Source: an uncultured Alphaproteobacteria bacterium (GTDB taxonomy: Bacteria; Pseudomonadota; Alphaproteobacteria; HIMB59; GCA-002718135). From it: a DNA stretch of 64,000 bases. The stretch covers positions 1-64,000 of the forward strand of contig CABYXC010000008.1 in assembly GCA_902522865.1 (NCBI GenBank). Reading direction: 5' to 3'. The notes beneath the pieces are model-generated. The model was not told where the DNA came from. It saw only the letters and a list, made by a program, of their open reading frames with translations, and searched no databases. Positions 1 to 64,000 of this stretch are shown piece after piece (position 1 is the first letter of the stretch; each line of letters starts with the position of its first letter). The translations under genes were made by a program, and so were the position numbers.

Positions 1-330
1 AAACACAAGGATGATAAAAAAATTCTTAATATTTTTAATAAAGATCAAAAATCTGACAAAGGAATAGGGGAGGTGGCCGTTGGACCAGATTGTACTGAAT
101 TAATAAATAAAGTATTTAAAAGGACTCACAAAACATATGTTTTAGACTCTACATGGGATGTTAATAAAAATTATGAATTTCAAATTTATTTCTTAAATTT
201 TTGTAGAGAAATTATTCAAAAAAATAAACTTAACTTTGATGATTGGTTAAAATTTCGTTTAAAATGTATTAAAGAAAAAAATTCTAGATTTATTTTAAAT
301 AATACAGATTTTTTAGCTATTAAGAAATAA
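1..330 (+). CDS. C-terminal part of a possible SAM-dependent methyltransferase (5' end outside window)
   Basis: The reading frame is open from base 1, so the gene starts upstream of the window; about 109 C-terminal residues are visible. A GTG lies in frame at 73 but nothing suggests it is the true start. The tail has a tryptophan-containing stretch (DSTWDVNKNYEF) followed by a helical, basic end (FDDWLKFRLKCI). This faintly recalls the C-terminus of a class I SAM methyltransferase family seen in alphaproteobacteria, but no SAM-binding motif is visible here, so the name is a guess. It converges with the riboflavin reductase gene, overlapping it by 18 bases at the 3' ends. Confidence 0.6.
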   Translation, partial: KHKDDKKILNIFNKDQKSDKGIGEVAVGPDCTELINKVFKRTHKTYVLDSTWDVNKNYEFQIYFLNFCREIIQKNKLNFDDWLKFRLKCIKEKNSRFILNNTDFLAIKK

Positions 331-1146
331 ATTAACAATAATTTCATTTTCTAATTCATTAAAATTATGTTTTGGTCTGATAGCTTTATTGAGATTTGAA
401 ATTTCTTTTAAATTTAATGAATTAATTCCGGAACCTATTAATATTGGGGCTATCATAAATTGAAGAATATCAATATATTTATTATTTATTAATTCTGAAA
501 TAGTTTTTGATCCTCCCTCTACTAAAATATTTTTATATTTAAGTTTTTTTATTTGCGTAATTAAGTTTTTAGTAAAATTTTTTTCTTTTAATCTAATTAT
601 TGTTGAATTATTCAATCTAATATTTTTATTACTTTTTGTAAAAATTATATTTTCATTACCGTCATTAAATATTTTATATTTGTTATTTAGCGAAAGACTG
701 CCATCGATAATAATTCTTTTTGGATTTTTGCCCTTTATTTTTCTTGTTGTTAATAGTGGATCATCTTTTTTAATGGTATTTGAGCCTACAATAATTGCAT
801 CACTGATACTTCTTAAACAATGTAGATAAATTATACTCTTGGGATTATTTATGTAATGTGAATTACCATTATTTAATGCAATTCTACCATCAATACTTTG
901 TCCTATCTGAGCTATAACTAATTTTTTGTTTTTTCTTAATATTGGGAGAAGGATATTTAAGATTGATTGATAATATTTACTTATATTAATTTTAAATTCC
1001 AGATTATTATTTTTTATGTAAAAATTACTTTTTCTTTTTGATGATAACGAAATACTATTTTTTTTAACCAATAAATATAAATCACTATTCTTTTTAGAAA
1101 TTTTTATAAAATCTAGTAAAATTCCTATATTTTTTGATGTAATCAT
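313..1146 (-). CDS. ribD: Riboflavin biosynthesis reductase, RibD C-terminal domain protein without deaminase domain
   Basis: This protein (277 residues) matches the RibD C-terminal (DHFR-like) reductase, which reduces the ribosyl side chain of the deaminated pyrimidine intermediate with NADPH in riboflavin synthesis. Family features seen are AQIGQSIDGRIA near residue 80, ISDAIIVGSNTIKKDDPLLTTR near residue 115, the loop ILVEGGS near 210 and APILIGSG near 235. The roughly 75 N-terminal residues carry no deaminase zinc motif (no HAE or PCxxxxxxxPC), so this is a reductase-only protein and the deaminase must be encoded elsewhere. It is divergent from ribA, which supports the pathway assignment. 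The ATG at 1144-1146 is the start. Confidence 0.82.
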   Translation of the reverse strand: MITSKNIGILLDFIKISKKNSDLYLLVKKNSISLSSKRKSNFYIKNNNLEFKINISKYYQSILNILLPILRKNKKLVIAQIGQSIDGRIALNNGNSHYINNPKSIIYLHCLRSISDAIIVGSNTIKKDDPLLTTRKIKGKNPKRIIIDGSLSLNNKYKIFNDGNENIIFTKSNKNIRLNNSTIIRLKEKNFTKNLITQIKKLKYKNILVEGGSKTISELINNKYIDILQFMIAPILIGSGINSLNLKEISNLNKAIRPKHNFNELENEIIVNLFLNS

Positions 1147-1182
1147 TTGTTTTTATTACAATTATATCTATATAAAGTTTTC

Positions 1183-2304
1183 ATGAGTTTCAAATCTAAT
1201 ACAGGAACTATAATAGACAGGGCAATTAACGAATTCAGGACCGGAAGACCCTTAATAATTAAGAATAACAAGGAATATTGGATGTTTTTTAATATAGAGC
1301 ATTCCCAAAGTAAAATTTTTAATCAATTCAATAAGCACTTAGTTGATGAAAAATACTTACTTATTACTAAACAAAAAGCTCAATCAATTTTTAATAAGAA
1401 TATTAAAAGTAATATTTATTTTGAGATAAATCCCAAAACAGATGTAAATCAAATAATAAATTTATTTGTTAATCCTCTTAGCAATAATAAAGTAATTAAA
1501 TTTACCAATATTAAAAAATTCAAAGCTAAAAATTTTCATAATGTTTGTATTGATCTTTCCAAAAATGCTAAAATGATACCATCTCTAGTTTTTAAAAAAA
1601 TTAATAAAAAAAATTACAAAAATATAAATGAATTTGGATTTAAAAATGGAATTTTAATATTTGATTACAAAGATTTATTGAAGCAAAATGAATTAATTTG
1701 TGAAAGTATCAAATTAGTTTCTAGTGCAAAAGTTCCACTACCAAAAAATGAAAATTCTAATTTTAAAATATTCAAATCATATATTGGATCTGATAAACAT
1801 GTAGCGATAATTGTTAATCCAAAAAAAATAAATAAAAAATCTGTTAATTTAAGAATACATTCAGCTTGTTTTACGGGTGATATTTTTCATTCTTTAAAAT
1901 GTGATTGCGGTGAACAGTTAAATCAATCAATCAATTACATGGTTAGAAATAATGGTGGAATTATATTATATTTAGAACAAGAAGGTAGAGGAATAGGATT
2001 AGCTAATAAAATGAGAGCCTATTCTCTTCAAGCAAGGGGTATGGATACAATAGACGCCGATCATAATATTGGTTTTTTAGATGATGAAAGAGATTTTAAT
2101 ATTGCAGCTAGAATACTTAAATTATTAAAAATAAATAAAGTTAATCTTATTACAAATAATAAAAATAAAATAAATTCTATTAAGAAAGCAGGAATTAAAG
2201 TTGAAAATCAAATAAATACAAAGCCAACCTTAAATAAATTTAATAAAAATTATTTTAAAACAAGAGTAAAAAAAGCCGGGTATGGTCTTAAACTAGTAGT
2301 ATAA
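1183..2304 (+). CDS. ribA: GTP cyclohydrolase II, long alphaproteobacterial form
   Basis: RibA opens GTP to the first pyrimidine intermediate of riboflavin synthesis. The C-terminal half shows the zinc site RIHSACFTGDIFHSLKCDC (Cys about 229, 240, 242), the catalytic EQEGRGIGLANK loop and the conserved MDTIDADHNIGF segment. The N-terminal 180 residues are the extra domain found in alphaproteobacterial RibA, opening with DRAINEFRTGRPLII; no complete RibB active site is seen in it. An in-frame TTG at 1147 would add 12 residues, but the ATG at 1183 gives the usual family N-terminus. It is divergent from the reductase gene and followed after two bases by the peroxiredoxin gene, probably co-transcribed. 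Confidence 0.92.
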   Translation: MSFKSNTGTIIDRAINEFRTGRPLIIKNNKEYWMFFNIEHSQSKIFNQFNKHLVDEKYLLITKQKAQSIFNKNIKSNIYFEINPKTDVNQIINLFVNPLSNNKVIKFTNIKKFKAKNFHNVCIDLSKNAKMIPSLVFKKINKKNYKNINEFGFKNGILIFDYKDLLKQNELICESIKLVSSAKVPLPKNENSNFKIFKSYIGSDKHVAIIVNPKKINKKSVNLRIHSACFTGDIFHSLKCDCGEQLNQSINYMVRNNGGIILYLEQEGRGIGLANKMRAYSLQARGMDTIDADHNIGFLDDERDFNIAARILKLLKINKVNLITNNKNKINSIKKAGIKVENQINTKPTLNKFNKNYFKTRVKKAGYGLKLVV

Positions 2305-2306
2305 TT

Positions 2307-2750
2307 ATGAAAAAAATTCCTAAAATAAAACTACAATTAACAAACGACAATGAGTTTGATTCATCTAAATTAAAGAATAAAACAGTTTTATTCTTTTACC
2401 CTAAAGCGTTAACTGGTGGATGCTCAGTAGAAGTTGCAGATTTTCAGAAATATTTAACAAAATTTAGTAAAATTGGCTTTGATGTAATAGGAGCTTCTAA
2501 AGATCCTGTTGATCGGAATAAAAAATTTTCAGATAAGTATAAATTGAAATACCCACTTGGTTCGGATGAAGGAAAAAATTGTGATAAACTTGGTATTTGG
2601 ATAGAAAAATCTATGTATGGTAGGAAATATTTTGGGATAGATAGATCTACATTTGTAATCGATAAAAATGGAAAAATTCTAAATTCTTGGAATAAAGTTA
2701 AAGTTAAAGGTCATGTTGAAGAAGTTTATAATTTTTGTAAGGATCAGTAA
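2307..2750 (+). CDS. bcp: Bcp/PrxQ-type peroxiredoxin
   Basis: A 147-residue thiol peroxidase that would reduce peroxides in the cytoplasm. The active-site signature P-x-x-x-T-x-x-C is present as PKALTGGC (peroxidatic Cys near residue 39), inside the usual FFYP strand. The resolving cysteine that many Bcp proteins carry five residues later is replaced (SVEVADF), so it may work as a one-Cys enzyme or use the later Cys in GKNCDKLG. Downstream elements FGIDRSTFVIDKNGKI are typical of the family. The gene begins two bases after the ribA stop, implying a ribA-bcp transcription unit. Confidence 0.88.
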   Translation: MKKIPKIKLQLTNDNEFDSSKLKNKTVLFFYPKALTGGCSVEVADFQKYLTKFSKIGFDVIGASKDPVDRNKKFSDKYKLKYPLGSDEGKNCDKLGIWIEKSMYGRKYFGIDRSTFVIDKNGKILNSWNKVKVKGHVEEVYNFCKDQ

Positions 2751-2754
2751 ATTT

Positions 2755-3648
2755 TTATTTAATTTTACCTATTTCTTTTTCTCTTTTGATTACAAATAAA
2801 CCACTTAATGTAATAATTATTGCACCAATAATCATATTATAAGTTGGAGTTTCACCTAGTATTAAATACCCAAAAATCATACCAAATATAATTACACTGT
2901 ATCTTGCAGAGGCGGTTAATGAGAGTGGTGCATAAAAAACTGTTAATACTGAAAATAAATATCCGAATAAAACAAATATACTAGAAGCAAGAATATAATT
3001 TACATCTTCACTGCTTACTTGATAACCAAAAATAATTGAACCCAACCCTGCAAACCCAGTAATTAATAATGCTGTCACAAATGTAATTTCAACACTATTT
3101 GATTTAGTTGCTAAACTTTTTGTAGCAATATCTCTAATAGTTAAAAAAATAGCAGCTAAAATTGGTAATACTAAAAGATAATTAAATTGAAAATTTTGTG
3201 GATTTACAACTACTAATACACCTAAAAACCCAATGATAACTGCACACCATCTTCTTATACCAACTTTCTCTCCCAAAAAAAGAAAAGCAAATATTGTGAC
3301 AAAGAAAGGATTAGTCATTAAAAGTGTATAAACCTCAGATATTGGAAGTAATATTAATCCAACCAAAAAAAATAATGCCGTTAAAACTTCATACAAACCT
3401 CTTATATGAAAACTTTTGATTGATAGTATTTTAATTAAATTCTTTTTTTCGAAAAAAATTAAATATAAACCTAATAGACTTGATGTAACTAAACCTCTTA
3501 AAAAAATTACAGAATATAATGAATTGTCATCACCTATATTTTTTACAACAAGTTTGACATAACTATCATTTATAGAGAATGATAATTGGCCTGCCATCAT
3601 AAAAAGTACACCTATCGTCCCAACTGAAAATAAAATCTTGCTTTTCAT
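2755..3648 (-). CDS. EamA-family (drug/metabolite) transporter
   Basis: A 297-residue integral membrane protein with about ten hydrophobic segments in two homologous halves, the plan of the EamA/DMT superfamily. The end of the first repeat carries FLGEKVGIRRWCAVIIGFLGVLVVV, a block shared nearly word for word with the transporters at 44766-45620 and 48923-49834. Substrate cannot be read from sequence; the family exports amino acids, nucleobases and other metabolites, and a few members import. It is convergent with bcp (4-base gap) and divergent from the aminotransferase gene, with only 24 bases between start codons. A regulatory link to that aminotransferase is possible but unproven. Confidence 0.88.
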   Translation of the reverse strand: MKSKILFSVGTIGVLFMMAGQLSFSINDSYVKLVVKNIGDDNSLYSVIFLRGLVTSSLLGLYLIFFEKKNLIKILSIKSFHIRGLYEVLTALFFLVGLILLPISEVYTLLMTNPFFVTIFAFLFLGEKVGIRRWCAVIIGFLGVLVVVNPQNFQFNYLLVLPILAAIFLTIRDIATKSLATKSNSVEITFVTALLITGFAGLGSIIFGYQVSSEDVNYILASSIFVLFGYLFSVLTVFYAPLSLTASARYSVIIFGMIFGYLILGETPTYNMIIGAIIITLSGLFVIKREKEIGKIK

Positions 3649-3672
3649 AATAAAAAAAAATATTTAACTGAT

Positions 3673-5007
3673 ATGTTACAAAGAAATACTTCCAGCCACT
3701 TATATGGATTTACTGACTTGAAGTCATTAAATGAAAGAGGCCCTTTAGTTATTTCTTATGGAAAAGGAATATATGTTTACGATACTAAAGGTAATAAATA
3801 TCTAGATGGGAATTCTGGTCTATGGAATCAGTGTGCTGGTTTTGACCATCCTGGATTAATTGAAGTTGCAAAAAAACAGTATGAAAAATTTGCTGGTTAT
3901 CATTCTTTATTTGGAAGATTGTCTGAAGAAACGTTGCAGCTATCTGAAAAAATAATTGAAGTATCACCTTTTGATCAAGGTCGTGTATTCTTTTGTAATT
4001 CAGGATCTGAAGCAAATGACACCATGGTCAAAATGTTATGGATGTTAAATGCAAGAATTGGAAAGCCAAATAGACGAAAAATTATAACAAGAATTAATGG
4101 ATACCATGGCGTTACTTTAGGAGCTTCTTCAATGACTGCCAAACCATACAATAAAGAGTTTGGTTTACCATCTGATGAATTTATTCATATTGAATGTCCT
4201 CATTATTGGAAATATGGATTAGAGAATGAAACGGAAGAAGAATTTTCACTTAGGATGGCCAAAAATTTAGAAGAAAAAATCATCAAAGAGGATCCAGAAA
4301 CTATTGCAGGTTTTGTTGCAGAACCTGTTCAAGGTGCAGGAGGTTGTATACCTCCTTCAAAATCGTATTTTGATTTAGTTCAGCCTATATTAAAAAAATT
4401 TAATATTCCTTTTATCGCAGATGAAGTAATTTGTGGATTTGGTAGAACGGGAAATTTATGGGGTTGTGAAACCTACAATATCAAACCGGATATAATTATC
4501 TCATCTAAATGTTTAACAGCTGGATACTTTCCTATGGGTGCAGTTATAGTTAATAAAAAATTTTCAGATAAATTTGTTGAAGTTTCAGAAGAAGCAGAAG
4601 AATTTCCACATGGTTTTACAGCTGGTGGTCATCCTGTTGGATGTGCAATTGCTTTGAAAGCTATAGATGTAATTATGAATGAAGGTTTATTAGATAATGT
4701 AAAGTTGATGGAACCCTATTTTTTTGAAAGATTAAATGAATTTAATGATTATGAACACATTGGAGAAACTAGAGGTATAGGTCTTATGGCTGCATTAGAG
4801 ATGGTAAAAAATAAAGATACAAAAAAACCATTTGAAGGTCATCTTAATATGGGAGATAAAGTTGCTAATTTATCAATTGATAATGGATTAATTTGCAGAC
4901 CTTTAGGTCCTGCAATTGTTTTGTGTCCACAATTCATAATTACTAAAAATCAAATTGATGAAATATTTGACTCTCTTCATAAAACTATAAAGCAAGTTTT
5001 TAATTAA
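3673..5007 (+). CDS. Class III pyridoxal-phosphate aminotransferase (omega-amino acid:pyruvate type)
   Basis: This 444-residue protein is a fold-type I, class III aminotransferase. Seen are FFCNSGSEANDTMVKMLW (cofactor phosphate region), the NGYHGVTLGA loop, AEPVQGAGG, the pyridoxal-stacking DEVICGFGRTG, and the Schiff-base lysine in ISSKCLTAGYFPMGAV. Members transfer an amino group from omega-amines such as putrescine, beta-alanine or taurine to pyruvate or 2-oxoglutarate. The exact donor cannot be deduced, though the overall pattern is closest to the pyruvate-dependent omega-transaminases common in marine alphaproteobacteria. ATG start at 3673. It is divergent from an EamA permease and overlaps the convergent acylphosphatase gene by four bases. 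Confidence 0.9.
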   Translation: MLQRNTSSHLYGFTDLKSLNERGPLVISYGKGIYVYDTKGNKYLDGNSGLWNQCAGFDHPGLIEVAKKQYEKFAGYHSLFGRLSEETLQLSEKIIEVSPFDQGRVFFCNSGSEANDTMVKMLWMLNARIGKPNRRKIITRINGYHGVTLGASSMTAKPYNKEFGLPSDEFIHIECPHYWKYGLENETEEEFSLRMAKNLEEKIIKEDPETIAGFVAEPVQGAGGCIPPSKSYFDLVQPILKKFNIPFIADEVICGFGRTGNLWGCETYNIKPDIIISSKCLTAGYFPMGAVIVNKKFSDKFVEVSEEAEEFPHGFTAGGHPVGCAIALKAIDVIMNEGLLDNVKLMEPYFFERLNEFNDYEHIGETRGIGLMAALEMVKNKDTKKPFEGHLNMGDKVANLSIDNGLICRPLGPAIVLCPQFIITKNQIDEIFDSLHKTIKQVFN

Positions 5008-5300
5008 GTTTCGTATTTAACTATAAAACCTGAATACTTAACGTTACTAATGATACTATTTGGGATAACTCCTTCAACTAGAGCTAGTGAGGGACCATCT
5101 TTAGCTTTTTCAGTAATAGATAGTATACTTTGCATATCTCCTTGAATTATGGCTTCTACTTCATCTTTACTTTCTTTATTTTGAATATAACCATTTAATC
5201 CCAAAGATATTGCTAAATCACTAAACCAATGTCTAAAGCCCACTCCCTGAACTTTTCCTTTAATAATAAGTCGATAAGTTTTTATTTCATTTGTATTCAT
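5004..5300 (-). CDS. acyP: Acylphosphatase
   Basis: A 98-residue protein when started at the ATG complementary to 5298-5300. A longer frame back to 5426 exists but would run through the start region of the divergent transporter. Both family signatures are present: GKVQGVGFRHW near residue 16, holding the phosphate-binding Arg, and GLNGYIQN, holding the catalytic Asn. Acylphosphatases hydrolyse carboxyl-phosphate bonds such as those in acetyl-phosphate or 1,3-bisphosphoglycerate. The gene converges with the aminotransferase gene (4-base overlap). Confidence 0.9.
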   Translation of the reverse strand: MNTNEIKTYRLIIKGKVQGVGFRHWFSDLAISLGLNGYIQNKESKDEVEAIIQGDMQSILSITEKAKDGPSLALVEGVIPNSIISNVKYSGFIVKYET

Positions 5301-5353
5301 TAAAGTATCAATATAAGTACTTTTTTTTATCATACAATCCTTCAATTCATTAT

Positions 5354-6232
5354 ATGAAAAAAAGTATAGTTTATTCTTCAATTCTTTTATTTTTTGCTGG
5401 AATTTTTTTTGTAACAAATGATGCAATAATAAACTACCTAACCCAAACAGATGTAAAATTTTATCATTTCATCTTTTATGGAATACCCATTTTTTTATGT
5501 TTCCCCTTATATTTATTTTTTAATGGAACTTTAAAAAAAAATATAAAATGCACTAATTATTTTCCACCTATTTTCAGAGGGTTTTTAAATATCCCTTTGC
5601 CTTTTATTGCCTTTATAACACTTGAACAAATTAAACTTCCAGAATTCACAACATTAAATATGACTGCTCCATTGATGGGAACAATATTTGCCATTTTTTT
5701 ACTAAATGAAAAATTAAATTTTTTAACTTACATATCTTTGTTCATTGGTTTTTTAGGTGTGCTATTTGTTATACAGCCGGGATTTGAAAGCTTTAATATT
5801 TATTATCTAATTGTTCTTATTGGGGTATTATTAATTACAATTACAACATTTATTGTAAATAAATATAATCATGTAACTACAAATATTGGGTATTTTCTTT
5901 ATGGAGGTTTCTTTGTTCACTTTATTTCAATACCTTTGTTTTTTATGAATCCATTAAAAGTAACTCTTTTTGAATTTATTTTAATTTCAACTGCTGCATT
6001 ATTTATTAATTCAGCAATGTTTTTTGCAACTACTGCTTTTAAGATTGCGCAAAAACATTATGCATCAGTATTTAGTTTAGTTTACCTCCAGGTTTTATGG
6101 TCATCTTTAGTTGGAATATTTATATTTAATGAATATATGAATTTATATGCTTATATTGGAGCAATATTTATAATTTTAAGTGGAATTGTTTCATTACCCT
6201 CGCAAATAAAACAATTAAAGGAAGCAAAATAA
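5354..6232 (+). CDS. EamA-family transporter
   Basis: A 292-residue, roughly ten-helix membrane protein. The preferred start is the ATG at 5354, giving MKKSIVYSS and a first membrane helix; an in-frame TTG at 5291 would place a charged leader inside the acylphosphatase start. The repeat-end block reads FLLNEKLNFLTYISLFIGFLGVLFVIQPG, a divergent version of the EKVGI-W-IGF block of the other EamA proteins here. The C-terminal half contains an EKxxYAxxFSLVY-like pattern (QKHYASVFSLVYLQV). It overlaps the FKBP-rhodanese start by one base (TAATG), so the two are likely co-transcribed. Substrate unknown. Confidence 0.85.
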   Translation: MKKSIVYSSILLFFAGIFFVTNDAIINYLTQTDVKFYHFIFYGIPIFLCFPLYLFFNGTLKKNIKCTNYFPPIFRGFLNIPLPFIAFITLEQIKLPEFTTLNMTAPLMGTIFAIFLLNEKLNFLTYISLFIGFLGVLFVIQPGFESFNIYYLIVLIGVLLITITTFIVNKYNHVTTNIGYFLYGGFFVHFISIPLFFMNPLKVTLFEFILISTAALFINSAMFFATTAFKIAQKHYASVFSLVYLQVLWSSLVGIFIFNEYMNLYAYIGAIFIILSGIVSLPSQIKQLKEAK

Positions 6233-6954
6233 TGTATAAAATCTTATTATTTTTATTTCTTTTCTTTTTTAGCTATAAATCTTTTTCTAACGAAATTAAG
6301 GTCTTAAATGAAACCGTTGGTAATGGTTTAGAGGTAAAAAATCATTCAAAATTATCTGTTCATTACATCGGTAGACTCGAGGACAATACCGTTTTTGATA
6401 GTTCATACGATAGGGGGCAATTTTTCGATTTTCAAATAGGAGTAAGGAAAGTAATCCTAGGTTGGGAAACTGGGTTACTTGGTATGAGAGAGGGTGGAAA
6501 AAGAACAATATTTATTCCTTATCAATTAGCTTATGGAGAAAGTGGGGCAGGAAATTTAATTCCACCAAAATCAAATCTTATTTTTGATATTGAAGTAATA
6601 AAAGTAATTCCACCTGGATATAAGGAAATAGATGGTTACCAATTAAAATTAGCGATGACAAATGATTTTAAAATTATAGATATTAGAAATGCAGATCAAA
6701 TAACTAGTAAAAATAAAATCCCAGGAGCAATACAGATAACAGCATTTGATAAAAATGGTAATTTTTTTCCAGATTTTTTTGAAAAGTATAAAGAAAATGT
6801 TCAAATAGGAGAGAAAGTTATTTTTATTAGCCAAAATGGAGACATATCTTCAATTTTAGCTAATGGATTTGTTGAGCAGCTTAATCAAATAAATATTTAT
6901 CATTTAAAGGACGGAGTATCAGGTTTAGAAAAAATAAATTTTGATTTTGAGTAA
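6232..6954 (+). CDS. Exported FKBP-type peptidyl-prolyl isomerase fused to a rhodanese-like domain
   Basis: Residues 1-19 are a hydrophobic signal peptide ending near SFSNE, so the protein should act in the periplasm. Residues 25-125 form an FKBP domain: LSVHYIGRLEDNTVFDSSY, VILGWETGLLGMREGGKR, IPYQLAYGESGAG and FDIEVIKV all match the family. Residues 130-240 resemble a rhodanese fold (FKIIDIRNADQITSKNKIPGAIQI), but where the catalytic cysteine loop belongs the sequence reads ISQNGD, without cysteine, so no sulfur transfer is expected. The rhodanese part may be a binding module for the folding catalyst. It begins on the stop codon of the EamA gene. Confidence 0.85.
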   Translation: MYKILLFLFLFFFSYKSFSNEIKVLNETVGNGLEVKNHSKLSVHYIGRLEDNTVFDSSYDRGQFFDFQIGVRKVILGWETGLLGMREGGKRTIFIPYQLAYGESGAGNLIPPKSNLIFDIEVIKVIPPGYKEIDGYQLKLAMTNDFKIIDIRNADQITSKNKIPGAIQITAFDKNGNFFPDFFEKYKENVQIGEKVIFISQNGDISSILANGFVEQLNQINIYHLKDGVSGLEKINFDFE

Positions 6955-6955
6955 A

Positions 6956-7759
6956 TTAAATATCTATTTTTTTATTATTTTCAGCTGCATAATTAATAAT
7001 AAATTGCCATGCTGATCTACCAGTTCTATTACCTCTTTGTAAGCTCCATTTAATTGCTTCTTTTTCAATCTTATCATTAAAAGGAAGTTTAAATTTTTCA
7101 CAATACTTAAAAATTATATTAACAAAATCATTTTGAGAAATATTATGAAAGCCAATCCATAGACCAAAACGATCACTTAAACTTATTTTTTCTTCAACAC
7201 TTTCATCTGTATGAATAGCAGATGACCTTTCATTTTCTATCATATCTCTTGGCATTAAATGTCTTCTATTAGAAGTTACGTAAAGAACAATATTTTTAGG
7301 TTGATTTTGTATACTTCCATCTAATGTTGACTTAATAATTTTGTAATCACTATCTATTTTTTCAAATGATAAATCATCAATAAAAATTATAAAATTATAA
7401 TTCTTTAAATTTGCATATTTTTCATAAATGACTTCAATATCAAAAATATTATTTTTATTTAATTGTATTAATTTTAAATTCTTATTTTTTTTATTTATTT
7501 CATTAAAAACTGATTTAATTAGTGAGCTTTTACCATTACCTCTTGATCCCCATAACAAGGCATTATTTGTAAAATTTCCTTCAGCAAAATTTATAGTATT
7601 ATCATAAACAGTTTTCTTTTGTCTTTCTATTCCAATTAAAAGATCAAGATCTATAAATCTAAAATGAGTGATTATTTTGAGGTTTTTTATTTTACTATCC
7701 CAAATAAATGCATTTCCTCTTGAGAGTGTAAGATTTGATAAAAAATTAGTTAAAAACAT
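6956..7759 (-). CDS. DUF815-family AAA ATPase
   Basis: A 267-residue P-loop ATPase of the DUF815 family, widespread in alphaproteobacteria and of unknown role. Visible are the Walker A loop ALLWGSRGNGKSSLIKS near residue 92, the Walker B-like IIFIDDLSFE, a sensor segment YVTSNRRHLMPRDM, and the family block LSDRFGLWIGF. The C-terminal helix region WSLQRGNRTGRSAWQF is also characteristic. It converges with the FKBP gene (one base between them) and is divergent from yajC, the usual neighbour of sec genes. Confidence 0.87.
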   Translation of the reverse strand: MFLTNFLSNLTLSRGNAFIWDSKIKNLKIITHFRFIDLDLLIGIERQKKTVYDNTINFAEGNFTNNALLWGSRGNGKSSLIKSVFNEINKKNKNLKLIQLNKNNIFDIEVIYEKYANLKNYNFIIFIDDLSFEKIDSDYKIIKSTLDGSIQNQPKNIVLYVTSNRRHLMPRDMIENERSSAIHTDESVEEKISLSDRFGLWIGFHNISQNDFVNIIFKYCEKFKLPFNDKIEKEAIKWSLQRGNRTGRSAWQFIINYAAENNKKIDI

Positions 7760-7773
7760 TGTAAATACTTTAT

Positions 7774-7800
7774 TTGATTTTTCTTATTACACAGTATAAT
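7774..7800 (+). promoter_or_regulatory. Probable promoter of yajC-secDF
   Basis: A perfect -10 hexamer TATAAT lies at 7795-7800 with a -35-like TTGATT at 7774-7779. The spacer is 15 bases, or 16 if TTTGAT at 7773-7778 is used, which is shorter than optimal. Start codon of yajC is 35 bases downstream. It sits in the 75-base divergent gap with the DUF815 gene. Confidence 0.45.
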
Positions 7801-7834
7801 AAATCTCTCAAATTAAATCATCATAGGTACTATT

Positions 7835-8176
7835 ATGGAAGCATTTGGAACATTTTTACCACTTATATTAATATTTGTAGTTTTTTATTTTTTATTAATT
7901 AGACCACAACAAAGAAAAGTTAAACAGCACAAAGAAATGCTATCCAATCTCAAAAGAGGTGATAAAATAGTAACTTCAGGTGGAATCATTGGAACTATAA
8001 ACAAAGTAGCCGATAATAGGGAATTAACCTTAGAAGTTGCTGAAAATGTTGAAATAAAAATTGCATCCGGAATGGTTGCAGATTTATACGCAATGCCAGA
8101 AGTTCAAAAAAAAGAACCACCAAAAGATGAGAATAAAAGTAAATCCAGCTTCTCTTTATTTTCTAGAAAAAAATAA
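7835..8176 (+). CDS. yajC: Preprotein translocase auxiliary subunit YajC
   Basis: A 113-residue single-span inner membrane protein that associates with SecD-SecF and SecYEG. Residues 6-24 form one membrane helix ending in the family motif FLLIRPQQRKVKQHKEM, followed by LKRGDKIVTSGGIIGTI. The C-terminal tail is charged and low complexity. Immediate position before secD (12-base gap) is the standard order. Confidence 0.95.
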   Translation: MEAFGTFLPLILIFVVFYFLLIRPQQRKVKQHKEMLSNLKRGDKIVTSGGIIGTINKVADNRELTLEVAENVEIKIASGMVADLYAMPEVQKKEPPKDENKSKSSFSLFSRKK

Positions 8177-8188
8177 ATTTTTTTATTA

Positions 8189-9739
8189 ATGAAAAATTAT
8201 CCCATCTGGAAATCATTTACAGTAGTATCATTAGTTTTATTAGGAATAATTTTTGCAATTCCTTCAATTATTTATGATGAAAATTCAGAAAATTGGTTTT
8301 TAAAAAATAAGATTAATTTAGGTTTAGACTTACAAGGTGGATCATATTTATTATTAGAAGTTCAACTAGATGTTTTATATAAAGAAGAATTAGATAATTT
8401 TGTCGATAGTGTTCGTTTGATTTCTAGAGATCAAGCTGTGAAAATTGAAAAAATTGATATTCAAGAAAATGAAGTTGTAGTTTTTTTTGGTAATAAAGAG
8501 AAGATAAAAGATATTAGAGATAGTTTTTTTCAAATGTATAGAGGAGTTACTTTACAAATTAATAACAATAAACTCAGTATAAAGTTAAATGATGAATATA
8601 AAAAAATTATTCAAGACTCAGCAATTAAGCAATCACTTGAAATTGTTAGAAAAAGAATTGATGAATCTGGAACTAAAGAACCTTTAATACAAAGATCTGG
8701 TAAAAAGAGAATACTTTTACAATTACCAGGAGTAAAAGACCCAGAAAGAATTAAAGATTTATTAGGTAAAACAGCCAAACTAACTTTTCACATCGTTGAT
8801 AATGATAATGTATCTGCTATTCAAAACAACTTAGCTTCTTTTGGAAAAATTATTGTTCAAGACATGTATGATGAAAATACAAAATACTTATTAGATAAAA
8901 GAGCAGTCGTAGGTGGAGAAAATTTAGTAGATGCGAAAGGTTCTTTTGATCAAACAGAGGGTCATGCAGTGTCATTCCGCTTTGATACAGAAGGTGCGCA
9001 AAAATTTGGTAAAGTTACAACAAACAATATTGGTAAAAATCTTGCTGTTGTATTAGATGGTGTAGTTATCACAGCACCTAGAATTAGTAGTGCTATTACA
9101 GGAGGCTCAGGTATTATAACTGGTAATTTTAATGCTCAAGAAGCATCTGATTTAGCAGTTTTATTAAGAGCTGGTGCTTTACCTGCGCCTTTAGAAATAG
9201 TTGAAGAAAGATCAGTAGGCGCTGGTTTAGGAGCAGACTCAATAGCTGCCGGTCAAATAGCTGCTATCATTGGTATGGTCTTAGTGTGTGTATTTATGAT
9301 ACTTATCTATGGAACATTTGGGGCTCTTGCTAACATTTCGTTAATAGTAAATTTATTTATAATTATTTCATTATTAGGAACAATTGGTGCAACATTAACA
9401 TTGCCTGGTATAGCTGGAATTGTATTAACAATTGGAATGGCAGTAGATGCAAATGTTTTAATTTTTGAAAGAATTAAAGAAGAGAGTTTAAAACAAACAA
9501 AAGTTTTTCAGATTGTTAAAAATGGTTTCGATAGAGCTATGTCAACTATACTTGATGCCAATATTACTACTCTAATTGCTGCTGTGTTACTATTTGCATT
9601 TGGATCTGGTCCAATAAGAGGTTTTTCCATTACACTGTCTTTGGGTGTGATAGCATCAATGTTCACAGCTTTAATGCTAACAAATTTTTTAGTATATATG
9701 TACTTATCATTTGCAAATAAAAAGGAATTAAAACTATAA
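8189..9739 (+). CDS. secD: Protein translocase subunit SecD
   Basis: A 516-residue RND-type membrane protein that uses the proton motive force to help release proteins on the periplasmic side of SecYEG. N-terminal helix, then the signature NLGLDLQGGSYLLLEV near residue 48, periplasmic P1 domain with LRKRIDESGTKEPLIQRSG-like text (IVRKRIDESG), and five C-terminal membrane helices with GMAVDANVLIFERIKEE. Its stop overlaps the secF start in TAATG at 9737-9741, indicating coupled translation. Confidence 0.96.
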   Translation: MKNYPIWKSFTVVSLVLLGIIFAIPSIIYDENSENWFLKNKINLGLDLQGGSYLLLEVQLDVLYKEELDNFVDSVRLISRDQAVKIEKIDIQENEVVVFFGNKEKIKDIRDSFFQMYRGVTLQINNNKLSIKLNDEYKKIIQDSAIKQSLEIVRKRIDESGTKEPLIQRSGKKRILLQLPGVKDPERIKDLLGKTAKLTFHIVDNDNVSAIQNNLASFGKIIVQDMYDENTKYLLDKRAVVGGENLVDAKGSFDQTEGHAVSFRFDTEGAQKFGKVTTNNIGKNLAVVLDGVVITAPRISSAITGGSGIITGNFNAQEASDLAVLLRAGALPAPLEIVEERSVGAGLGADSIAAGQIAAIIGMVLVCVFMILIYGTFGALANISLIVNLFIIISLLGTIGATLTLPGIAGIVLTIGMAVDANVLIFERIKEESLKQTKVFQIVKNGFDRAMSTILDANITTLIAAVLLFAFGSGPIRGFSITLSLGVIASMFTALMLTNFLVYMYLSFANKKELKL

Positions 9740-10638
9740 TGTTTGGTTTAAATAAAATTATTCCTGTTGAACCTAATATAAATTTTTTAGGTTTAAGAAG
9801 AAATTTTTTAATTTTTTCTATTTTAGCAATATTAATTTCCATTGGTCTATTAAGCATAAAAGGTTTAAATCTTGGTATTGATTTCAAAGGAGGTACTTTA
9901 ATAGAGGTAAGTACAAAAAATACTTCAATTGGTGAACTAAGAGAAATTTTATCTTCTTCTTATAGTGATGTATCTTTACAGGAATTTGGTAATGAGAATA
10001 TTATTTTAATAAGACTTCAAAATAAAAGTAATCAAGAAAGTATTGAAACAGTTAATTCTGTCAAAAATTTAATTCAAGACAAGGTTGTTGAGTTTAGAAG
10101 GTCTGAATTTGTTGGCCCTACAATTAGTTCTGAACTTCTGTTTAGAGGATTTCAGGCTGTCTCTTTTGCATTAATTGCTATTTTAATTTACATTTGGCTG
10201 CGTTTTGAATGGCAATTTGGCTTTGGTGCAGTTGTTGCCTTGACTCATGATGTATTATTTACTCTTGGTTTGCTTTCTATTCTAAACGTTGAATTTTCTC
10301 TCGCAACAATAGCAGCAATTCTGACAATTGCTGGATATTCTATTAACGACACAGTTGTAATATTTGATAGGGTTCGTGAAAATTTAAGAAAATATAAAAA
10401 GCTTGAGTTAGTTGATCTATTTAACTTATCAGTTAATAATACTTTATCCAGAACTATAATGACTAGTTTAACTACACTTCTTGCATTAGTTTCTTTATTT
10501 GTTTTTGGAGGAGAGGTAATTAGACCTTTCGCTTTGACAATGATTATAGGTGTAATAATTGGAACCTACTCATCTGTTTTTATTGCGGTCCCAACTTTAT
10601 TAATTTTTAAGTTTAGACCGCAAGATGAAGATGATTAA
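9739..10638 (+). CDS. secF: Protein translocase subunit SecF
   Basis: A 299-residue partner of SecD. The family block LGIDFKGGTLIEV lies near residue 42 and the membrane motif TIAGYSINDTVVIFDRVREN near residue 195; six membrane spans are expected. The start ATG overlaps the secD stop. The 3' end overlaps the convergent superoxide dismutase gene by four bases, so transcription termination must occur inside that gene. Confidence 0.96.
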   Translation: MFGLNKIIPVEPNINFLGLRRNFLIFSILAILISIGLLSIKGLNLGIDFKGGTLIEVSTKNTSIGELREILSSSYSDVSLQEFGNENIILIRLQNKSNQESIETVNSVKNLIQDKVVEFRRSEFVGPTISSELLFRGFQAVSFALIAILIYIWLRFEWQFGFGAVVALTHDVLFTLGLLSILNVEFSLATIAAILTIAGYSINDTVVIFDRVRENLRKYKKLELVDLFNLSVNNTLSRTIMTSLTTLLALVSLFVFGGEVIRPFALTMIIGVIIGTYSSVFIAVPTLLIFKFRPQDEDD

Positions 10639-11231
10639 GCGTTATTTAAGTTTTCTGTAACCTTTTCCCAATTAACTAAATTATTAATAAATGCTTTTAA
10701 ATAATCAGGTCTTCTGTTTCTATAATCAACATAATATGAGTGTTCCCAAACATCACATCCAAGTAGAGGAGTTTGACCATGAACGATTGGGTTTTCTCCA
10801 TTTGGTGTTTTTGTAATTTCTAATTTTCCATTATTTAAAACTAACCAACACCAACCTGATCCAAATTGTCCAATGCCTGCATTTATAAAATCTTCTTTCA
10901 TTTTTTCTACTGAACCAATATCTGAAACTATCTTATTTTCTAGCTCAGAGGGAATTTTACCATCTGGATTATTTTTCATCACTTCCCAAAAATGAACATG
11001 ATTTATATGTTGTGCCACATTGTTGAATACCGGAGCATTTTTTTGATAAGAGTTGATTACTATATCATTAACGTTATCATCTGATATATTCTGTTCTTTA
11101 ATAAACTTATTTCCATTAGTAATGTAAGCCATGTGATGCTTATCATGATGCAACTCTAAAGTTTCAGCCGACATATACGGCATTAGAGCATCTTTACTGT
11201 AGGGTAGATCTGGTAACTCTAGATTAATCAT
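10635..11231 (-). CDS. sodB: Iron/manganese superoxide dismutase
   Basis: A 198-residue dismutase of the Fe/Mn family. The four expected metal ligands are visible: His in LELHHDKHH (about residue 28), His in VAQHINHVHFW (about 77), and Asp and His in DVWEHSYYVDY. FGSGWCWLV and the final AFINNLVNW helix are typical. There is no signal peptide, so it acts in the cytoplasm. Metal preference cannot be settled by eye; the sodB symbol follows the overall length and the AQH pattern. It lies 15 bases downstream of uvrA on the same strand and may share its transcript. Confidence 0.94.
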   Translation of the reverse strand: MINLELPDLPYSKDALMPYMSAETLELHHDKHHMAYITNGNKFIKEQNISDDNVNDIVINSYQKNAPVFNNVAQHINHVHFWEVMKNNPDGKIPSELENKIVSDIGSVEKMKEDFINAGIGQFGSGWCWLVLNNGKLEITKTPNGENPIVHGQTPLLGCDVWEHSYYVDYRNRRPDYLKAFINNLVNWEKVTENLNNA

Positions 11232-11246
11232 TTTATTTCCTTTGAT

Positions 11247-14051
11247 TTATAAAATTTTCTTTAAAAATTCACCTGTAAAGCTTTTTTTATTATTTGCAAT
11301 ATCTTCGGGGGTACCAGTTCCAACAATTTGACCACCATTTACACCTCCTAAAGGACCAAGGTCAATTATATGATCAGCTGTTTTAATAACATCAAGATTA
11401 TGCTCAATAACGATTACAGTATTACCTTCATCAACTAGTGTATGAAGAATTTTAAGTAATTTTTTAACATCATCAAAATGTAGACCAGTTGTTGGCTCAT
11501 CTAGAATATATAGTGTTTTTCCTGTTGATCTTTTTGATAATTCTTTAGATAATTTTATTCTTTGCGCTTCACCACCTGACAAAGTAGTAGCTGATTGACC
11601 TATTTTTATATAATCTAATCCCACATCCATTAAAGTTTGTAATTTTTGTTTTATTGCAGGAATTTTATCGAAAAATTTATAACCTTCTTCAACAGTCATT
11701 TCTAAAACATCAGAAATAGATTTATCCTTATACTTTACTTCTAAGGTTTCTCTATTATACCTTTTACCTTTGCAAATATCACACTCTACATAAACATCAG
11801 CTAAAAAATGCATTTCTATTTTTTTTACCCCATCACCTTCACATGATTCACATCTACCGCCTTTAACATTAAATGAAAAACGACCTGGTTTATAGCCTCT
11901 AGCACTTGATTCATTTAAATTCGCAAACCAATCTCTTATCGGAGTAAAACATCCTGTATATGTTGCTGGGTTTGATCTCGGTGTTCTTCCAATAGGTGAT
12001 TGATCAATATCAATTACTTTATCGATATGATTAATACCTTTAAAGTTAAAACGACTTTCATCTTTATTTAAAGATTTGTTAAAATACTCATCTAACCTTT
12101 GATACAATGTATCAATTATCAATGAAGATTTACCACTTCCAGATACACCTGTTACAGTAATAAAATTTCCTAAAGGTAAAGTTATATTAAGATTGTCTAA
12201 GTTGTTTGTTTTTATTTTATTAAGCTTAAAAACTTTATTTTTATTAAATTTTCTTCTATTTTTTGGAACTTCTATTTCTAAGGATTTATTCAAATATTTT
12301 GCTGTCAAACTTTTATTATTTTTAAGTATTTTTTTAAGTCCTCCCTCTGCAATTATGTGCCCTCCATTAACTCCTGCTTTAACACCAATATCAATTATAT
12401 GATCAGATTGTCTAATTGCATCCTCATCATGTTCAACAACAATTACAGTATTTCCTAAATCTCTTAATCTAAATAAAGTTTCAATTAGTTGCTGATTATC
12501 TTTTTGATGTAATCCAATAGATGGTTCATCCAAAACATATAAAACTCCTGTTAAACCTGAGCCAATTTGACTTGCCAATCTAATTCTTTGACTTTCACCT
12601 CCAGACAAAGTTTTACTAGCTCTTGCCAATGATAAATAATCTAATCCAACTCTATTTAAAAAAACTAATCTATCTTTTATTTCTTTAATAACTCCTTCAG
12701 CAATTTTTTTATTATTTTTATCAAGTTTACTTTCAAGTGATGAAAACCAGTGTAAACATTCGCTAATTGATTTTTTAGTAATATTTCCAATATGATTTTC
12801 ATCAATTCTTACGGCTAAAGCTTTATCGTTAAGACGGAAACCATTGCAAACTTCACAGTCTCTTTCAGATAAATATTTTTCTAATTCATACTGAAGCCAC
12901 CATCTCTCAGTTTCCCCATATTTTCGATCAATAAAGTTAATTATTCCCTCAAAATCATATAAAAAATTTAGTTCACTATTCTCATCTCCATAAAGAATTA
13001 TATTTTTTACTTTTTTTGGAATTTCACTCCATGGAACATTTTTCTTAACTTTGAATTGTTTTAAAATTTTATCTATTGTTTCAACAAAATATTTTTTTTG
13101 ATAACCAAATACTTTTGTTTCCCATGGTTTAATAGCTCCATCAGAAATTGATCTAGTTTCATCTGGCACAATCTTGTTTTCGTCAAAATATTTTTCAACT
13201 CCTAATCCATCACACTCAGAACATGCACCTTGCGGTGCATTAAAACTAAATAGTCGAGGTTCAATTTCTTCAATACTAAATCCAGATACAGGACATGCAA
13301 ATTTTGATGAAAAAACAGATATTTTATTTGTTTCCAAATTTTCTAAATATAACAAACCATCTGATAGTGTTAAAGCAACCTCTATGCTTTCACTCAGTCT
13401 TTGTTGGATATTTTTTTTTACAACAAGTCGATCAATTACAACATCAATATTATGTTTAAAATTCTTTTTTAGTGTAGGCACTTCATCAATATCATAGACA
13501 ACATTATCTACTTTAAGTCGTTGATAACCTCTTTTTTTTAAATCTTCGATTTCTTTTCGATATTCACCTTTTCGATCTCTAACTATTGGAGATAAAATAT
13601 AAATTCTTTTATCAATATTATTTTTAATTATAAGATCAGTCATTTCACTAACTGATTGTGATTTAATTGGTTTACCTGTTGCTGGAGAATAGGGAACGCC
13701 AACTCTAGCATATAACACTCTTAGGTAATCGTAGATTTCTGTGACTGTACCTACGGTACTTCTTGGATTTTTTTGTGTGGTTTTTTGTTCTATAGAAATA
13801 GCTGGTGATAGACCATCAATACTGTCTACATCAGGCTTATTCATCATTTGAAGAAATTGTCTTGCATATGCTGATAGACTCTCAACATATTTTCTTTGTC
13901 CCTCAGAATAAATTGTATCAAATGCTAAAGTTGATTTTCCTGAGCCACTTACACCTGTAATTACAACAAGTTTATTTTTTGGTATTTCTAAGTTGATATT
14001 TTTAAGATTGTGCTCTCTTGCACCTTTTATAACAATTTTATCTAAATTCAT
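11247..14051 (-). CDS. uvrA: Excinuclease ABC subunit A
   Basis: A 934-residue nucleotide excision repair ATPase that recognises DNA lesions with UvrB. Two ABC cassettes are seen: first Walker [15 protein letters not shown] near residue 33 and signature [14 protein letters not shown]; second Walker [15 protein letters not shown] and signature [14 protein letters not shown]. Zinc-binding cysteines occur in CPVSG / [15 protein letters not shown], and the C-terminal CESCEGDG with CDICKGKRY. Length is normal for the family. Divergent from ssb with 57 bases between the chosen starts, the common alphaproteobacterial uvrA-ssb layout. Confidence 0.97.
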
Positions 14052-14108
14052 GAATATTAGTGTTATTTAATAACGTTAATATGTTATATGGATATATATA
14101 GAATTCTT

Positions 14109-14582
14109 ATGGTTGGTAGTGTTAATAAAACAATTTTATTAGGAAACTTAGGAAGAGATCCTGAAATTAGGTCTATGCAGTCTGGAGCTAAAATGGCTTC
14201 ATTTTCAATTGCAACTTCAAAAAGATGGAAAGATAGAAATACTCAAGAACAAAAAGAAAAAACATCTTGGCATAACATTGTTGTCTTTGGAGACGGCTTA
14301 GTTGATATAGTAGAAAAATACGTAAAAAAAGGATCTAAAATTTACGTTGAAGGAGAGCTTCAAACAAGGAAATGGCAAGATAAAGATGGAAATGACAGAT
14401 ACACTACAGAGGTCATTTTACAGGGATATAATTGTAATTTAACCCTCTTAGACAGTAGAAATAATAATTCTCAGATATCAGATAATTCTCAAGAAATGGA
14501 TCAATCTAAGCCAGTTGAAGACAATTCTTTTGAAAATCAATCAGGTGATTCTGATGATTTAGATGAAGATATTCCTTTTTAA
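14109..14582 (+). CDS. ssb: Single-stranded DNA-binding protein
   Basis: Starting at the ATG at 14109 gives MVGSVNKTILLGNLGRDPE, the normal SSB N-terminus; the ATG at 14088 would add seven atypical residues. The OB fold shows TSWHNIVVFGDGLVDIVEKYVKKGSKIYVEGELQTRKWQDKDG. A flexible linker leads to the acidic tip DDLDEDIPF, which binds partner proteins of replication and repair. 157 residues. It sits between divergent uvrA and gyrA, the typical alphaproteobacterial order. Confidence 0.96.
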   Translation: MVGSVNKTILLGNLGRDPEIRSMQSGAKMASFSIATSKRWKDRNTQEQKEKTSWHNIVVFGDGLVDIVEKYVKKGSKIYVEGELQTRKWQDKDGNDRYTTEVILQGYNCNLTLLDSRNNNSQISDNSQEMDQSKPVEDNSFENQSGDSDDLDEDIPF

Positions 14583-14723
14583 ATTTTTTATTAGATATTA
14601 TTATTTAATTACTGAAAAATATAGTTTTTTTTATATAATTTAATCATTTATTTATATTGGTTTAAATTGTGCTTTTTGGTATAGAAAATACTTAATTTTT
14701 CTTAGAAAACTTGGATTTTTTTA
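14583..14723. other. Non-coding gap between ssb and gyrA
   Basis: 141 bases of very AT-rich sequence without a credible reading frame. It presumably carries the ssb terminator and the gyrA promoter, but no unambiguous hairpin or hexamer pair could be singled out. Confidence 0.5.
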
Positions 14724-17402
14724 GTGCCTGACAATATAGATACATCAAATAACGACAATCAAGAAACTACTAATATACCTTCAGTAAGTTTAGAGCAAGA
14801 AATGCAAAAATCCTACCTGGATTACGCAATGTCTGTAATAGTTAGTAGGGCACTTCCAGACTGTAGAGATGGTTTAAAGCCAGTTCACAGAAGAATATTG
14901 TACTCTATGAGTGAGTCAGGGTACAATTTTAATAAACCATACAAAAAATCTGCAAGAATAGTGGGTGATGTAATGGGTAAATATCATCCACACGGAGACT
15001 CAGCTATTTACAATTCTATGGTTAGAATGGCACAAGATTTTTCTATGCGATTAGAGTTAGTTGATGGTCAGGGGAATTTTGGATCTTTAGATGGCGATCC
15101 TCCTGCAGCAATGAGATATACTGAAGCACGTCTTGCTAAAGTATCCGAAAAGCTTGTTGAGGATATTGACAAAAACACTGTTGCTTTTCAGTCTAATTAT
15201 GATGATACAACAAAAGAACCCTCAGTTTTGCCATCCCAATTTCCAAATCTTTTAGTTAATGGGGCATCGGGAATAGCTGTTGGAATGGCTACTAATATTG
15301 CTCCACATAACTTAGGAGAAGTCATAGACGCATCTTTATTTCTTATTAAAAATCCAGAATGTAATATCTCAGACCTTCAAAAATATATTTTTGGTCCTGA
15401 TTTTCCAACAGGAGGTCAAATAATTGGTAAAAAGGGCATAACAGAAGCTTTTGAAACTGGAAAAGGAGGGTGTGTAGTTAGGTCAAAGACTAGTATTGAA
15501 AATTTTAAAAAGGATCGTGAAGCAATCATTCTCCATGAAATACCTTATCAGGTTAATAAATCAAAATTATTAGAAAGGATTGCAGAAATTGTAAAAAATG
15601 GAATTGTTGAAGGAATTTCAGATTTAAGAGATGAGTCAGATAGAAACGGTGTTAGGGTTGTTATAGAATTAAAAAAAGATGTAGATTCAAATATTATTCT
15701 CAATCAATTATATAAACATACGTTAATTCAAACGACATTTAATTCTAATATGCTTGCTTTAAACAAAGGTAAGCCAGAACAAATGAATTTAAAAGAAATT
15801 TTATCTTCATTTTTAGATTTTAGAGAAGAAGTAATAATAAAAAGAACATTATTTGACCTTAATAAAGCTAGAGAAAAAGCTCATATTTTAGTTGGATTGG
15901 TTGTTACTAATGAACATATTGATGAAATTATAGAATTAATAAAAAGTTCAAAAGATACAAAAGAAGCAAAAGAAAAATTAATTAAAAAGAAATGGAAAGT
16001 ATCTAAACAAAATCTTAATTTTATTAATTCAGTTGAGGATAATACTGTAGAATTAAAAAACAACACTTTCAATTTTTCTGACGCACAGGCTAAAGCTATT
16101 TTAGAATTAAGATTGCAAAAATTAACTGCTTTAGAAAGAGAAGATATACAAAAAGATTTAGAAAGTTTAATTTTAGAAATTAAAAATTACCTATCTATAC
16201 TTAATTCTAGGGATATTCTTCTAAAGGAAATAGAAAATGAATTAGTTGACATTAAAAAAGAATTTGCAACTGAAAGACGTAGCGAGATTATTGATCAAGA
16301 ATATGAGCAAGTTGATGATTTAAGATATATTCAACAAGAAGATATAGTTTTAACTATTTCTAATAATGGATACATTAAAAGATCACTATTATCTAATTAT
16401 CGTTCTCAAAATAGAGGAGGTAAAGGTAAAACTGGTATGTCAACAAGAGAAGAAGATTTTGTTAAAGAAATTCACTTTGCGGATACTCATACTAAACTTT
16501 TAGTTTTTTCTTCATTAGGAAAGGTTTATTCTCTAAAATCTCATGATGTTCCTGAAGCTAGTTTAAAGGCAAGAGGAAAGCCTATAGTAAATTTATTGCC
16601 ATTTAAAAATTCTGAAAAAATATCAACTTTTCTACCATTACCCCTAGATGAAAATCAGTGGGAAAAATTTTATGTTATTTTTACAACTAAAAATGGAATG
16701 GTTAGAAAAAACAAATTAATTGATGTTGCTAAGAGTGGAAAAAGAGAATTGAGGGACTCAGGCAAAGTATCTATTAAGCTTGATGAAAAAGATGAATTAA
16801 TTGGTGTTAAGCTTTGTACTGTAGATGATGATATTTTACTTTCTTCATCAAATGGAAAATGTTTACGTTTTCCAGTTGAAAAGTTAAGATTATTTTCTGG
16901 TTTAAATTCTTCAGGTGTAAGGGGTATAAAATTAGATAAGGGCAATACAATCATTTCTTTAGCAATTTTGAAACATTCAGTGATTGATATGAGCATTCGT
17001 CAAGAATACTTAAGGGCAGCATCCGAAAGTAGAAAAGAAACTTCAACACTCAAAAATGGATTTGAAGAATTAAATAATAATGAGGAATTTCTTTTAGCTA
17101 TAACATCAAAGGGTTTTGGAAAAAGATCATCCGCCTATGAATATAGAATTTCAAATAGAGGAGGGAAAGGTATAACTGGTATAATTACATCAGAAAAAAA
17201 TGGTGAAGTTGTTGATTGTTTTGTTGTTAAGGACAACGATGAAATTATTCTTGTTAGTGACAAGGGTCAAATAATTAGAGTTAATGTAAACCAAATTAGA
17301 ATAGCTGGAAGATCAACAAAAGGTGTAAGTATTTTTAAGATTCCTGAAAGCGATAGAATTGTTTCTGTTTCTAGAATACAAGAATTCGAAAATGATGAAT
17401 AA
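14724..17402 (+). CDS. gyrA: DNA gyrase subunit A
   Basis: An 892-residue type II topoisomerase subunit. The catalytic Tyr is Y132 in AAMRYTE, ten residues later than in Escherichia coli, so S93 and N97 in GDSAIYN correspond to E. coli Ser83 and Asp87. Position 87-equivalent is therefore Asn, not the usual Asp. The C-terminal beta-pinwheel begins near residue 530 with a GyrA-box-like QNRGGKG near 562, and a second related SNRGGKG near 812. Start is GTG at 14724, since no nearer ATG precedes the conserved [25 protein letters not shown] block. It overlaps coaD by eight bases. Confidence 0.97.
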
Positions 17403-17886
17403 AATTGGAATATATCCGGGCACTTTTGATCCTATGACTGCAGGTCATATGGACATAATTAAAAGATCATTAAGAATAGTAGATAGTTTAGTAATAGCTG
17501 TCGCTAATAATATTAATAAAGATTCATTATTTAGTGTTCAAGAAAGAATTAATATTATCAAAAGTGATATCAGTTCTGTAAATGAGCTAAATTCAAAAAT
17601 TAATGTTACTGAATTATCAGGATTACTAACAACTTTTGCTAAAGATCAAAATGCCACATGCATAATACGTGGTTTAAGAGCAGTATCTGATTTTGAGTAT
17701 GAATTCCAAATGACAGGCATGAACTACCAACTTAACCCCGATATCGAGACAATATTTCTTATGACTTCAGAAAAAAACTCATTCATTTCATCTAATTTTG
17801 TTAAAGAAGTCCACAAACTAGGCGGTGATGTTTCAAATTTTGTTTCTAAAAATACTTTAGAGCTGCTTAATAAAAAAAACTCTTAG
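17395..17886 (+). CDS. coaD: Phosphopantetheine adenylyltransferase
   Basis: A 163-residue enzyme making dephospho-CoA from 4'-phosphopantetheine and ATP. Starting at ATG 17395 gives [21 protein letters not shown] with the nucleotidyltransferase TxGH motif; another ATG at 17392 would add one Met. [17 protein letters not shown] and the C-terminal [19 protein letters not shown] complete the family pattern. Its start lies within the last codons of gyrA, so translation is probably coupled. Confidence 0.96.
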
Positions 17887-17894
17887 TTAATCAC

Positions 17895-17923
17895 TTGCGC
17901 TTACAATATTTGAACTATATAGA
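17895..17923 (+). promoter_or_regulatory. Probable promoter of tRNA-Lys
   Basis: TTGCGC at 17895-17900 and TATAGA at 17918-17923 are separated by 17 bases, and the mature tRNA starts 13 bases after the -10. Spacing and position fit a sigma-70-type promoter. Confidence 0.5.
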
Positions 17924-17936
17924 ATACAAATTCGAT

Positions 17937-18012
<76 letters not shown>

Positions 18013-18018
18013 TCCAAA

Positions 18019-18201
18019 ATGAAAAAAGCAAAAATTAAAAATATTGCATCAGGTATTGAGAAAAATTGTGATATTTTAAGAAAAAATGATAACATTCTTG
18101 AAGTAGTTCTTGAAAGAACAACAATAAAAATATTGCTTATAAAAAAGACTAATAAATATATCGGATATTTTAAAGAAATGGAATTTGAGTCTGATGGTTA
18201 A
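18019..18201 (+). CDS. Small conserved hypothetical protein (60 residues)
   Basis: The ATG is seven bases after the CCA of tRNA-Lys, so it may be read from the tRNA promoter. The peptide is basic at the N-terminus and ends in VLERTTIKILLIKKTNKYIGYFKEMEFESDG, a beta-strand-like pattern. I recall short alphaproteobacterial proteins with a similar FES-G ending, but cannot name a family. No signal peptide, membrane helix or cysteine pair. It converges with the YkgJ-like gene, overlapping by four bases. Confidence 0.6.
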   Translation: MKKAKIKNIASGIEKNCDILRKNDNILEVVLERTTIKILLIKKTNKYIGYFKEMEFESDG

Positions 18202-18635
18202 TTTTTATTCTTAATATTTAATTCGTTTTCATAATCAATTTGTACTTGCTTTAAAATTTCTTTCTTTGTTTTTACTTTACCTTTTCCTACACCAGGGCAA
18301 TTTTTAGCAATATCGTTATTCCAAGTTTTTGTATTCATATTTTCAGGCCAAAAAGGCCAAGTTCTACATTGTATAGGTCTTGATTTATAAACAGAGCATT
18401 TGTTATCTTTCAAAAATATGCAATTTCCATTATTTTTTTTTAGTTCCTTTAAGTGAATGAAGCCATCAGTTTTTTGACAATAGTTTTTTATAAAGTTTTG
18501 TTCTGTAATCTTAAATCCATCTGACAATTTTTTAATATCTTTCTTACTTAAATAAACAAAACCATAGGTGCCTCTTGAAACACAACAATTTCCAGAACCC
18601 TGGCATTCAAATCTAATACCTTTTTCTATATCCAT
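18198..18635 (-). CDS. YkgJ-family cysteine-cluster protein
   Basis: A 145-residue protein with the CxxCxxxxxC-type metal cluster: FECQGSGNCCVSRGTYG near residue 10, then CIFLKDNKCSVYKSRPIQCRTWPFWPE between residues 73 and 100. Eight cysteines in this order define the YkgJ (UPF0153) family, proposed to bind zinc or an iron cluster; its biochemical role is unknown. Its start lies five bases after the recG stop, suggesting a recG-ykgJ transcript. Confidence 0.87.
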   Translation of the reverse strand: MDIEKGIRFECQGSGNCCVSRGTYGFVYLSKKDIKKLSDGFKITEQNFIKNYCQKTDGFIHLKELKKNNGNCIFLKDNKCSVYKSRPIQCRTWPFWPENMNTKTWNNDIAKNCPGVGKGKVKTKKEILKQVQIDYENELNIKNKN

Positions 18636-18640
18636 AACTA

Positions 18641-20722
18641 TTATCCAGCAGTAAGTGTTAAAATTGCTGCATCTCTTTCTTGAAGATACAATAAGTTTCG
18701 AAGATTTTCTCCTTCTATGTTTTCCAATTTTGGATTGTTGGACAATATATCTTCTACCATAATTTTAGCATCCTCTAATAGATCGTAATCAAAACTAAGA
18801 TCAGCTACATAAAAAGATGGGCTGCCAGATTGTTTTTTTCCTAAAATTTCTCCTGGACCTCTTATTTTTAAATCCTCTTCAGCGATTTTAAAACCATCAT
18901 TTGTTTGCTTCATTATATCAATTCTTTTTTTTGAAATTTCCCCAATATTATCTTTATGTAAAAGTATACAATATGATTGAATGTCATTTCTACCAACACG
19001 ACCTCTCAATTGATGAAGTTGAGCTAAACCGAATCTTTCTGCATGCTCAATTACAATTGTTGTTGCAGAAGGAATATCTACTCCAACTTCAATAACAGTT
19101 GTTGAAACTAAAATTTTATAATCCTCATTTTTAAACTTTGTCATTATTTCTTCTTTTTCTATTTCACTTAAACGTCCATGCATTAAAAGAACTTTATTTT
19201 TGAAATATTTTTTTAAAATTTTGTATCTTTCCTCTGCAGCTTTTAGATCTAACTCTTCAGATTCTTCTATTAAAGGGCATACCCAGTAAAATTTAGATGA
19301 TGAATTTTTAATTTTTTCTTTAATTCTATTAATTAGTTGATTTTCTTTTTTTAATGACAAAGAGCTAGTTATAATTGGTTTACGACCTAAAGGTTTTTCA
19401 ATTAATTTACTTTCTTTCATATCTCCATATGCTGCTAAAGTTAATGTTCTTGGAATTGGAGTCGCACTCATTACTAAAATATTTGGTTTATGATTTTTAT
19501 GGTTAAATACCATTCTTTGATAAACTCCAAATCTATGCTGTTCATCAATAACTGCTAAACCTAAATTATTAAATTTTACAGTATCTTGTATTAAAGCATG
19601 TGTCCCAATTATAATATCTGCTTTTCCCTTTGCAATTTCATCTAATTTTCCTTTCCTTTCCTTACCCTTATCCTTTCCTGTAAGAACAAGCACATTTATT
19701 TTTGAATCTTTTAATAAATTTAGAATATTTTCATAATGCTGAAATGCAAGAATTGTAGTAGGCACCATTAAAGCAGATTGAAAATTACTTTCAAATACTT
19801 TTATCATTGATATTAAAGCTACAATAGTTTTTCCAGATCCAACATCTCCTTGCAACAATCTAATCATTTGATTAGAACTTCCTAGATCATGAAGTATTTC
19901 TTTTATTACATTATTTTGTGAATTTGTGAGTTTAAACTCTAAATTATTATAAAATTTGTTTAATGTTTTATTTTTACTAGTAATTTTAAGACCTTTTTTC
20001 TTTTGATTAAAATTTCTCATAATGCCTATAGCTAATTGATGAGATAATAATTCATCAAATGCTAGTCTTCTTCTGAGCAAATTTTTATTATTTATATTAT
20101 TATCACTTGGATTATGAAGATTTTTAACTACCTCATTCCATCCTTTAAATTTATATTTATTTAATATTGAAGTTTCTATCCATTCATTAAAATTTGGTAA
20201 ATTATTTAATATTTGATCGGTTAATTTATTCATTATTTTTTGATTTAGGCCACTAGTTAAACTGTAAACTGCCTCTTTACTTTTGATTATTTTATTATTG
20301 TTTAAAGCACTTACATGACTAGGGTGCGTTATTTGAAATGTGTTTCTAAAATATTCTAATTTTCCAGATATTAATCTATTTTCATTTGTTGGAAGCATTT
20401 GTCTCAACATAGGATGTCTTGCATTAAAATATACTAATTCAATATTTGTATCTCCACAGATACATTTAATTTTGTAGGGTTGTCTTTTAAACCTTGAAGG
20501 CTCATGTTTAATAATTTTTAAATTTAATGTTACTAAAGAATTAATTTCAGCATCATGAATATTTTCATAGAATTTTCTTTCAATAATATTATTTGGTATG
20601 TTCCAAACAAAATGAATATTTTTATATATACCTAATTTATTAATAATTTGTTCTAACTTTGGACCAACTCCTTTGAGAGAAGATATTGAAGATAATATGT
20701 AATTTAATTTTTCTGGTCTCAT
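18641..20722 (-). CDS. recG: ATP-dependent DNA helicase RecG
   Basis: A 693-residue branch-migrating helicase for stalled forks and recombination intermediates. An N-terminal wedge (OB-fold) domain precedes the motor: Walker A LLQGDVGSGKTIVALISM, DEQH motif in AVIDEQHRFGVYQR, MSATPIPRTL, and the C-terminal QLRGRVGRNDIQSYC. The wedge region is shortened and divergent but length is close to normal. It is divergent from sdhE with 43 bases between starts. Confidence 0.96.
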   Translation of the reverse strand: MRPEKLNYILSSISSLKGVGPKLEQIINKLGIYKNIHFVWNIPNNIIERKFYENIHDAEINSLVTLNLKIIKHEPSRFKRQPYKIKCICGDTNIELVYFNARHPMLRQMLPTNENRLISGKLEYFRNTFQITHPSHVSALNNNKIIKSKEAVYSLTSGLNQKIMNKLTDQILNNLPNFNEWIETSILNKYKFKGWNEVVKNLHNPSDNNINNKNLLRRRLAFDELLSHQLAIGIMRNFNQKKKGLKITSKNKTLNKFYNNLEFKLTNSQNNVIKEILHDLGSSNQMIRLLQGDVGSGKTIVALISMIKVFESNFQSALMVPTTILAFQHYENILNLLKDSKINVLVLTGKDKGKERKGKLDEIAKGKADIIIGTHALIQDTVKFNNLGLAVIDEQHRFGVYQRMVFNHKNHKPNILVMSATPIPRTLTLAAYGDMKESKLIEKPLGRKPIITSSLSLKKENQLINRIKEKIKNSSSKFYWVCPLIEESEELDLKAAEERYKILKKYFKNKVLLMHGRLSEIEKEEIMTKFKNEDYKILVSTTVIEVGVDIPSATTIVIEHAERFGLAQLHQLRGRVGRNDIQSYCILLHKDNIGEISKKRIDIMKQTNDGFKIAEEDLKIRGPGEILGKKQSGSPSFYVADLSFDYDLLEDAKIMVEDILSNNPKLENIEGENLRNLLYLQERDAAILTLTAG

Positions 20723-20765
20723 AGATTTTTACAAAATTATAAACTATATTCTATATTCAATTTTT

Positions 20766-21014
20766 ATGTCATTCAATTCACTTAAAAAAACCATAAAATA
20801 TAGGGTTTCTTACTCTGGAACAAAAGAAACAGATATTTTATACAAAAGATATTTTATAAATCAGTTAGATAAATTTAGTGAAAAAGATCTTGAAGATATT
20901 AAATCGATATTTAATCATTTCTCCGATAATGAGATTTATGATTTTCTCACTTCTAAGGTAGCTATTCCATTAGAGTTTAAGGGAATATTTAATAAAATAC
21001 TTAATGAAGAATAA
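20766..21014 (+). CDS. sdhE: Succinate dehydrogenase assembly factor SdhE
   Basis: An 82-residue member of the SdhE/DUF339 family, which promotes covalent FAD attachment to the succinate dehydrogenase flavoprotein. The family signature RGxxE is present in altered form as SGTKETDILYKRYF; the rest, including FSEKDLEDIKSIFNHFSDNEIYDFLTSK, follows the five-helix pattern. Position between recG and mfd is conserved in alphaproteobacteria and supports the call. The loss of the Arg in the signature is unusual. The last 11 bases overlap mfd. Confidence 0.8.
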   Translation: MSFNSLKKTIKYRVSYSGTKETDILYKRYFINQLDKFSEKDLEDIKSIFNHFSDNEIYDFLTSKVAIPLEFKGIFNKILNEE

Positions 21015-24000
21015 AAATACAATCGGTCCATCAATTCATAATGTTGAGCCCTTTTTCATTTCGCAGTTTTATCAAAATTCCAATAAATCAATTTTATACA
21101 TTGGGAAAAATGAAAGAGAAATATCCTCTATGGAAGAAAAAATTAAATGGTTATTACCTGATGTTGAGATTTTATTATTTAAATCTTGGGATCAAATACC
21201 CTACGATAATGTTTCTCCTTCAAAAGAAGTGCAAATAGAAAGATTAAAAACACTTAAAATTTTATCAAATTCTAATGCAAAAAGAATAATACTTACAACA
21301 ATTAATTCAATAACACAAAAAATAATTCCTAAATCAATTATAAATTCACAACTTTTAAAAATTTCAAAAAAACAAAAATTTAAACTTGAGGATCTTATAA
21401 ATAACCTTGTACTTTTAGGTTTCCAAAGAACTTCTTTAGTTCGTGATAAATCAGAATTTTCAGTAAGAGGATCAATTTTAGATATTTTTCCAAATGATAG
21501 ATCAAAGCCAATAAGAATAGATTTTTTTGATGAAGAAATAGAAACAATTTTTGAATTTGATCAAATTACTCAAAAAAGACTAAAAGAAATAAATAGTTAT
21601 TTAGAGTTTAATATTGTTAATGAACTAATTCTTAATGAAGATAATCTGAACTTATTTAGAAAAAATTTTAGAGAAATATTTCCAGAGTATAGGAATAGTC
21701 AAGTTTATAATCTTTTTTCTGAAAAAATTATTCCATCCGGCGGCGAACAATTCATACCTTTATTTTATGATAATCTTGAAACATTATTTGATTATATTGA
21801 AGAATATAAAATATTACTAAACGATGAATTTAATAACATTTTTGAAAATAGATTAGAAAATATAAATGATTTTTATTTAGCTAGAAAAAATAATAAAGAA
21901 AGTTTTTTTCTATCACCTGAGTATTTTTATTTGAATAAAGAAATATTTAAAAAATATTTAGAAAATAATGAGCACTTTTATTTCAAAACATTTGATAAAA
22001 ATAATTATATTAATATTGATGTAAATATTATTCATAATTTATCATCTATTAAAAAGGAAATAGATTTCAGTTTTATAAATCAATTTTTTACAGCTAATTC
22101 TAAAGATAATATAATTTATATATGTTGTCGTAGTAAAGGAAGTTTAGAAAGGGTATCTAAGATATTAGAAAATAATTTAAGCTTAAATTTAAATGATGTA
22201 AAAAACTTTAATCATTCATTTCCTGATAATATACTTTTAACTATTCTAGATATTGAGGAGTCATTTAAATTTAATAAATATATTTTTATTAATGAAAAAT
22301 CCTTATTTGGTTATTTTTTTAATACGCAAATATCTAAATCACGTAAACAAACAATATTTTTTGAAGAATTAAATAAATTATCTATTGATTCTATTCTAGT
22401 TCATTCTGAGTACGGTCTTTGTAAGTTTAATAATATTAGAAAAATTGAATTAAACGACTCAATTCATGAGTGTTTAGAATTAGAATTTTTTGAAAATCAA
22501 AAACTTTTTTTACCAGTTGAAAATTTAAGTTATGTATCAAAATATAGCGATGATACTGATGGAAATATTATTTTAGATAAACTTGGTGCTTCACATTGGC
22601 AAAAAAGGAAAGCAGATGCAAAAAAGAAAATTAGAGATGCTGCAAAAAAACTAATTTCAACAGCTTCTAAAAGACTTCAATCACAATCTTATGAAATTAA
22701 TACAAATATTCCTGAGTATGACAAATTTGTAAGTACGTTTCCATATGTTGAAACTGATGATCAATTGAATGCTATACAAGATGTAATTAATGATTTTTCT
22801 AAGATGATACCCTCTGATAGACTAATTGTAGGTGATGTAGCTTTTGGTAAAACAGAAGTAATTTTAAGAGCTATTTTTCTTGCTGCAAAATCAAATTTAC
22901 AATCTGTAGTTTTAGTACCGACTACCATTTTATCTAGACAGCATTTTACTAATTTCAAAAAAAGATTATCAATTTTTGGTATCAACATTTCAGAAATTTC
23001 TAGATTAGTGTCATTAAAAGAAAAAAAAGAAATTTTTGAAAAATGTAATGCTGGTAATATAGATGTATTAGTTGGTACTCATGCGTTATTAAATGATAAA
23101 TTAAAATTTAAAAAGCTTGGCCTAATAGTTTATGATGAAGAACAAAAACTAGGAACAATTCAAAAAGAAAAATTTAAAGAAATTGCACCAAAAGCTCATT
23201 GTATCTCACTTAGTGCAACACCTATTCCAAGAACGTTAAGTATGTCTCTTTCAGGAATAAGAGATCTAAGTCTAATCCTTACAGCGCCATTTGAAAGAAT
23301 GGCTGTTAGGACTTACGTATCGCCTTTTGATTCATTGACTATCACAGAAGCTATAAAAAGAGAAATATATGGAAGAAAAAACGGAGTTTATTTTGTTGTT
23401 CCTAGAAAAAAGGACTTACCTTTTGTTGAGCAATTTTTAAAAGATAATTTACCAGAAATTAAATATGTAATTACTCACGGTCAGCTTAGTCCTAAATTAT
23501 TAGAAAGTAGAATATCAAAATTTTATAATCAAGAAGTACCTTTAATGTTAAGCACAAATATTATTGAAAATGGTTTAGATTTACCTCATGTAAATACAAT
23601 TATTGTTTACCGATCAAATATATTTTCTTTAGCTGCTTTGTATCAATTGAAAGGAAGGGTAGGTCGATCTTCCAAACGTGGATACGCATACATTACATAC
23701 AAAGAGAGTGAGCTAAAAGATAATGGTAGAAAAAGATTATCAATAATAAACTCCTCCGATCATCTTGGTGCAGGTTTTAATATAGCATCTCAAGATCTTG
23801 ATCTTCGAGGTGGTGGTTCTGTAATCGGAGAAGAACAGAGTGGTTTTATCAAGGAAATTGGAACTGAGCTTTATCATCAAATGCTTGAAGAAGAGATAAA
23901 TTTACAAAAAAGTAAAATTAATTTAGATTTTATCAAAAAAGATATTTATCAACCAATTATTAAAATCCCTGTTGAAATTTATATACCTGAAGATTTTATT

Positions 24001-24381
24001 AACGATGTTGATCTAAGACTTTCCATTTATAAAAGAATCTCAAATTTAAATAATAAAAAAGAAATTGAAGAGATTAAAATAGAATTAATCGATAGGTTTG
24101 GTAAATTACCTAAACAATTAATTAACCTTCTAAAATTAGTAGAAATTAAAATCATTTGTTTAAAAAATAACATTGAAAAGTTTGAATTTAGCAGAAGAGG
24201 CATATTAATTAGTTTTTTTCAAAATCAACCAAAAAATCCAGAAAAATTATTAGAACTTTCATTATCAAATAATAATTCTTTAATATTAAGACCTGATCAA
24301 AAAATTTTTTATGATTTTGGTGGTAATTTAATTAATGACAGGTTTGAATTATCTAAAAATGTCATTAATTTAATTAAATAA
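21004..24381 (+). CDS. mfd: Transcription-repair coupling factor
   Basis: A 1125-residue translocase that removes stalled RNA polymerase and recruits UvrA. The N-terminal UvrB-like module shows ILLFKSWDQIPYDNVSPSKE and SVRGSILDIFPNDRSKPIRIDFFDEEIETIFEFD. The RNA-polymerase-interacting domain (LVHSEYGLCKF) follows near residue 460. The motor has DRLIVGDVAFGKTEVILRA (the usual GFGKTE reads AFGKTE), YDEEQKLG, SATPIPRTLSM and QLKGRVGRSSKRGYAY. Length is normal. Start ATG at 21004 overlaps sdhE; its stop overlaps the next gene by one base. Confidence 0.96.
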   Translation: MKNKNTIGPSIHNVEPFFISQFYQNSNKSILYIGKNEREISSMEEKIKWLLPDVEILLFKSWDQIPYDNVSPSKEVQIERLKTLKILSNSNAKRIILTTINSITQKIIPKSIINSQLLKISKKQKFKLEDLINNLVLLGFQRTSLVRDKSEFSVRGSILDIFPNDRSKPIRIDFFDEEIETIFEFDQITQKRLKEINSYLEFNIVNELILNEDNLNLFRKNFREIFPEYRNSQVYNLFSEKIIPSGGEQFIPLFYDNLETLFDYIEEYKILLNDEFNNIFENRLENINDFYLARKNNKESFFLSPEYFYLNKEIFKKYLENNEHFYFKTFDKNNYINIDVNIIHNLSSIKKEIDFSFINQFFTANSKDNIIYICCRSKGSLERVSKILENNLSLNLNDVKNFNHSFPDNILLTILDIEESFKFNKYIFINEKSLFGYFFNTQISKSRKQTIFFEELNKLSIDSILVHSEYGLCKFNNIRKIELNDSIHECLELEFFENQKLFLPVENLSYVSKYSDDTDGNIILDKLGASHWQKRKADAKKKIRDAAKKLISTASKRLQSQSYEINTNIPEYDKFVSTFPYVETDDQLNAIQDVINDFSKMIPSDRLIVGDVAFGKTEVILRAIFLAAKSNLQSVVLVPTTILSRQHFTNFKKRLSIFGINISEISRLVSLKEKKEIFEKCNAGNIDVLVGTHALLNDKLKFKKLGLIVYDEEQKLGTIQKEKFKEIAPKAHCISLSATPIPRTLSMSLSGIRDLSLILTAPFERMAVRTYVSPFDSLTITEAIKREIYGRKNGVYFVVPRKKDLPFVEQFLKDNLPEIKYVITHGQLSPKLLESRISKFYNQEVPLMLSTNIIENGLDLPHVNTIIVYRSNIFSLAALYQLKGRVGRSSKRGYAYITYKESELKDNGRKRLSIINSSDHLGAGFNIASQDLDLRGGGSVIGEEQSGFIKEIGTELYHQMLEEEINLQKSKINLDFIKKDIYQPIIKIPVEIYIPEDFINDVDLRLSIYKRISNLNNKKEIEEIKIELIDRFGKLPKQLINLLKLVEIKIICLKNNIEKFEFSRRGILISFFQNQPKNPEKLLELSLSNNNSLILRPDQKIFYDFGGNLINDRFELSKNVINLIK

Positions 24382-25475
24382 TGGTTAAAATTATAATTAT
24401 ATTTAATTTTTTTATTTTTTTATTTTTTAATAAAAATGTTTTATCTTTAGACAACAAATATAAGCTTGAAATTTTAAAATCTAATTTAAGTTCCCCTTGG
24501 AGTTTAACATTTATAAGCAATAATCAGATTTTAATTAGTGAAAAAACTGGTAAAATCAAATTATTTGATATTTTAAGTAATAAAATTACTGAGATAGATC
24601 ATAACTTAAATGTAATTAGAGATAAAAATTCGCAAGGTGGTCTTCTAGACATTTACTTTTATAATAATCAAGTTTTAATTTCTTACTCTGAAAAAATTGG
24701 TGATAAATTATTTAGTCCTTCAACAACATCTATTGCAAAAGCAGATTTAGATTTAAATTTCTTACATTTTGAAAACATTTTTAGAGCTAATCCACCTATT
24801 AGATCACCATATCACTTTGGTTCGAGAATAGCTATTCATGATGATTATTTATACGCATCTGTGGGTGAAAGAGGAAAAGGAATGATAGCTCAAGATGCTA
24901 ATCAACATCCTGGAAGTATCATCCGAATTAAATTAGATGGAACTTCTCCTAAAGATAATCCTCATTACATCTCAAAAGAAACATGGTTACCCGAAATATA
25001 TCAAATCGGTGTGAGAAATCCTCAAGGAATGTCTATTTCTCCTTTTGATAATAAAATTTATATTAGTAATCACGGAGCAAAAGGTGGCGATTGGTTTGGT
25101 GAAGTTAAAAAGGGTGAAAATTATGGTTGGAAAATTTTAGGTTGGGGTGGAACTAATTATGATAATTCCAAAATTGGTCCTAAATGGTTACCTGGTTTTA
25201 CAAAAGCAATTCATTACTGGGTGCCATCAATTGCTATTAGTGCAATCACAATATATGATGGAAATGAATTTCCAGAATTTATGGGATTAGCACTTATAAC
25301 ATCTTTAAAAGATCAATCTCTACGCTCACTAGATTTTTCAGATTTAGATAATGTGAAAGAACATATTATTTTTAAAAAAGATATAGGAAGAATAAGAGAT
25401 ATTAAAATTCATCCAGTGAGTGGTAAAATATTTTTGTTAGCACAAGATAAATTATGGTTATTTGAAAAAAAATAA
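24381..25475 (+). CDS. PQQ-dependent sugar (aldose/sorbosone) dehydrogenase-like protein
   Basis: A 364-residue exported six-bladed beta-propeller of the glucose/sorbosone dehydrogenase family. A signal peptide covers residues 1-22. Family motifs include SPWSLTFISNNQILISEKTGKI, QGGLLDIYF, HFGSRIAI, YASVGERG, the EIYQIGVRNPQGMS block and KKGENYGWKILGWG. Such enzymes use pyrroloquinoline quinone in the periplasm to oxidise aldoses; whether this cell makes PQQ cannot be seen here. The ATG overlaps the mfd stop by one base, so it is likely the distal gene of the sdhE-mfd unit. Confidence 0.87.
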   Translation: MVKIIIIFNFFIFLFFNKNVLSLDNKYKLEILKSNLSSPWSLTFISNNQILISEKTGKIKLFDILSNKITEIDHNLNVIRDKNSQGGLLDIYFYNNQVLISYSEKIGDKLFSPSTTSIAKADLDLNFLHFENIFRANPPIRSPYHFGSRIAIHDDYLYASVGERGKGMIAQDANQHPGSIIRIKLDGTSPKDNPHYISKETWLPEIYQIGVRNPQGMSISPFDNKIYISNHGAKGGDWFGEVKKGENYGWKILGWGGTNYDNSKIGPKWLPGFTKAIHYWVPSIAISAITIYDGNEFPEFMGLALITSLKDQSLRSLDFSDLDNVKEHIIFKKDIGRIRDIKIHPVSGKIFLLAQDKLWLFEKK

Positions 25476-25521
25476 TTTTAATGTGTGTTGAGAAATATTC
25501 TTTTTAATTTATACATACATT

Positions 25522-25638
25522 ATGTTTGAATTTTTAGCGTTTTTAGTTGGTGTTATGATTATGGGACCAATAGTCTATATTTATTTTTTAGTTCAAGATT
25601 TAAAAAAAAGGATTGATAAGCTTGAAAATAAAAATTAA
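25522..25638 (+). CDS. Predicted 38-residue single-span membrane peptide
   Basis: ATG at 25522, TAA at 25636-25638. The peptide has a hydrophobic stretch from about residue 4 to 24 (FLAFLVGVMIMGPIVYIYFL) followed by a charged, coiled-coil-like tail QDLKKRIDKLENKN. This helix-then-basic-tail layout is common in genuine small membrane proteins. It fills almost the whole gap between the sugar dehydrogenase gene and the first sulfotransferase. Function unknown. Confidence 0.5.
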   Translation: MFEFLAFLVGVMIMGPIVYIYFLVQDLKKRIDKLENKN

Positions 25639-25644
25639 TTTTTA

Positions 25645-26472
25645 ATGCATAAAAATATTTTTTTGGCTTCTTATCCTAAATCTGGAAATACTTGGTTGAG
25701 GTCTATTATTGGAAATTTTTATAATTTTGATAAAGATTTTAGCCTGAATGATTTAAAATTAATACCTTTACTATCAATTAAAAAACATTTTAGTGAATTT
25801 GAAAATAAAGTTTATACAAATAATCATGATTTAGATTTTGATTGGATTTCACAAAATATTATTAAATGTCAAAAAATATTAAATAATAATGTAAATCATC
25901 TGAATATATTTAAAACTCATAGTGCAAGACATAAAAATTTTACAAATGAAACGGTAAATGCAGGTTTTATTTATATTGTTAGAGATCCTAGAGACATAAT
26001 AGTTTCTCTTAAAAATTTTTCAGGTAAAGAAATTGATAAAACTATTGATGAATTTCTTTTTTCAAAAAGTTTAATGATTACAACTAATGGAGCACAAGAA
26101 TTACTTTCAACTTGGGAACTTAATGTTCAATCCTGGTTAAATTATAATAGTGTTCCTAGATTGATCATAAAGTATGAAGATTTAAAATTAAATCCAAAAG
26201 AAATTATATTAAATATTACAAAATTTCTTAATAAAACACACAGATTAAATATAAACTTAAGTGACCAAGACATTGACAAAATAATAGAAAATACAAATTT
26301 TACTAATTTAAGAAATTTAGAAGATAAAAATGGTTTTGATGAAGCTACAAAACATTCTAAATTTTTCAGATCAGGCACATCTAATCAATGGAAAGATATA
26401 TTATCTAATTCACAGGCCAAGCTTATTGAAAAAAATCTAAAATCATTAATGAAGTATTTTAATTATATTTAA
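25645..26472 (+). CDS. Sulfotransferase domain protein, copy 1
   Basis: A 275-residue PAPS-dependent sulfotransferase-like protein. The 5'-phosphosulfate loop ASYPKSGNTWLRSII starts at residue 8 and the 3'-phosphate site FIYIVRDPRDIIVSL lies near 108. The C-terminal RSGTSNQWKDIL is the usual PAPS-clamping segment. There is no signal peptide, so it is cytosolic or membrane-peripheral. The acceptor is unknown; a lipid, sugar or amine could be sulfated. A second copy of identical length lies at 26893-27720, and each copy ends seven bases before a tRNA-Ser 3' end on the opposite strand. Confidence 0.88.
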   Translation: MHKNIFLASYPKSGNTWLRSIIGNFYNFDKDFSLNDLKLIPLLSIKKHFSEFENKVYTNNHDLDFDWISQNIIKCQKILNNNVNHLNIFKTHSARHKNFTNETVNAGFIYIVRDPRDIIVSLKNFSGKEIDKTIDEFLFSKSLMITTNGAQELLSTWELNVQSWLNYNSVPRLIIKYEDLKLNPKEIILNITKFLNKTHRLNINLSDQDIDKIIENTNFTNLRNLEDKNGFDEATKHSKFFRSGTSNQWKDILSNSQAKLIEKNLKSLMKYFNYI

Positions 26473-26479
26473 ATGATAA

Positions 26480-26555
26480 TGGCGGAGAGAGTGATATTCG
26501 AACTCACGAACGAGTTGCCCCGTTGCCGGTTTTCAAGACCGGTGCTTTCAACCGC
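26480..26555 (-). pseudogene. tRNA-Ser(TGA) 3' fragment
   Basis: These 76 bases match positions 27728-27803 of the intact tRNA-Ser(TGA), covering the CCA end, 3' acceptor strand, T arm, long variable arm, anticodon arm and part of the D arm. The D arm remainder and 5' acceptor strand are missing; sequence identity stops abruptly after 26555. Three bases differ: 26495 breaks the T stem, while 26527 and 26541 form a compensated pair (C-G here, T-A in the intact gene). It cannot fold as a tRNA. It has the form of a remnant left by duplication or site-specific insertion. Confidence 0.88.
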
Positions 26556-26599
26556 AATAAATGTTAGATTTTGGGGAAATTTTAAGGTGTCATGTGAAA

Positions 26600-26617
26600 G
26601 TCATGTAATTACATGAC
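26600..26617. repeat. 18-base perfect palindrome beside tRNA-Ser copy
   Basis: GTCATGTAATTACATGAC is its own reverse complement. It lies 6 bases beyond the 3' end of the mispaired tRNA-Ser copy, and a partial third copy of the arm (TGTCATGTGA) precedes it near 26589. On the minus strand it is followed by only three T residues, so it is at best a weak intrinsic terminator for that tRNA; it could also be part of a recombination site. Confidence 0.5.
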
Positions 26618-26622
26618 ATTTG

Positions 26623-26712
26623 TGGCGGAGAGTGTGAGATTCGAACTCTCGATAGACTTGCATCTATGACGGTTTTCAAGACCGTTGCATTCAACCGCTC
26701 AGCCATCTCTAC
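26623..26712 (-). pseudogene. Full-length tRNA-Ser(TGA)-like gene with mispaired stems
   Basis: A 90-base tRNA-Ser-like sequence with anticodon TGA, intact anticodon stem (ACGGT/ACCGT), intact D arm text GCTGAGCGGTTGAA and an encoded CCA. The acceptor GTAGAGA against ACTCTCC has two mismatches (second and seventh pairs), and the T stem GAGAG/CTCAC has one. The long variable arm differs from the intact copy yet pairs perfectly (ATAGA/TCTAT), so this is a separate lineage and not simply a decayed duplicate. It is probably poorly functional or non-functional. It lies between the two sulfotransferase genes. Confidence 0.75.
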
Positions 26713-26892
26713 AGGGGACATGCTGGGAACACTTTATATATAAAATGACACAACGCATCAATTTTATAAAAAAATTATACCTAATTTTGTTACCAGATAT
26801 AAACTTTTAAAAATACTAATTAAATTTATTAAAAAAAATAAATATTTAAATTTGTAATATTAAATTAAAATTATTTTTCTAAATATTTTTTA
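26713..26892. other. Non-coding AT-rich gap inside the duplicated region
   Basis: About 180 bases with no credible gene. The first 25 bases (ggggacatgctgggaac) are unusually GC-rich for this window; the rest is nearly pure A and T and leads into the GTG start of the second sulfotransferase. No integrase remnant was seen. Confidence 0.5.
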
Positions 26893-27720
26893 GTGTTTAA
26901 AAATATTTTTTTGGCTTCATATCCTAAATCTGGAAATACTTGGCTTAGATCAATAATTCTTTCCTCATTACAGCAAAACAATATTATCAATATAAAAGAT
27001 TTATCAAAAATAAGATTGTTATCAGATAAAATGAACTTCACTTCATTTAAAAATAAGATTTATGATAAAAAAGGATTGATTGATTATGATTGGATGTCAA
27101 AAAACCTTATTTTATGTCAGAAAAAACTTAATGAAAAAACTAAATATAATTTTTTTTTTAAAACTCATAGTGTGAGGCACAAAAGTTTTACAAATAAAAC
27201 TGTAAATGCAGGTTTTATTTATATTGTCCGAGATCCTAGAGATATAGTTGTATCATTAAGTAATTTTACAGGAATAAATTTGGATGAAGCTATAAATCAA
27301 ATTGTTTTTAATAAACAACTAATGACGAATGCAAATGGTGCTAGAGAATTGGTTTCCAATTGGGATTTAAATATTAAATCTTGGTTAGAATACAAAAATG
27401 TCCCAAGTTTATTTATTAGATATGAAGACCTATTATTTAAATCAAATAACACAATATTAAAAATTATTGCTTTTATAAATTTAATTACGAATAAAAATAT
27501 TTTAAATAATAAAAAAAATATTGATGAAATTGCAAAAAATACCAACTTCAAAACATTACAATTTCAAGAAGCCTTAAATGGTTTTGATGAAGCATCGAAG
27601 CATTCAAAATTTTTCAGATCTGGGACATCTAATCAATGGAAAGATGTACTAACTAATAAACAGATTAATCTTATCGAGAAAAACTTAAAATCAATGATGA
27701 CGTACTTTAATTATATTTAG
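26893..27720 (+). CDS. Sulfotransferase domain protein, copy 2
   Basis: A 275-residue paralogue of the protein at 25645-26472, starting at GTG 26893. PAPS-binding motifs are intact: ASYPKSGNTWLRSII near residue 8 and FIYIVRDPRDIVVSL near 108, with RSGTSNQWKDVL near 250. By eye over half of the aligned residues are identical; the ends and the PAPS sites are near-identical while the middle, likely contacting the acceptor, has diverged. This suggests the two enzymes keep chemistry but may differ in substrate. The gene ends seven bases before the intact tRNA-Ser on the other strand. Confidence 0.88.
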   Translation: MFKNIFLASYPKSGNTWLRSIILSSLQQNNIINIKDLSKIRLLSDKMNFTSFKNKIYDKKGLIDYDWMSKNLILCQKKLNEKTKYNFFFKTHSVRHKSFTNKTVNAGFIYIVRDPRDIVVSLSNFTGINLDEAINQIVFNKQLMTNANGARELVSNWDLNIKSWLEYKNVPSLFIRYEDLLFKSNNTILKIIAFINLITNKNILNNKKNIDEIAKNTNFKTLQFQEALNGFDEASKHSKFFRSGTSNQWKDVLTNKQINLIEKNLKSMMTYFNYI

Positions 27721-27727
27721 AATATAA

Positions 27728-27817
27728 TGGCGGAGAGAGTGAGATTCGAACTCACGAACGAGTTGCCCCGTTGCTGGTTTTCAAGACCAGTGCTTTCAAC
27801 CGCTCAGCCATCTCTCC
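27728..27817 (-). tRNA. tRNA-Ser (anticodon TGA), intact
   Basis: A 90-base class II tRNA. Acceptor GGAGAGA pairs fully with TCTCTCC, D arm GCTGAGCGGTTGAAAGC, anticodon stem CTGGT/ACCAG with loop CTTGAAA giving TGA, long variable arm with GAACGAGTT-type pairing, and T arm GTGAG-TTCGAAT-CTCAC. CCA is encoded. It is the only well-paired one of three tRNA-Ser(TGA)-like sequences in this locus. Confidence 0.96.
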
Positions 27818-27829
27818 GTTTTAAAGACT

Positions 27830-27856
27830 ACTATAGTTTCATCTTAAAAAAGTCAA
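27830..27856 (-). promoter_or_regulatory. Probable promoter of the intact tRNA-Ser
   Basis: Read on the minus strand, TTGACT (complement of 27851-27856) is followed after 15 bases by TATAGT (complement of 27830-27835), 12 bases before the tRNA 5' end. The spacer is short. No comparable pair was found in front of the mispaired copy at 26712. Confidence 0.45.
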
Positions 27857-27909
27857 AATATTAAGTATAATCATTTCCTAATTGACGATAGTTTTGGTAA
27901 TTTTAGTTC

Positions 27910-28947
27910 ATGATTATTAGGCTCGTAATATTCTTAATTTTTATTTCTTTCAAATCCTATGCAGTTGAATGTGAAAAACCAAAAATGCCAACTGATGAAG
28001 AATGGAACATCTGGCTGACAAATATAAAACAAGAAGCACTCGAAAGAGGTATAAGTCAAAAAACTATTTCAAATAATTTAAACGATGTTAAGCCACAAAG
28101 TAAAATTATTATGCGTGATAGATGCCAGCCAGCATCAACAATGACTCTAGATGAATACTTATTTTATACAATTACTAAAGATAAAGTATTTGCCGGAAAA
28201 AATTTTTTAAAAAAACATAAAGATTTATTAAAAGAAATTGGTGATTATTTTAAAATACAACCAAGATTTATAGTATCTGTCTTAGGTATGGAAAGTTATT
28301 ATGGAAGAAATCAAGGAAAAATAAATTCCATAATTGCGATAACAACTCTTGCATTTGATAGAAGAAGAAGTGATTTTTATAAAAAACAATTATTTGCAGC
28401 TCTTGAAATATTAGATAAAAATCTTGTTCCAAATGGAGAACTGAAAGGTAGTTGGGGTGGGGCAGTTGGTATGACTCAAATGATTCCTACAACTTTTTTA
28501 GAAACTGCATACGATTGGGATGGCAATGGTATTGATATATGGAATAGTTATGCAGATGCTTTTGCTAGTACTGCAAACTATTTAACTTCATTAGATAAAA
28601 ATCCATGGTCGTATGATAGTACTTGGGGAAGAGAGGTACTTCCGCCAAAAAATATTTCTTTATCTTTTTTTGATTCTATAAAACAAGTTAATCCAAAAGG
28701 TTGTGGCGCAGTTAAACGTAGATCAATTTCAAAAACTCTATCCGAATGGTCTAAATTAGGATTTACAAAAATAAATGGAGATCCTTTACCTATAAGGGAT
28801 GATTTAGAGGCTAGATTAATAATGCCAGATGGGATAGATGGAAGAATGTTCATAGTATATCCTAATTATAAAAATATTCTTTATTACAATTGTTCATCAT
28901 ATTATGCTGTATCAGTAGGTCTCCTAAGTGATAAAATATCTAATTAG
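27910..28947 (+). CDS. mltB: Lytic murein transglycosylase, MltB family
   Basis: A 345-residue exported enzyme that cleaves peptidoglycan glycan strands to 1,6-anhydro products. Signal peptide residues 1-19 (ending SYAVE). The catalytic Glu is in SVLGMESYYGRNQG near residue 127, followed by LAFDRRRSDFYKKQLFAALEIL and SWGGAVGMTQMIPTTFLETAYDWDGNG, all characteristic of the MltB/SltB1 group. No lipobox is seen, so it is probably soluble in the periplasm. Its last 20 bases overlap the rlpA-like gene, placing both in one operon. Confidence 0.9.
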   Translation: MIIRLVIFLIFISFKSYAVECEKPKMPTDEEWNIWLTNIKQEALERGISQKTISNNLNDVKPQSKIIMRDRCQPASTMTLDEYLFYTITKDKVFAGKNFLKKHKDLLKEIGDYFKIQPRFIVSVLGMESYYGRNQGKINSIIAITTLAFDRRRSDFYKKQLFAALEILDKNLVPNGELKGSWGGAVGMTQMIPTTFLETAYDWDGNGIDIWNSYADAFASTANYLTSLDKNPWSYDSTWGREVLPPKNISLSFFDSIKQVNPKGCGAVKRRSISKTLSEWSKLGFTKINGDPLPIRDDLEARLIMPDGIDGRMFIVYPNYKNILYYNCSSYYAVSVGLLSDKISN

Positions 28948-29863
28948 TTTTATAATAATTTTATTTATATTATCTTGTAATGAATTAAATCTTAATAATG
29001 TTTCTGATGTTGTAGAAAATAGTACAACTAAAATAGAAGAAATAATTGATAATAAAATAGAAAATAAAAAAGAAAAAAAACAATCAAACAAAAAACAATC
29101 AAAAAATAATATTTTTTATTATGTTGGTGAGCCTTACTTTATTGAAGGGGTCAGTTACATTCCAGAGGAAAATTATAATTATTCGGAAATTGGACTTTCT
29201 TCTTTTTACGGTAAGGAATTACACAATATTAAAACTGTAAATAATGATATAAATAAAGTTACAGAGTTACTTGGGAGACATAAAACATTGCCTATTCCAA
29301 GTATGGTCAAGGTAACTAACTTGGATAATGGACTTTCTATAAATGTGAAAATAATAGATAGACATGATGATAATGCAGTTATTATTCAGGTTTCAAGAAA
29401 AGTTGCACAACTTCTTGGATTTTATAAATCTAAAATAGCTACTGTAAGAGTAGAAATACTTTCTGATGCTAGTAAACAATGGAAGAGTGTTGCAAATTCA
29501 TTAAATGAAGAAAATTTTGATGAAACTATATCTGCTGCACCAACAGATATTGTATCTATTGAAGAAATTGATGAAATCTTAGAAACTAATGATGAGAGCG
29601 CTACAATTACAGAAGAACCAATTGAACTTAAATCAGAAAAAATAACTGATTTTAAATTATATTTAAGAGTAAAAGGGTTTGAAAATTATGAGAGTATTCG
29701 ATCAGTATTAGATAATTACGATAAAAATGTAAAATATACTTCTGAAAAAAATAATTCCAAATATGACGTAATTATTGGTCCTTTAGAAAATACAGAAGCA
29801 AATAATTTGGTTTCATACTTTATCTCAAAAGGTTATAAGGAGACTGAAATTCTTATTGAATAA
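28928..29863 (+). CDS. rlpA: RlpA-like septal ring lipoprotein with C-terminal SPOR-like domain
   Basis: A 311-residue predicted lipoprotein starting at GTG 28928, with lipobox ILSC at about residues 14-17. After a lysine-rich linker comes a divergent double-psi beta-barrel: IGLSSFYGKELHNIKT, LGRHKTLPIPSMVKVTNLDNGLSINVKIIDRHD and VSRKVAQLLGF. The last 75 residues resemble a SPOR domain, which binds denuded glycans at the septum. RlpA proteins cleave or bind peptidoglycan without stem peptides. Some RlpA catalytic-region residues look changed, so activity is uncertain. Between mltB and a D,D-carboxypeptidase gene, as usual in alphaproteobacteria. Confidence 0.85.
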   Translation: MIKYLISFIIILFILSCNELNLNNVSDVVENSTTKIEEIIDNKIENKKEKKQSNKKQSKNNIFYYVGEPYFIEGVSYIPEENYNYSEIGLSSFYGKELHNIKTVNNDINKVTELLGRHKTLPIPSMVKVTNLDNGLSINVKIIDRHDDNAVIIQVSRKVAQLLGFYKSKIATVRVEILSDASKQWKSVANSLNEENFDETISAAPTDIVSIEEIDEILETNDESATITEEPIELKSEKITDFKLYLRVKGFENYESIRSVLDNYDKNVKYTSEKNNSKYDVIIGPLENTEANNLVSYFISKGYKETEILIE

Positions 29864-29898
29864 CAAATAAAGGTCATAATTAAGAATTATTAATATTT

Positions 29899-31032
29899 AT
29901 GGTAAAAATTTTTAGCTTTTTTTTATTTTTTATTATTTCTTTAAAACTTTACGCCATTGATACAAAGGCAGAGCAAGCAGTTGTCATTGATTTTGATACA
30001 AATGAAGTTCTTTTTGAAAAAAATTCTAATGCAAAAGTTATACCAGCTTCAATGACTAAGATCATGACCGTTTATGTTGCATTTGATAGAATAAAGAATA
30101 CCAATTTTGCAATTTCTAATGAATGTAGAGTGTCCCCTAAAGCTTATAAAAAGGGAGGTTCCAGAACATTTTTAGAGATAGATGATAATGTAACAGTTGA
30201 TGATTTATTAAAAGGTATAATTGTTCAATCTGGTAATGATGCTTCTATAGCTTTAGCAGAATGTTTAGGTGGTACTGAAGAAGATTTTGCTAAACTTATG
30301 AATGTTTATGCAGAACGTTTAGGAATGACAAATACAAATTTTGTTAATTCATCTGGCTGGCCTGATGATAATCACTATTCTACTGTTTATGATCTTGGAA
30401 TTCTTTCAAATGGAATAATTAGAGATTTTCCAAATCTTTATACATATTTCAAAATGGAAGAGTTTACTTATAATGATATTACTCAACCAAATAGAAATAA
30501 ACTTTTATATCAAGTTCAAGGAGCAGATGGGTTAAAAACAGGTTTTACAAAAGAATCCGGGTGGGGAATAGCTGCTACAGCATTAAGGAATGATAGAAGA
30601 ATTACAGTTGTTATCAATGGTACCAATAGCTCTAGATCAAGATTAAATGAATCTTCTAATTTAATAAATTGGGCATTTAATCAAACTTCGCAACAAACAT
30701 TAGTCGATAAAGATCAATTTATTAAAGAAGTAGATGTATGGCTGGGTAGTGAGAGTAGTATAAAATTAATTAGTGCACAAAAATTAGTCTCAACATTATC
30801 ATTTGATCAAATTCAATTAATGAATTCATCTATTGAATATACCAAACCCATTTCTGCCCCAATAAAAAAAGGTGACGAATTGGGAAAATTAATAATTGAT
30901 ATTGATGGAAAGCCAAAAATAGAAATACCCCTTATTGCTGAAAAAGATGTATCTGAAATCAATCCTTTATTTAAAATTTTTGCTGCAGCAAAATACTTGA
31001 TTTTTGGAAGAAGTTTAGATGAAATTAAATAA
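29899..31032 (+). CDS. dacC: D-alanyl-D-alanine carboxypeptidase (penicillin-binding protein 5/6 type)
   Basis: A 377-residue periplasmic low-molecular-weight penicillin-binding protein. Signal peptide ends near residue 21 (LYAID). The three active-site motifs are present: SMTK (in PASMTKIM), SGN (in VQSGNDASIALAE) and KTG (in DGLKTGFTKESGWG). The C-terminal PBP5-type domain and a final hydrophobic/amphipathic segment likely anchor it to the inner membrane. It trims the terminal D-Ala of peptidoglycan stem peptides. The dacC symbol is by family only. It overlaps tmk by 14 bases. Confidence 0.92.
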   Translation: MVKIFSFFLFFIISLKLYAIDTKAEQAVVIDFDTNEVLFEKNSNAKVIPASMTKIMTVYVAFDRIKNTNFAISNECRVSPKAYKKGGSRTFLEIDDNVTVDDLLKGIIVQSGNDASIALAECLGGTEEDFAKLMNVYAERLGMTNTNFVNSSGWPDDNHYSTVYDLGILSNGIIRDFPNLYTYFKMEEFTYNDITQPNRNKLLYQVQGADGLKTGFTKESGWGIAATALRNDRRITVVINGTNSSRSRLNESSNLINWAFNQTSQQTLVDKDQFIKEVDVWLGSESSIKLISAQKLVSTLSFDQIQLMNSSIEYTKPISAPIKKGDELGKLIIDIDGKPKIEIPLIAEKDVSEINPLFKIFAAAKYLIFGRSLDEIK

Positions 31033-31630
31033 AGGTTTGTTCATTACTTTTGAAGGACCCGAAGCTAGTGGAAAGTCATCTCAAATATTACTTTTATCAA
31101 AATATTTAAAAAAAAATAAAATTCCTTTTATTGTATCTAGAGAACCAGGAGGAACTGATTTAGCAGAAAAATTAAGAAAATTAATTTTAGATAATAAATC
31201 CACAATTAATAATTTAGAAGAATTGCTTCTTCTTATGGCAGGTAGATCAAATCATATAAATGAAGTAATTATTCCTAATCTTAAAAAAGGTAAGATAGTC
31301 ATTTCCGATAGATATGCAGATTCTTCATTTGTTTATCAAGGATATGTAAATAAGTTTGGTATTAGAAGGGCTCAAAATCTTCATAAAGAACTTCTAAATA
31401 ATTTCTTTCCTGACTATACTTTTATTTTTAAAATCGATCCAAAAGAAATAATTAAAAGATTAAAACTAAGAAAAGTTAAAAACAAATATGATAAATCTAA
31501 CTTATTATTTCATCAAAAAGTAATTAAAGGATATAAAAAAATAGCAAATCCGAAAAGATATATAATTTTAGATGCTTCTTTATCTAGAGATATAATTCAT
31601 AAAAATATTATTAAAAAATTAAAGTTGTAA
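31019..31630 (+). CDS. tmk: Thymidylate kinase
   Basis: A 203-residue kinase converting dTMP to dTDP. The P-loop is FEGPEASGKSSQ near residue 11 (the usual D/E-GAGKST shape with an extra Pro-Glu-Ala variant), the DRY-like motif is ISDRYADSSFVYQG near residue 97, and REPGGTDLAEKLR near 42 is diagnostic. The LID region is shortened (KLRKVKNKYD). Start ATG lies inside the end of dacC, and holB follows three bases later. Confidence 0.94.
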   Translation: MKLNKGLFITFEGPEASGKSSQILLLSKYLKKNKIPFIVSREPGGTDLAEKLRKLILDNKSTINNLEELLLLMAGRSNHINEVIIPNLKKGKIVISDRYADSSFVYQGYVNKFGIRRAQNLHKELLNNFFPDYTFIFKIDPKEIIKRLKLRKVKNKYDKSNLLFHQKVIKGYKKIANPKRYIILDASLSRDIIHKNIIKKLKL

Positions 31631-31633
31631 TTA

Positions 31634-32617
31634 ATGATTGAATTAGTAGGTTTTGAAAAAGAGTATAATGATCTTCTTAACAGATACGAATCAAATAATC
31701 TTCCAAATTCAATTTTAATTCATGGATTGAATGGTATAGGTAAAAGAACTTTTCTTAACAAATTAATTAAAAATATTATAAATATAGAATTTAAAGATAT
31801 TAATTTGGATCATCATTTAAATTTATTTAAAAATAATACACATCCAAATATAAAAATAATTGAAAAAGAAATTGATAGCAAAACTGGAAAAATTAAAACT
31901 AATATAACTATTGATCAAATTAGAAGATTAAAAACATTTTTAAATTCAACATCAATAATTCAAAATTCTTCTAAAATAGTTATCATTGATTCAGCTGATT
32001 ATTTGAATATTAGTTCTGCAAATAGTATGCTTAAGATTCTAGAAGAGCCAAAAGAAAATACCTATATTTTTTTAATATCAAACCAGATTTCATTACTTCT
32101 GCCAACAATTAGATCAAGATGTTTAAAAATTAAATTTAATACTCATAATTTAACTAATTTTACTAAAATAATTAAAGATAATATTGATGAAATATCTAAT
32201 GAAGAAATAAATTTTTACTTTGAATTAACGTATGGATCACCAGGAACTACTATTCTATATTATAATAATGATTTCTTGGATATTTTCCAATTATCAATTA
32301 AGTGTCTTTTATCAAATGATCTAGATGATGATAAAATAAATTTATCTAATATTTTATCAAAACTTACTAATGATGAATTTAATAATTATTTATCAATTCT
32401 TAAATTTATTCTAATTGTTGCTAATAAGCTAAAAGTAAACAGAGATGATAAAAGCTTGGTTAATATACCAAATTATCTAGAGTTAGAGTCTTTATCTACA
32501 AATCTTACCAAAAAAAATCTTATTGATAGATTTGATTATTTAACTAATAACCAAAAAGAATTATTTAGTTTAAATCTTGATAAAAAAATATTTATATTAA
32601 ATTTTTTAACTCAATAA
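31634..32617 (+). CDS. holB: DNA polymerase III delta-prime subunit
   Basis: A 327-residue clamp-loader subunit. Visible are LPNSILIHGLNGIGKRTFLNKL near residue 20, the IDSADYLNISSANSMLKILEEPKENTYIFLIS block near 118 and LLPTIRSRCLKIKF near 158. The zinc-binding cysteines between the P-loop and HPNIKIIE of many delta-prime proteins are absent here. Such proteins work with DnaX to load the beta clamp. The tmk-holB-metG-tatD order is strongly conserved and confirms the call. Confidence 0.93.
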   Translation: MIELVGFEKEYNDLLNRYESNNLPNSILIHGLNGIGKRTFLNKLIKNIINIEFKDINLDHHLNLFKNNTHPNIKIIEKEIDSKTGKIKTNITIDQIRRLKTFLNSTSIIQNSSKIVIIDSADYLNISSANSMLKILEEPKENTYIFLISNQISLLLPTIRSRCLKIKFNTHNLTNFTKIIKDNIDEISNEEINFYFELTYGSPGTTILYYNNDFLDIFQLSIKCLLSNDLDDDKINLSNILSKLTNDEFNNYLSILKFILIVANKLKVNRDDKSLVNIPNYLELESLSTNLTKKNLIDRFDYLTNNQKELFSLNLDKKIFILNFLTQ

Positions 32618-32618
32618 A

Positions 32619-34139
32619 ATGAATTTTTATATAACTACTCCAATTTACTACACTAATGATATTCCTCATATAGGTCATGCTTATACAAGTATAGCTTGCG
32701 ATATTATTGCTCGATATAATAAATTATTAGGAAACAATGTATTCTTTTTAACAGGTACAGACGAACATGGGCAAAAAGTAGAAAAAGCTGCTATTAATTC
32801 AAACTTGAAACCTAAAGAATTCGTCGATAAACTTTCAGTTAATTTTATTAATTTAATACCTTTTTTAGGATGTGAAATAGATGATTTTATAAGAACTACT
32901 GAAGAAAGACATATTAATGCTTCACAAGAACTTTGGAAGCAATTAGAAAAAAATAATCAAATATATCTTTCAAATTATGAAGGTTGGTACTCAGTTAGAG
33001 ATGAAGCATTTTATTTAGAAAATGAATTAAAAAAGATTGATGGTAAATATGTTACGGATAATGGATCACCTGTAGAGTGGGTTAAGGAGGAGAGTTATTT
33101 TTTTAAGCTTTCAGAATGGCAAGATAAGTTGATCAATTATTATGAAAAAAATCCAGAATCAATTCTACCTAAAACGCGATATAATGAAGTATTAAGTTTT
33201 ATTAAAGGTGGATTAAAAGATCTGTCTATTTCAAGAACAACTTTTAATTGGGGAGTGCCAGTTCCAAATAATTCTAAGCATGTGATGTATGTTTGGATTG
33301 ATGCATTATGTAATTACCTAACTGCAATTGGTTATCCAGATACAAATAATAATAATTACAAGAAATTTTGGCCTGCAACACACATTGTAGGAAAAGATAT
33401 ATTAAGATTTCATGCAGTGTATTGGCCAGCTTTTTTAATGGCTGCGGGTATCGAACCTCCTAAAAGAATATTTGCGCATGGTTGGTGGACCAATGAAGGG
33501 CAAAAAATTTCTAAATCACTTGGTAATGTCATCGATCCTTACGATATTATTAATGAATATGGCTTGGATCAAATTAGGTTTTTTTTGTTTAGGGAAGTAC
33601 CCTTTGGAAATGATGGAGATTTTTCAAAAAAAGCAATCGCAAATAGAATTAACGCAGATCTATCTAATAATTTTGGTAATTTAGTACAAAGAATTTCATC
33701 ATTTGCTGTAAAAAATAATGATTCTATACTAAAGCCAGCAGAAAATTTAACTAATGACGATCAGGATTTAATTAATACTCTTCAAATTAAATTTGATGAA
33801 TATTGTAAATTTATGAATAATCAACAAATTGATAGAGCAATTAAGTCTGTCTTGGAATTAATATCTACTGGTAACGCATATGTTGATACTCAAGCACCAT
33901 GGACATTGAAAAAAACAAATAAAATTAGAATGGAAGAAGTTTTATATATTGTTACAAATATAATTATTAAATCAGCTATAATGCTTTATCCAATAATACC
34001 AACTAGTTCAAAAAAAATTCTTAATATTTTTAATTATAATATGGACAATAATAAATTTGAGAATTTTACTAAACTAATCAATCAAAATATAAAAATAAAT
34101 AATCCAGAACCAATATTTCCAAGAATATTGAATGATTGA
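32619..34139 (+). CDS. metG: Methionyl-tRNA synthetase
   Basis: A 506-residue class Ia synthetase. HIGH motif in NDIPHIGHAYTSIACDI near residue 13 and KMSKS variant KISKS in GQKISKSLGNVIDPYDI near residue 296. The connective peptide is of the short type: GWYSVRDEAFY where others have zinc knuckles. No C-terminal tRNA-binding extension is present. Start ATG is one base after the holB stop; its end overlaps tatD by eight bases. Confidence 0.96.
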   Translation: MNFYITTPIYYTNDIPHIGHAYTSIACDIIARYNKLLGNNVFFLTGTDEHGQKVEKAAINSNLKPKEFVDKLSVNFINLIPFLGCEIDDFIRTTEERHINASQELWKQLEKNNQIYLSNYEGWYSVRDEAFYLENELKKIDGKYVTDNGSPVEWVKEESYFFKLSEWQDKLINYYEKNPESILPKTRYNEVLSFIKGGLKDLSISRTTFNWGVPVPNNSKHVMYVWIDALCNYLTAIGYPDTNNNNYKKFWPATHIVGKDILRFHAVYWPAFLMAAGIEPPKRIFAHGWWTNEGQKISKSLGNVIDPYDIINEYGLDQIRFFLFREVPFGNDGDFSKKAIANRINADLSNNFGNLVQRISSFAVKNNDSILKPAENLTNDDQDLINTLQIKFDEYCKFMNNQQIDRAIKSVLELISTGNAYVDTQAPWTLKKTNKIRMEEVLYIVTNIIIKSAIMLYPIIPTSSKKILNIFNYNMDNNKFENFTKLINQNIKINNPEPIFPRILND

Positions 34140-34914
34140 CTCACATTGTCATTTAAATTTTAAAAAATTATCAGAAAATTTTGAGAATATAATAAATAAT
34201 TCCAAAAAAAATAATATAAGCTCAATATTATCAATCAATACCAAACCTGAAGATTTCCAAGATCATTTAAATTTAATAAAAAATTATAATTCTATTTATC
34301 TCTCATATGGGCTTCACCCAAGTGATGTTAAATCAATGAACCAAATTGAATTACAAAACTTTGATCAATACTGTAACAATGAAAAAGTAATAGGAATAGG
34401 TGAAACAGGCATTGACCTCTATCATAATGATGAATTTCTCAAAGAACAAACACAAGTATTTGAAACCCATATTGAAGCTTCAATAAAGCATTCACTACCA
34501 ATTATCATTCATCAAAGAAATTCTGAAAAAGAAATAGTAGATATTTTAAAAAATTATAAATCAAATAATTTAAAATTAATTTTTCACTGTTTTACCGGTT
34601 CAAATCAATTATTAAATTTTTGTCTAGATAATAACTACTACATTTCAATTTCTGGAATAATAACATTTAAAAATGCTTCAAATTTAAGAGATATAATTAA
34701 GGATGCTCCTTTAGATTCTATACTTATAGAAACTGATAGCCCTTTTTTAGCACCCGAGCCAATGAGAGGTAAAGTTAATGAGCCATCTTTTGTAAAATAT
34801 ACTGCTGAATATTTAGCAAAATTTTTTAAATTATCCTTAGAAGAATTTGAAAAAATCACTGATAATAATTTTTTTAAATTGTTTACGAAAGCTAAAAGGG
34901 ATAATTATCTGTAA
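34132..34914 (+). CDS. tatD: TatD-family metal-dependent hydrolase/DNase
   Basis: A 260-residue TIM-barrel hydrolase. Metal ligands are visible in DSHCHLNF (residue 3), GIGETGIDLYH (about 91), PIIIHQRNS (about 124), IFHCFTGS (about 150) and LIETDSPFLAPEPMRGK (about 201). TatD enzymes degrade DNA 3' ends and have been linked to DNA repair and RNA quality control. Start overlaps metG; stop overlaps the MBL gene by one base. Confidence 0.95.
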   Translation: MIDSHCHLNFKKLSENFENIINNSKKNNISSILSINTKPEDFQDHLNLIKNYNSIYLSYGLHPSDVKSMNQIELQNFDQYCNNEKVIGIGETGIDLYHNDEFLKEQTQVFETHIEASIKHSLPIIIHQRNSEKEIVDILKNYKSNNLKLIFHCFTGSNQLLNFCLDNNYYISISGIITFKNASNLRDIIKDAPLDSILIETDSPFLAPEPMRGKVNEPSFVKYTAEYLAKFFKLSLEEFEKITDNNFFKLFTKAKRDNYL

Positions 34915-35666
34915 TGAAAATAACTATTTTAGGTTGTGGAGGTTCTTTCGGATCTCCTTTAGCATGGAATAGACATGGCAATATTGATCTTAATAATAAA
35001 AGAAATTTTAGAACAAGATCATCAGTACTTATTGAATATGAAAATACAAATATTCTAATTGATACAAGTCCAGATCTAAGGCAGCAACTTTATAATGCTA
35101 AATGTACAAATATTGATGCAGTACTTTATACTCATATTCATTCTGATCACACATCAGGTGTACCCGATATAAGAGCAATGTCGTTAATAAATAAAAAAAA
35201 TATACCTGCATATATGCCAAAAGATATGATTTTTGAAATGGAGACAAGTTATAAATATATTTTTAAAGGTGAAAAAGATTATCTACCGTTTATGGAAATC
35301 AGAGAATTAGACTCTAGTATAAAATTTCAAAATATAAATATAGAGACATTTAAACATAATCATGGATCTATTGATGTCCAAACTTACAGGATTGGAAATT
35401 TTGCATATTCTACGGATCTTAAAAAATTTTATGATAATGATATTGATAAATTAAAAAACCTTGATTTATGGATAGTTGGATTGTTAAGAGAAGATCCTCA
35501 TCCTGCGCATGCTGGATTTAATCAAATAATGGAACTCATATCTTATATCAAACCAAAACAAACTATTTTTACTCATATGACAGCTTTACTAGATGAAAAA
35601 GAATTAATAACAAAGTGCCCACCAAATGTTAAACCTGGATATGATGGTATGATTATTGATTTATGA
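34914..35666 (+). CDS. Metallo-beta-lactamase-fold hydrolase (PhnP-like group)
   Basis: A 250-residue MBL-fold enzyme. The zinc signature HIHSDHTSG lies near residue 74, preceded by NILIDTSPDLRQQL and followed by conserved His in FKHNHGS, Asp in FAYSTDLKKF and the final His in FTHMTALLD. GCGGSFGSPLAWNRHGNID is the N-terminal family mark. PhnP-like members hydrolyse cyclic phosphodiesters, but the group next to tatD in alphaproteobacteria has no proven substrate. Four bases overlap the next gene. Confidence 0.9.
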   Translation: MKITILGCGGSFGSPLAWNRHGNIDLNNKRNFRTRSSVLIEYENTNILIDTSPDLRQQLYNAKCTNIDAVLYTHIHSDHTSGVPDIRAMSLINKKNIPAYMPKDMIFEMETSYKYIFKGEKDYLPFMEIRELDSSIKFQNINIETFKHNHGSIDVQTYRIGNFAYSTDLKKFYDNDIDKLKNLDLWIVGLLREDPHPAHAGFNQIMELISYIKPKQTIFTHMTALLDEKELITKCPPNVKPGYDGMIIDL

Positions 35667-36598
35667 AACCAGTATATATTGGTTTTATAGGCATTGGAAA
35701 TGTTGGATCAAACCTTGCAAATAATTTATTAAAATCAAATAATAATGTATTCGTGTATGATAAAAATAATAAAGCTTATTCAAGATTAAAAAATTTAAAA
35801 AACAAACCTTGTAAAACGTTAAAAGAATTAACTGAAAAGAGTGATATTATTATAACGTGTCTACCTTCACCAAAAGCGGTAAGCAAAGTAATAAAAACCA
35901 TATTAAAATATGTAACTAAAAAAAATATCTGGATCGAGATGAGTACTACAGATAAAAATGATATGATTAGCTTATCCAAAAAAGTAATTTCTAAAGGTGG
36001 TAGTGTATTAGAATGTCCAATTACTGGAGGAGAACATAGAGCTAAATCAGGAAATATATCTATTCTAGCTGCAGGTAAAAAATCAACTTTCAAAAAATGT
36101 TTTCCAATTTTATCATTACTTGGTCATGAAATTTTATATTGCGGAAATATTGGAAATGCTTCAATATTAAAAGTAATAACAAATTATTTAGCATCATTAC
36201 ATTTATTAGGTATAGGTGAGGCTTTGAGTGTTGCAAAAAAAAATAAAATTGGCTTAGGTTTAACTTATAAAGCTATAAAAATAAGCTCCGGAAATAGTTT
36301 TGTTAATGAAACTGAAACAAAGGTCATACTTGGAGGCAGTTATGATGTTGGATTCACTATGGATCTAGTCAATAAAGATATAAATCTTTTCAATAAACTT
36401 GGAAAAAATATAAAGTTAGAATTAGGAAATTTTCTAAGTAGAAAATTTAAACTTGGTATGAAAATTTTAGGTAAAAGGTCTTTTAGTACCAGTATTATTA
36501 AATTAATTGAAAAAGATGCCAAAATTAAATTAAGAGCAAAAAATTTCCCAAAACAATTAATTGATAAACAAAAAAAACAAAAAGGTGTAGAAGTATAA
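35663..36598 (+). CDS. 3-hydroxyisobutyrate dehydrogenase-family oxidoreductase
   Basis: A 311-residue beta-hydroxyacid dehydrogenase. The Rossmann loop GFIGIGNVGSNLANNLL begins near residue 6, the substrate segment ECPITGGEHRAKSGNISILAAG near 113, and the catalytic Lys region GNASILKVITNYLASL near 165. Family members oxidise 3-hydroxyisobutyrate, tartronate semialdehyde (in reverse) or similar hydroxyacids; the substrate is not clear. It has a lysine-rich C-terminal extension. It overlaps the MBL gene by four bases and is followed after one base by the SMP-30 gene, suggesting joint function in sugar-acid metabolism. Confidence 0.88.
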   Translation: MKPVYIGFIGIGNVGSNLANNLLKSNNNVFVYDKNNKAYSRLKNLKNKPCKTLKELTEKSDIIITCLPSPKAVSKVIKTILKYVTKKNIWIEMSTTDKNDMISLSKKVISKGGSVLECPITGGEHRAKSGNISILAAGKKSTFKKCFPILSLLGHEILYCGNIGNASILKVITNYLASLHLLGIGEALSVAKKNKIGLGLTYKAIKISSGNSFVNETETKVILGGSYDVGFTMDLVNKDINLFNKLGKNIKLELGNFLSRKFKLGMKILGKRSFSTSIIKLIEKDAKIKLRAKNFPKQLIDKQKKQKGVEV

Positions 36599-36599
36599 T

Positions 36600-37553
36600 A
36601 TGTCAGAAAAAAAATTACTGCCTGCTGAATCAGATCCAAGAAATCCTAGTTTTGCTTACAAAAATAAATATAATGAACATGTAGAATGCACAGATCAATT
36701 CAATAATTATTTAAAGTCTACTGAGGTTAAAAAAGTTTTTTCTGGTATGTTATGGGGAGAAGGACCAGCTTATATTCCTCATTTGGATACATTAGTCTTT
36801 AGTGATATTCCAAATAACAGGATGTTAAAGTTAGCGAATGGTTCAGTTACTGAATATAAAAACCCATCAAATTATTGTAATGGAAATACTATTGATAAAG
36901 AAGAAAATGTAATTTCTTGTTCACATGGAGGGAGATGCATTTATAAAACTAATGATAATTTAGAAGTGGTTGTTTTAGTTGATAGTTATAATGGTAAGAA
37001 ACTTAATTCTCCAAACGACCTATTTGTTAAATCGGATGACACAATTTGGTTTACAGATCCACCTTACGGTATTTTATCAGATTATGAGGGATATCCTGGC
37101 GAACAAGAATATGGTGGCTGTAATGTTTTTTCTTATGACCCGAAAATAAACACTATAAAAGTTATAATTGATGACCTTGATAAACCTAACGGTATTGCGA
37201 TATCACCCAACGAAAAAAAATTATATGTTGCAGATACTGGAGAAAATATCAAACATTTGTATGTTTATGATATGGTTGATGGAATGCCCATAAATAGAAA
37301 ATTAGTTTATGATTTTAAACCCTTTTTTTCTGATGGTTTTAGATGTGATAAAGATGGAAATGTTTGGACTAGTGCAGGAAAAGCAATTAAGTGTTTTAAT
37401 CCTCAAAATGAATTAATTGGGCAACTTATAGTTCCAGAACTAGTATCAAATTTAGAATTTGGAGGAGTGGAAGGAAATATTTTGTACATAACAGCCACAA
37501 CTAGTTTATATTCAATTGAATTAAATCAACAAGGAGCTAGATTTTATGAATAA
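36600..37553 (+). CDS. SMP-30/gluconolactonase/LRE-family lactonase
   Basis: A 317-residue six-bladed propeller hydrolase. Metal-binding and core motifs: LWGEGPAYIP near residue 50 (Glu ligand), FSDIPNNRMLKL, KLNSPNDLFVKSDDTIWFTDPPYG near 140 (Asn ligand), KPNGIAISPNEKKLYVADTG near 198, and SDGFRCDKDGNVWTS near 243 (Asp ligand). Members hydrolyse sugar-acid lactones or related esters. The N-terminus has no signal peptide, unlike some relatives, so it is probably cytosolic. It overlaps the next gene by eight bases. Confidence 0.9.
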   Translation: MSEKKLLPAESDPRNPSFAYKNKYNEHVECTDQFNNYLKSTEVKKVFSGMLWGEGPAYIPHLDTLVFSDIPNNRMLKLANGSVTEYKNPSNYCNGNTIDKEENVISCSHGGRCIYKTNDNLEVVVLVDSYNGKKLNSPNDLFVKSDDTIWFTDPPYGILSDYEGYPGEQEYGGCNVFSYDPKINTIKVIIDDLDKPNGIAISPNEKKLYVADTGENIKHLYVYDMVDGMPINRKLVYDFKPFFSDGFRCDKDGNVWTSAGKAIKCFNPQNELIGQLIVPELVSNLEFGGVEGNILYITATTSLYSIELNQQGARFYE

Positions 37554-37890
37554 ACCTCTATCTTCTGGAAAGTGTGAGCCATGCAATGGGAATACTCCTA
37601 AATTAGATTATCAAGAAATTAGTAAATTTTTATCCGAAATCAACGAATGGTCAGTTAATGATAATCAAGAAATGATTTTCAAAAAATTTAAATTTAGTAA
37701 TTTTAATAAAGCAATATCATTTGCAAATAAAGTTGGAGATATTGCAGAAACACAAGGTCACCACCCTGATATATCTATTGGTTGGGGGTATTGTTTAGTA
37801 ATGGTTCATACACATGCGATAAATGGATTATCAATAAATGATTTTATTTTAGCTGCAAAAATAGATAATATAGAAAATAATGAAACATAG
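37546..37890 (+). CDS. phhB: Pterin-4a-carbinolamine dehydratase
   Basis: A 114-residue 4a-hydroxytetrahydrobiopterin dehydratase. The active-site HHP triplet is in ETQGHHPDISIGWGYC near residue 72 and the second His in VMVHTHAINGLSINDFILA. The N-terminus has a CxxC (GKCEPCNGN), a feature of many alphaproteobacterial members. It regenerates oxidised pterin cofactor for aromatic amino acid hydroxylases, but no hydroxylase is present in the window. It sits inside a catabolic-looking operon, overlapping genes on both sides. Confidence 0.92.
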   Translation: MNKPLSSGKCEPCNGNTPKLDYQEISKFLSEINEWSVNDNQEMIFKKFKFSNFNKAISFANKVGDIAETQGHHPDISIGWGYCLVMVHTHAINGLSINDFILAAKIDNIENNET

Positions 37891-38440
37891 AGAACAATTT
37901 AATAATTACAGTAAGTCCATTTTTAATCTTCTATTAAATATTGATGACAAATTATTAAAAAAATCAGTGAATTTGATTAAAAAAACACAAAAACAAAAAG
38001 GAAAAGTTTATATAGTTGGTAATGGAGGCAGCTCTTCAATAGCAAGTCATGTTAGTGTAGACTTTGCAAAAATAGCTAGAGTTAATTCATCTACTTTTAA
38101 TAATTCAAATTTAATTACATGTTTTGCAAATGACTATGGTTATGAAAATTGGGTAGTAGAAGCAATAAAGGCTTACCTAAATAAAAAGGACATGATGATC
38201 TTAATTAGTAGCAGTGGAACTTCAAAAAATATTGTTAATGCAGCTAATTATTGTAAAAAAAATTCTATTCAATTAATTACCTTGAGTGGCTTCAAAAAAA
38301 ATAATCCACTATCGAAATATGGAAATGTTAATTTTCATATAAATTCTGATCAATATAATTTTATTGAAATGTCTCATCATATTATTTTAGTTTATCTTGT
38401 TGATATATTTGCAAAAAATAAACTTAGTTCTTGGTATTAA
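37880..38440 (+). CDS. SIS-domain sugar isomerase (phosphoheptose isomerase-like)
   Basis: A 186-residue single SIS-domain protein. The phosphosugar-binding loop GNGGSSSIASHVSVDFAKIAR begins near residue 50 and the second loop ILISSSGTSKNIVNAA near 111; both match the GmhA/DiaA group. Zinc-binding residues of true GmhA (His near 61, Asp and Gln near 170) seem partly kept: ASHVSVDF and EMSHHIIL. It may isomerise a phosphorylated sugar in the same pathway as its neighbours. It overlaps phhB by 11 bases and precedes the M81 gene by three bases. Confidence 0.85.
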   Translation: MKHREQFNNYSKSIFNLLLNIDDKLLKKSVNLIKKTQKQKGKVYIVGNGGSSSIASHVSVDFAKIARVNSSTFNNSNLITCFANDYGYENWVVEAIKAYLNKKDMMILISSSGTSKNIVNAANYCKKNSIQLITLSGFKKNNPLSKYGNVNFHINSDQYNFIEMSHHIILVYLVDIFAKNKLSSWY

Positions 38441-38443
38441 TTA

Positions 38444-39823
38444 GTGCAAAAACAAAAAATTTTCATTTGTGGGATAAGTACTGAATGTTGTTCTTACTCA
38501 ACATTAATACAAGATGAAAATGATTTTGAAATTTTAAGTGGTAATAAACTTTTAAAATATATAGATTTTAATTATTCAAAATATAAGAATATTACCTTTA
38601 TATCTAGTAAATTTTATCGTAGTTTACCTGGTGGACCAGTAGATAAAAAATTCTTTTTAAAAACAATTCAAAATATTAAAAATGATTTAAAAAAAAATAC
38701 TTCAATAGATGGTATTTTATTTTTAATGCATGGAGCAATGTATGTAAAAGGTATAAATGATCCTGAAGGTTTTTTTATTGAAAAGATACGTTCTAAAGTA
38801 TCTAAAAATTGCAAAATATCATTATCTTACGATCTTCACGGACAGATGACTGATACAATTATTAAAAATATTAATTATTTTGCAGCTTATAAAACAGCCC
38901 CACACATTGATGTTAAGCAAACTTATTTTAGAGCAATTAAAATGTTAATAAATGGAATATTAAAAAATAAAAAAAATCATATTGTTTGGGAAAAAATACC
39001 AGTTTTAGTTTCAGGTGAAATGTCATCAACAATAGTTGAGCCATGTAAAAAAATTTATAAAAATCTTAATAAATTTAATAAATTGAAAGGGATTAACGAT
39101 TGTAATTTACTTATTGGATATGTTTGGGCTGACGCTAAAAGAGCAACAGCTTCAGCAATTGTAAATTGTAATGATGTTACTGTTGGTAAAAAAATTTGTA
39201 AGAAAATAGCACTAAGTTATTGGAATAATAGATTTAAATTAGTTTATGATATGCAATCTTATAAGTTAAATAAGATTTTTAACGTAATTAATAATAAAAA
39301 ATTTACTATTTTAGCCGATAGCGGTGATAATCCAACAGCTGGAGGAGTCGGTAGTAGAATTGATGTATTAGAGCACGTATTTAAAAACAATATTGAGAAT
39401 ACACTATTTGCAGGAATTTTTAATGAAGAAATTTTTAGAAAGCTAAAAAATAAAAAAAACAAAATTGTCATAAAAGATACTATTTCAAAAAAGAAAATTT
39501 CTCTTGCAATTGATAAATATTATTTAAAAAATGATAATGCAATTTTAAGTTCAAATAATAATACGATAATCTTTACAAAATATAGAAAACCTTTTCATTA
39601 TTTAAGTGATTTTAAGGAATTAAATATCAATTTAAAAAAATATAAAATATTGGTTGTGAAATCAGGATATCTTTCACCAGAGCTTAAAAAACTTAAAGCA
39701 GATAATTTTATGATTTTAACAGATGGATTTGTTACCCAAGATTTTAAAAGAATTAAAAATTTTTTCAGGGAAAAGCCAATTTATCCTTTCCAAAAAAACT
39801 TTAGATTCAATATAAATATTTAA
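38444..39823 (+). CDS. M81-family (MlrC/microcystinase C-like) metallopeptidase
   Basis: A 459-residue protein starting at GTG 38444. M81 family features: CGISTECCSYST at the N-terminus, FYRSLPGGPVDKKFF, ILFLMHGAMYVKGINDPEG, LSYDLHGQMTD with likely metal ligands Asp and His, YKTAPHIDVKQTYFRA (His-x-Asp) and DSGDNPTAGGVGSR. MlrC finishes degradation of microcystin peptides, but most relatives are in genomes with no microcystin link and probably act on other amides. It is the last gene of the 35663-39823 overlapping string. Confidence 0.88.
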   Translation: MQKQKIFICGISTECCSYSTLIQDENDFEILSGNKLLKYIDFNYSKYKNITFISSKFYRSLPGGPVDKKFFLKTIQNIKNDLKKNTSIDGILFLMHGAMYVKGINDPEGFFIEKIRSKVSKNCKISLSYDLHGQMTDTIIKNINYFAAYKTAPHIDVKQTYFRAIKMLINGILKNKKNHIVWEKIPVLVSGEMSSTIVEPCKKIYKNLNKFNKLKGINDCNLLIGYVWADAKRATASAIVNCNDVTVGKKICKKIALSYWNNRFKLVYDMQSYKLNKIFNVINNKKFTILADSGDNPTAGGVGSRIDVLEHVFKNNIENTLFAGIFNEEIFRKLKNKKNKIVIKDTISKKKISLAIDKYYLKNDNAILSSNNNTIIFTKYRKPFHYLSDFKELNINLKKYKILVVKSGYLSPELKKLKADNFMILTDGFVTQDFKRIKNFFREKPIYPFQKNFRFNINI

Positions 39824-41212
39824 TTAAGTGCCACAAAAAGTTTCAAAAACTTTTTCACTTTCTAGAGGTGGAGTAATATATTTCTTATTTTCTATTTTCC
39901 CATAAGGATTTTTTAGTATTTTTTCGAATTCATATAATTGACTGTAATTGCCACTATATACTTTGTTAATTATTTGATCAATAATATGATTTCTAGGAAT
40001 AATTTTAGGATTAACATTTTTAAATTTAGTTAATTTGTTCTTTTTATATTTTTCTTCCCAATTTTTAAAAATATTTTTATCAAGAGTATTATTTTCTAAA
40101 TCTAAAAAAGTATTTGTATAATCAAGTTTATAAATATGCATCAAATCTAAAAATTCTCTGATAATTTCTTCGTTATTTTTATTAGTGTCTAAATTAAATT
40201 TCATAGACATCATTGCTAACCAAGATTGATCAAACAATTTTTGATATTTATTTAATATATCTTCAATTTTTTTAATTGCTGTTTTTTCATTTGTATCAAT
40301 TAAATGAAGAAAAGTTTCAGCAAATCTCGCTAAATTCCATAATGTTATTTTTGATTGATTTTCAAATGAATATCTTCCCATTTTATCAATTGAACTAAAA
40401 ACTTTTTTTGGATTATATTCATCCAAATATGCTGCTGGACCATAATCTATAGTTTCACCCGATAAAGACATGTTATCGGTATTCATAACGCCATGAATAA
40501 AGCCAACTCTTATCCAATCTATGATTAACTTAGTTTGTAAAAAACAAATTTTTTCATAGAATTTTAAATATTTATCATCATTATTATCTATATCAGGATA
40601 CAGCCTTGAAATTGTATAAGATATAAAGTTTTGAAATTCCTCTCTATTTTTTAAAAGACTTCCAAATTGAAAAGTTCCCACTCTAATATGCGACTTCGCA
40701 ACTCTAATTAAAATTGCACCGGGCTCTAATCTATCACGAAATACATTTTCACCAGTGGTAATAACTGCAAGTGCTCTGGTTGATGATATACCAAGATTAT
40801 GCATAGCTTCACTTAATATATATTCTCTTATCATTGGACCTAAAGCAGCTTTTCCATCTCCATTTCTAGAGTAGGGTGTTTTGCCCGATCCTTTTAATTG
40901 TATATCTACCCTTTGATTATTATTAGTAATATGTTCACCAATAATTATAGCTCTACCATCGCCTAAAATTGTAAAATTTCCAAATTGATGTCCAGCATAA
41001 GCTTGAGAGAAGTAATTTTTATCTAATTTATTTTTTCCCAAAAGAATATTACATTTTTCATCATCTTCATATTTACTAAAATCTAAATTTAACTCCTTTG
41101 CAAGATCACTATTAAACAAAACTAATTTTTTATTATTAAAATTTTCAGGATTAACTTTACTATAAAAAATACTAGGTAATTTTGTATAACTATCTTGAAA
41201 ATTCCAAACCAT
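39824..41212 (-). CDS. selO: SelO-family protein AMPylase (YdiU/UPF0061)
   Basis: A 462-residue pseudokinase-fold adenylyltransferase. The family text is intact: YAGHQFGNFTILGDGRAIIIGE, DIQLKGSGKTPYSRNGDGKAALGPMIREYILSEAM near residue 103, TTGENVFRDRLEPGAILIRVAKSHIRVGTFQ, HGVMNTDNMSLSGETIDYGPAAY near 240. The C-terminus ends FCGT; the Cys matches the position of selenocysteine in animal SelO. SelO transfers AMP from ATP to protein hydroxyls and guards against oxidative stress in E. coli. It converges on the M81 gene with no gap. Confidence 0.93.
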   Translation of the reverse strand: MVWNFQDSYTKLPSIFYSKVNPENFNNKKLVLFNSDLAKELNLDFSKYEDDEKCNILLGKNKLDKNYFSQAYAGHQFGNFTILGDGRAIIIGEHITNNNQRVDIQLKGSGKTPYSRNGDGKAALGPMIREYILSEAMHNLGISSTRALAVITTGENVFRDRLEPGAILIRVAKSHIRVGTFQFGSLLKNREEFQNFISYTISRLYPDIDNNDDKYLKFYEKICFLQTKLIIDWIRVGFIHGVMNTDNMSLSGETIDYGPAAYLDEYNPKKVFSSIDKMGRYSFENQSKITLWNLARFAETFLHLIDTNEKTAIKKIEDILNKYQKLFDQSWLAMMSMKFNLDTNKNNEEIIREFLDLMHIYKLDYTNTFLDLENNTLDKNIFKNWEEKYKKNKLTKFKNVNPKIIPRNHIIDQIINKVYSGNYSQLYEFEKILKNPYGKIENKKYITPPLESEKVFETFCGT

Positions 41213-41282
41213 TTTGAATAAATATATATAAATTTTTTAAATTAAACATCTACAACTTTAGTATATAAGTACTTAGTCAGCA

Positions 41283-42065
41283 ATGAATACCATAATTGAT
41301 ATAGTTAATCAGTCAAAACATCCAATAGATAGCGATGAATATATACAATATTGCAATGATGAAATTAAAAAAAATTCTATACTAATGTTAAATGATTTTT
41401 TAACAAATGACTGCTTAAGTGAATTAATTACTGAAGCACATGGATTACAAGATCAAGCTTTCTATTGTTCTCAAAATCATACTATCTTACTTAATAAACA
41501 AGATAAATTAAGTGACTTGAATGATCCTTTAAATAGAGAGGTCGTTAGTGATAAAGGTTGTGTCCCTCATGATCTGTTAAATCAGCAATCAAAATTAAAT
41601 ATTTTATATCAATCAAATATTTTTAAAAATTTTTTAAAAGGTGTCTTAAATTTAAAAGATATTTATCCATACAGTGATACCTTATCTTCCATAAATTATA
41701 ATTATTATCAAAAATCACAACAGCTAGGATGGCATTTTGATAATGCATCATTTGCAATCACTTTAATGATACAATCTTCAGATAAAGGTGGTGAATTTGA
41801 ATATGTTAGTAAAGGTAGAGATTTTTCTGAAAACTATATCGATAAATCATATATTAAAGATATTTTAGATAGAAAAATTTTACCACAAAAAGCAGATGTT
41901 GATGCAGGTACTCTTATATTATTTTATGGTAGAAATTATTTGCATCGTGTAACACCAGTAGGTTCCGAAAAACCAAGAATATTAGTAACACTTAATTACA
42001 ATGAAGAAGAGGGCACAATGCTTTCAGAAAATGCAAGATTAACATTTTTTGGTAGAATTAACTAA
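41283..42065 (+). CDS. Fe(II)/2-oxoglutarate-dependent oxygenase
   Basis: A 260-residue cupin-fold oxygenase. Iron ligands H151 and D153 lie in GWHFDNASFAITLMIQ and H221 in YLHRVTPV; R232 in EKPRILVTLNY is placed to bind 2-oxoglutarate. The overall pattern recalls the family that includes amino acid hydroxylases and halogenases of the BesD/HalD type, but the Asp ligand is present, so hydroxylation and not halogenation is expected. The substrate is unknown. It is divergent from selO (70-base gap) and its stop overlaps the convergent TupA-like gene by four bases. Confidence 0.82.
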   Translation: MNTIIDIVNQSKHPIDSDEYIQYCNDEIKKNSILMLNDFLTNDCLSELITEAHGLQDQAFYCSQNHTILLNKQDKLSDLNDPLNREVVSDKGCVPHDLLNQQSKLNILYQSNIFKNFLKGVLNLKDIYPYSDTLSSINYNYYQKSQQLGWHFDNASFAITLMIQSSDKGGEFEYVSKGRDFSENYIDKSYIKDILDRKILPQKADVDAGTLILFYGRNYLHRVTPVGSEKPRILVTLNYNEEEGTMLSENARLTFFGRIN

Positions 42066-42856
42066 TTATGATTAAAGAAAAATAATTGTTTTCCATTTAC
42101 TCGATAATTATTAATCAATTTTTTTGCTTCTTCTGATGTAATCCAATCAATATATTTTTTAGCCTCTTCAATATTTAAATTATCATTTATCTTATTGCTT
42201 ACTAAAATTATCCCATATTGATTAAATAATGGTGGTAAATTTTCACAGACAATTTGTAGATTTTCTTTTTTATTAAAAGCTATCCAAGTGCTACGATCAC
42301 TAAGAGTGTACGCATTCTTTTGATTAGCTATTAATAATGTTGAGCCCATTCCTTGACCAACACTGAGATACCAATTTTCTTTAAATGGTATTTTTATATT
42401 TGATAGTTCCCAAAGCTCCTTTTCCTTTTTGTGTGTTCCACTCTCATCACCTCTTGATACAAATAATAATTTCGATTTTTTAATTTCAATCATTTTATTT
42501 TCAATTGAAGAGCATGTTTTGTTATCTTTTTTTGGTCCTATCAAGACAAAATCATTATACATCAAATCATATCTTAGGGTGCCATATCCCTTATTCATAA
42601 ATTCTAGCTCTGATTTTTTATGATGAACTAATAAAATTTCTACATTTCCATCCATTGCAACTTTAATTGCTTGACCTGTTCCAAGTGATAATGCTCTCAC
42701 TTTTATTTTATATTTTTTTTCAAATTCTTTGTTAATATATTGTAATAAGCCCGTATCGTGTGTAGAAGTTGTGCTTGCTATGGTTATATGCTTATCATTG
42801 GCTAGAGCATTCTTAATCAAGAATATTAAAATAAATATAAGTAAAACTCTAATCAT
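42062..42856 (-). CDS. tupA: TupA-like tungstate (oxyanion) substrate-binding protein
   Basis: A 264-residue periplasmic binding protein with signal peptide residues 1-19 (ending ALAND). The TupA mark ASTTSTHDTGLLQYINKEFEKKY is directly after the signal, with LSLGTGQAIKVAMDGNVEILLVHHKKSE near residue 57 and FVSRGDESGTHKKEKELW near 130. TupA delivers tungstate to the TupB-TupC ABC importer. Neither partner gene is next to it, so it is an orphan here. Another oxyanion remains possible. Confidence 0.85.
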   Translation of the reverse strand: MIRVLLIFILIFLIKNALANDKHITIASTTSTHDTGLLQYINKEFEKKYKIKVRALSLGTGQAIKVAMDGNVEILLVHHKKSELEFMNKGYGTLRYDLMYNDFVLIGPKKDNKTCSSIENKMIEIKKSKLLFVSRGDESGTHKKEKELWELSNIKIPFKENWYLSVGQGMGSTLLIANQKNAYTLSDRSTWIAFNKKENLQIVCENLPPLFNQYGIILVSNKINDNLNIEEAKKYIDWITSEEAKKLINNYRVNGKQLFFFNHN

Positions 42857-42916
42857 AAAACTTGATACATCTTATAGTACTTACTAAATATATTTATATA
42901 TTTTGAAAGGATAGTT

Positions 42917-43102
42917 ATGAAAATCATTAAAGTTTTAGAAAAAACTGAATTAGTAATAGTCGATTTAGAGGTAAATTTAGGTAAAGAAAAAAGAAATGGT
43001 TTAACATTATGTGTTAAATATAATGGTGATTATTATCCATTAAATACTGCACATGATGGAAGGCCAATTTTAATGAATAAAGATAATATAATTAAAAATT
43101 AA
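42917..43102 (+). CDS. Small hypothetical protein (61 residues)
   Basis: Start ATG at 42917 is preceded by GAAAGG at 42905-42910, one of the clearer ribosome-binding sites in the window, which supports expression. The peptide looks like a small beta-rich domain: IKVLEKTELVIVDLEVN, LTLCVKYNGDYYPLNTAHDGRPILMNKDN. No signal or membrane helix. It is divergent from tupA and converges with the DUF3147 gene (11-base overlap). I do not recognise a family. Confidence 0.6.
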   Translation: MKIIKVLEKTELVIVDLEVNLGKEKRNGLTLCVKYNGDYYPLNTAHDGRPILMNKDNIIKN

Positions 43103-43439
43103 AATTAAATTTTTTAATTATAAACATAAAAATAGCATAAGCTATTGCAGTGCTAATTATTGAAACTATCACAGAGAAAACAAAGTTTTGTTTAAATTTT
43201 AAAAGTATTGGTAAAACAATAAAAAATACTATTGAAGGTACAGTCATAACAATTGTACTATAAGAAAGATCTATAACTTTTTGATAGTCTTTTGTATCCC
43301 AATACAGCCAAACAAATGCCAATAGTGAAGTTAATGGTAAAGAAACAATAATTGCGGCAGTCCAAGTATATTTTTTAGCTATTTCTGAAACAGCAACAAT
43401 TATAATTGCACTGATTAGTGTCTTAAGAATTATGTACAT
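43092..43439 (-). CDS. DUF3147-family membrane protein
   Basis: A 115-residue protein with four predicted membrane helices. LISAIIIVAVSEIAKKYTWTAAIIVSLPLTSLLAFVWLYWDTKD is the typical N-terminal half of DUF3147, followed by VPSIVFFIVLPILLKF. The family is widespread in proteobacteria and uncharacterised. Its start lies 17 bases inside the end of the upstream EamA gene, so the two are translationally linked and may form a pair. Confidence 0.85.
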   Translation of the reverse strand: MYIILKTLISAIIIVAVSEIAKKYTWTAAIIVSLPLTSLLAFVWLYWDTKDYQKVIDLSYSTIVMTVPSIVFFIVLPILLKFKQNFVFSVIVSIISTAIAYAIFMFIIKKFNFNF

Positions 43440-44298
43440 TTTTGCTCACATTGGTTCGAGTTGCTATATAAACACCAAATGTACAAATTAACAACCCTAT
43501 AATATCTATTAATAATAATTTTTCACCTAATAAAAACCATGCCATCACAGCTGTAGTTGGAGGTACTAGAAAGAAGAGACTTGAAGTTTTAGAAGCTGTT
43601 CCATTTTTTATCAAGTACATTAGAATTGCGTAAGCTCCAAAGGATACCATAATGATTTGCCAAGAAATTGATAAAATAAAACGTGTATCAAAATTAATAA
43701 ATGATATTTCAAAAAAAAGTGAAATTATAAATAAAAATATTCCAGCACTTAATGCTTGATAAAAATTATTAACCGAAAGACTGATTTTATGAGTAAATTT
43801 TTTTTGCCAAATAGTAGCTGAAGTTGCTCCTAAAAGTGCAACAATAGAAGCAATAACACCTATTGTTGGGATTTCTGTTCCAATATCATAACCTATAACT
43901 AATATAGTGCCTAAAAAACCAAAAAATATTCCTATCCATTGCGTAACAGTAACTTTTTCTTTTAAAATAGGTCCACTTAGAATATTTGTTAAAATAGGTT
44001 GAAGGCATACAATTAACGCAGATAATGTTGCAGTAAGTCCCATAGAATAAGAAAAAAATACTCCACCTAAATAAAATCCATGAAAAAGAATTCCCGTAAT
44101 CATAGCTTGAAAGATTAAATTTCGATTTATTCTTATTCTTTCCCTAAAAATAATAGAAAAAATTAAAAAAAATGCACTTACAATACAAAACCTAAAACAC
44201 AGTGCTGCAAAAGGGCTTGCTGATTGCACAATAAATTGACCACTTATAAAAGCACTACTCCAAAAAAAGATAAATAGATATGAAAGATTTAGGTTCAT
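43423..44298 (-). CDS. EamA-family transporter
   Basis: A 291-residue, ten-helix EamA protein. The first repeat ends ILSGPILKEKVTVTQWIGIFFGFLGTILVIGYD, and the second ends VMAWFLLGEKLLLIDIIGLLICTFGVYIATR, the YedA/RhaT-like arrangement. It belongs to a different subgroup from the EKVGI-RW transporters in this window. Substrate unknown. It overlaps the downstream DUF3147 gene. Confidence 0.88.
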   Translation of the reverse strand: MNLNLSYLFIFFWSSAFISGQFIVQSASPFAALCFRFCIVSAFFLIFSIIFRERIRINRNLIFQAMITGILFHGFYLGGVFFSYSMGLTATLSALIVCLQPILTNILSGPILKEKVTVTQWIGIFFGFLGTILVIGYDIGTEIPTIGVIASIVALLGATSATIWQKKFTHKISLSVNNFYQALSAGIFLFIISLFFEISFINFDTRFILSISWQIIMVSFGAYAILMYLIKNGTASKTSSLFFLVPPTTAVMAWFLLGEKLLLIDIIGLLICTFGVYIATRTNVSKNVHNS

Positions 44299-44358
44299 TA
44301 TAAATAATAATTCTATTCTTTATTTATAAATGTTATGAAAATTTATTCATAGAATAAA

Positions 44359-44760
44359 ATGCTTAACAATAAAATCAATTTTTTTTGTCCAAATTGTAGT
44401 TCAGATAAATATATTGGTAAAACTACTATAGGAAAAAACTATAAAGATGAACCATATAAAAATGTAACATCTGAAATACAATGCGCTAAGTGTTTTATGG
44501 ATATTCCATCAATTATTTCAGAAAATATTTCTCCTGATAAGCAAAATGAAATGTCCAAACTTTGGAATGAAATATACAAACCATCACATAAAGAAAATGC
44601 TGCACAATGTTCAAAATGTTTTAGGTATTATTGGGAAATAGAAAAATATTTATCTGAAAATAATATTTCTGTAAAAGATATTTTCTATCAAACTTATAAT
44701 CCTAAAAAATCAATTGGAGATTTAATTTGTAAGATTTGTGATCCATCATCTTTTAAATAA
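44359..44760 (+). CDS. Hypothetical protein with four CxxC pairs
   Basis: A 133-residue soluble protein with regularly placed cysteine pairs: C10-C13 (FCPNC), C42-C45 (QCAKC), C84-C87 (QCSKC) and C124-C127 (ICKIC). Four CxxC knuckles suggest two zinc ribbons. Between them is helical, charged sequence (SPDKQNEMSKLWNEIY). I do not recognise a family. It starts 60 bases from the divergent EamA gene and is followed after five bases by another EamA gene, possibly one transcript. Confidence 0.65.
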   Translation: MLNNKINFFCPNCSSDKYIGKTTIGKNYKDEPYKNVTSEIQCAKCFMDIPSIISENISPDKQNEMSKLWNEIYKPSHKENAAQCSKCFRYYWEIEKYLSENNISVKDIFYQTYNPKKSIGDLICKICDPSSFK

Positions 44761-44765
44761 AATTA

Positions 44766-45620
44766 ATGTTAGCATATATTCTTAATATATCAGGTTGGCT
44801 GTTATTACCTTTCATGGATGGTATTGCAAAATATCTATCTTCAGAAATACATTTCATACAAGTTGTTTGGGGTAGATATTTTTTTATGCTTTTAGTCAGT
44901 TTTCCACTAGCATTTATATTTTTTAGAAAAGAAATTAGTTTTCCTAAAACAATTTCAGTACAGCTATTTAGAAGTTTTTTTTTATTTTTATCTACCGTTT
45001 TTTTCTTTTATGCAATTTCAGTTATAACTTTAGCGGAAGCTTTAACGCTTGCATTTATCTCTCCAATAATAGTGACAATATTATCAATTTTTTATTTAAA
45101 AGAAAAAGTTGGAATTCATCGATGGACTGCAGTTTTGATTGGTTTTTTTGGTGTTATGATCATTATAAGACCAGGTTTTATAGAAATAAATTTCGCATCT
45201 TTCTCAGCTATTGCAGCAGGAATTTCATACGCTTTTTACATAATTTATACTCGAAAATTATCTTTTACAGATAGTGCTGTTGTTACTTTGCTTTTTACAG
45301 GTATCGTAGGTTGTATTTTTATATCTCTTATTGTTCCTTTTTACTGGATAAATTTAGATTTAAGACAATTATTATTACTTATCTTATTAGCTTCAATTGG
45401 AACTTTAGGACATTTTTTAATAATTCTTTCTTTAAGACTTGGAGAAGCTTCTAAACTAGCTCCTTTGGGTTATTTTGAGATCTCCACAAATATACTTGTT
45501 GGATATGCCTTCTTCGGTGATTTGCCTGATATTTGGATTTATTTAGGATTATCTTTAATTGTTTTTAGCGGTATTTATATTTTTATTAGAGAAAGAAGAA
45601 AGATTAAAAAAACTAATTAG
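44766..45620 (+). CDS. EamA-family transporter
   Basis: A 284-residue, ten-helix transporter. ILNISGWLLLPFMDGIAKYLSSEIHFIQVVWGRYF at the N-terminus and YLKEKVGIHRWTAVLIGFFGVMIIIRPG near residue 115 place it in the same subgroup as the proteins at 48923-49834 and 2755-3648. The C-terminal half has APLGYFEISTNILVGYAFFGDLPD. Members of this subgroup have been annotated as S-adenosylmethionine or metabolite carriers without firm proof. The start is five bases after the CxxC protein gene. It converges with the next EamA gene (8-base overlap). Confidence 0.88.
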   Translation: MLAYILNISGWLLLPFMDGIAKYLSSEIHFIQVVWGRYFFMLLVSFPLAFIFFRKEISFPKTISVQLFRSFFLFLSTVFFFYAISVITLAEALTLAFISPIIVTILSIFYLKEKVGIHRWTAVLIGFFGVMIIIRPGFIEINFASFSAIAAGISYAFYIIYTRKLSFTDSAVVTLLFTGIVGCIFISLIVPFYWINLDLRQLLLLILLASIGTLGHFLIILSLRLGEASKLAPLGYFEISTNILVGYAFFGDLPDIWIYLGLSLIVFSGIYIFIRERRKIKKTN

Positions 45621-46467
45621 TTTTTCTAGTTGTTTGATAAATAAATATTGTAACAGATCCAAGCAGTAGGGCTCCTCCTATAATTGTATTTAGAGGAGGA
45701 ATTTCATTTATAACAAACCAAACCCATGCAGTACCTAAAACACTTTCTAATAAAAATATTAGAGCTACTTCGTGTGCTGGAGCAAATTTAGGAGAAATTG
45801 TTAAAATCATAAATGGAATAGGAAGTATTAATAAGCACATTATGAAAAGAAATAAAATTTGATCATTATTTAAATCAAAGTTAATTCCAAATGGTAGAGC
45901 GTAAAGAGCTGATATTAAACATCCTAATAAACATGCAGGTACCAAATCTTTATTTTTAAATAATCTAACAAGAACCATACTAAAACCCATTCCTATTGCT
46001 ACAATTAGAGCCATAATATCTCCATATAATCCTGTAGTTGTAAAGCTTCCTATTCCAATTATTATCATTGCAAGCATAGCAATTAAAATCACTATCCATG
46101 TAAAAAGACTAGGTATTTCTTTAAGTATAAAAACTGAAAATAATGCAGCAAAAATAGGAGCTGATGCAATTAGAACTAATGTATTAGCTACAGCAGTATT
46201 TTGAATTGAATATACAAAACAAATATGAGTTATAGCATAGAGAATAGCGTAGATTATCCCTGGCACACCAATTAGATAAAATGATTTAAGAAAAGATCTT
46301 TTGTAAGTATAAATGAGAAAAATTAGTATCGTAACAATTGGTAGAGCGCTTCTATAAAATATTAAACTAAAATCATCTAAATTTACTAATCTAATAAATA
46401 AACTATCAGGGCTAAGTATTAAAACCCCTACAAATGATAGTATAAGCCCCTTATTTCTTGTTTTCAT
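45613..46467 (-). CDS. EamA-family transporter
   Basis: A 284-residue, ten-helix EamA protein of a divergent subgroup: the first repeat ends FILKEIPSLFTWIVILIAMLAMIIIG and the second ends FVINEIPPLNTIIGGALLLGSVTIF. LILSFVGVLILSPDSLFIRLV at the N-terminus is the usual first helix. It converges with another EamA gene, sharing eight bases, and is divergent from a small exported protein gene. Substrate unknown. Confidence 0.87.
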   Translation of the reverse strand: MKTRNKGLILSFVGVLILSPDSLFIRLVNLDDFSLIFYRSALPIVTILIFLIYTYKRSFLKSFYLIGVPGIIYAILYAITHICFVYSIQNTAVANTLVLIASAPIFAALFSVFILKEIPSLFTWIVILIAMLAMIIIGIGSFTTTGLYGDIMALIVAIGMGFSMVLVRLFKNKDLVPACLLGCLISALYALPFGINFDLNNDQILFLFIMCLLILPIPFMILTISPKFAPAHEVALIFLLESVLGTAWVWFVINEIPPLNTIIGGALLLGSVTIFIYQTTRKTN

Positions 46468-46535
46468 AAATATTTGAAAATAAATAGATTATTAATATAT
46501 CTATCAGTATCGTTCTTTAATTCACACTTGTTTTT

Positions 46536-46943
46536 ATGAAAAAATTACTTTTTTTATGTTTTATTTTTTTATCACTAAATACTCACGCCTTAGATTCAAA
46601 TAAATTAATAAACCTCGATGATTTAAAAATACTTTTTGATCTTCAAAAGAATGATTGGAACGAAAATGTTCTTTTTCTCATAAAAAAGAATTCATTTTCT
46701 AAAGTAGATAATGACTCAGATGTATTTTATTTAAAATCAATATTTAATGATGGCGAAATAATTACAATGCCAATTTTTTCTAAGGATATTGTTGAAAAAA
46801 TTATATTTGAATATATTTTTTTAGATTATAATAAAAAAAATTTAAAAATTATAAATAATCATTTTAATTCGTTTAAAAATTTTTGTTTTGAATATCTCTA
46901 TAATGACAAGTCTATACAAGTAGTTATTACTAAATGTAATTAA
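46536..46943 (+). CDS. Exported hypothetical protein (135 residues)
   Basis: Signal peptide residues 1-18 (KKLLFLCFIFLSLNTHA) predicts a periplasmic protein. The mature part is mixed alpha/beta and highly charged (DLQKNDWNENVLFLIKKNSF) with two late cysteines (NFCFEYLYN, TKCN) that could form a disulfide. I do not recognise a family. Convergent with the deacetylase-like gene, overlapping by four bases. Confidence 0.6.
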   Translation: MKKLLFLCFIFLSLNTHALDSNKLINLDDLKILFDLQKNDWNENVLFLIKKNSFSKVDNDSDVFYLKSIFNDGEIITMPIFSKDIVEKIIFEYIFLDYNKKNLKIINNHFNSFKNFCFEYLYNDKSIQVVITKCN

Positions 46944-47848
46944 TTAAAAACCATTGATGTAGCTTTAAAAATTAAACTATGTCTTTTAGCTAATTCTAAT
47001 TTATCATTTGAATATCCACCACCTATTACTGTCGCAACAGGAATTGATTTATTTTTAAAAAATTCTAACACTGTAATATCTCTTTTTAATAATCCTTCAG
47101 TTGTTATTTTTAAATTTCCTAATTTATCATTCTCATGAATATCAACTCCAGTATCAAAAATTACTAAATCAGGATTAAAATTTTTTATACAACTATTAAG
47201 AGTTTGATATAATATTTCTAAATATTCATTATCTTCTAAATTATCTTCTAATTCAACATCCATGTCACTTATTGATTTTCTAAATGGAAAATTATTTTTA
47301 CAATGAATAGAACATGTAAAAATTTTATCATTATCTTTAAGGATTGAGGCTGTACCATCTCCTTGATGCACATCAGTGTCAAAAATTAATATTTTTTTTA
47401 CTTGATGGGTTCTTATTAAATGTAATGAAGCATAAGCCAAATCGTTAAAAACACAGTATCCTGAACCAAAATCTCTATGACTGTGGTGTGTTCCACCTGC
47501 TAAATGATTTGCTATACCATTCTTAATTGCTTCTTTGCATGTTAATAGAGTTCCATTAACTGCTAAAAAGGAGCGATTAGAAAGTGTTTCTGACCATTTA
47601 AAACCCAATCTTCTTATTTCTTTATCGGACAAAGTACCATTTTTAATTTTTAATACGTAATCTAAATCATGACATATAGAAACTTCATCAACACTTGATT
47701 TTTGAGGACTTAGAATTTTTGCACGATGATAAAAATCTGAAGTTTTTAATTCATTATATAAATCTGAAAACTTACTGGCAGTAAATTTATGATTTTCAGG
47801 CAGAGGAATGTCATAATCTTCGTGTGTTACCCAACTGATTTTTTTCAT
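46940..47848 (-). CDS. Histone deacetylase-family hydrolase (acetylpolyamine/acetoin type)
   Basis: A 302-residue zinc hydrolase. Active-site text: GGTHHSHRDFGSGYCVFNDLAYASL near residue 117 (catalytic His-His), ILIFDTDVHQGDGTA near 154 (Asp and His zinc ligands), DTGVDIHENDKLGNL near 231 (Asp ligand) and VIGGGYS near 276 (transition-state Tyr). Bacterial members deacetylate polyamines or other small amides. The opening THEDYDIPLPENHKF is the family N-terminus. It is divergent from the phytanoyl-CoA-dioxygenase-like gene. Confidence 0.9.
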   Translation of the reverse strand: MKKISWVTHEDYDIPLPENHKFTASKFSDLYNELKTSDFYHRAKILSPQKSSVDEVSICHDLDYVLKIKNGTLSDKEIRRLGFKWSETLSNRSFLAVNGTLLTCKEAIKNGIANHLAGGTHHSHRDFGSGYCVFNDLAYASLHLIRTHQVKKILIFDTDVHQGDGTASILKDNDKIFTCSIHCKNNFPFRKSISDMDVELEDNLEDNEYLEILYQTLNSCIKNFNPDLVIFDTGVDIHENDKLGNLKITTEGLLKRDITVLEFFKNKSIPVATVIGGGYSNDKLELAKRHSLIFKATSMVFN

Positions 47849-47903
47849 AAATTTGCCTCTTTTTAACTCAATTTATGCCTAAATTAATTTGTACATAGTT
47901 TAT

Positions 47904-47970
47904 GTGGCACTAATCTACCAATATATATTTAGTGAGTAAATGTATTCTATCCATAAAGAATTAGTGTCAC
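47904..47970. repeat. Widely spaced inverted repeat GTGGCACTAAT / ATTAGTGTCAC
   Basis: The 11-base arm at 47904-47914 pairs with 47960-47970 with one mismatch, with about 45 bases between. A related pair (GTGGCAC at 51521, GTGCCAC at 51588) lies upstream of the EamA gene at 51692. It could be an operator pair, an RNA hairpin or a small repeat element. Confidence 0.35.
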
Positions 47971-47977
47971 AACCAAT

Positions 47978-48049
47978 ATGGAATTTGTTTTAATATTTGA
48001 TTTATTAATTATTTGTATGATTGGTTTTTTTATTGTCAATTTTTATTGA
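47978..48049 (+). CDS. Possible 23-residue hydrophobic peptide
   Basis: ATG at 47978 opens a short frame encoding one continuous hydrophobic stretch (LIFDLLIICMIGFFIVN), ending 31 bases before the dioxygenase start. No ribosome-binding site is evident. It may be a small membrane peptide or chance; AT-rich DNA often encodes such stretches. Confidence 0.2.
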   Translation: MEFVLIFDLLIICMIGFFIVNFY

Positions 48050-48080
48050 ATTAATAATCAATTTAAATAATATTTTAAGA

Positions 48081-48860
48081 ATGAAAGATTTTTATGATCT
48101 AAATGGCTATTTTTCACCATTAAAAATTTATAATGCAAAAGAAGCAAATTTTTTTAGAAATAAATTAGAAGACTCAGAAAAAAAATTAGGTAAACTTCAT
48201 TATATTGTGAAAACTTATACAATAATGAAATGGGTGTATGAAATAGCAACTAATAAAATATTGCTTGATTTTGTTGAAGAAATAATTGGTAAAAATATAT
48301 TATTATATAATGCAACTTTTATAATAAAAGAACCAAACACTAAAACACACGTAAGTTGGCATCAAGATCTTACCTATTGGGGCTTTGATAATAATGAAAA
48401 ACAAGTAAGTGCATGGTTAGCTTTATCCAAAGCTAATGATCAAAGTGGTTGTATGAAAATGATTCCAGGTTCTCATAAAAATGGATTTTTTGAACATCAT
48501 TCAACTGAAGATAAAAATAATGTTTTATCTAGAGGTCAAACTGTAAAAGATATTGATATAAATAAAGCAGTATCATGTCCGTTAGAACCCGGTGAAGTTT
48601 CCTTTCATCATGGTCTAACATTACACGCATCTCAACCTAATTCTAGCAATGACAGAAGAATAGGATTAAATTTTCAATTTATTTCTACTGATATGAAACA
48701 ACTAAAAAGCAAAAATGATAGCGCTATTTGTGTAAGAGGAGAAGATAAGTATAAAAATTTTAAGACAGATCAAGTAGCTAAAGATGACTTTGATCATGAG
48801 GCTTATCAACATCTTTTAGTATTAAATAATCATTATAATGAAACAATAAGAAAAAATTAA
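48081..48860 (+). CDS. Phytanoyl-CoA dioxygenase (PhyH)-family oxygenase
   Basis: Started at ATG 48081 (MKDFYDLNGYFSPLKI), a normal PhyH N-terminus; a longer frame from 48021 would add a hydrophobic leader with no support. 259 residues. Iron ligands are H94 and D96 in SWHQDLTYWG and H182 in LTLHASQPNSSNDRR; R193 should bind 2-oxoglutarate. The family hydroxylates many small molecules, including ectoine and phosphonates; CMKMIPGSHKNG is common in that wider group. The substrate is not evident. An inverted repeat lies upstream. Confidence 0.88.
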   Translation: MKDFYDLNGYFSPLKIYNAKEANFFRNKLEDSEKKLGKLHYIVKTYTIMKWVYEIATNKILLDFVEEIIGKNILLYNATFIIKEPNTKTHVSWHQDLTYWGFDNNEKQVSAWLALSKANDQSGCMKMIPGSHKNGFFEHHSTEDKNNVLSRGQTVKDIDINKAVSCPLEPGEVSFHHGLTLHASQPNSSNDRRIGLNFQFISTDMKQLKSKNDSAICVRGEDKYKNFKTDQVAKDDFDHEAYQHLLVLNNHYNETIRKN

Positions 48861-48922
48861 TATTTATTTATTAGAATCTGAAATAAGAGATCTAAAAATT
48901 AACTTCTATTTAATCAAATCAT

Positions 48923-49834
48923 ATGAATGTTTTATCTGGAATTAGTATCGGATTTATTGGTTACACGATATTTGTCATTTTAGATACAATAATTAAAAAA
49001 TACCTAGTTAATGAATATTCTGTTTTTCAAATAAATTTTTATATTTGTCTTTTTAGTTTTATACCAACACTATTAACTCTTTATTTTCTAAACAAATGGA
49101 GCTCACTAAAAAATGATATTATTCATATACAGCTTCTTAGAGGATTATTTGGATTAATTTCAGGGGCTTTAGTAGTTTATTCATTTAGAGAACATGCATT
49201 TAGTGAAATTTACCCAATATTATTTAGTGCTCCATTAATGATAACAATGTTATCCCATTTTTTTTTAGAAGAAAAAGTTGGTATTAGAAGATGGTCAGCG
49301 GTAACAGTTGGATTTATTGGTGTATTAATAGTTAGTAGACCTGGCACTATTCATTTTTCATTAAGTCTATTTGGTTTATTTTTTTCCGCATTACTAATGG
49401 CGATTAATATTACTTTAGTAAGAAAGTATTCAAATAATCAATCATCAATAGCATTTACTTTTTATGCTTTTTTATCTGCAACTATTTTAAATGGATTACT
49501 TAGTTTTAATAGCCACATCGCATTATCTTTTAATGATCTAATGATACTTGTTTTTTGTGGTATTATTTGTGGAATAGGGGGTAATTGTTTAACAATCGCC
49601 TCAAAATTTTTAGAGTCTAGTGTTTTTGCTCCTATTCAATATACACAATTAATTTCTGGAGCAATTTTAGGTTATTTATTTTTTGCTGATATTCCAGATA
49701 TTTATGAAATTATAGGATCATTAATTATTGTTGGTAGTGGAATTTATATAATAATTAGAGAAACAAAAATAGGGGTTAGGCCATATATTAAAGAAGATTC
49801 AAGATTTCGTGACCAATTTAATAGAGGTCACTAA
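48923..49834 (+). CDS. EamA-family transporter
   Basis: A 303-residue, ten-helix EamA protein. FFLEEKVGIRRWSAVTVGFIGVLIVSRPG near residue 112 is almost the same block as in the proteins at 2755-3648 and 44766-45620, indicating recent common origin. The second half has FAPIQYTQLISGAILGYLFFADIPD and a cytoplasmic polar tail of about 25 residues (GVRPYIKEDSRFRDQFNRGH). It follows the PhyH gene after 62 bases on the same strand. Substrate unknown. Confidence 0.88.
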   Translation: MNVLSGISIGFIGYTIFVILDTIIKKYLVNEYSVFQINFYICLFSFIPTLLTLYFLNKWSSLKNDIIHIQLLRGLFGLISGALVVYSFREHAFSEIYPILFSAPLMITMLSHFFLEEKVGIRRWSAVTVGFIGVLIVSRPGTIHFSLSLFGLFFSALLMAINITLVRKYSNNQSSIAFTFYAFLSATILNGLLSFNSHIALSFNDLMILVFCGIICGIGGNCLTIASKFLESSVFAPIQYTQLISGAILGYLFFADIPDIYEIIGSLIIVGSGIYIIIRETKIGVRPYIKEDSRFRDQFNRGH

Positions 49835-49889
49835 ATTAATAATTATAAATCAAAACTTTGTGATAATATTTTAATAGCATAAAATTATT

Positions 49890-51077
49890 ATGAAAAATTT
49901 ATTAAATAATAAAAATCCAATAACTTTACTAATTTTATCATCAATAGCCATGCCTATCGCTTTTAGTACTTGGATGGTTTTATTAAATAATTTCTCAGTT
50001 GAAAGAGCAAGTTTCACTGGAGTTGAAATTGGAATACTTCAAAGTATCAGAGAGATACCTGGCTTCCTAGCATTTACTATTATTTTTTTATTGTTCTATT
50101 TTAAAGAGCAATATTTTGCTATTTTTTCTTTAGCCTTAACTGGTTTTGGTGTTGCAATTACAGGTTTCTTACCAACTGTTTATGGTTTGTATTTTACAAC
50201 AATTATTATGAGTACTGGCTTTCATTATTGTGAAACGGCCAAAAATTCTTTGAGTTTACAATGGCTTTCAAAAGAAGAAGCTCCACCAGTTCTAGGAAAA
50301 TTAATAGCTGTTAGCTCAATTACGTCTTTATTTTTGTATTGTATAATTTGGAGTTTATTAGAAATCTTTAATTTAGATTATAAGTATATATTTTTAATTG
50401 CAGGATTAATTTGTATTTTTATTTCCATACACCTTTTTATATCCTTTCCTTTTTTTGAAATCAAAAATAAACAACATAAAAAAATAATTCTAAAAAAAGA
50501 ATATTCTCTTTACTATATCTTAATTTTTTTATCAGGTGCTAGAAGACAAATTTTTGTAGTTTTTGCAGCTTTTTTAATGGTAGAAAAATTTGGATATTCA
50601 GCATCGCAAGTTACTTTACTATTTTTAGTTAATTATATTTTTAATTGGTTTTTTGCAGAACGTATTGGAAAGTTAATAAATATATTTGGTGAGAAAAAAT
50701 GTCTTATATTTGAATATATTGGACTCGTTATAGTTTTTACATCTTATGCATTCGTGACTAATGCTTATGTTGCAGCAGGTTTATATATTATTGATCATAT
50801 GTTTTTTGCATTAGCTATTGCAATTAATACATATTTTCAAAAAATTGCTGATCCAAAAGATATTGCAAGCACTGCAGGTGTTTCATTTACTATCAATCAT
50901 ATAGCTGCAGTATTTATCCCAGTACTTTTAGGATTTGTTTGGATTAATTCTCATTCAATAGTTTTTTTAATTGGATCTTTGTTTGCTCTACTATCTTTAA
51001 TCGCTTCATTTTTTTTACCTAATAATTTATCAAAGATTATTTTAGATGAAAGTAATTTAAAAAAAGTAAGAGTATAA
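49890..51077 (+). CDS. Major facilitator superfamily transporter
   Basis: A 395-residue membrane protein with about twelve hydrophobic segments. There is a polar central loop (FEIKNKQHKKIILKKEYSLYY) between the two six-helix halves, as in MFS carriers. Charged motif FGYSASQVTLLFLVNYIFNWFFAERIGKLINIFGEKK in the second half resembles the MFS loop 8-9 motif. There is no clue to substrate. It is 55 bases downstream of an EamA gene and ends one base from the convergent yjbQ. Confidence 0.82.
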   Translation: MKNLLNNKNPITLLILSSIAMPIAFSTWMVLLNNFSVERASFTGVEIGILQSIREIPGFLAFTIIFLLFYFKEQYFAIFSLALTGFGVAITGFLPTVYGLYFTTIIMSTGFHYCETAKNSLSLQWLSKEEAPPVLGKLIAVSSITSLFLYCIIWSLLEIFNLDYKYIFLIAGLICIFISIHLFISFPFFEIKNKQHKKIILKKEYSLYYILIFLSGARRQIFVVFAAFLMVEKFGYSASQVTLLFLVNYIFNWFFAERIGKLINIFGEKKCLIFEYIGLVIVFTSYAFVTNAYVAAGLYIIDHMFFALAIAINTYFQKIADPKDIASTAGVSFTINHIAAVFIPVLLGFVWINSHSIVFLIGSLFALLSLIASFFLPNNLSKIILDESNLKKVRV

Positions 51078-51078
51078 T

Positions 51079-51498
51079 TTACTCACCTATATAACTAAGA
51101 ATTATTTTTCTTTTGTATTTACTGTACCTGTGTTCAATTAGATATATTCCCTGCCACATCCCTAATTTCATTTCTTTATTGTTTATAGGAATTGTTAATG
51201 AGGTTTGAGTAAGCATAGATTTTATGTGAGCAGGCATATCATCATCTCCTTCATAACCATGTTTATATAATGAAGAATCTTCAGGAACAATTCTTTGAAA
51301 AAAAGAATTAATATCATCTAATACATCAGGGCTAGCATTTTCCATTATTGTTAATGAAGCAGAAGTGTGTTCTATAAATAAATTTAGCTGACCTTTAATT
51401 ATATTATTTTTTAGAATCCAATCATGAACATTATTTGTAATTTCATACATTCCCTGTCCATTATTAGAAATTATCAATTCATCTTGTAGATTTAACAT
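51079..51498 (-). CDS. yjbQ: YjbQ-family protein (secondary thiamine-phosphate synthase, UPF0047)
   Basis: A 139-residue compact enzyme. Conserved text: GMYEITNNVHDWI, LNLFIEHTSASLTIMENASPDVLDDINSFFQRIVPED, HIKSMLTQTSLTIPI and GMWQGIYLIEHRYSKYKRKIIL, which includes the active-site His and Arg region. E. coli YjbQ has weak thiamine-phosphate synthase activity; the physiological role is unsettled. It converges with the MFS gene. Confidence 0.93.
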   Translation of the reverse strand: MLNLQDELIISNNGQGMYEITNNVHDWILKNNIIKGQLNLFIEHTSASLTIMENASPDVLDDINSFFQRIVPEDSSLYKHGYEGDDDMPAHIKSMLTQTSLTIPINNKEMKLGMWQGIYLIEHRYSKYKRKIILSYIGE

Positions 51499-51520
51499 TT
51501 TCTAATCTTAAAATGAAGTC

Positions 51521-51594
51521 GTGGCACCTACAAGGAGAATTATAATGAAAATTAATGTTATGAAAAAAAGAACTATTCTTTTGATAAGTGCCAC
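51521..51594. repeat. Inverted repeat GTGGCAC / GTGCCAC enclosing a possible 21-residue peptide
   Basis: Perfect 7-base arms at 51521-51527 and 51588-51594. Between them AAGGAG at 51532-51537 precedes ATG 51545, which opens a 21-codon frame ending at 51610 (MKKRTILLISATIYKI at its end). The repeat resembles the one at 47904-47970. It lies between yjbQ and the EamA gene at 51692. Function uncertain; a leader peptide within a hairpin is one reading. Confidence 0.3.
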
Positions 51595-51691
51595 AATTTA
51601 TAAAATATAATCAAATTTTGTTTTAATAGAGATATAAATAAGGAAAAATTGTGTTATGATTATCCTAATTCTTTTTAGCTAGGAATATTAT

Positions 51692-52582
51692 TTGTTAAAC
51701 AATAATCAATTTGCAATTTTTTTAATTATTATATCAATTATTTTTGGCACTCTTATGGGTACATTTATAAAATTAGCTCAAGAAGAATTAAATGTATTTA
51801 CAACTGGTTTTTTACGTTTTTTCTTTGGATTTTTAATCATCACCCCTTACATTCTAAAAACAAAATTTGAAGTATTTAGTACAAAAAATTTAAAAATTCA
51901 TCTTTTACGGTCAGCACTAAACTTACCTGCAATGTTACTTGGTTTTGCAGCTTTAGCTATGCTTCCATTAGAGAAAATGACAGCCATTCATTTTATAGTT
52001 CCTATCATTGTTACAATCTTAGCTGTGATATTTTTAAAAGAAAAAATCTATTTGTATAGGTCAATTGCATTAGTGATTGGTTTTCTAGGAATGTTAATAA
52101 TATTGCGACCCGGTATTATAGATATTTCTATTGGAATATATATGGCGCTTATTTCATCGCTAATTTGGTCAGTAGTTATAATTTTAACTAAAAAAGTATC
52201 TAAGGATGATAGTGCTATAACAATATTATCACACCAGTATGTTTATATGAGTCTTTTTTCATTTCCATTAGTTATATATTTTTGGGATCAGCCAAGCTTA
52301 AAAACAATTATTTTTATATTATGTGCTGCAATGTCAGGAACTATATTACATATTGCATTAAATCATGCATATAAATTAGTTGATGTAACTATGACTCAAC
52401 CTTATTCATTTTTAGGATTAGTAGTTTCATCAATAATTGGATATTTTGTCTTTAGTGATAAACCTGATTTTTATACCTGGTTAGGTGCTTCTGTAATTTT
52501 TTGTGGTGTGCTTCTAATTTCTTACAGAGAACTTCAATTAAATAAAGAAATTACAAGAAAGAGATTAAATATTAATTCATAA
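51692..52582 (+). CDS. EamA-family transporter
   Basis: A 296-residue, ten-helix EamA protein. The start is TTG at 51692, eight bases after an AGGA; no upstream ATG fits. FLKEKIYLYRSIALVIGFLGMLIILRPG near residue 115 is a variant of the repeat-end block, and THILSHQY-like text in the second half (AITILSHQYVYMS) is typical of the RhaT/RarD-like fold. AYKLVDVTMTQPYSFLGLVVSSIIGYFVFSDKPD resembles the subgroup of the 44766 protein. It precedes the TTC38-like gene by 42 bases and may transport the substrate of that operon. Confidence 0.86.
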   Translation: MLNNNQFAIFLIIISIIFGTLMGTFIKLAQEELNVFTTGFLRFFFGFLIITPYILKTKFEVFSTKNLKIHLLRSALNLPAMLLGFAALAMLPLEKMTAIHFIVPIIVTILAVIFLKEKIYLYRSIALVIGFLGMLIILRPGIIDISIGIYMALISSLIWSVVIILTKKVSKDDSAITILSHQYVYMSLFSFPLVIYFWDQPSLKTIIFILCAAMSGTILHIALNHAYKLVDVTMTQPYSFLGLVVSSIIGYFVFSDKPDFYTWLGASVIFCGVLLISYRELQLNKEITRKRLNINS

Positions 52583-52624
52583 TATTAATATTTAACATCG
52601 TTAGATTATGTGTATTATTAATAA

Positions 52625-53872
52625 ATGCAAAATAATTATTTTTATAAATGGATAGATAGTAATAAAGATGATGAAATAAATAGTTTCAAAGAATGTATCG
52701 ATTCATATATTTATTTTAAGAAAGATGCTTTTTATAAAACTAACAAATTAATTAAAAAAAAACCAGAATTTAATGCTCCAAAATTATTAAAAATAGTTTT
52801 ATTGCTTTTTTCTAGAGATGTACAAAAAATTTCATTAGCTAGAGAAACATTCAAATTAATTTCCACTGATGAAGTAAATGATTATTTTCATCAATATTTA
52901 GAGATAGTAAATCTCTGGATTAAAAATGATTTAAAAAATTTATTAAATAAATTGGAATTAATTATAAAAGATAATCCCAAAGATATTTTTGCAATCAGAT
53001 TATTTCATTTTAATAATATTTTCTTGGGTATTGATAGTAAATTTTTAAATAAACATGAGGAAATACTAAGTAAGTGGTCTGAAAATGATCAGCATTACAA
53101 TTTACTATTAGGGATGACTAGCTATGCTTTTGAAGAAAATAATATAATTGATAAAGCTAAGCTTTTAGCTTTAAATTCACTAAAACAATCATCAAATGAC
53201 TTATGGAGTTGGCATGCCCTTTTGCATGTACACGATAATGAGAATAACAACTCTATTAACAACAATGATAATTTTAATAAAATTAATTGGTCAATTTACG
53301 GTCCAATAAAAAGACATATATGGTGGCATCAATCATTAATATTATTCTACAATCAAGAATATGAGAAAAGTTTAAAACTATTTGATAATTATTTCTCTTC
53401 TTCAGAAATTTTTTATTTAGATTTTTGTAATGCTTGTTCTTTTTTATTAAGACTTCATTACAAAGGAGTGGATGTTAAAGAAAGAATGGATAAATTAAAA
53501 GATTATGCTGAATATTTTAAAAATCAACACATACTTCCATTCATTGATTATCATCTTATTTTTTATTACTTATACTATAATGACCAAGATTATTTTCAGC
53601 AACTTGAAGAGAAAATGGAAGAAAATTATTTAGAAAATTCTTTTAAAGAAAATTATATTAATTACTTAAAGCCAATCATTCACAGTATGAAAACAAATGA
53701 ATTATTAAACGAAAATATAATTAAATCACAATTTAAATACCTTGGAGGTAGTTTTGCTCAACGAGAACTTATTTTTTTAAGTTTAATCCAAAATACAAAA
53801 TATGAAAAGAATAAATCAGATTTAATATCAGAATATAATGATTATAAATCAGTATCAAAATTATATGTATAA
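52625..53872 (+). CDS. TTC38-like tetratricopeptide repeat protein
   Basis: A 415-residue all-helical protein. The centre matches the TTC38 family: DIFAIRLFHFNNIFLGIDSKFLNKHEEILSKW, LLLGMTSYAFEENNIIDKAKLLALNSLKQSSNDLWSWHALLHVHD and HIWWHQSLILFYNQEYEKSLKLFDNYF. The Trp and His residues in WSWHALLHVH and WWHQSL are invariant features of the family, hinting at a metal or ligand site and not pure scaffolding. No catalytic role is established for TTC38. It overlaps the D-apionate-lactonase-like gene, so the two are co-translated. Confidence 0.8.
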   Translation: MQNNYFYKWIDSNKDDEINSFKECIDSYIYFKKDAFYKTNKLIKKKPEFNAPKLLKIVLLLFSRDVQKISLARETFKLISTDEVNDYFHQYLEIVNLWIKNDLKNLLNKLELIIKDNPKDIFAIRLFHFNNIFLGIDSKFLNKHEEILSKWSENDQHYNLLLGMTSYAFEENNIIDKAKLLALNSLKQSSNDLWSWHALLHVHDNENNNSINNNDNFNKINWSIYGPIKRHIWWHQSLILFYNQEYEKSLKLFDNYFSSSEIFYLDFCNACSFLLRLHYKGVDVKERMDKLKDYAEYFKNQHILPFIDYHLIFYYLYYNDQDYFQQLEEKMEENYLENSFKENYINYLKPIIHSMKTNELLNENIIKSQFKYLGGSFAQRELIFLSLIQNTKYEKNKSDLISEYNDYKSVSKLYV

Positions 53873-55679
53873 TTCTAAATTATTAGAAGAAAAATTTATA
53901 AAAAATTCAAATAATAATTTTACCTTATTAAAAGATAATCTTTTTTTTCGAAATATAACTTTTCAAAATTTTCAAATTTTAAAGATGATATCATTTTTGG
54001 TAAGAAACAAAAATTGGAATAACTATGATCCTAAAATTCTAAATTATGAAGAGAACTTTGATACATCCTTAGAATATATATTCGATTTAGAATATGGTAT
54101 AGATGAAATTCTTAAAACAAGAAATGTTATATTATTTTCTGATAATTCTATCACTCTATCCTCTGAAGGAGAATTTTTAACTGATTTTTGGACTAATAGA
54201 ATAGGTTTTAATTTATTAATTCCATTACAAAATCATGTTGGTTCAAACATCATTGTAACAAAAGGGAACGATTTAAAAGAGGAAAAAAAATTTCCAGAAA
54301 ACATAAAACCCGACCAACCATTTTTTAAATTTAAAAACCTTGCTTATACTTTAGACGATAGTTTGTTGGTTAATATTAATTTTGAGGGTATTTTATTTGA
54401 AATGGAGGATCAAAGAAACTGGGGTGATGCCTCTTATAAAATATATAGCGGCTCCTTATTAGAACCTTTCCCATATGTAGAAAAAGGGGGGACTAATTTC
54501 TCTCAAACTGTTAAAATAGATTTAGTAAATAAAAAACAAAGATCTTTCCCGTCTAAGAATATTGTAAAAATTGATCATACTACTCCTTATAAATTTCCTA
54601 AAATTGGTATAAAAATTGATTCTTTAATTGTTCCTGATGATAATTTAATAAATAACTTTGATTATTATTACTATCTTATTGATTTTACTGAAGATTTTAC
54701 GAATGTAACTTCAAGATCTCAAAACAAAGTATTCCTTGTAGCTTTGGTTGATCATACTAATGATCCTGATGATGAGTTAAAAAAAATTTACAATTTTGTA
54801 ACTGAAAATACTATTAATTTAGATAAAATTTTAATTTGTCCAAAAATATATTTGAATAGTTTTCAACCAGCTGGTGAATGGCCTAAAGCTCCGGAATTAA
54901 ATGAATACTATAAAATTGCGAAAAAGATATTTTCTAATAGTGAAATTGTTTCTGGAATGGTCACTAATTTTACAGAATTAAATAGAAAAAGACCAAAAAT
55001 GTTTTATGATTTGGTTAGTTTTTCCTTCACTCCAATTGTTCATGATTCTAGTGATTTTGGTGTATTAAATACACCTGAAACTATACCTTATATCCTTAAA
55101 ACTCTAAAAAATTTTTCTAATAGTACCAATGTTCATATTGGTCCAATTTCTATTGGTATGCATTTCAATCCTTATGGTGAAGGTCTTGTAAGTAATAAAA
55201 ACAAAATAAGATTAGAAATGGCTGATAGCGATCCAAGGCATGATCAATTATTTTCACTAACTTGGACACTGGCAATTTTTATTCAATCAATAAATAAAGA
55301 ATCAAAATTTTTTACTTTTAATTCTATTTATGGGCATCATGGAATATTAAATAAAGATAATACCAAAAGACCATTGTATCATTTAAATAATTTTCTTATT
55401 TCATTAACAAATTCAGAAATTTTTAAATTTAATCCAGTTAACGAAGTGTATGGATTAAAAATCGTACTAAATGATAAAAAGTATTATTTATTTGTTAATT
55501 CCTCAAAACAAAAAAAGGAAATTATTATTCCTGAAATAAATTTTAGTAATCAATATAAGCTTAATTTAAACAATTATACTGATATTTTTAATAATGATTT
55601 TTCTTTTTTTAACTTTAAAAATGATACAAGTCCATATACGTTTGAACCCTTAGAAATTAAATTTATAGAAGATAAATGA
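53865..55679 (+). CDS. D-apionate lactonase-like protein (ApnL family)
   Basis: About 604 residues from the ATG at 53865, which overlaps the previous stop by eight bases; an ATG at 53838 would add nine residues. An N-terminal beta domain carries TNRIGFNLLIPL near residue 110, KFPENIKPDQPFF near 142 and FEMEDQRNWGDASYKIYS near 178. These match what I recall of the ApnL family, which hydrolyses D-apionolactone in apiose catabolism. A TIM-barrel-like middle part follows (NVHIGPISIGMHFNPY, ADSDPRHDQLFSLTWTL), then a small beta domain. Apiose occurs in seagrass and land-plant cell walls. The actual substrate may differ. Confidence 0.65.
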   Translation: MYNSKLLEEKFIKNSNNNFTLLKDNLFFRNITFQNFQILKMISFLVRNKNWNNYDPKILNYEENFDTSLEYIFDLEYGIDEILKTRNVILFSDNSITLSSEGEFLTDFWTNRIGFNLLIPLQNHVGSNIIVTKGNDLKEEKKFPENIKPDQPFFKFKNLAYTLDDSLLVNINFEGILFEMEDQRNWGDASYKIYSGSLLEPFPYVEKGGTNFSQTVKIDLVNKKQRSFPSKNIVKIDHTTPYKFPKIGIKIDSLIVPDDNLINNFDYYYYLIDFTEDFTNVTSRSQNKVFLVALVDHTNDPDDELKKIYNFVTENTINLDKILICPKIYLNSFQPAGEWPKAPELNEYYKIAKKIFSNSEIVSGMVTNFTELNRKRPKMFYDLVSFSFTPIVHDSSDFGVLNTPETIPYILKTLKNFSNSTNVHIGPISIGMHFNPYGEGLVSNKNKIRLEMADSDPRHDQLFSLTWTLAIFIQSINKESKFFTFNSIYGHHGILNKDNTKRPLYHLNNFLISLTNSEIFKFNPVNEVYGLKIVLNDKKYYLFVNSSKQKKEIIIPEINFSNQYKLNLNNYTDIFNNDFSFFNFKNDTSPYTFEPLEIKFIEDK

Positions 55680-56698
55680 AAAAATTAAAAGGAGCATTAA
55701 TTGGTTGTGGTTTCTTTGCTGAAAATCATATTTTAGCTTGGAATGAATTAAAAAATATTGAGATAATATGTGTTTGTGATTTAGATATTAAAAAAGCTAA
55801 TAAATTTAAATCTAAATTTAACATTTTACATTCTTATTCATCGATAGAGTTAATGTTAAAAAAACATAAAATAGATTTTGTTGATGTTGTAACAACAATG
55901 GAGACACATTTAAATATTGGTAAAATTTTATCTAAGTATAAAATTCCAACTTCTATACAAAAACCATTTGCTGAAAATTTATCAAATGCAAAAAAAATTG
56001 TTTCTTTATATAAAAAAAACAAAACACCACTTATGGTGCATGAGAATTTTAGATGGCAAAGCCCTCTATTAAAATTAAAAGAAATTATAAATAAGGAGAA
56101 GTTAACTAAACCTCATTATGCCAAAATATCTTTTAGACATGCCAATCCTGTTGGATATACCAATCAAACATATTTATATGATTTAAAAGAGTATTTAACC
56201 TTAGACGTGGGAATCCATTTATTTGATTTAAGCAGATTTTTTATGGGAGAAGCAAAAAGTATTTATACAGTTAATCAAAATACAAATAATAAATTTAAAG
56301 GTGAAACAGATTTTATATCCCTAATAAGAAATAAAAATAAAAGTATTACCATTGTTGATGCATCTATTTCTTCAATAAAAAAACCTGATAGATTTGCTCA
56401 AACACTAGTTAATTTAGAATTCTCTAACGGCTCAATTGATTTGGATTACAATTATAAAATTACTCTTCACAAAAATAATAAGAAGAAGATTTATGATGGA
56501 AAACCAAAGAAATATAAATGGATTTCAAAGCCTTGGGATCAAATTCAGGAAAGTGTAATTAATACGCACAAACATTTCATTGATTCATTAATAAATAATA
56601 TTGAACACGACACCAGCGGTGAAGATAACATAAAGAGTTTATCATTAGTCTTCAATTCATATAAATCTGATAAGCTAAGGAAAGAAGTTAAAATTTAA
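55676..56698 (+). CDS. Gfo/Idh/MocA-family oxidoreductase
   Basis: A 340-residue NAD(P)-dependent sugar dehydrogenase-like protein. Rossmann loop GALIGCGFFAENHILAWNEL near residue 5, the EKP-type catalytic block reads SIQKPFAENLSNAKKIV near 97 (Gln in place of Glu before the Lys), and HENFRWQSPLLKLKEII follows. DVGIHLFDLSRFFMG near 175 supplies the conserved Asp and His. Members act on inositols, sugars and their acids. Start overlaps the apionate-lactonase-like gene by four bases, which supports a joint sugar or lactone pathway. Confidence 0.88.
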   Translation: MKKLKGALIGCGFFAENHILAWNELKNIEIICVCDLDIKKANKFKSKFNILHSYSSIELMLKKHKIDFVDVVTTMETHLNIGKILSKYKIPTSIQKPFAENLSNAKKIVSLYKKNKTPLMVHENFRWQSPLLKLKEIINKEKLTKPHYAKISFRHANPVGYTNQTYLYDLKEYLTLDVGIHLFDLSRFFMGEAKSIYTVNQNTNNKFKGETDFISLIRNKNKSITIVDASISSIKKPDRFAQTLVNLEFSNGSIDLDYNYKITLHKNNKKKIYDGKPKKYKWISKPWDQIQESVINTHKHFIDSLINNIEHDTSGEDNIKSLSLVFNSYKSDKLRKEVKI

Positions 56699-56712
56699 TT
56701 ATTTATTTAATT

Positions 56713-59325
56713 TTAAATTGTAAATTTAGATATTTCATCTCTAATTAATTTACTTAAGAGACTGTAACCAAGTACATTCATGTGTAATGGATCTTCTGAA
56801 TAAAATTTTTCAAATCCAGCATAAAGCATTGGAGAACAAAGATCAATATAGCGCCATTGACTAAAATTCTCAATTTTATTTTTTATTCGTTCATTTGCTT
56901 CTAAAATTGTATTTAAATAATTATTTCTGAATACACTTGGTTTTATGGATACAAAAAAACATAACGTATGAGGTAATTTTTCATTAACTTCAGAAGCAAA
57001 TAATAAAAATTCATTTTCTAAATTTTCAGCACTCATTCCGCTACCTATATCATTATCACCAGCATAAAAAATCATCTTGTCAGGATTATTTGGGACTACT
57101 ATTCTGTTAAAATAGGTGCGACATGAAACTAATGTGGAACCACCAAATCCTAAGTTTAATAAACTATCAAATGACAAATCAGTTTTTGCATTTTCCCAAT
57201 CTCTAAATGTTGAACTTCCAAATAAGACTATTTTGTTATTTTTATATTGATCTGAATGTAATTTAATTTCTAATTCTCTTACGTCTGCTTCAAATTCTTC
57301 TTCAATAGGGCTAACTAAATTTAAGTTACTAACTACATCTTCATTATTAATTTTATTTTTTGAAGCAGATTTCGCTAATTCAATTGCTTCTTCAACATAT
57401 GTTCTAAAAGTTTTTCTATATTTAGATAAAAAATTTTCTAACTCTTTTTTATTTTTCATATCATTTATAAAATCTTTTATTTTTATTGGTTTTTTAATAA
57501 CTGCTGAATAAATTGTATCAGAAATTGAATAATCAAAATTGGCTAATGCAATAGGAACAAGAAGAGGCTCTGGTTTTAATTGGTCTGCTAATAAAAATGC
57601 ACCTGGTTTTAATGGGCCTGGAGAATTTGGAGTTAAATTATCTTCAGTTTCAGATGTACCTTCTGGAGCTATAACTAAAGGTCTGTTTTGATCAAAAATA
57701 TTTTGAGTTTCGATAAATAATTTGCTTTTTCTCTTCTTTTTTTGTTCTTGAGTTTCGTTTAAATAATCTGATTCTGGTGTATGGACGAAAATATAATCTA
57801 AATTCTCATAATAATTATATCTCCAGAATTCTGTATTTCTAGAATATCGAGCAATTCTTTGACCACCATCACCATATTTTGGGAATAAAATTTTTGCACT
57901 AATAAAGTGACTATCTATACTAAATTGATGTCCATTAGCTAAACCATTTTCTTCAATGCTTGCCAAATGATTATAAAAAAAAATGTTTGTAGGTTCGTCA
58001 GGTAAATTCTCCATACCTTTAATAACATAAGGCACTTGATCAAAAGCTTTTATAAAATCTGAATTTGTTAATTTTTGTAATGCTTTTTTATTTATTGAGT
58101 CATATGAGGTTGCTACTCTGTTATATATTTTGTTAAGTTGTTTGAAAAATCTATTTTTTCTTTCTATACCACTCAAAGCATCAATCATTAAACTAGCTAT
58201 AGATTTTTCATCATCATTACCTGTTATAATTAAATCATAAATTGTATCGAATGCTAAAGAATGAGTTAAATGATTTTCTAATAAATGAGGTATTGTATAA
58301 AGTTTTGAATTACTTGGTATTGTTGCAGAATTATCATTTAATAAATATTGAAAAAACTCTTTTTCATTTTTAGCTGGATATGTCGTTAAGCCTGTTGAAC
58401 TTTGAATATAACGACCTAATTGCCATAATTGTCTTTTAAAGAATTTGATTGCCAATTCTGCATTGGTTTTAATTAAATTATCAATAAACTCATTTGAAAA
58501 TTTTAATATAGTTGTATCTCTTGTTGCTTTTAATGAGTAGGGTGATACAATTTCATGAAATCCTGAAGATAATGATAATGCTACTCCTGGTCTAGCTATT
58601 GATCTTGAATTGTTTTCTAATTGATCATCTTTTAAATTTGTAAAAGATGCCTCAACCTTACCTTTTAACAAAATATTTATTCCATCTGATTTAGTGCCTT
58701 CTAGCGCTATATATTCACCTGCTGAAAATAGCCTAACGTTTGCATAGTTTATTAATTCATCGAGATCATTATCATCAAGAAAAGCTAAAAATGCAGAATT
58801 TTTAATTCTTTTTGTATTTACAATATCTCCACTAGTTTTAACACCTTCTGCTATATTAATGTTTTTTTGTTCAATAGGTTTTTTTAAATTGCGAGATGAC
58901 TCTATTAAATTAATTGATTCAAATAATAAAAAAGAATAAAAAAAACTTGCATAATCAGGATCTACTTCTTCTAATTCTTTTAATTTTTCTATTTTGATAG
59001 AAATATATTCTGAATTACCTTTAATAAATATATCCGACATATATCTGCCTGGTGCATTTAAGCCAGAAATTCCAAGAGGTGATCCTTCATTTTGTAATGC
59101 TGCTAACTTATAAAAAACATTATTATGATATTTTACATATTCCGCTTCACCTTTTAAAAGAATAAAAATTTGATCTGCAATACCATGCTGTTCTGCAATT
59201 TTGATGTCTTCATTACTTTTATGAAATTCTGCACCAGAATTTATTAAATCTTCAGTATTTTTTTTTGGAGACAAAGAAAAACCTTTATCTACAAGTATTA
59301 AAGATATTTTTTCACTTAAATTCAT
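56713..59325 (-). CDS. Four-part fusion: two cyclic-nucleotide-binding-like domains, acyltransferase and SGNH hydrolase
   Basis: An 870-residue soluble protein. Residues 30-140 and 175-310 look like cyclic-nucleotide-binding (CAP_ED) modules (DQIFILLKGEAEYV; FSAGEYIALEGTKSDGINILLKGKVEASF). Residues 430-640 resemble a PlsC-type acyltransferase: NHLASIEENG (N452, H453, with Glu in place of the usual Asp) and APEGTSETEDN (554-558). Residues 697-868 form an SGNH hydrolase: GSSTFRDW (nucleophile S705), LGFGGST, AGDND (N758) and DPLH (D845, H848), so its catalytic set is complete. It probably moves and removes acyl groups under nucleotide control. No signal peptide or strong membrane helix. Follows the YugP-type peptidase gene after 48 bases. 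Confidence 0.8.
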   Translation of the reverse strand: MNLSEKISLILVDKGFSLSPKKNTEDLINSGAEFHKSNEDIKIAEQHGIADQIFILLKGEAEYVKYHNNVFYKLAALQNEGSPLGISGLNAPGRYMSDIFIKGNSEYISIKIEKLKELEEVDPDYASFFYSFLLFESINLIESSRNLKKPIEQKNINIAEGVKTSGDIVNTKRIKNSAFLAFLDDNDLDELINYANVRLFSAGEYIALEGTKSDGINILLKGKVEASFTNLKDDQLENNSRSIARPGVALSLSSGFHEIVSPYSLKATRDTTILKFSNEFIDNLIKTNAELAIKFFKRQLWQLGRYIQSSTGLTTYPAKNEKEFFQYLLNDNSATIPSNSKLYTIPHLLENHLTHSLAFDTIYDLIITGNDDEKSIASLMIDALSGIERKNRFFKQLNKIYNRVATSYDSINKKALQKLTNSDFIKAFDQVPYVIKGMENLPDEPTNIFFYNHLASIEENGLANGHQFSIDSHFISAKILFPKYGDGGQRIARYSRNTEFWRYNYYENLDYIFVHTPESDYLNETQEQKKKRKSKLFIETQNIFDQNRPLVIAPEGTSETEDNLTPNSPGPLKPGAFLLADQLKPEPLLVPIALANFDYSISDTIYSAVIKKPIKIKDFINDMKNKKELENFLSKYRKTFRTYVEEAIELAKSASKNKINNEDVVSNLNLVSPIEEEFEADVRELEIKLHSDQYKNNKIVLFGSSTFRDWENAKTDLSFDSLLNLGFGGSTLVSCRTYFNRIVVPNNPDKMIFYAGDNDIGSGMSAENLENEFLLFASEVNEKLPHTLCFFVSIKPSVFRNNYLNTILEANERIKNKIENFSQWRYIDLCSPMLYAGFEKFYSEDPLHMNVLGYSLLSKLIRDEISKFTI

Positions 59326-59373
59326 TAATTATCTAGCTTAATAAATTTCTCTTTTTAATTAAAGAAAAAAATA

Positions 59374-60078
59374 TTATCTTCTTATAATTGACTTAAAAAT
59401 ATTAATAAAAGATAACAGTATTATTTTTAACCTAAATATACTCACAATTGATTGAGCTAAATATGTCAATGCAGCAGCTCTTAAAACAGATTTACATTGA
59501 TACATATTCTCTTTTGGAACATATCTTTTGAGTATTGGTAAAGCTCTCTTAAAACTTGCATCAAATTCTACAGGAAGAGTAATCAAATGGATTAAAACAT
59601 TTGTAGATAAACAACCCATTATTATTATAGCGGCAATAAGAGTGATAAATGGACTTTTAGTGAAGGCAAATATTGAAGGTAGTCCTATAATTAATAAAAA
59701 TGAACCAATTCTCTGAAAGAGCATTGTTTTTTCAATTAATGATTGTCTAAGTATAAGTGGTTTATATTTTTCTTTATCTTGAATTGCATGACCAATTTCG
59801 TGAGCAACAACGGAAATGCTTGTTATACTTTTTTTATCAAGTTTATCTGTAGCGATATGTATTTTTTTATCTTTAGGATTGTAATGATCTAATTGTTTAA
59901 TAGGATTAATTGATACATTGGTAATTTCTTCTTCTTCAAGTATTTTTTTTCCAAGCTCTCTTCCTGTAAAGGGCATATCAGGTAAAATTTTATTATATTT
60001 TTTTAAAATATAATTTACCCATAAACTTGGTAGAAAGAGTGCCATAAATGGTAAAAAATAGTAAAATAATTTAATCAC
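59374..60078 (-). CDS. YugP-family membrane zinc metallopeptidase
   Basis: A 234-residue membrane protein. The zinc motif HEIGH is in ISVVAHEIGHAIQD near residue 92, followed by a Glu-containing LPVEFDASFKRALPIL near 168, the family layout of Zn_peptidase_2 (YugP). About four hydrophobic segments flank it. MPFTGRELGKKILEEEEI near residue 35 is the conserved N-terminal helix. Substrate unknown. It is divergent from alaC (83 bases) and upstream of the CNB-acyltransferase-SGNH fusion on the same strand. Confidence 0.88.
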   Translation of the reverse strand: MIKLFYYFLPFMALFLPSLWVNYILKKYNKILPDMPFTGRELGKKILEEEEITNVSINPIKQLDHYNPKDKKIHIATDKLDKKSITSISVVAHEIGHAIQDKEKYKPLILRQSLIEKTMLFQRIGSFLLIIGLPSIFAFTKSPFITLIAAIIIMGCLSTNVLIHLITLPVEFDASFKRALPILKRYVPKENMYQCKSVLRAAALTYLAQSIVSIFRLKIILLSFINIFKSIIRR

Positions 60079-60135
60079 AATATAAAAATAGGAATAATAT
60101 TATTAAAAATCAATTTTATTTAATCTGGTATTATT

Positions 60136-60155
60136 AACAATAATTAATTATTGTT
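60136..60155. promoter_or_regulatory. 20-base perfect palindrome before alaC (candidate operator)
   Basis: AACAATAATTAATTATTGTT reads the same on both strands and ends six bases before the GTG start of the aminotransferase gene, covering its ribosome-binding region. It lies in the 83-base divergent gap with the peptidase gene. A dimeric regulator site or an mRNA hairpin would both block translation or transcription; neither is shown. Confidence 0.45.
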
Positions 60156-60161
60156 TTAAAA

Positions 60162-61352
60162 GTGAAATCTAAATTTGAAAGAATTAATAGACTCCCTCCA
60201 TATATATTTGGGGAGATAAATTCATTAAAAATGAAACTGAGAACAGAGGGTAGGGATATTATTGATTTTGGTATGGGTAACCCTGATATGCCGACACCTC
60301 TTCACATAAGACAGAAATTGAAAGAAGTTATAGATAAGCCAGGTGTTGGACGTTATTCAGTTTCTAAAGGCATTAATGGATTAAGAAAGGCTCAAGCTAA
60401 ATATTATAAAAAACGATTTAATGTTGATTTAAATCCATCAAGTGAAATTATAGTAACAATTGGTTCAAAAGAAGGTTTAGCAAATTTAGCACAAGCTATT
60501 ACTTCAAAAGGAGATAGAATATTATGTCCTGATCCATCATATCCAGTTCATCCATATGGTTTTATGATTGCCGGAGCTAAACTAACACCTTTGAAAACAT
60601 TTTTTAATGGACAGTTTGATAAAAACAAATTTTTATTAAATATAGTTAATAATTTAAAAAAATATTCTTCAATAAAAGTTATTATCGTTTCTTTTCCCTC
60701 AAATCCAACAGCTCAGATAGTTGATTTAGATTTTTATAAAGAATTAGTGAAAATTGCAAAAAAATATCAAGTTTATATTCTATCTGATTTAGCTTATTCT
60801 GAAATTTACTTTGGCAATAATCCACCACCATCAATATTAGAAGTTAATGGAGCAAAGAGCATAGCAGTTGAATTTACAACTTTATCCAAAACTTATGCAA
60901 TGGCTGGGTGGAGAATAGGTTTTGCGGTTGGAAACAAAACTTTAATTGAGGCATTAACAAAAATAAAATCATATGTAGACTATGGTGCTTTTACACCAGT
61001 TCAAGTAGCAGCCACTGCTGCTCTAAACGGATCTCAAAAATGTGTAGAAGAAATAAGGGAGACTTATAAAAAAAGAAGAGATGTTTTAATAGAATCTTTT
61101 GAAAGGGCTGGTTGGGATAAAATTCCAGAGCCTGAAGCATCAATGTTTGTATGGGCTCCATTACCAAAAAAATATAAAAAAATGGGTTCTATGAAGTTTG
61201 CTAAAAATTTAATGATAAATGCTGACGTTGCAGTAGCCCCTGGTTTAGCTTTTGGAAAAGGAGGGGAGGGTTTTGTTCGTATTGGTCTAGTAGAAAATAC
61301 TCAAAGAATAAGACAGGCGGCTAAAAATATTAAAAAATATTTTAATACTTAA
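60162..61352 (+). CDS. alaC: AlaC-type aminotransferase (LL-diaminopimelate/alanine aminotransferase family)
   Basis: A 396-residue fold-type I class I/II aminotransferase starting at GTG 60162 (the next ATG is inside the conserved region). FERINRLPPYIFGEINSLKMKLRTEGRDIIDFGMGNPDMPTP is the AlaC opening. Further marks are CPDPSYPVHPYGFMIAGA near 123, SFPSNPTAQIV near 177 and the Schiff-base Lys in TTLSKTYAMAGWRIGFAVG near 246. It makes alanine from pyruvate in E. coli; some relatives act in lysine or methionine metabolism. In many alphaproteobacteria it precedes homoserine dehydrogenase, but not here. Confidence 0.93.
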   Translation: MKSKFERINRLPPYIFGEINSLKMKLRTEGRDIIDFGMGNPDMPTPLHIRQKLKEVIDKPGVGRYSVSKGINGLRKAQAKYYKKRFNVDLNPSSEIIVTIGSKEGLANLAQAITSKGDRILCPDPSYPVHPYGFMIAGAKLTPLKTFFNGQFDKNKFLLNIVNNLKKYSSIKVIIVSFPSNPTAQIVDLDFYKELVKIAKKYQVYILSDLAYSEIYFGNNPPPSILEVNGAKSIAVEFTTLSKTYAMAGWRIGFAVGNKTLIEALTKIKSYVDYGAFTPVQVAATAALNGSQKCVEEIRETYKKRRDVLIESFERAGWDKIPEPEASMFVWAPLPKKYKKMGSMKFAKNLMINADVAVAPGLAFGKGGEGFVRIGLVENTQRIRQAAKNIKKYFNT

Positions 61353-61354
61353 TA

Positions 61355-62332
61355 TCAAACTGATAAAATTTTAATATAATGAGATAATTTTTCACCTGCA
61401 TCCCATGCATCACTTAGACTTTTTCCTATAACCCAGTCTCCACTTAAAAATAATTTGTTATCCTTAGAATTAATCCAATTTTTTTTTGAAATACTATTAT
61501 AACTGACTTTTGTTTGCGCAAATAACCATCTGTGTGATTTAATAAAACTTATCTCATTTTTTATACCAAATGTTTTTTCAAATATTGATTGAGCGTATTT
61601 TTCTAGATCAGATTTATCAATGCTAATATTGTTATTCGTATATTCAGAACTCATATTTAATACCCAACATTCGTCAGATAATTCATTAAATTTAATATTT
61701 TGATTCATAAAAAAACTAATATCTTTATGAAGATTTAATCCTGCTTTGATATTTATGTTGTTAATATCTTTATAACTTAACATTACTGTATGTATTGGAT
61801 CATAAGATGGTTCGCTAACAATCTGAGTAAAATCAATTAAATCTTTTGAAAGTTCTTTTGATTGTAGATACGGTATACAAATTAACACATAATCAAAATC
61901 TTTAAATTCTTCCTTTTCAGAAAATAGTGAGAAGAGATCATTACTATTTTTTGAAACTTTAATTATTTTTGAATTTAAATAACTTTTTACTTTAATATTA
62001 TCAAAAATAGACTTTGGAATAGAATTCATTCCATTTTGACCAATAATAATTTTTTTTCTAGTTTTTTTATTTTTTAAATAATCTGTTGCAAAATCTATTT
62101 CTATTACTTGTCCCAAATTAAATCTACTTATTACTTCATTTAATTGATTTACAGAATGATTTGTCGATAGATAATGTGCTCCATGATCAAAAAGGTAATT
62201 ATCATGCTTTCTAGTAGAGACTCTTCCTCCTGGTCTCCATGATTTATCAAAAATTGTAATATTATGTTCTTGAAGATTATAAGCAAGAGACAAGCCAGTC
62301 ATCCCAGCTCCAATTATTGCAATATTTTTCAC
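61355..62332 (-). CDS. Renalase-like NAD(P)/FAD-dependent amine oxidoreductase
   Basis: A 325-residue flavoprotein. The FAD dinucleotide fold IAIIGAGMTGLSLAYNLQEHNITIFDKSWRPGGRVSTRK begins at residue 4, with DYLFDHGAHYL near 45, the renalase-type pattern. The C-terminal KLFLSGDWVIGKSLSDAWDAGEKLSHYI is the second FAD-contacting motif. Renalase relatives oxidise aberrant NAD(P)H isomers or amines; substrate is uncertain. One base separates it from the small gene upstream on the same strand. Confidence 0.88.
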   Translation of the reverse strand: MKNIAIIGAGMTGLSLAYNLQEHNITIFDKSWRPGGRVSTRKHDNYLFDHGAHYLSTNHSVNQLNEVISRFNLGQVIEIDFATDYLKNKKTRKKIIIGQNGMNSIPKSIFDNIKVKSYLNSKIIKVSKNSNDLFSLFSEKEEFKDFDYVLICIPYLQSKELSKDLIDFTQIVSEPSYDPIHTVMLSYKDINNINIKAGLNLHKDISFFMNQNIKFNELSDECWVLNMSSEYTNNNISIDKSDLEKYAQSIFEKTFGIKNEISFIKSHRWLFAQTKVSYNSISKKNWINSKDNKLFLSGDWVIGKSLSDAWDAGEKLSHYIKILSV

Positions 62333-62333
62333 A

Positions 62334-62537
62334 TTAATTAATGTTAATTATTTGAAAATTTTTTTTGCCTGAAGATTTAATTTTTTTTAAACCAAATTTA
62401 CTGCATAGATTTTTGTATCTCTGTTTTGCTGGTAAGTTAATTGTTTTAAAATGTATATTATCGTGACCAAACATCATTTTCTGACCATTAATTTCATATA
62501 ATTTTTTATAAATACTAGATTTTCTTCTAATAACCAT
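62334..62537 (-). CDS. Small basic hypothetical protein (67 residues)
   Basis: A very basic peptide (MVIRRKSSIYKKLYEINGQKM, then PAKQRYKNLCSKFGLKKIKSSGKK). No known motif. Placement supports reality: three bases separate it from the membrane peptide upstream and one base from the flavoprotein gene downstream, all on the minus strand. It has no visible ribosome-binding site and could still be a chance frame. Confidence 0.45.
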   Translation of the reverse strand: MVIRRKSSIYKKLYEINGQKMMFGHDNIHFKTINLPAKQRYKNLCSKFGLKKIKSSGKKNFQIININ

Positions 62538-62540
62538 GAT

Positions 62541-62624
62541 TTAATAGAAAAAATATATAGTTAAATTTAAAGCAGCAAAGATAAAGACTATTGCAATAGC
62601 TGCGTATAAATTTCTCTTGTTCAT
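62541..62624 (-). CDS. Predicted 27-residue membrane peptide
   Basis: ATG complementary to 62622-62624, stop complementary to 62541-62543. Short basic start MNKR, then one hydrophobic helix (LYAAIAIVFIFAALNLTIYFFY). The layout is that of a small single-span protein with cytoplasmic N-terminus. It ends three bases before the start of the next small gene, in a tight string leading to the flavoprotein. Function unknown. Confidence 0.4.
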   Translation of the reverse strand: MNKRNLYAAIAIVFIFAALNLTIYFFY

Positions 62625-62668
62625 ATGTATTTATAGTTAAAATTATACTTAAAAGTCAAGATACTAAT

Positions 62669-63526
62669 TTAATTTAACATTAATGATTTTAAAAAATCTA
62701 AGTTTTCAATTAATCGCCTTAATTCTTCAGGATCTAATCCTTTTAAATTTTCTTTAAATAAATTTTGATAGTCTAAAGTATCAATACGATCCGTATATAT
62801 TTCTTTTAAAGAAATTGTATTTGAATTATCATAATCATAATTCCCAATTAATATTTTTGATAATGCAGGAAATATTAGTGATGTAGTTGTATAAGTTGCA
62901 AATCCTATTTCTCTGTCTTCGTCTTGTCTTTTATCTATAAAGGTAAAATATATAGCTATTCTTGCTGCACGCGTTAATTCTGCAACAGATAATTCATTAT
63001 CTTGAGATACATCTAAAAATGAAAAAGTTTCATTAATACAATTTGCTGGATTACTATCATTATTACAAGTTTCTATTAATTGTGAATTCATTAAATTAAT
63101 TATTTCACCATAAATAATTTGGAAGACACTTGGTATTGATTCACATTTTTCATAAACAGAATAATCTGCTGAATTTAAAAAGGAATAATCTATACCGTCC
63201 CAACCATCAGGAGCTGTAACTTCAAGTAAATTATCACCATCTTTTTTTAAAAAATAATAATAACTACCATCTAGTTCACCCCATTTGTAAGCTGACCAAT
63301 CTTCTACCTTTGATGTTTTTGATACATTAAATCCAACATATGTTTCATCAATCCACATACTTGTATTATTTGATATTATGAATACTTGATATTCTGCATC
63401 ACAATCATCACTCCAAATACCTTGCATGTCTTTTGGAAAATTATCTTCAAAAATTAATTCTGCATTGAGGTTGAATGGCAACAATAAAACAATACCAAAA
63501 ATTAATTCTACTAAATTATTCTTCAT
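62669..63526 (-). CDS. Exported protein with two EF-hand-like calcium sites
   Basis: A 285-residue protein with signal peptide residues 1-22 (ending LNAEL). The first 110 residues of the mature part are beta-rich with two cysteines. Two EF-hand-like loops follow: DVSQDNELSVAE near residue 172 and DYDNSNTISLKE near 229, each with acidic ligands at positions 1, 3, 5 and a Glu at 12. Calcium binding in the periplasm is likely. The family is unknown to me. It overlaps the upstream lipoprotein gene by 11 bases. Confidence 0.7.
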   Translation of the reverse strand: MKNNLVELIFGIVLLLPFNLNAELIFEDNFPKDMQGIWSDDCDAEYQVFIISNNTSMWIDETYVGFNVSKTSKVEDWSAYKWGELDGSYYYFLKKDGDNLLEVTAPDGWDGIDYSFLNSADYSVYEKCESIPSVFQIIYGEIINLMNSQLIETCNNDSNPANCINETFSFLDVSQDNELSVAELTRAARIAIYFTFIDKRQDEDREIGFATYTTTSLIFPALSKILIGNYDYDNSNTISLKEIYTDRIDTLDYQNLFKENLKGLDPEELRRLIENLDFLKSLMLN

Positions 63527-64000
63527 AGGGCATAACTCTTATTACATCTCCGTAAATAATTACGACTCTTTGACCATTTGGAAGGGCATTATCATCTCCT
63601 TGCACAAAAGCTTTTTCTTGATCATTTTGGCAATTAGAAATTGCATTACCACATTCATCAATATTCACTATATATTGAAAGCCATCATGATTACCAATTT
63701 TAGCTTGTATTACTGAGCCCATAGCAGCTCCTCCAATAGTTCCATATACTATCGCTATATCTTGACACTTTGTTCCTAATATTTCTTCTTCTCCACATAT
63801 TTGAGAAGCTAAAAGACCTCCTATCATTGCTCCAGCAGTGGCTCCAATCCAATCACTTTCACCTTCAATTTTTACTGGAAGAGAGGTTTTAATTGTTCCA
63901 TATTCAATATTAGTTACTTTTTGTGCATCAGATTTTTTTACTTTATTTGGAGATGTTGTATTACAAGAGATTAGTGCAAAACTAATTATAAGAGGAATTA
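63516..64000 (-). CDS. Glycine-zipper outer membrane lipoprotein (5' end outside window)
   Basis: The frame is open to the window edge, extending beyond the internal ATG at 63827. The upstream residues read IPLIISFALISCNTTSPNK, with lipobox ALISC; the start codon must lie just past base 64000. The mature protein has a SlyB/17-kDa-antigen-like core: GESDWIGATAGAMIGGLLAS and YGTIGGAAMGSVIQAKIG are glycine zippers, followed by a beta-rich end with NGQRVVIIYGDVIRVMPYEE. It likely sits in the outer membrane. It overlaps the EF-hand protein gene, so the two are co-expressed. Confidence 0.8.
   Translation of the reverse strand, partial: IPLIISFALISCNTTSPNKVKKSDAQKVTNIEYGTIKTSLPVKIEGESDWIGATAGAMIGGLLASQICGEEEILGTKCQDIAIVYGTIGGAAMGSVIQAKIGNHDGFQYIVNIDECGNAISNCQNDQEKAFVQGDDNALPNGQRVVIIYGDVIRVMPYEE

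Follow-up and report, generated by a model that had tools for sequence, protein, structure and literature searches.

A single open reading frame on the minus strand of the window, the whole 64,000-nucleotide stretch that was analysed, encodes an 870-residue protein in which two cyclic-nucleotide-binding (CNB) modules are joined to an acyltransferase of PlsC/GPAT fold and to an SGNH hydrolase. The features of the locus are as follows.

56713..59325, minus strand: CNB-CNB-acyltransferase-SGNH fusion gene, 870 aa (ORF and full-length homologues)
58876..59325, minus strand: CNB module 1, residues 1-150 (Foldseek tandem-CNB match, Pfam in relatives, alignment)
58426..58833, minus strand: CNB module 2, residues 165-300 (Pfam PF00027, 1e-8; alignments)
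58054..58425, minus strand: helical region from CNB module 2 to the acyltransferase, residues 301-424 (low-confidence model)
57361..58053, minus strand: PlsC/GPAT-fold acyltransferase domain, residues 425-655 (Pfam PF01553 and Foldseek)
56716..57240, minus strand: SGNH hydrolase domain, residues 696-870 (Pfam PF13472; PDB sequence matches to 3p94 and others)
59374..60078, minus strand: upstream Zn_peptidase_2 gene (Pfam PF04298, 1.7e-54)

The Zn_peptidase_2 gene lies 48 bp from the fusion gene on the same strand. It recurs at L005, L034, L042 and L043, which belong to the same group, is absent from the Pelagibacteraceae-titled group described below, and is treated here as genomic context. In that second group a gene follows the fusion by about 10 bp in 4/4 loci inspected (L054, L060, L064 and L082; about 8598-9150), and Pfam assigns it to DUF4174 in L054. 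Elsewhere in the window, 52625-56698 on the plus strand holds what may be a sugar-related operon: two ORFs of 415 and 613 aa without a Pfam match and then a gene for a GFO/IDH/MocA oxidoreductase. A 285-aa protein with an EF-hand-like stretch under the Pfam cut-off is encoded at 62672-63526 on the minus strand, beside a small lipoprotein-like gene.

Architecture of the fusion protein

Pfam identified cNMP_binding at residues 198-288 (E 1e-8), Lipase_GDSL_2 at 718-855 (1.5e-6, slightly short of the curated threshold) and, also below threshold, Acyltransferase at 507-593 (0.002), and made no call for CNB module 1 of the window protein. Its relatives gave stronger matches: two CNBs in L116, L086 and L088 (57-79 bits), SGNH in L086 and L116 (52-55 bits) and Acyltransferase in L116 and L088 (31-34 bits, exceeding the cut-off). 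The parts that match weakly in the window protein are secure in these three relatives, which between them show all of the domains.

Confidence in the predicted structures was low to moderate. For the complete 870-aa chain the AlphaFold model had a mean pLDDT of 55 and matched the tandem CNBs of PKA-R and PKG in Foldseek (E about 1e-12). Because confidence in that model was low, the acyltransferase was modelled separately as residues 412-659 (pLDDT 62, pTM 0.69). The first 17 Foldseek matches of this model were GPAT, PlsC, PatA and GPAT1 structures, among them GPAT 1iuq and PlsC 5kym (best E 2.7e-4, probability 1.00). A PDB sequence search with the acyltransferase profile returned marginal matches only. 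The helical region at 301-424 is kept in all members of the fusion family.

The sequence-only reading had placed two CNB-like modules, a PlsC-like acyltransferase and an SGNH domain in one chain. The ORF was found at the stated coordinates, Pfam and Foldseek bore out the modules, and structure prediction recovered the CNB and acyltransferase folds. Its expectation that no family spans the full length also held, as NCBIfam models each cover a part only. We regard the four-part architecture as virtually certain.

Chance assembly or a frameshift artefact was ruled out by full-length orthologues. Whole-gene dN/dS is 0.05-0.19 against relatives of 70-98% identity and 0.05-0.09 against those at 91-98%. 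Calculated by part against the latter, it is 0.02-0.06 for the acyltransferase, 0.03-0.06 for SGNH and 0.06-0.20 for the CNBs. Every part of the fusion gene is constrained, the enzyme parts most.

The two catalytic sites

Residue conservation at the catalytic sites was examined in an alignment of 96 sequences. The residues concerned are listed below, all on the minus strand.

57967..57969, minus strand: H453, acyltransferase catalytic His (aligned to the NH in Thermotoga PlsC 5kym)
57952..57954, minus strand: E458, the acid proposed by the sequence-only reading (alignment)
57913..57915, minus strand: D471, likely catalytic acid, after a 17-residue insert and where the following helix begins (alignment)
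57658..57666, minus strand: P554-E555-G556, acyltransferase block III (invariant in all members examined)
57211..57213, minus strand: S705, SGNH nucleophile, block I GSST (invariant)
57052..57054, minus strand: N758, SGNH block III Asn (invariant)
56782..56793, minus strand: D845-x-x-H848, SGNH block V (D and H invariant)

H453 and the PEGTS motif are present as originally described, and P591, the block IV proline, is invariant among the family members examined. The acid was assigned differently. It had been proposed that the acyltransferase Asp is replaced by Glu (E458), but an acid (E or D) occupies this position only in the two marine groups and in homologues L122 and L123; the other members have P, A, R, G, M or T there. 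L122/L123 are also the only sequences in which D471 and H453 vary, D471 being replaced by Cys and H453 by Ser. E458 as the family-wide acid was therefore ruled out. Since H453 and D471 are lost together while the acid at 458 is kept in L122/L123, H453 and D471 appear to be the working pair, and they likely form the catalytic dyad of the acyltransferase. In the model of residues 412-659 a strand (448-456) leads through a low-confidence loop to a helix (472-484) directly after D471, a predicted strand-loop-helix that corresponds to the PlsC arrangement with an insert. If so, the H453/D471 spacing would extend the HX4D rule of the acyltransferase superfamily. E/D458 may still have a role within the two marine groups, where the position is always E or D. 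Glu at this position is not abnormal, as the PlsC of the same genome (L001) has H-x4-E (KHQSAFE).

L122 (1053-3713) and L123 (8179-10791) are full-length homologues that lack H453, D471 and the segment after R493 and keep the SGNH site; judged from these losses, they are putative natural pseudo-acyltransferases. Their existence indicates that the esterase can persist without acyl transfer, and raises the question whether, throughout the family, the acyltransferase fold serves for binding or as a pseudo-enzyme, leaving a CNB-regulated esterase only. Retention of the whole architecture in L122/L123 and the unusual H-to-D spacing agree with this explanation. However, the dyad and PEG are invariant in all other lineages, dN/dS is lowest, or close to lowest, in the acyltransferase part, and CNB-CNB-acyltransferase proteins occur without SGNH. 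We consider a family-wide pseudo-enzyme unlikely.

The SGNH site is complete. Blocks I (Ser), II (Gly), III (Asn) and V (Asp-x-x-His) are all present and conserved, and of the set named by the sequence-only reading (S705, G728, N758, D845/H848) all but G728 are invariant. Block II is GFGG (726-729), in which G726 and G729 are conserved; G728 is N or S in 3/9 gammaproteobacterial sequences, with G726 and G729 unchanged.

These residues bear on a possible acyl relay, in which the PlsC-like domain would load an acyl group and the SGNH serine would pass it to the final acceptor, so that SGNH acts as a second transferase. AT3-SGNH (OatA, OafB) and MBOAT-SGNH (PatA/PatB) systems work in this way (PMC12148441, PMC7448272), and the fusion and adjacency of acyltransferase and SGNH fit such a scheme. 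The transferase SGNHs, however, have altered oxyanion holes, and the AT3- and MBOAT-partner enzymes OafB and PatB fail to keep both the Gly of block II and the Asn of block III (PMC7448272, PMC12148441). The fusion retains the two residues, and on that ground hydrolysis is favoured over relay. Acyl transfer by PlsC-type enzymes is direct from the thioester, there is no membrane to cross, and L122/L123 have SGNH without the acyltransferase dyad. Taken together, these points make a relay improbable.

Sensor modules, distribution and esterase partners

The canonical CNB on the MscS channel of the same genome, GEGSLLTGEPRSA, served as reference for comparison of the binding cassettes. The phosphate-binding cassette Glu for cAMP/cGMP was found in neither CNB of any member: in both modules the ribose-binding Glu is replaced by Ile, Val, Trp, Leu or Phe. 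In CNB1 the substitutes are Ile, Val or Trp (I86 in the window protein), and an invariant Arg, R94, lies one residue off the canonical place. CNB2 lacks both the canonical Glu and the canonical Arg. A search for class I and class III cyclases found none in carriers G158 and G142 (both 100% complete) and G660 (99%). Because neither CNB has the ribose Glu and complete carriers have no class I or III cyclase, gating by a cyclic nucleotide is unlikely. The control by cyclic nucleotide suggested by the sequence-only reading, which named adenylate cyclases in related genomes as a check, is thus not borne out. CNB domains can switch ligand, as those of trypanosomatid PKA have done to nucleosides (PMC10959531). 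As a tractable set of CNBs without the standard cyclic-nucleotide contacts, the fusion family offers a way to find a new ligand for this domain.

A model in line with the sequence-only reading is cyclic-nucleotide-gated phospholipid remodelling by deacylation and reacylation, like that of NTE/PNPLA6-7. The resemblance of the tandem CNB fold to PKA-R and PKG, the nearness of the acyltransferase fold to GPAT and PlsC, and the presence of two class III cyclases in the source genome are in its favour. The absence of the ribose Glu from both CNBs of every member and of class I/III cyclases from G158, G142 and G660 is against it. The cyclases of the source genome are explained without the fusion protein, since the two class III cyclase genes flank a gene for an MscS-type channel whose C-terminal CNB is canonical (L124, G000:C7:30000-40000). 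This arrangement, in a 1.4-Mb marine genome, is likely a self-contained cyclic-nucleotide-gated mechanosensitive channel. An exchange of the esterase for AXE1, described below, is also atypical for a phospholipase, and we think gated phospholipid remodelling a poor candidate.

A scan of bacterial genomes recovered 80 loci in marine alphaproteobacterial genomes, with identities of 54-100% and in most cases over the full length. The window protein belongs to what we take to be the HIMB59/AEGEAN-169 lineage; a match at 94% identity comes from Pelagibacteraceae bacterium AG-337-I02, which NCBI assigns to Candidatus Pelagibacterales, and one marine group at about 55% identity is titled Pelagibacteraceae. 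Within its own GTDB order the fusion gene is present in 56/162 genomes, all in its own genus. Outside this lineage its distribution is patchy. Full-length fusions occur in a second alphaproteobacterial genus (G562, G660) and, at ~30% identity, in a gammaproteobacterial genus. In the class of G158 only 3/229 genomes match at all, with full length in G158 only; the order of G158 has ten full-length carriers, all in one genus. The same architecture is thus found in several lineages. Relatives are absent from viral contigs, and a viral or phage origin was rejected. Trees of the CNB-acyltransferase part and of the SGNH part each unite both marine groups, and the majority of stand-alone SGNHs fall in a clade of their own (support 94%). 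Since support is poor at the deep branches of the SGNH tree, a single ancestral CNB-acyltransferase/SGNH pairing is plausible, not proven.

When gene neighbourhoods were compared across lineages, an esterase partner was the sole neighbour in common. In Persicobacter sp. JZB09 (Bacteroidota; L116) two ORFs with one base between them take the place of the fusion: a CNB-CNB-acyltransferase of 655 aa (7881-9848) and an SGNH protein of 209 aa (9850-10479). Three genomes, G014, G010 and G623, carry CNB-CNB-acyltransferase without SGNH. Each of these 5.0-5.5-Mb genomes has exactly one AXE1 acetyl-esterase gene, which lies about 2.7 kb (G014), 0.17 kb (G010) or 0.1 kb (G623) away; no strong AXE1 match was found in fused-SGNH carriers. 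The chance of a single gene falling <3 kb away in about 5 Mb is an estimated 0.2% per genome. The AXE1 cases number three, two of them from one family, and the G623 locus is a 5.5-kb contig from a genome with 5% contamination. The G623 gene itself (L105) has an in-frame TGA between CNB1 and CNB2-acyltransferase and may be a split gene, a pseudogene or an assembly error.

A serine esterase therefore accompanies the CNB-CNB acyltransferase in fused form, as an adjacent gene, or replaced by an unrelated fold. These three forms of pairing are the strongest evidence for an acyl-on/acyl-off unit, and function on a shared acyl ester best explains their recurrence. Given the alternation of AXE1 and SGNH, the substrate is somewhat more likely to be a short-chain or small-molecule O-acyl ester than bulk phospholipid. 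In this respect the earlier proposal that acyl transfer and acyl removal occur in one complex was strengthened by the Persicobacter split operon and the AXE1 swap, and its cyclic-nucleotide control was not upheld.

Proposed function and known systems

The architecture, intact motifs, purifying selection and recurrent acyltransferase-esterase pairing were established computationally. Opposition on a common substrate and control by the CNBs are what we infer. In the reading we prefer, with a probability of roughly 0.5, the fusion is a cytosolic ligand-sensing protein with opposed acyltransferase and esterase activities on one O-acyl substrate. The PlsC-fold domain (H453/D471, PEG) would transfer acyl from a thioester donor to the hydroxyl of an acceptor, and the SGNH domain (S705, GFGG, N758, D845/H848) would hydrolyse the O-acyl ester. 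The tandem CNBs and the helical connector would set the prevailing side on binding a ligand, probably one other than canonical cAMP/cGMP; with two active sites opposed on one substrate pool, it would fall to the CNB module to set the balance. The SGNH site kept in L122/L123 without the acyltransferase dyad counts against this reading, and the two activities could instead be successive steps, not opposed ones. More tentatively, the protein may represent a novel kind of one-polypeptide metabolic switch, present in Pelagibacterales-like marine bacteria and elsewhere, in which non-canonical CNBs read some small molecule, both sites act on the same O-acyl metabolite and the esterase is exchangeable between SGNH and AXE1. 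Bacteria with very small genomes rarely retain 870-residue multi-domain regulators, so the fusion probably controls something important in ocean cells.

The combination of sensor, acyltransferase and esterase has apparently never been described. A literature search found no paper on a protein with CNB, acyltransferase and SGNH, in agreement with the sequence-only reading. It is uncommon for a single sensor to govern a bifunctional enzyme with opposed activities, in the style of PFK-2/FBPase-2, and no described enzyme of this type that unites a PlsC-fold acyltransferase with a serine esterase was found here.

The NTE family (PNPLA6/PNPLA7) likewise places several CNBs ahead of a serine lipase/esterase in one chain. 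Unlike the fusion, it has a patatin domain and a membrane anchor and lacks the acyltransferase; the window protein has no Pfam match to patatin, and its hydrolase is SGNH. The lysophosphatidylcholine hydrolase activity of PNPLA7 is largely unchanged by cNMP analogues (PMC5704489). AT3-SGNH (OatA, OafA/B) and MBOAT-SGNH (PatA/PatB) systems also pair or fuse an acyltransferase with SGNH. Their acyltransferase, however, is an integral-membrane protein unrelated to the PF01553/PlsC fold, their SGNH is extracytoplasmic with an altered oxyanion hole, and CNBs are absent. Neither an AT3 nor an MBOAT acyltransferase was matched in the window protein by Pfam or Foldseek, which recovered the PF01553/PlsC fold instead.

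With PlsC/glycerol-3-phosphate acyltransferases (PF01553) the fusion shares the fold, the catalytic His, the PEG of block III and the block IV Pro. It differs in having D471 as its likely acid instead of an Asp/Glu five residues past the His, in its PEGTS, which lacks the Arg found in PEGTR, and in its linkage to CNBs and SGNH. Its SGNH domain, which has sequence matches to solved SGNH structures, shares all four blocks with SGNH/GDSL hydrolases (PF13472; 3p94, 4iyj, 2hsj) but forms the C-terminal part of a larger CNB-bearing chain, whereas its nearest homologues found outside the fusion family are single-domain genes. Mycobacterial Rv0998/KATmt joins a CNB to an acyl-group transferase as well, although that enzyme has a GNAT fold acting on lysine, one CNB and no SGNH. 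The trypanosomatid PKA regulatory subunit, a eukaryotic kinase regulator with particular residue replacements, shares with the fusion protein tandem CNBs and a non-canonical binding cassette.
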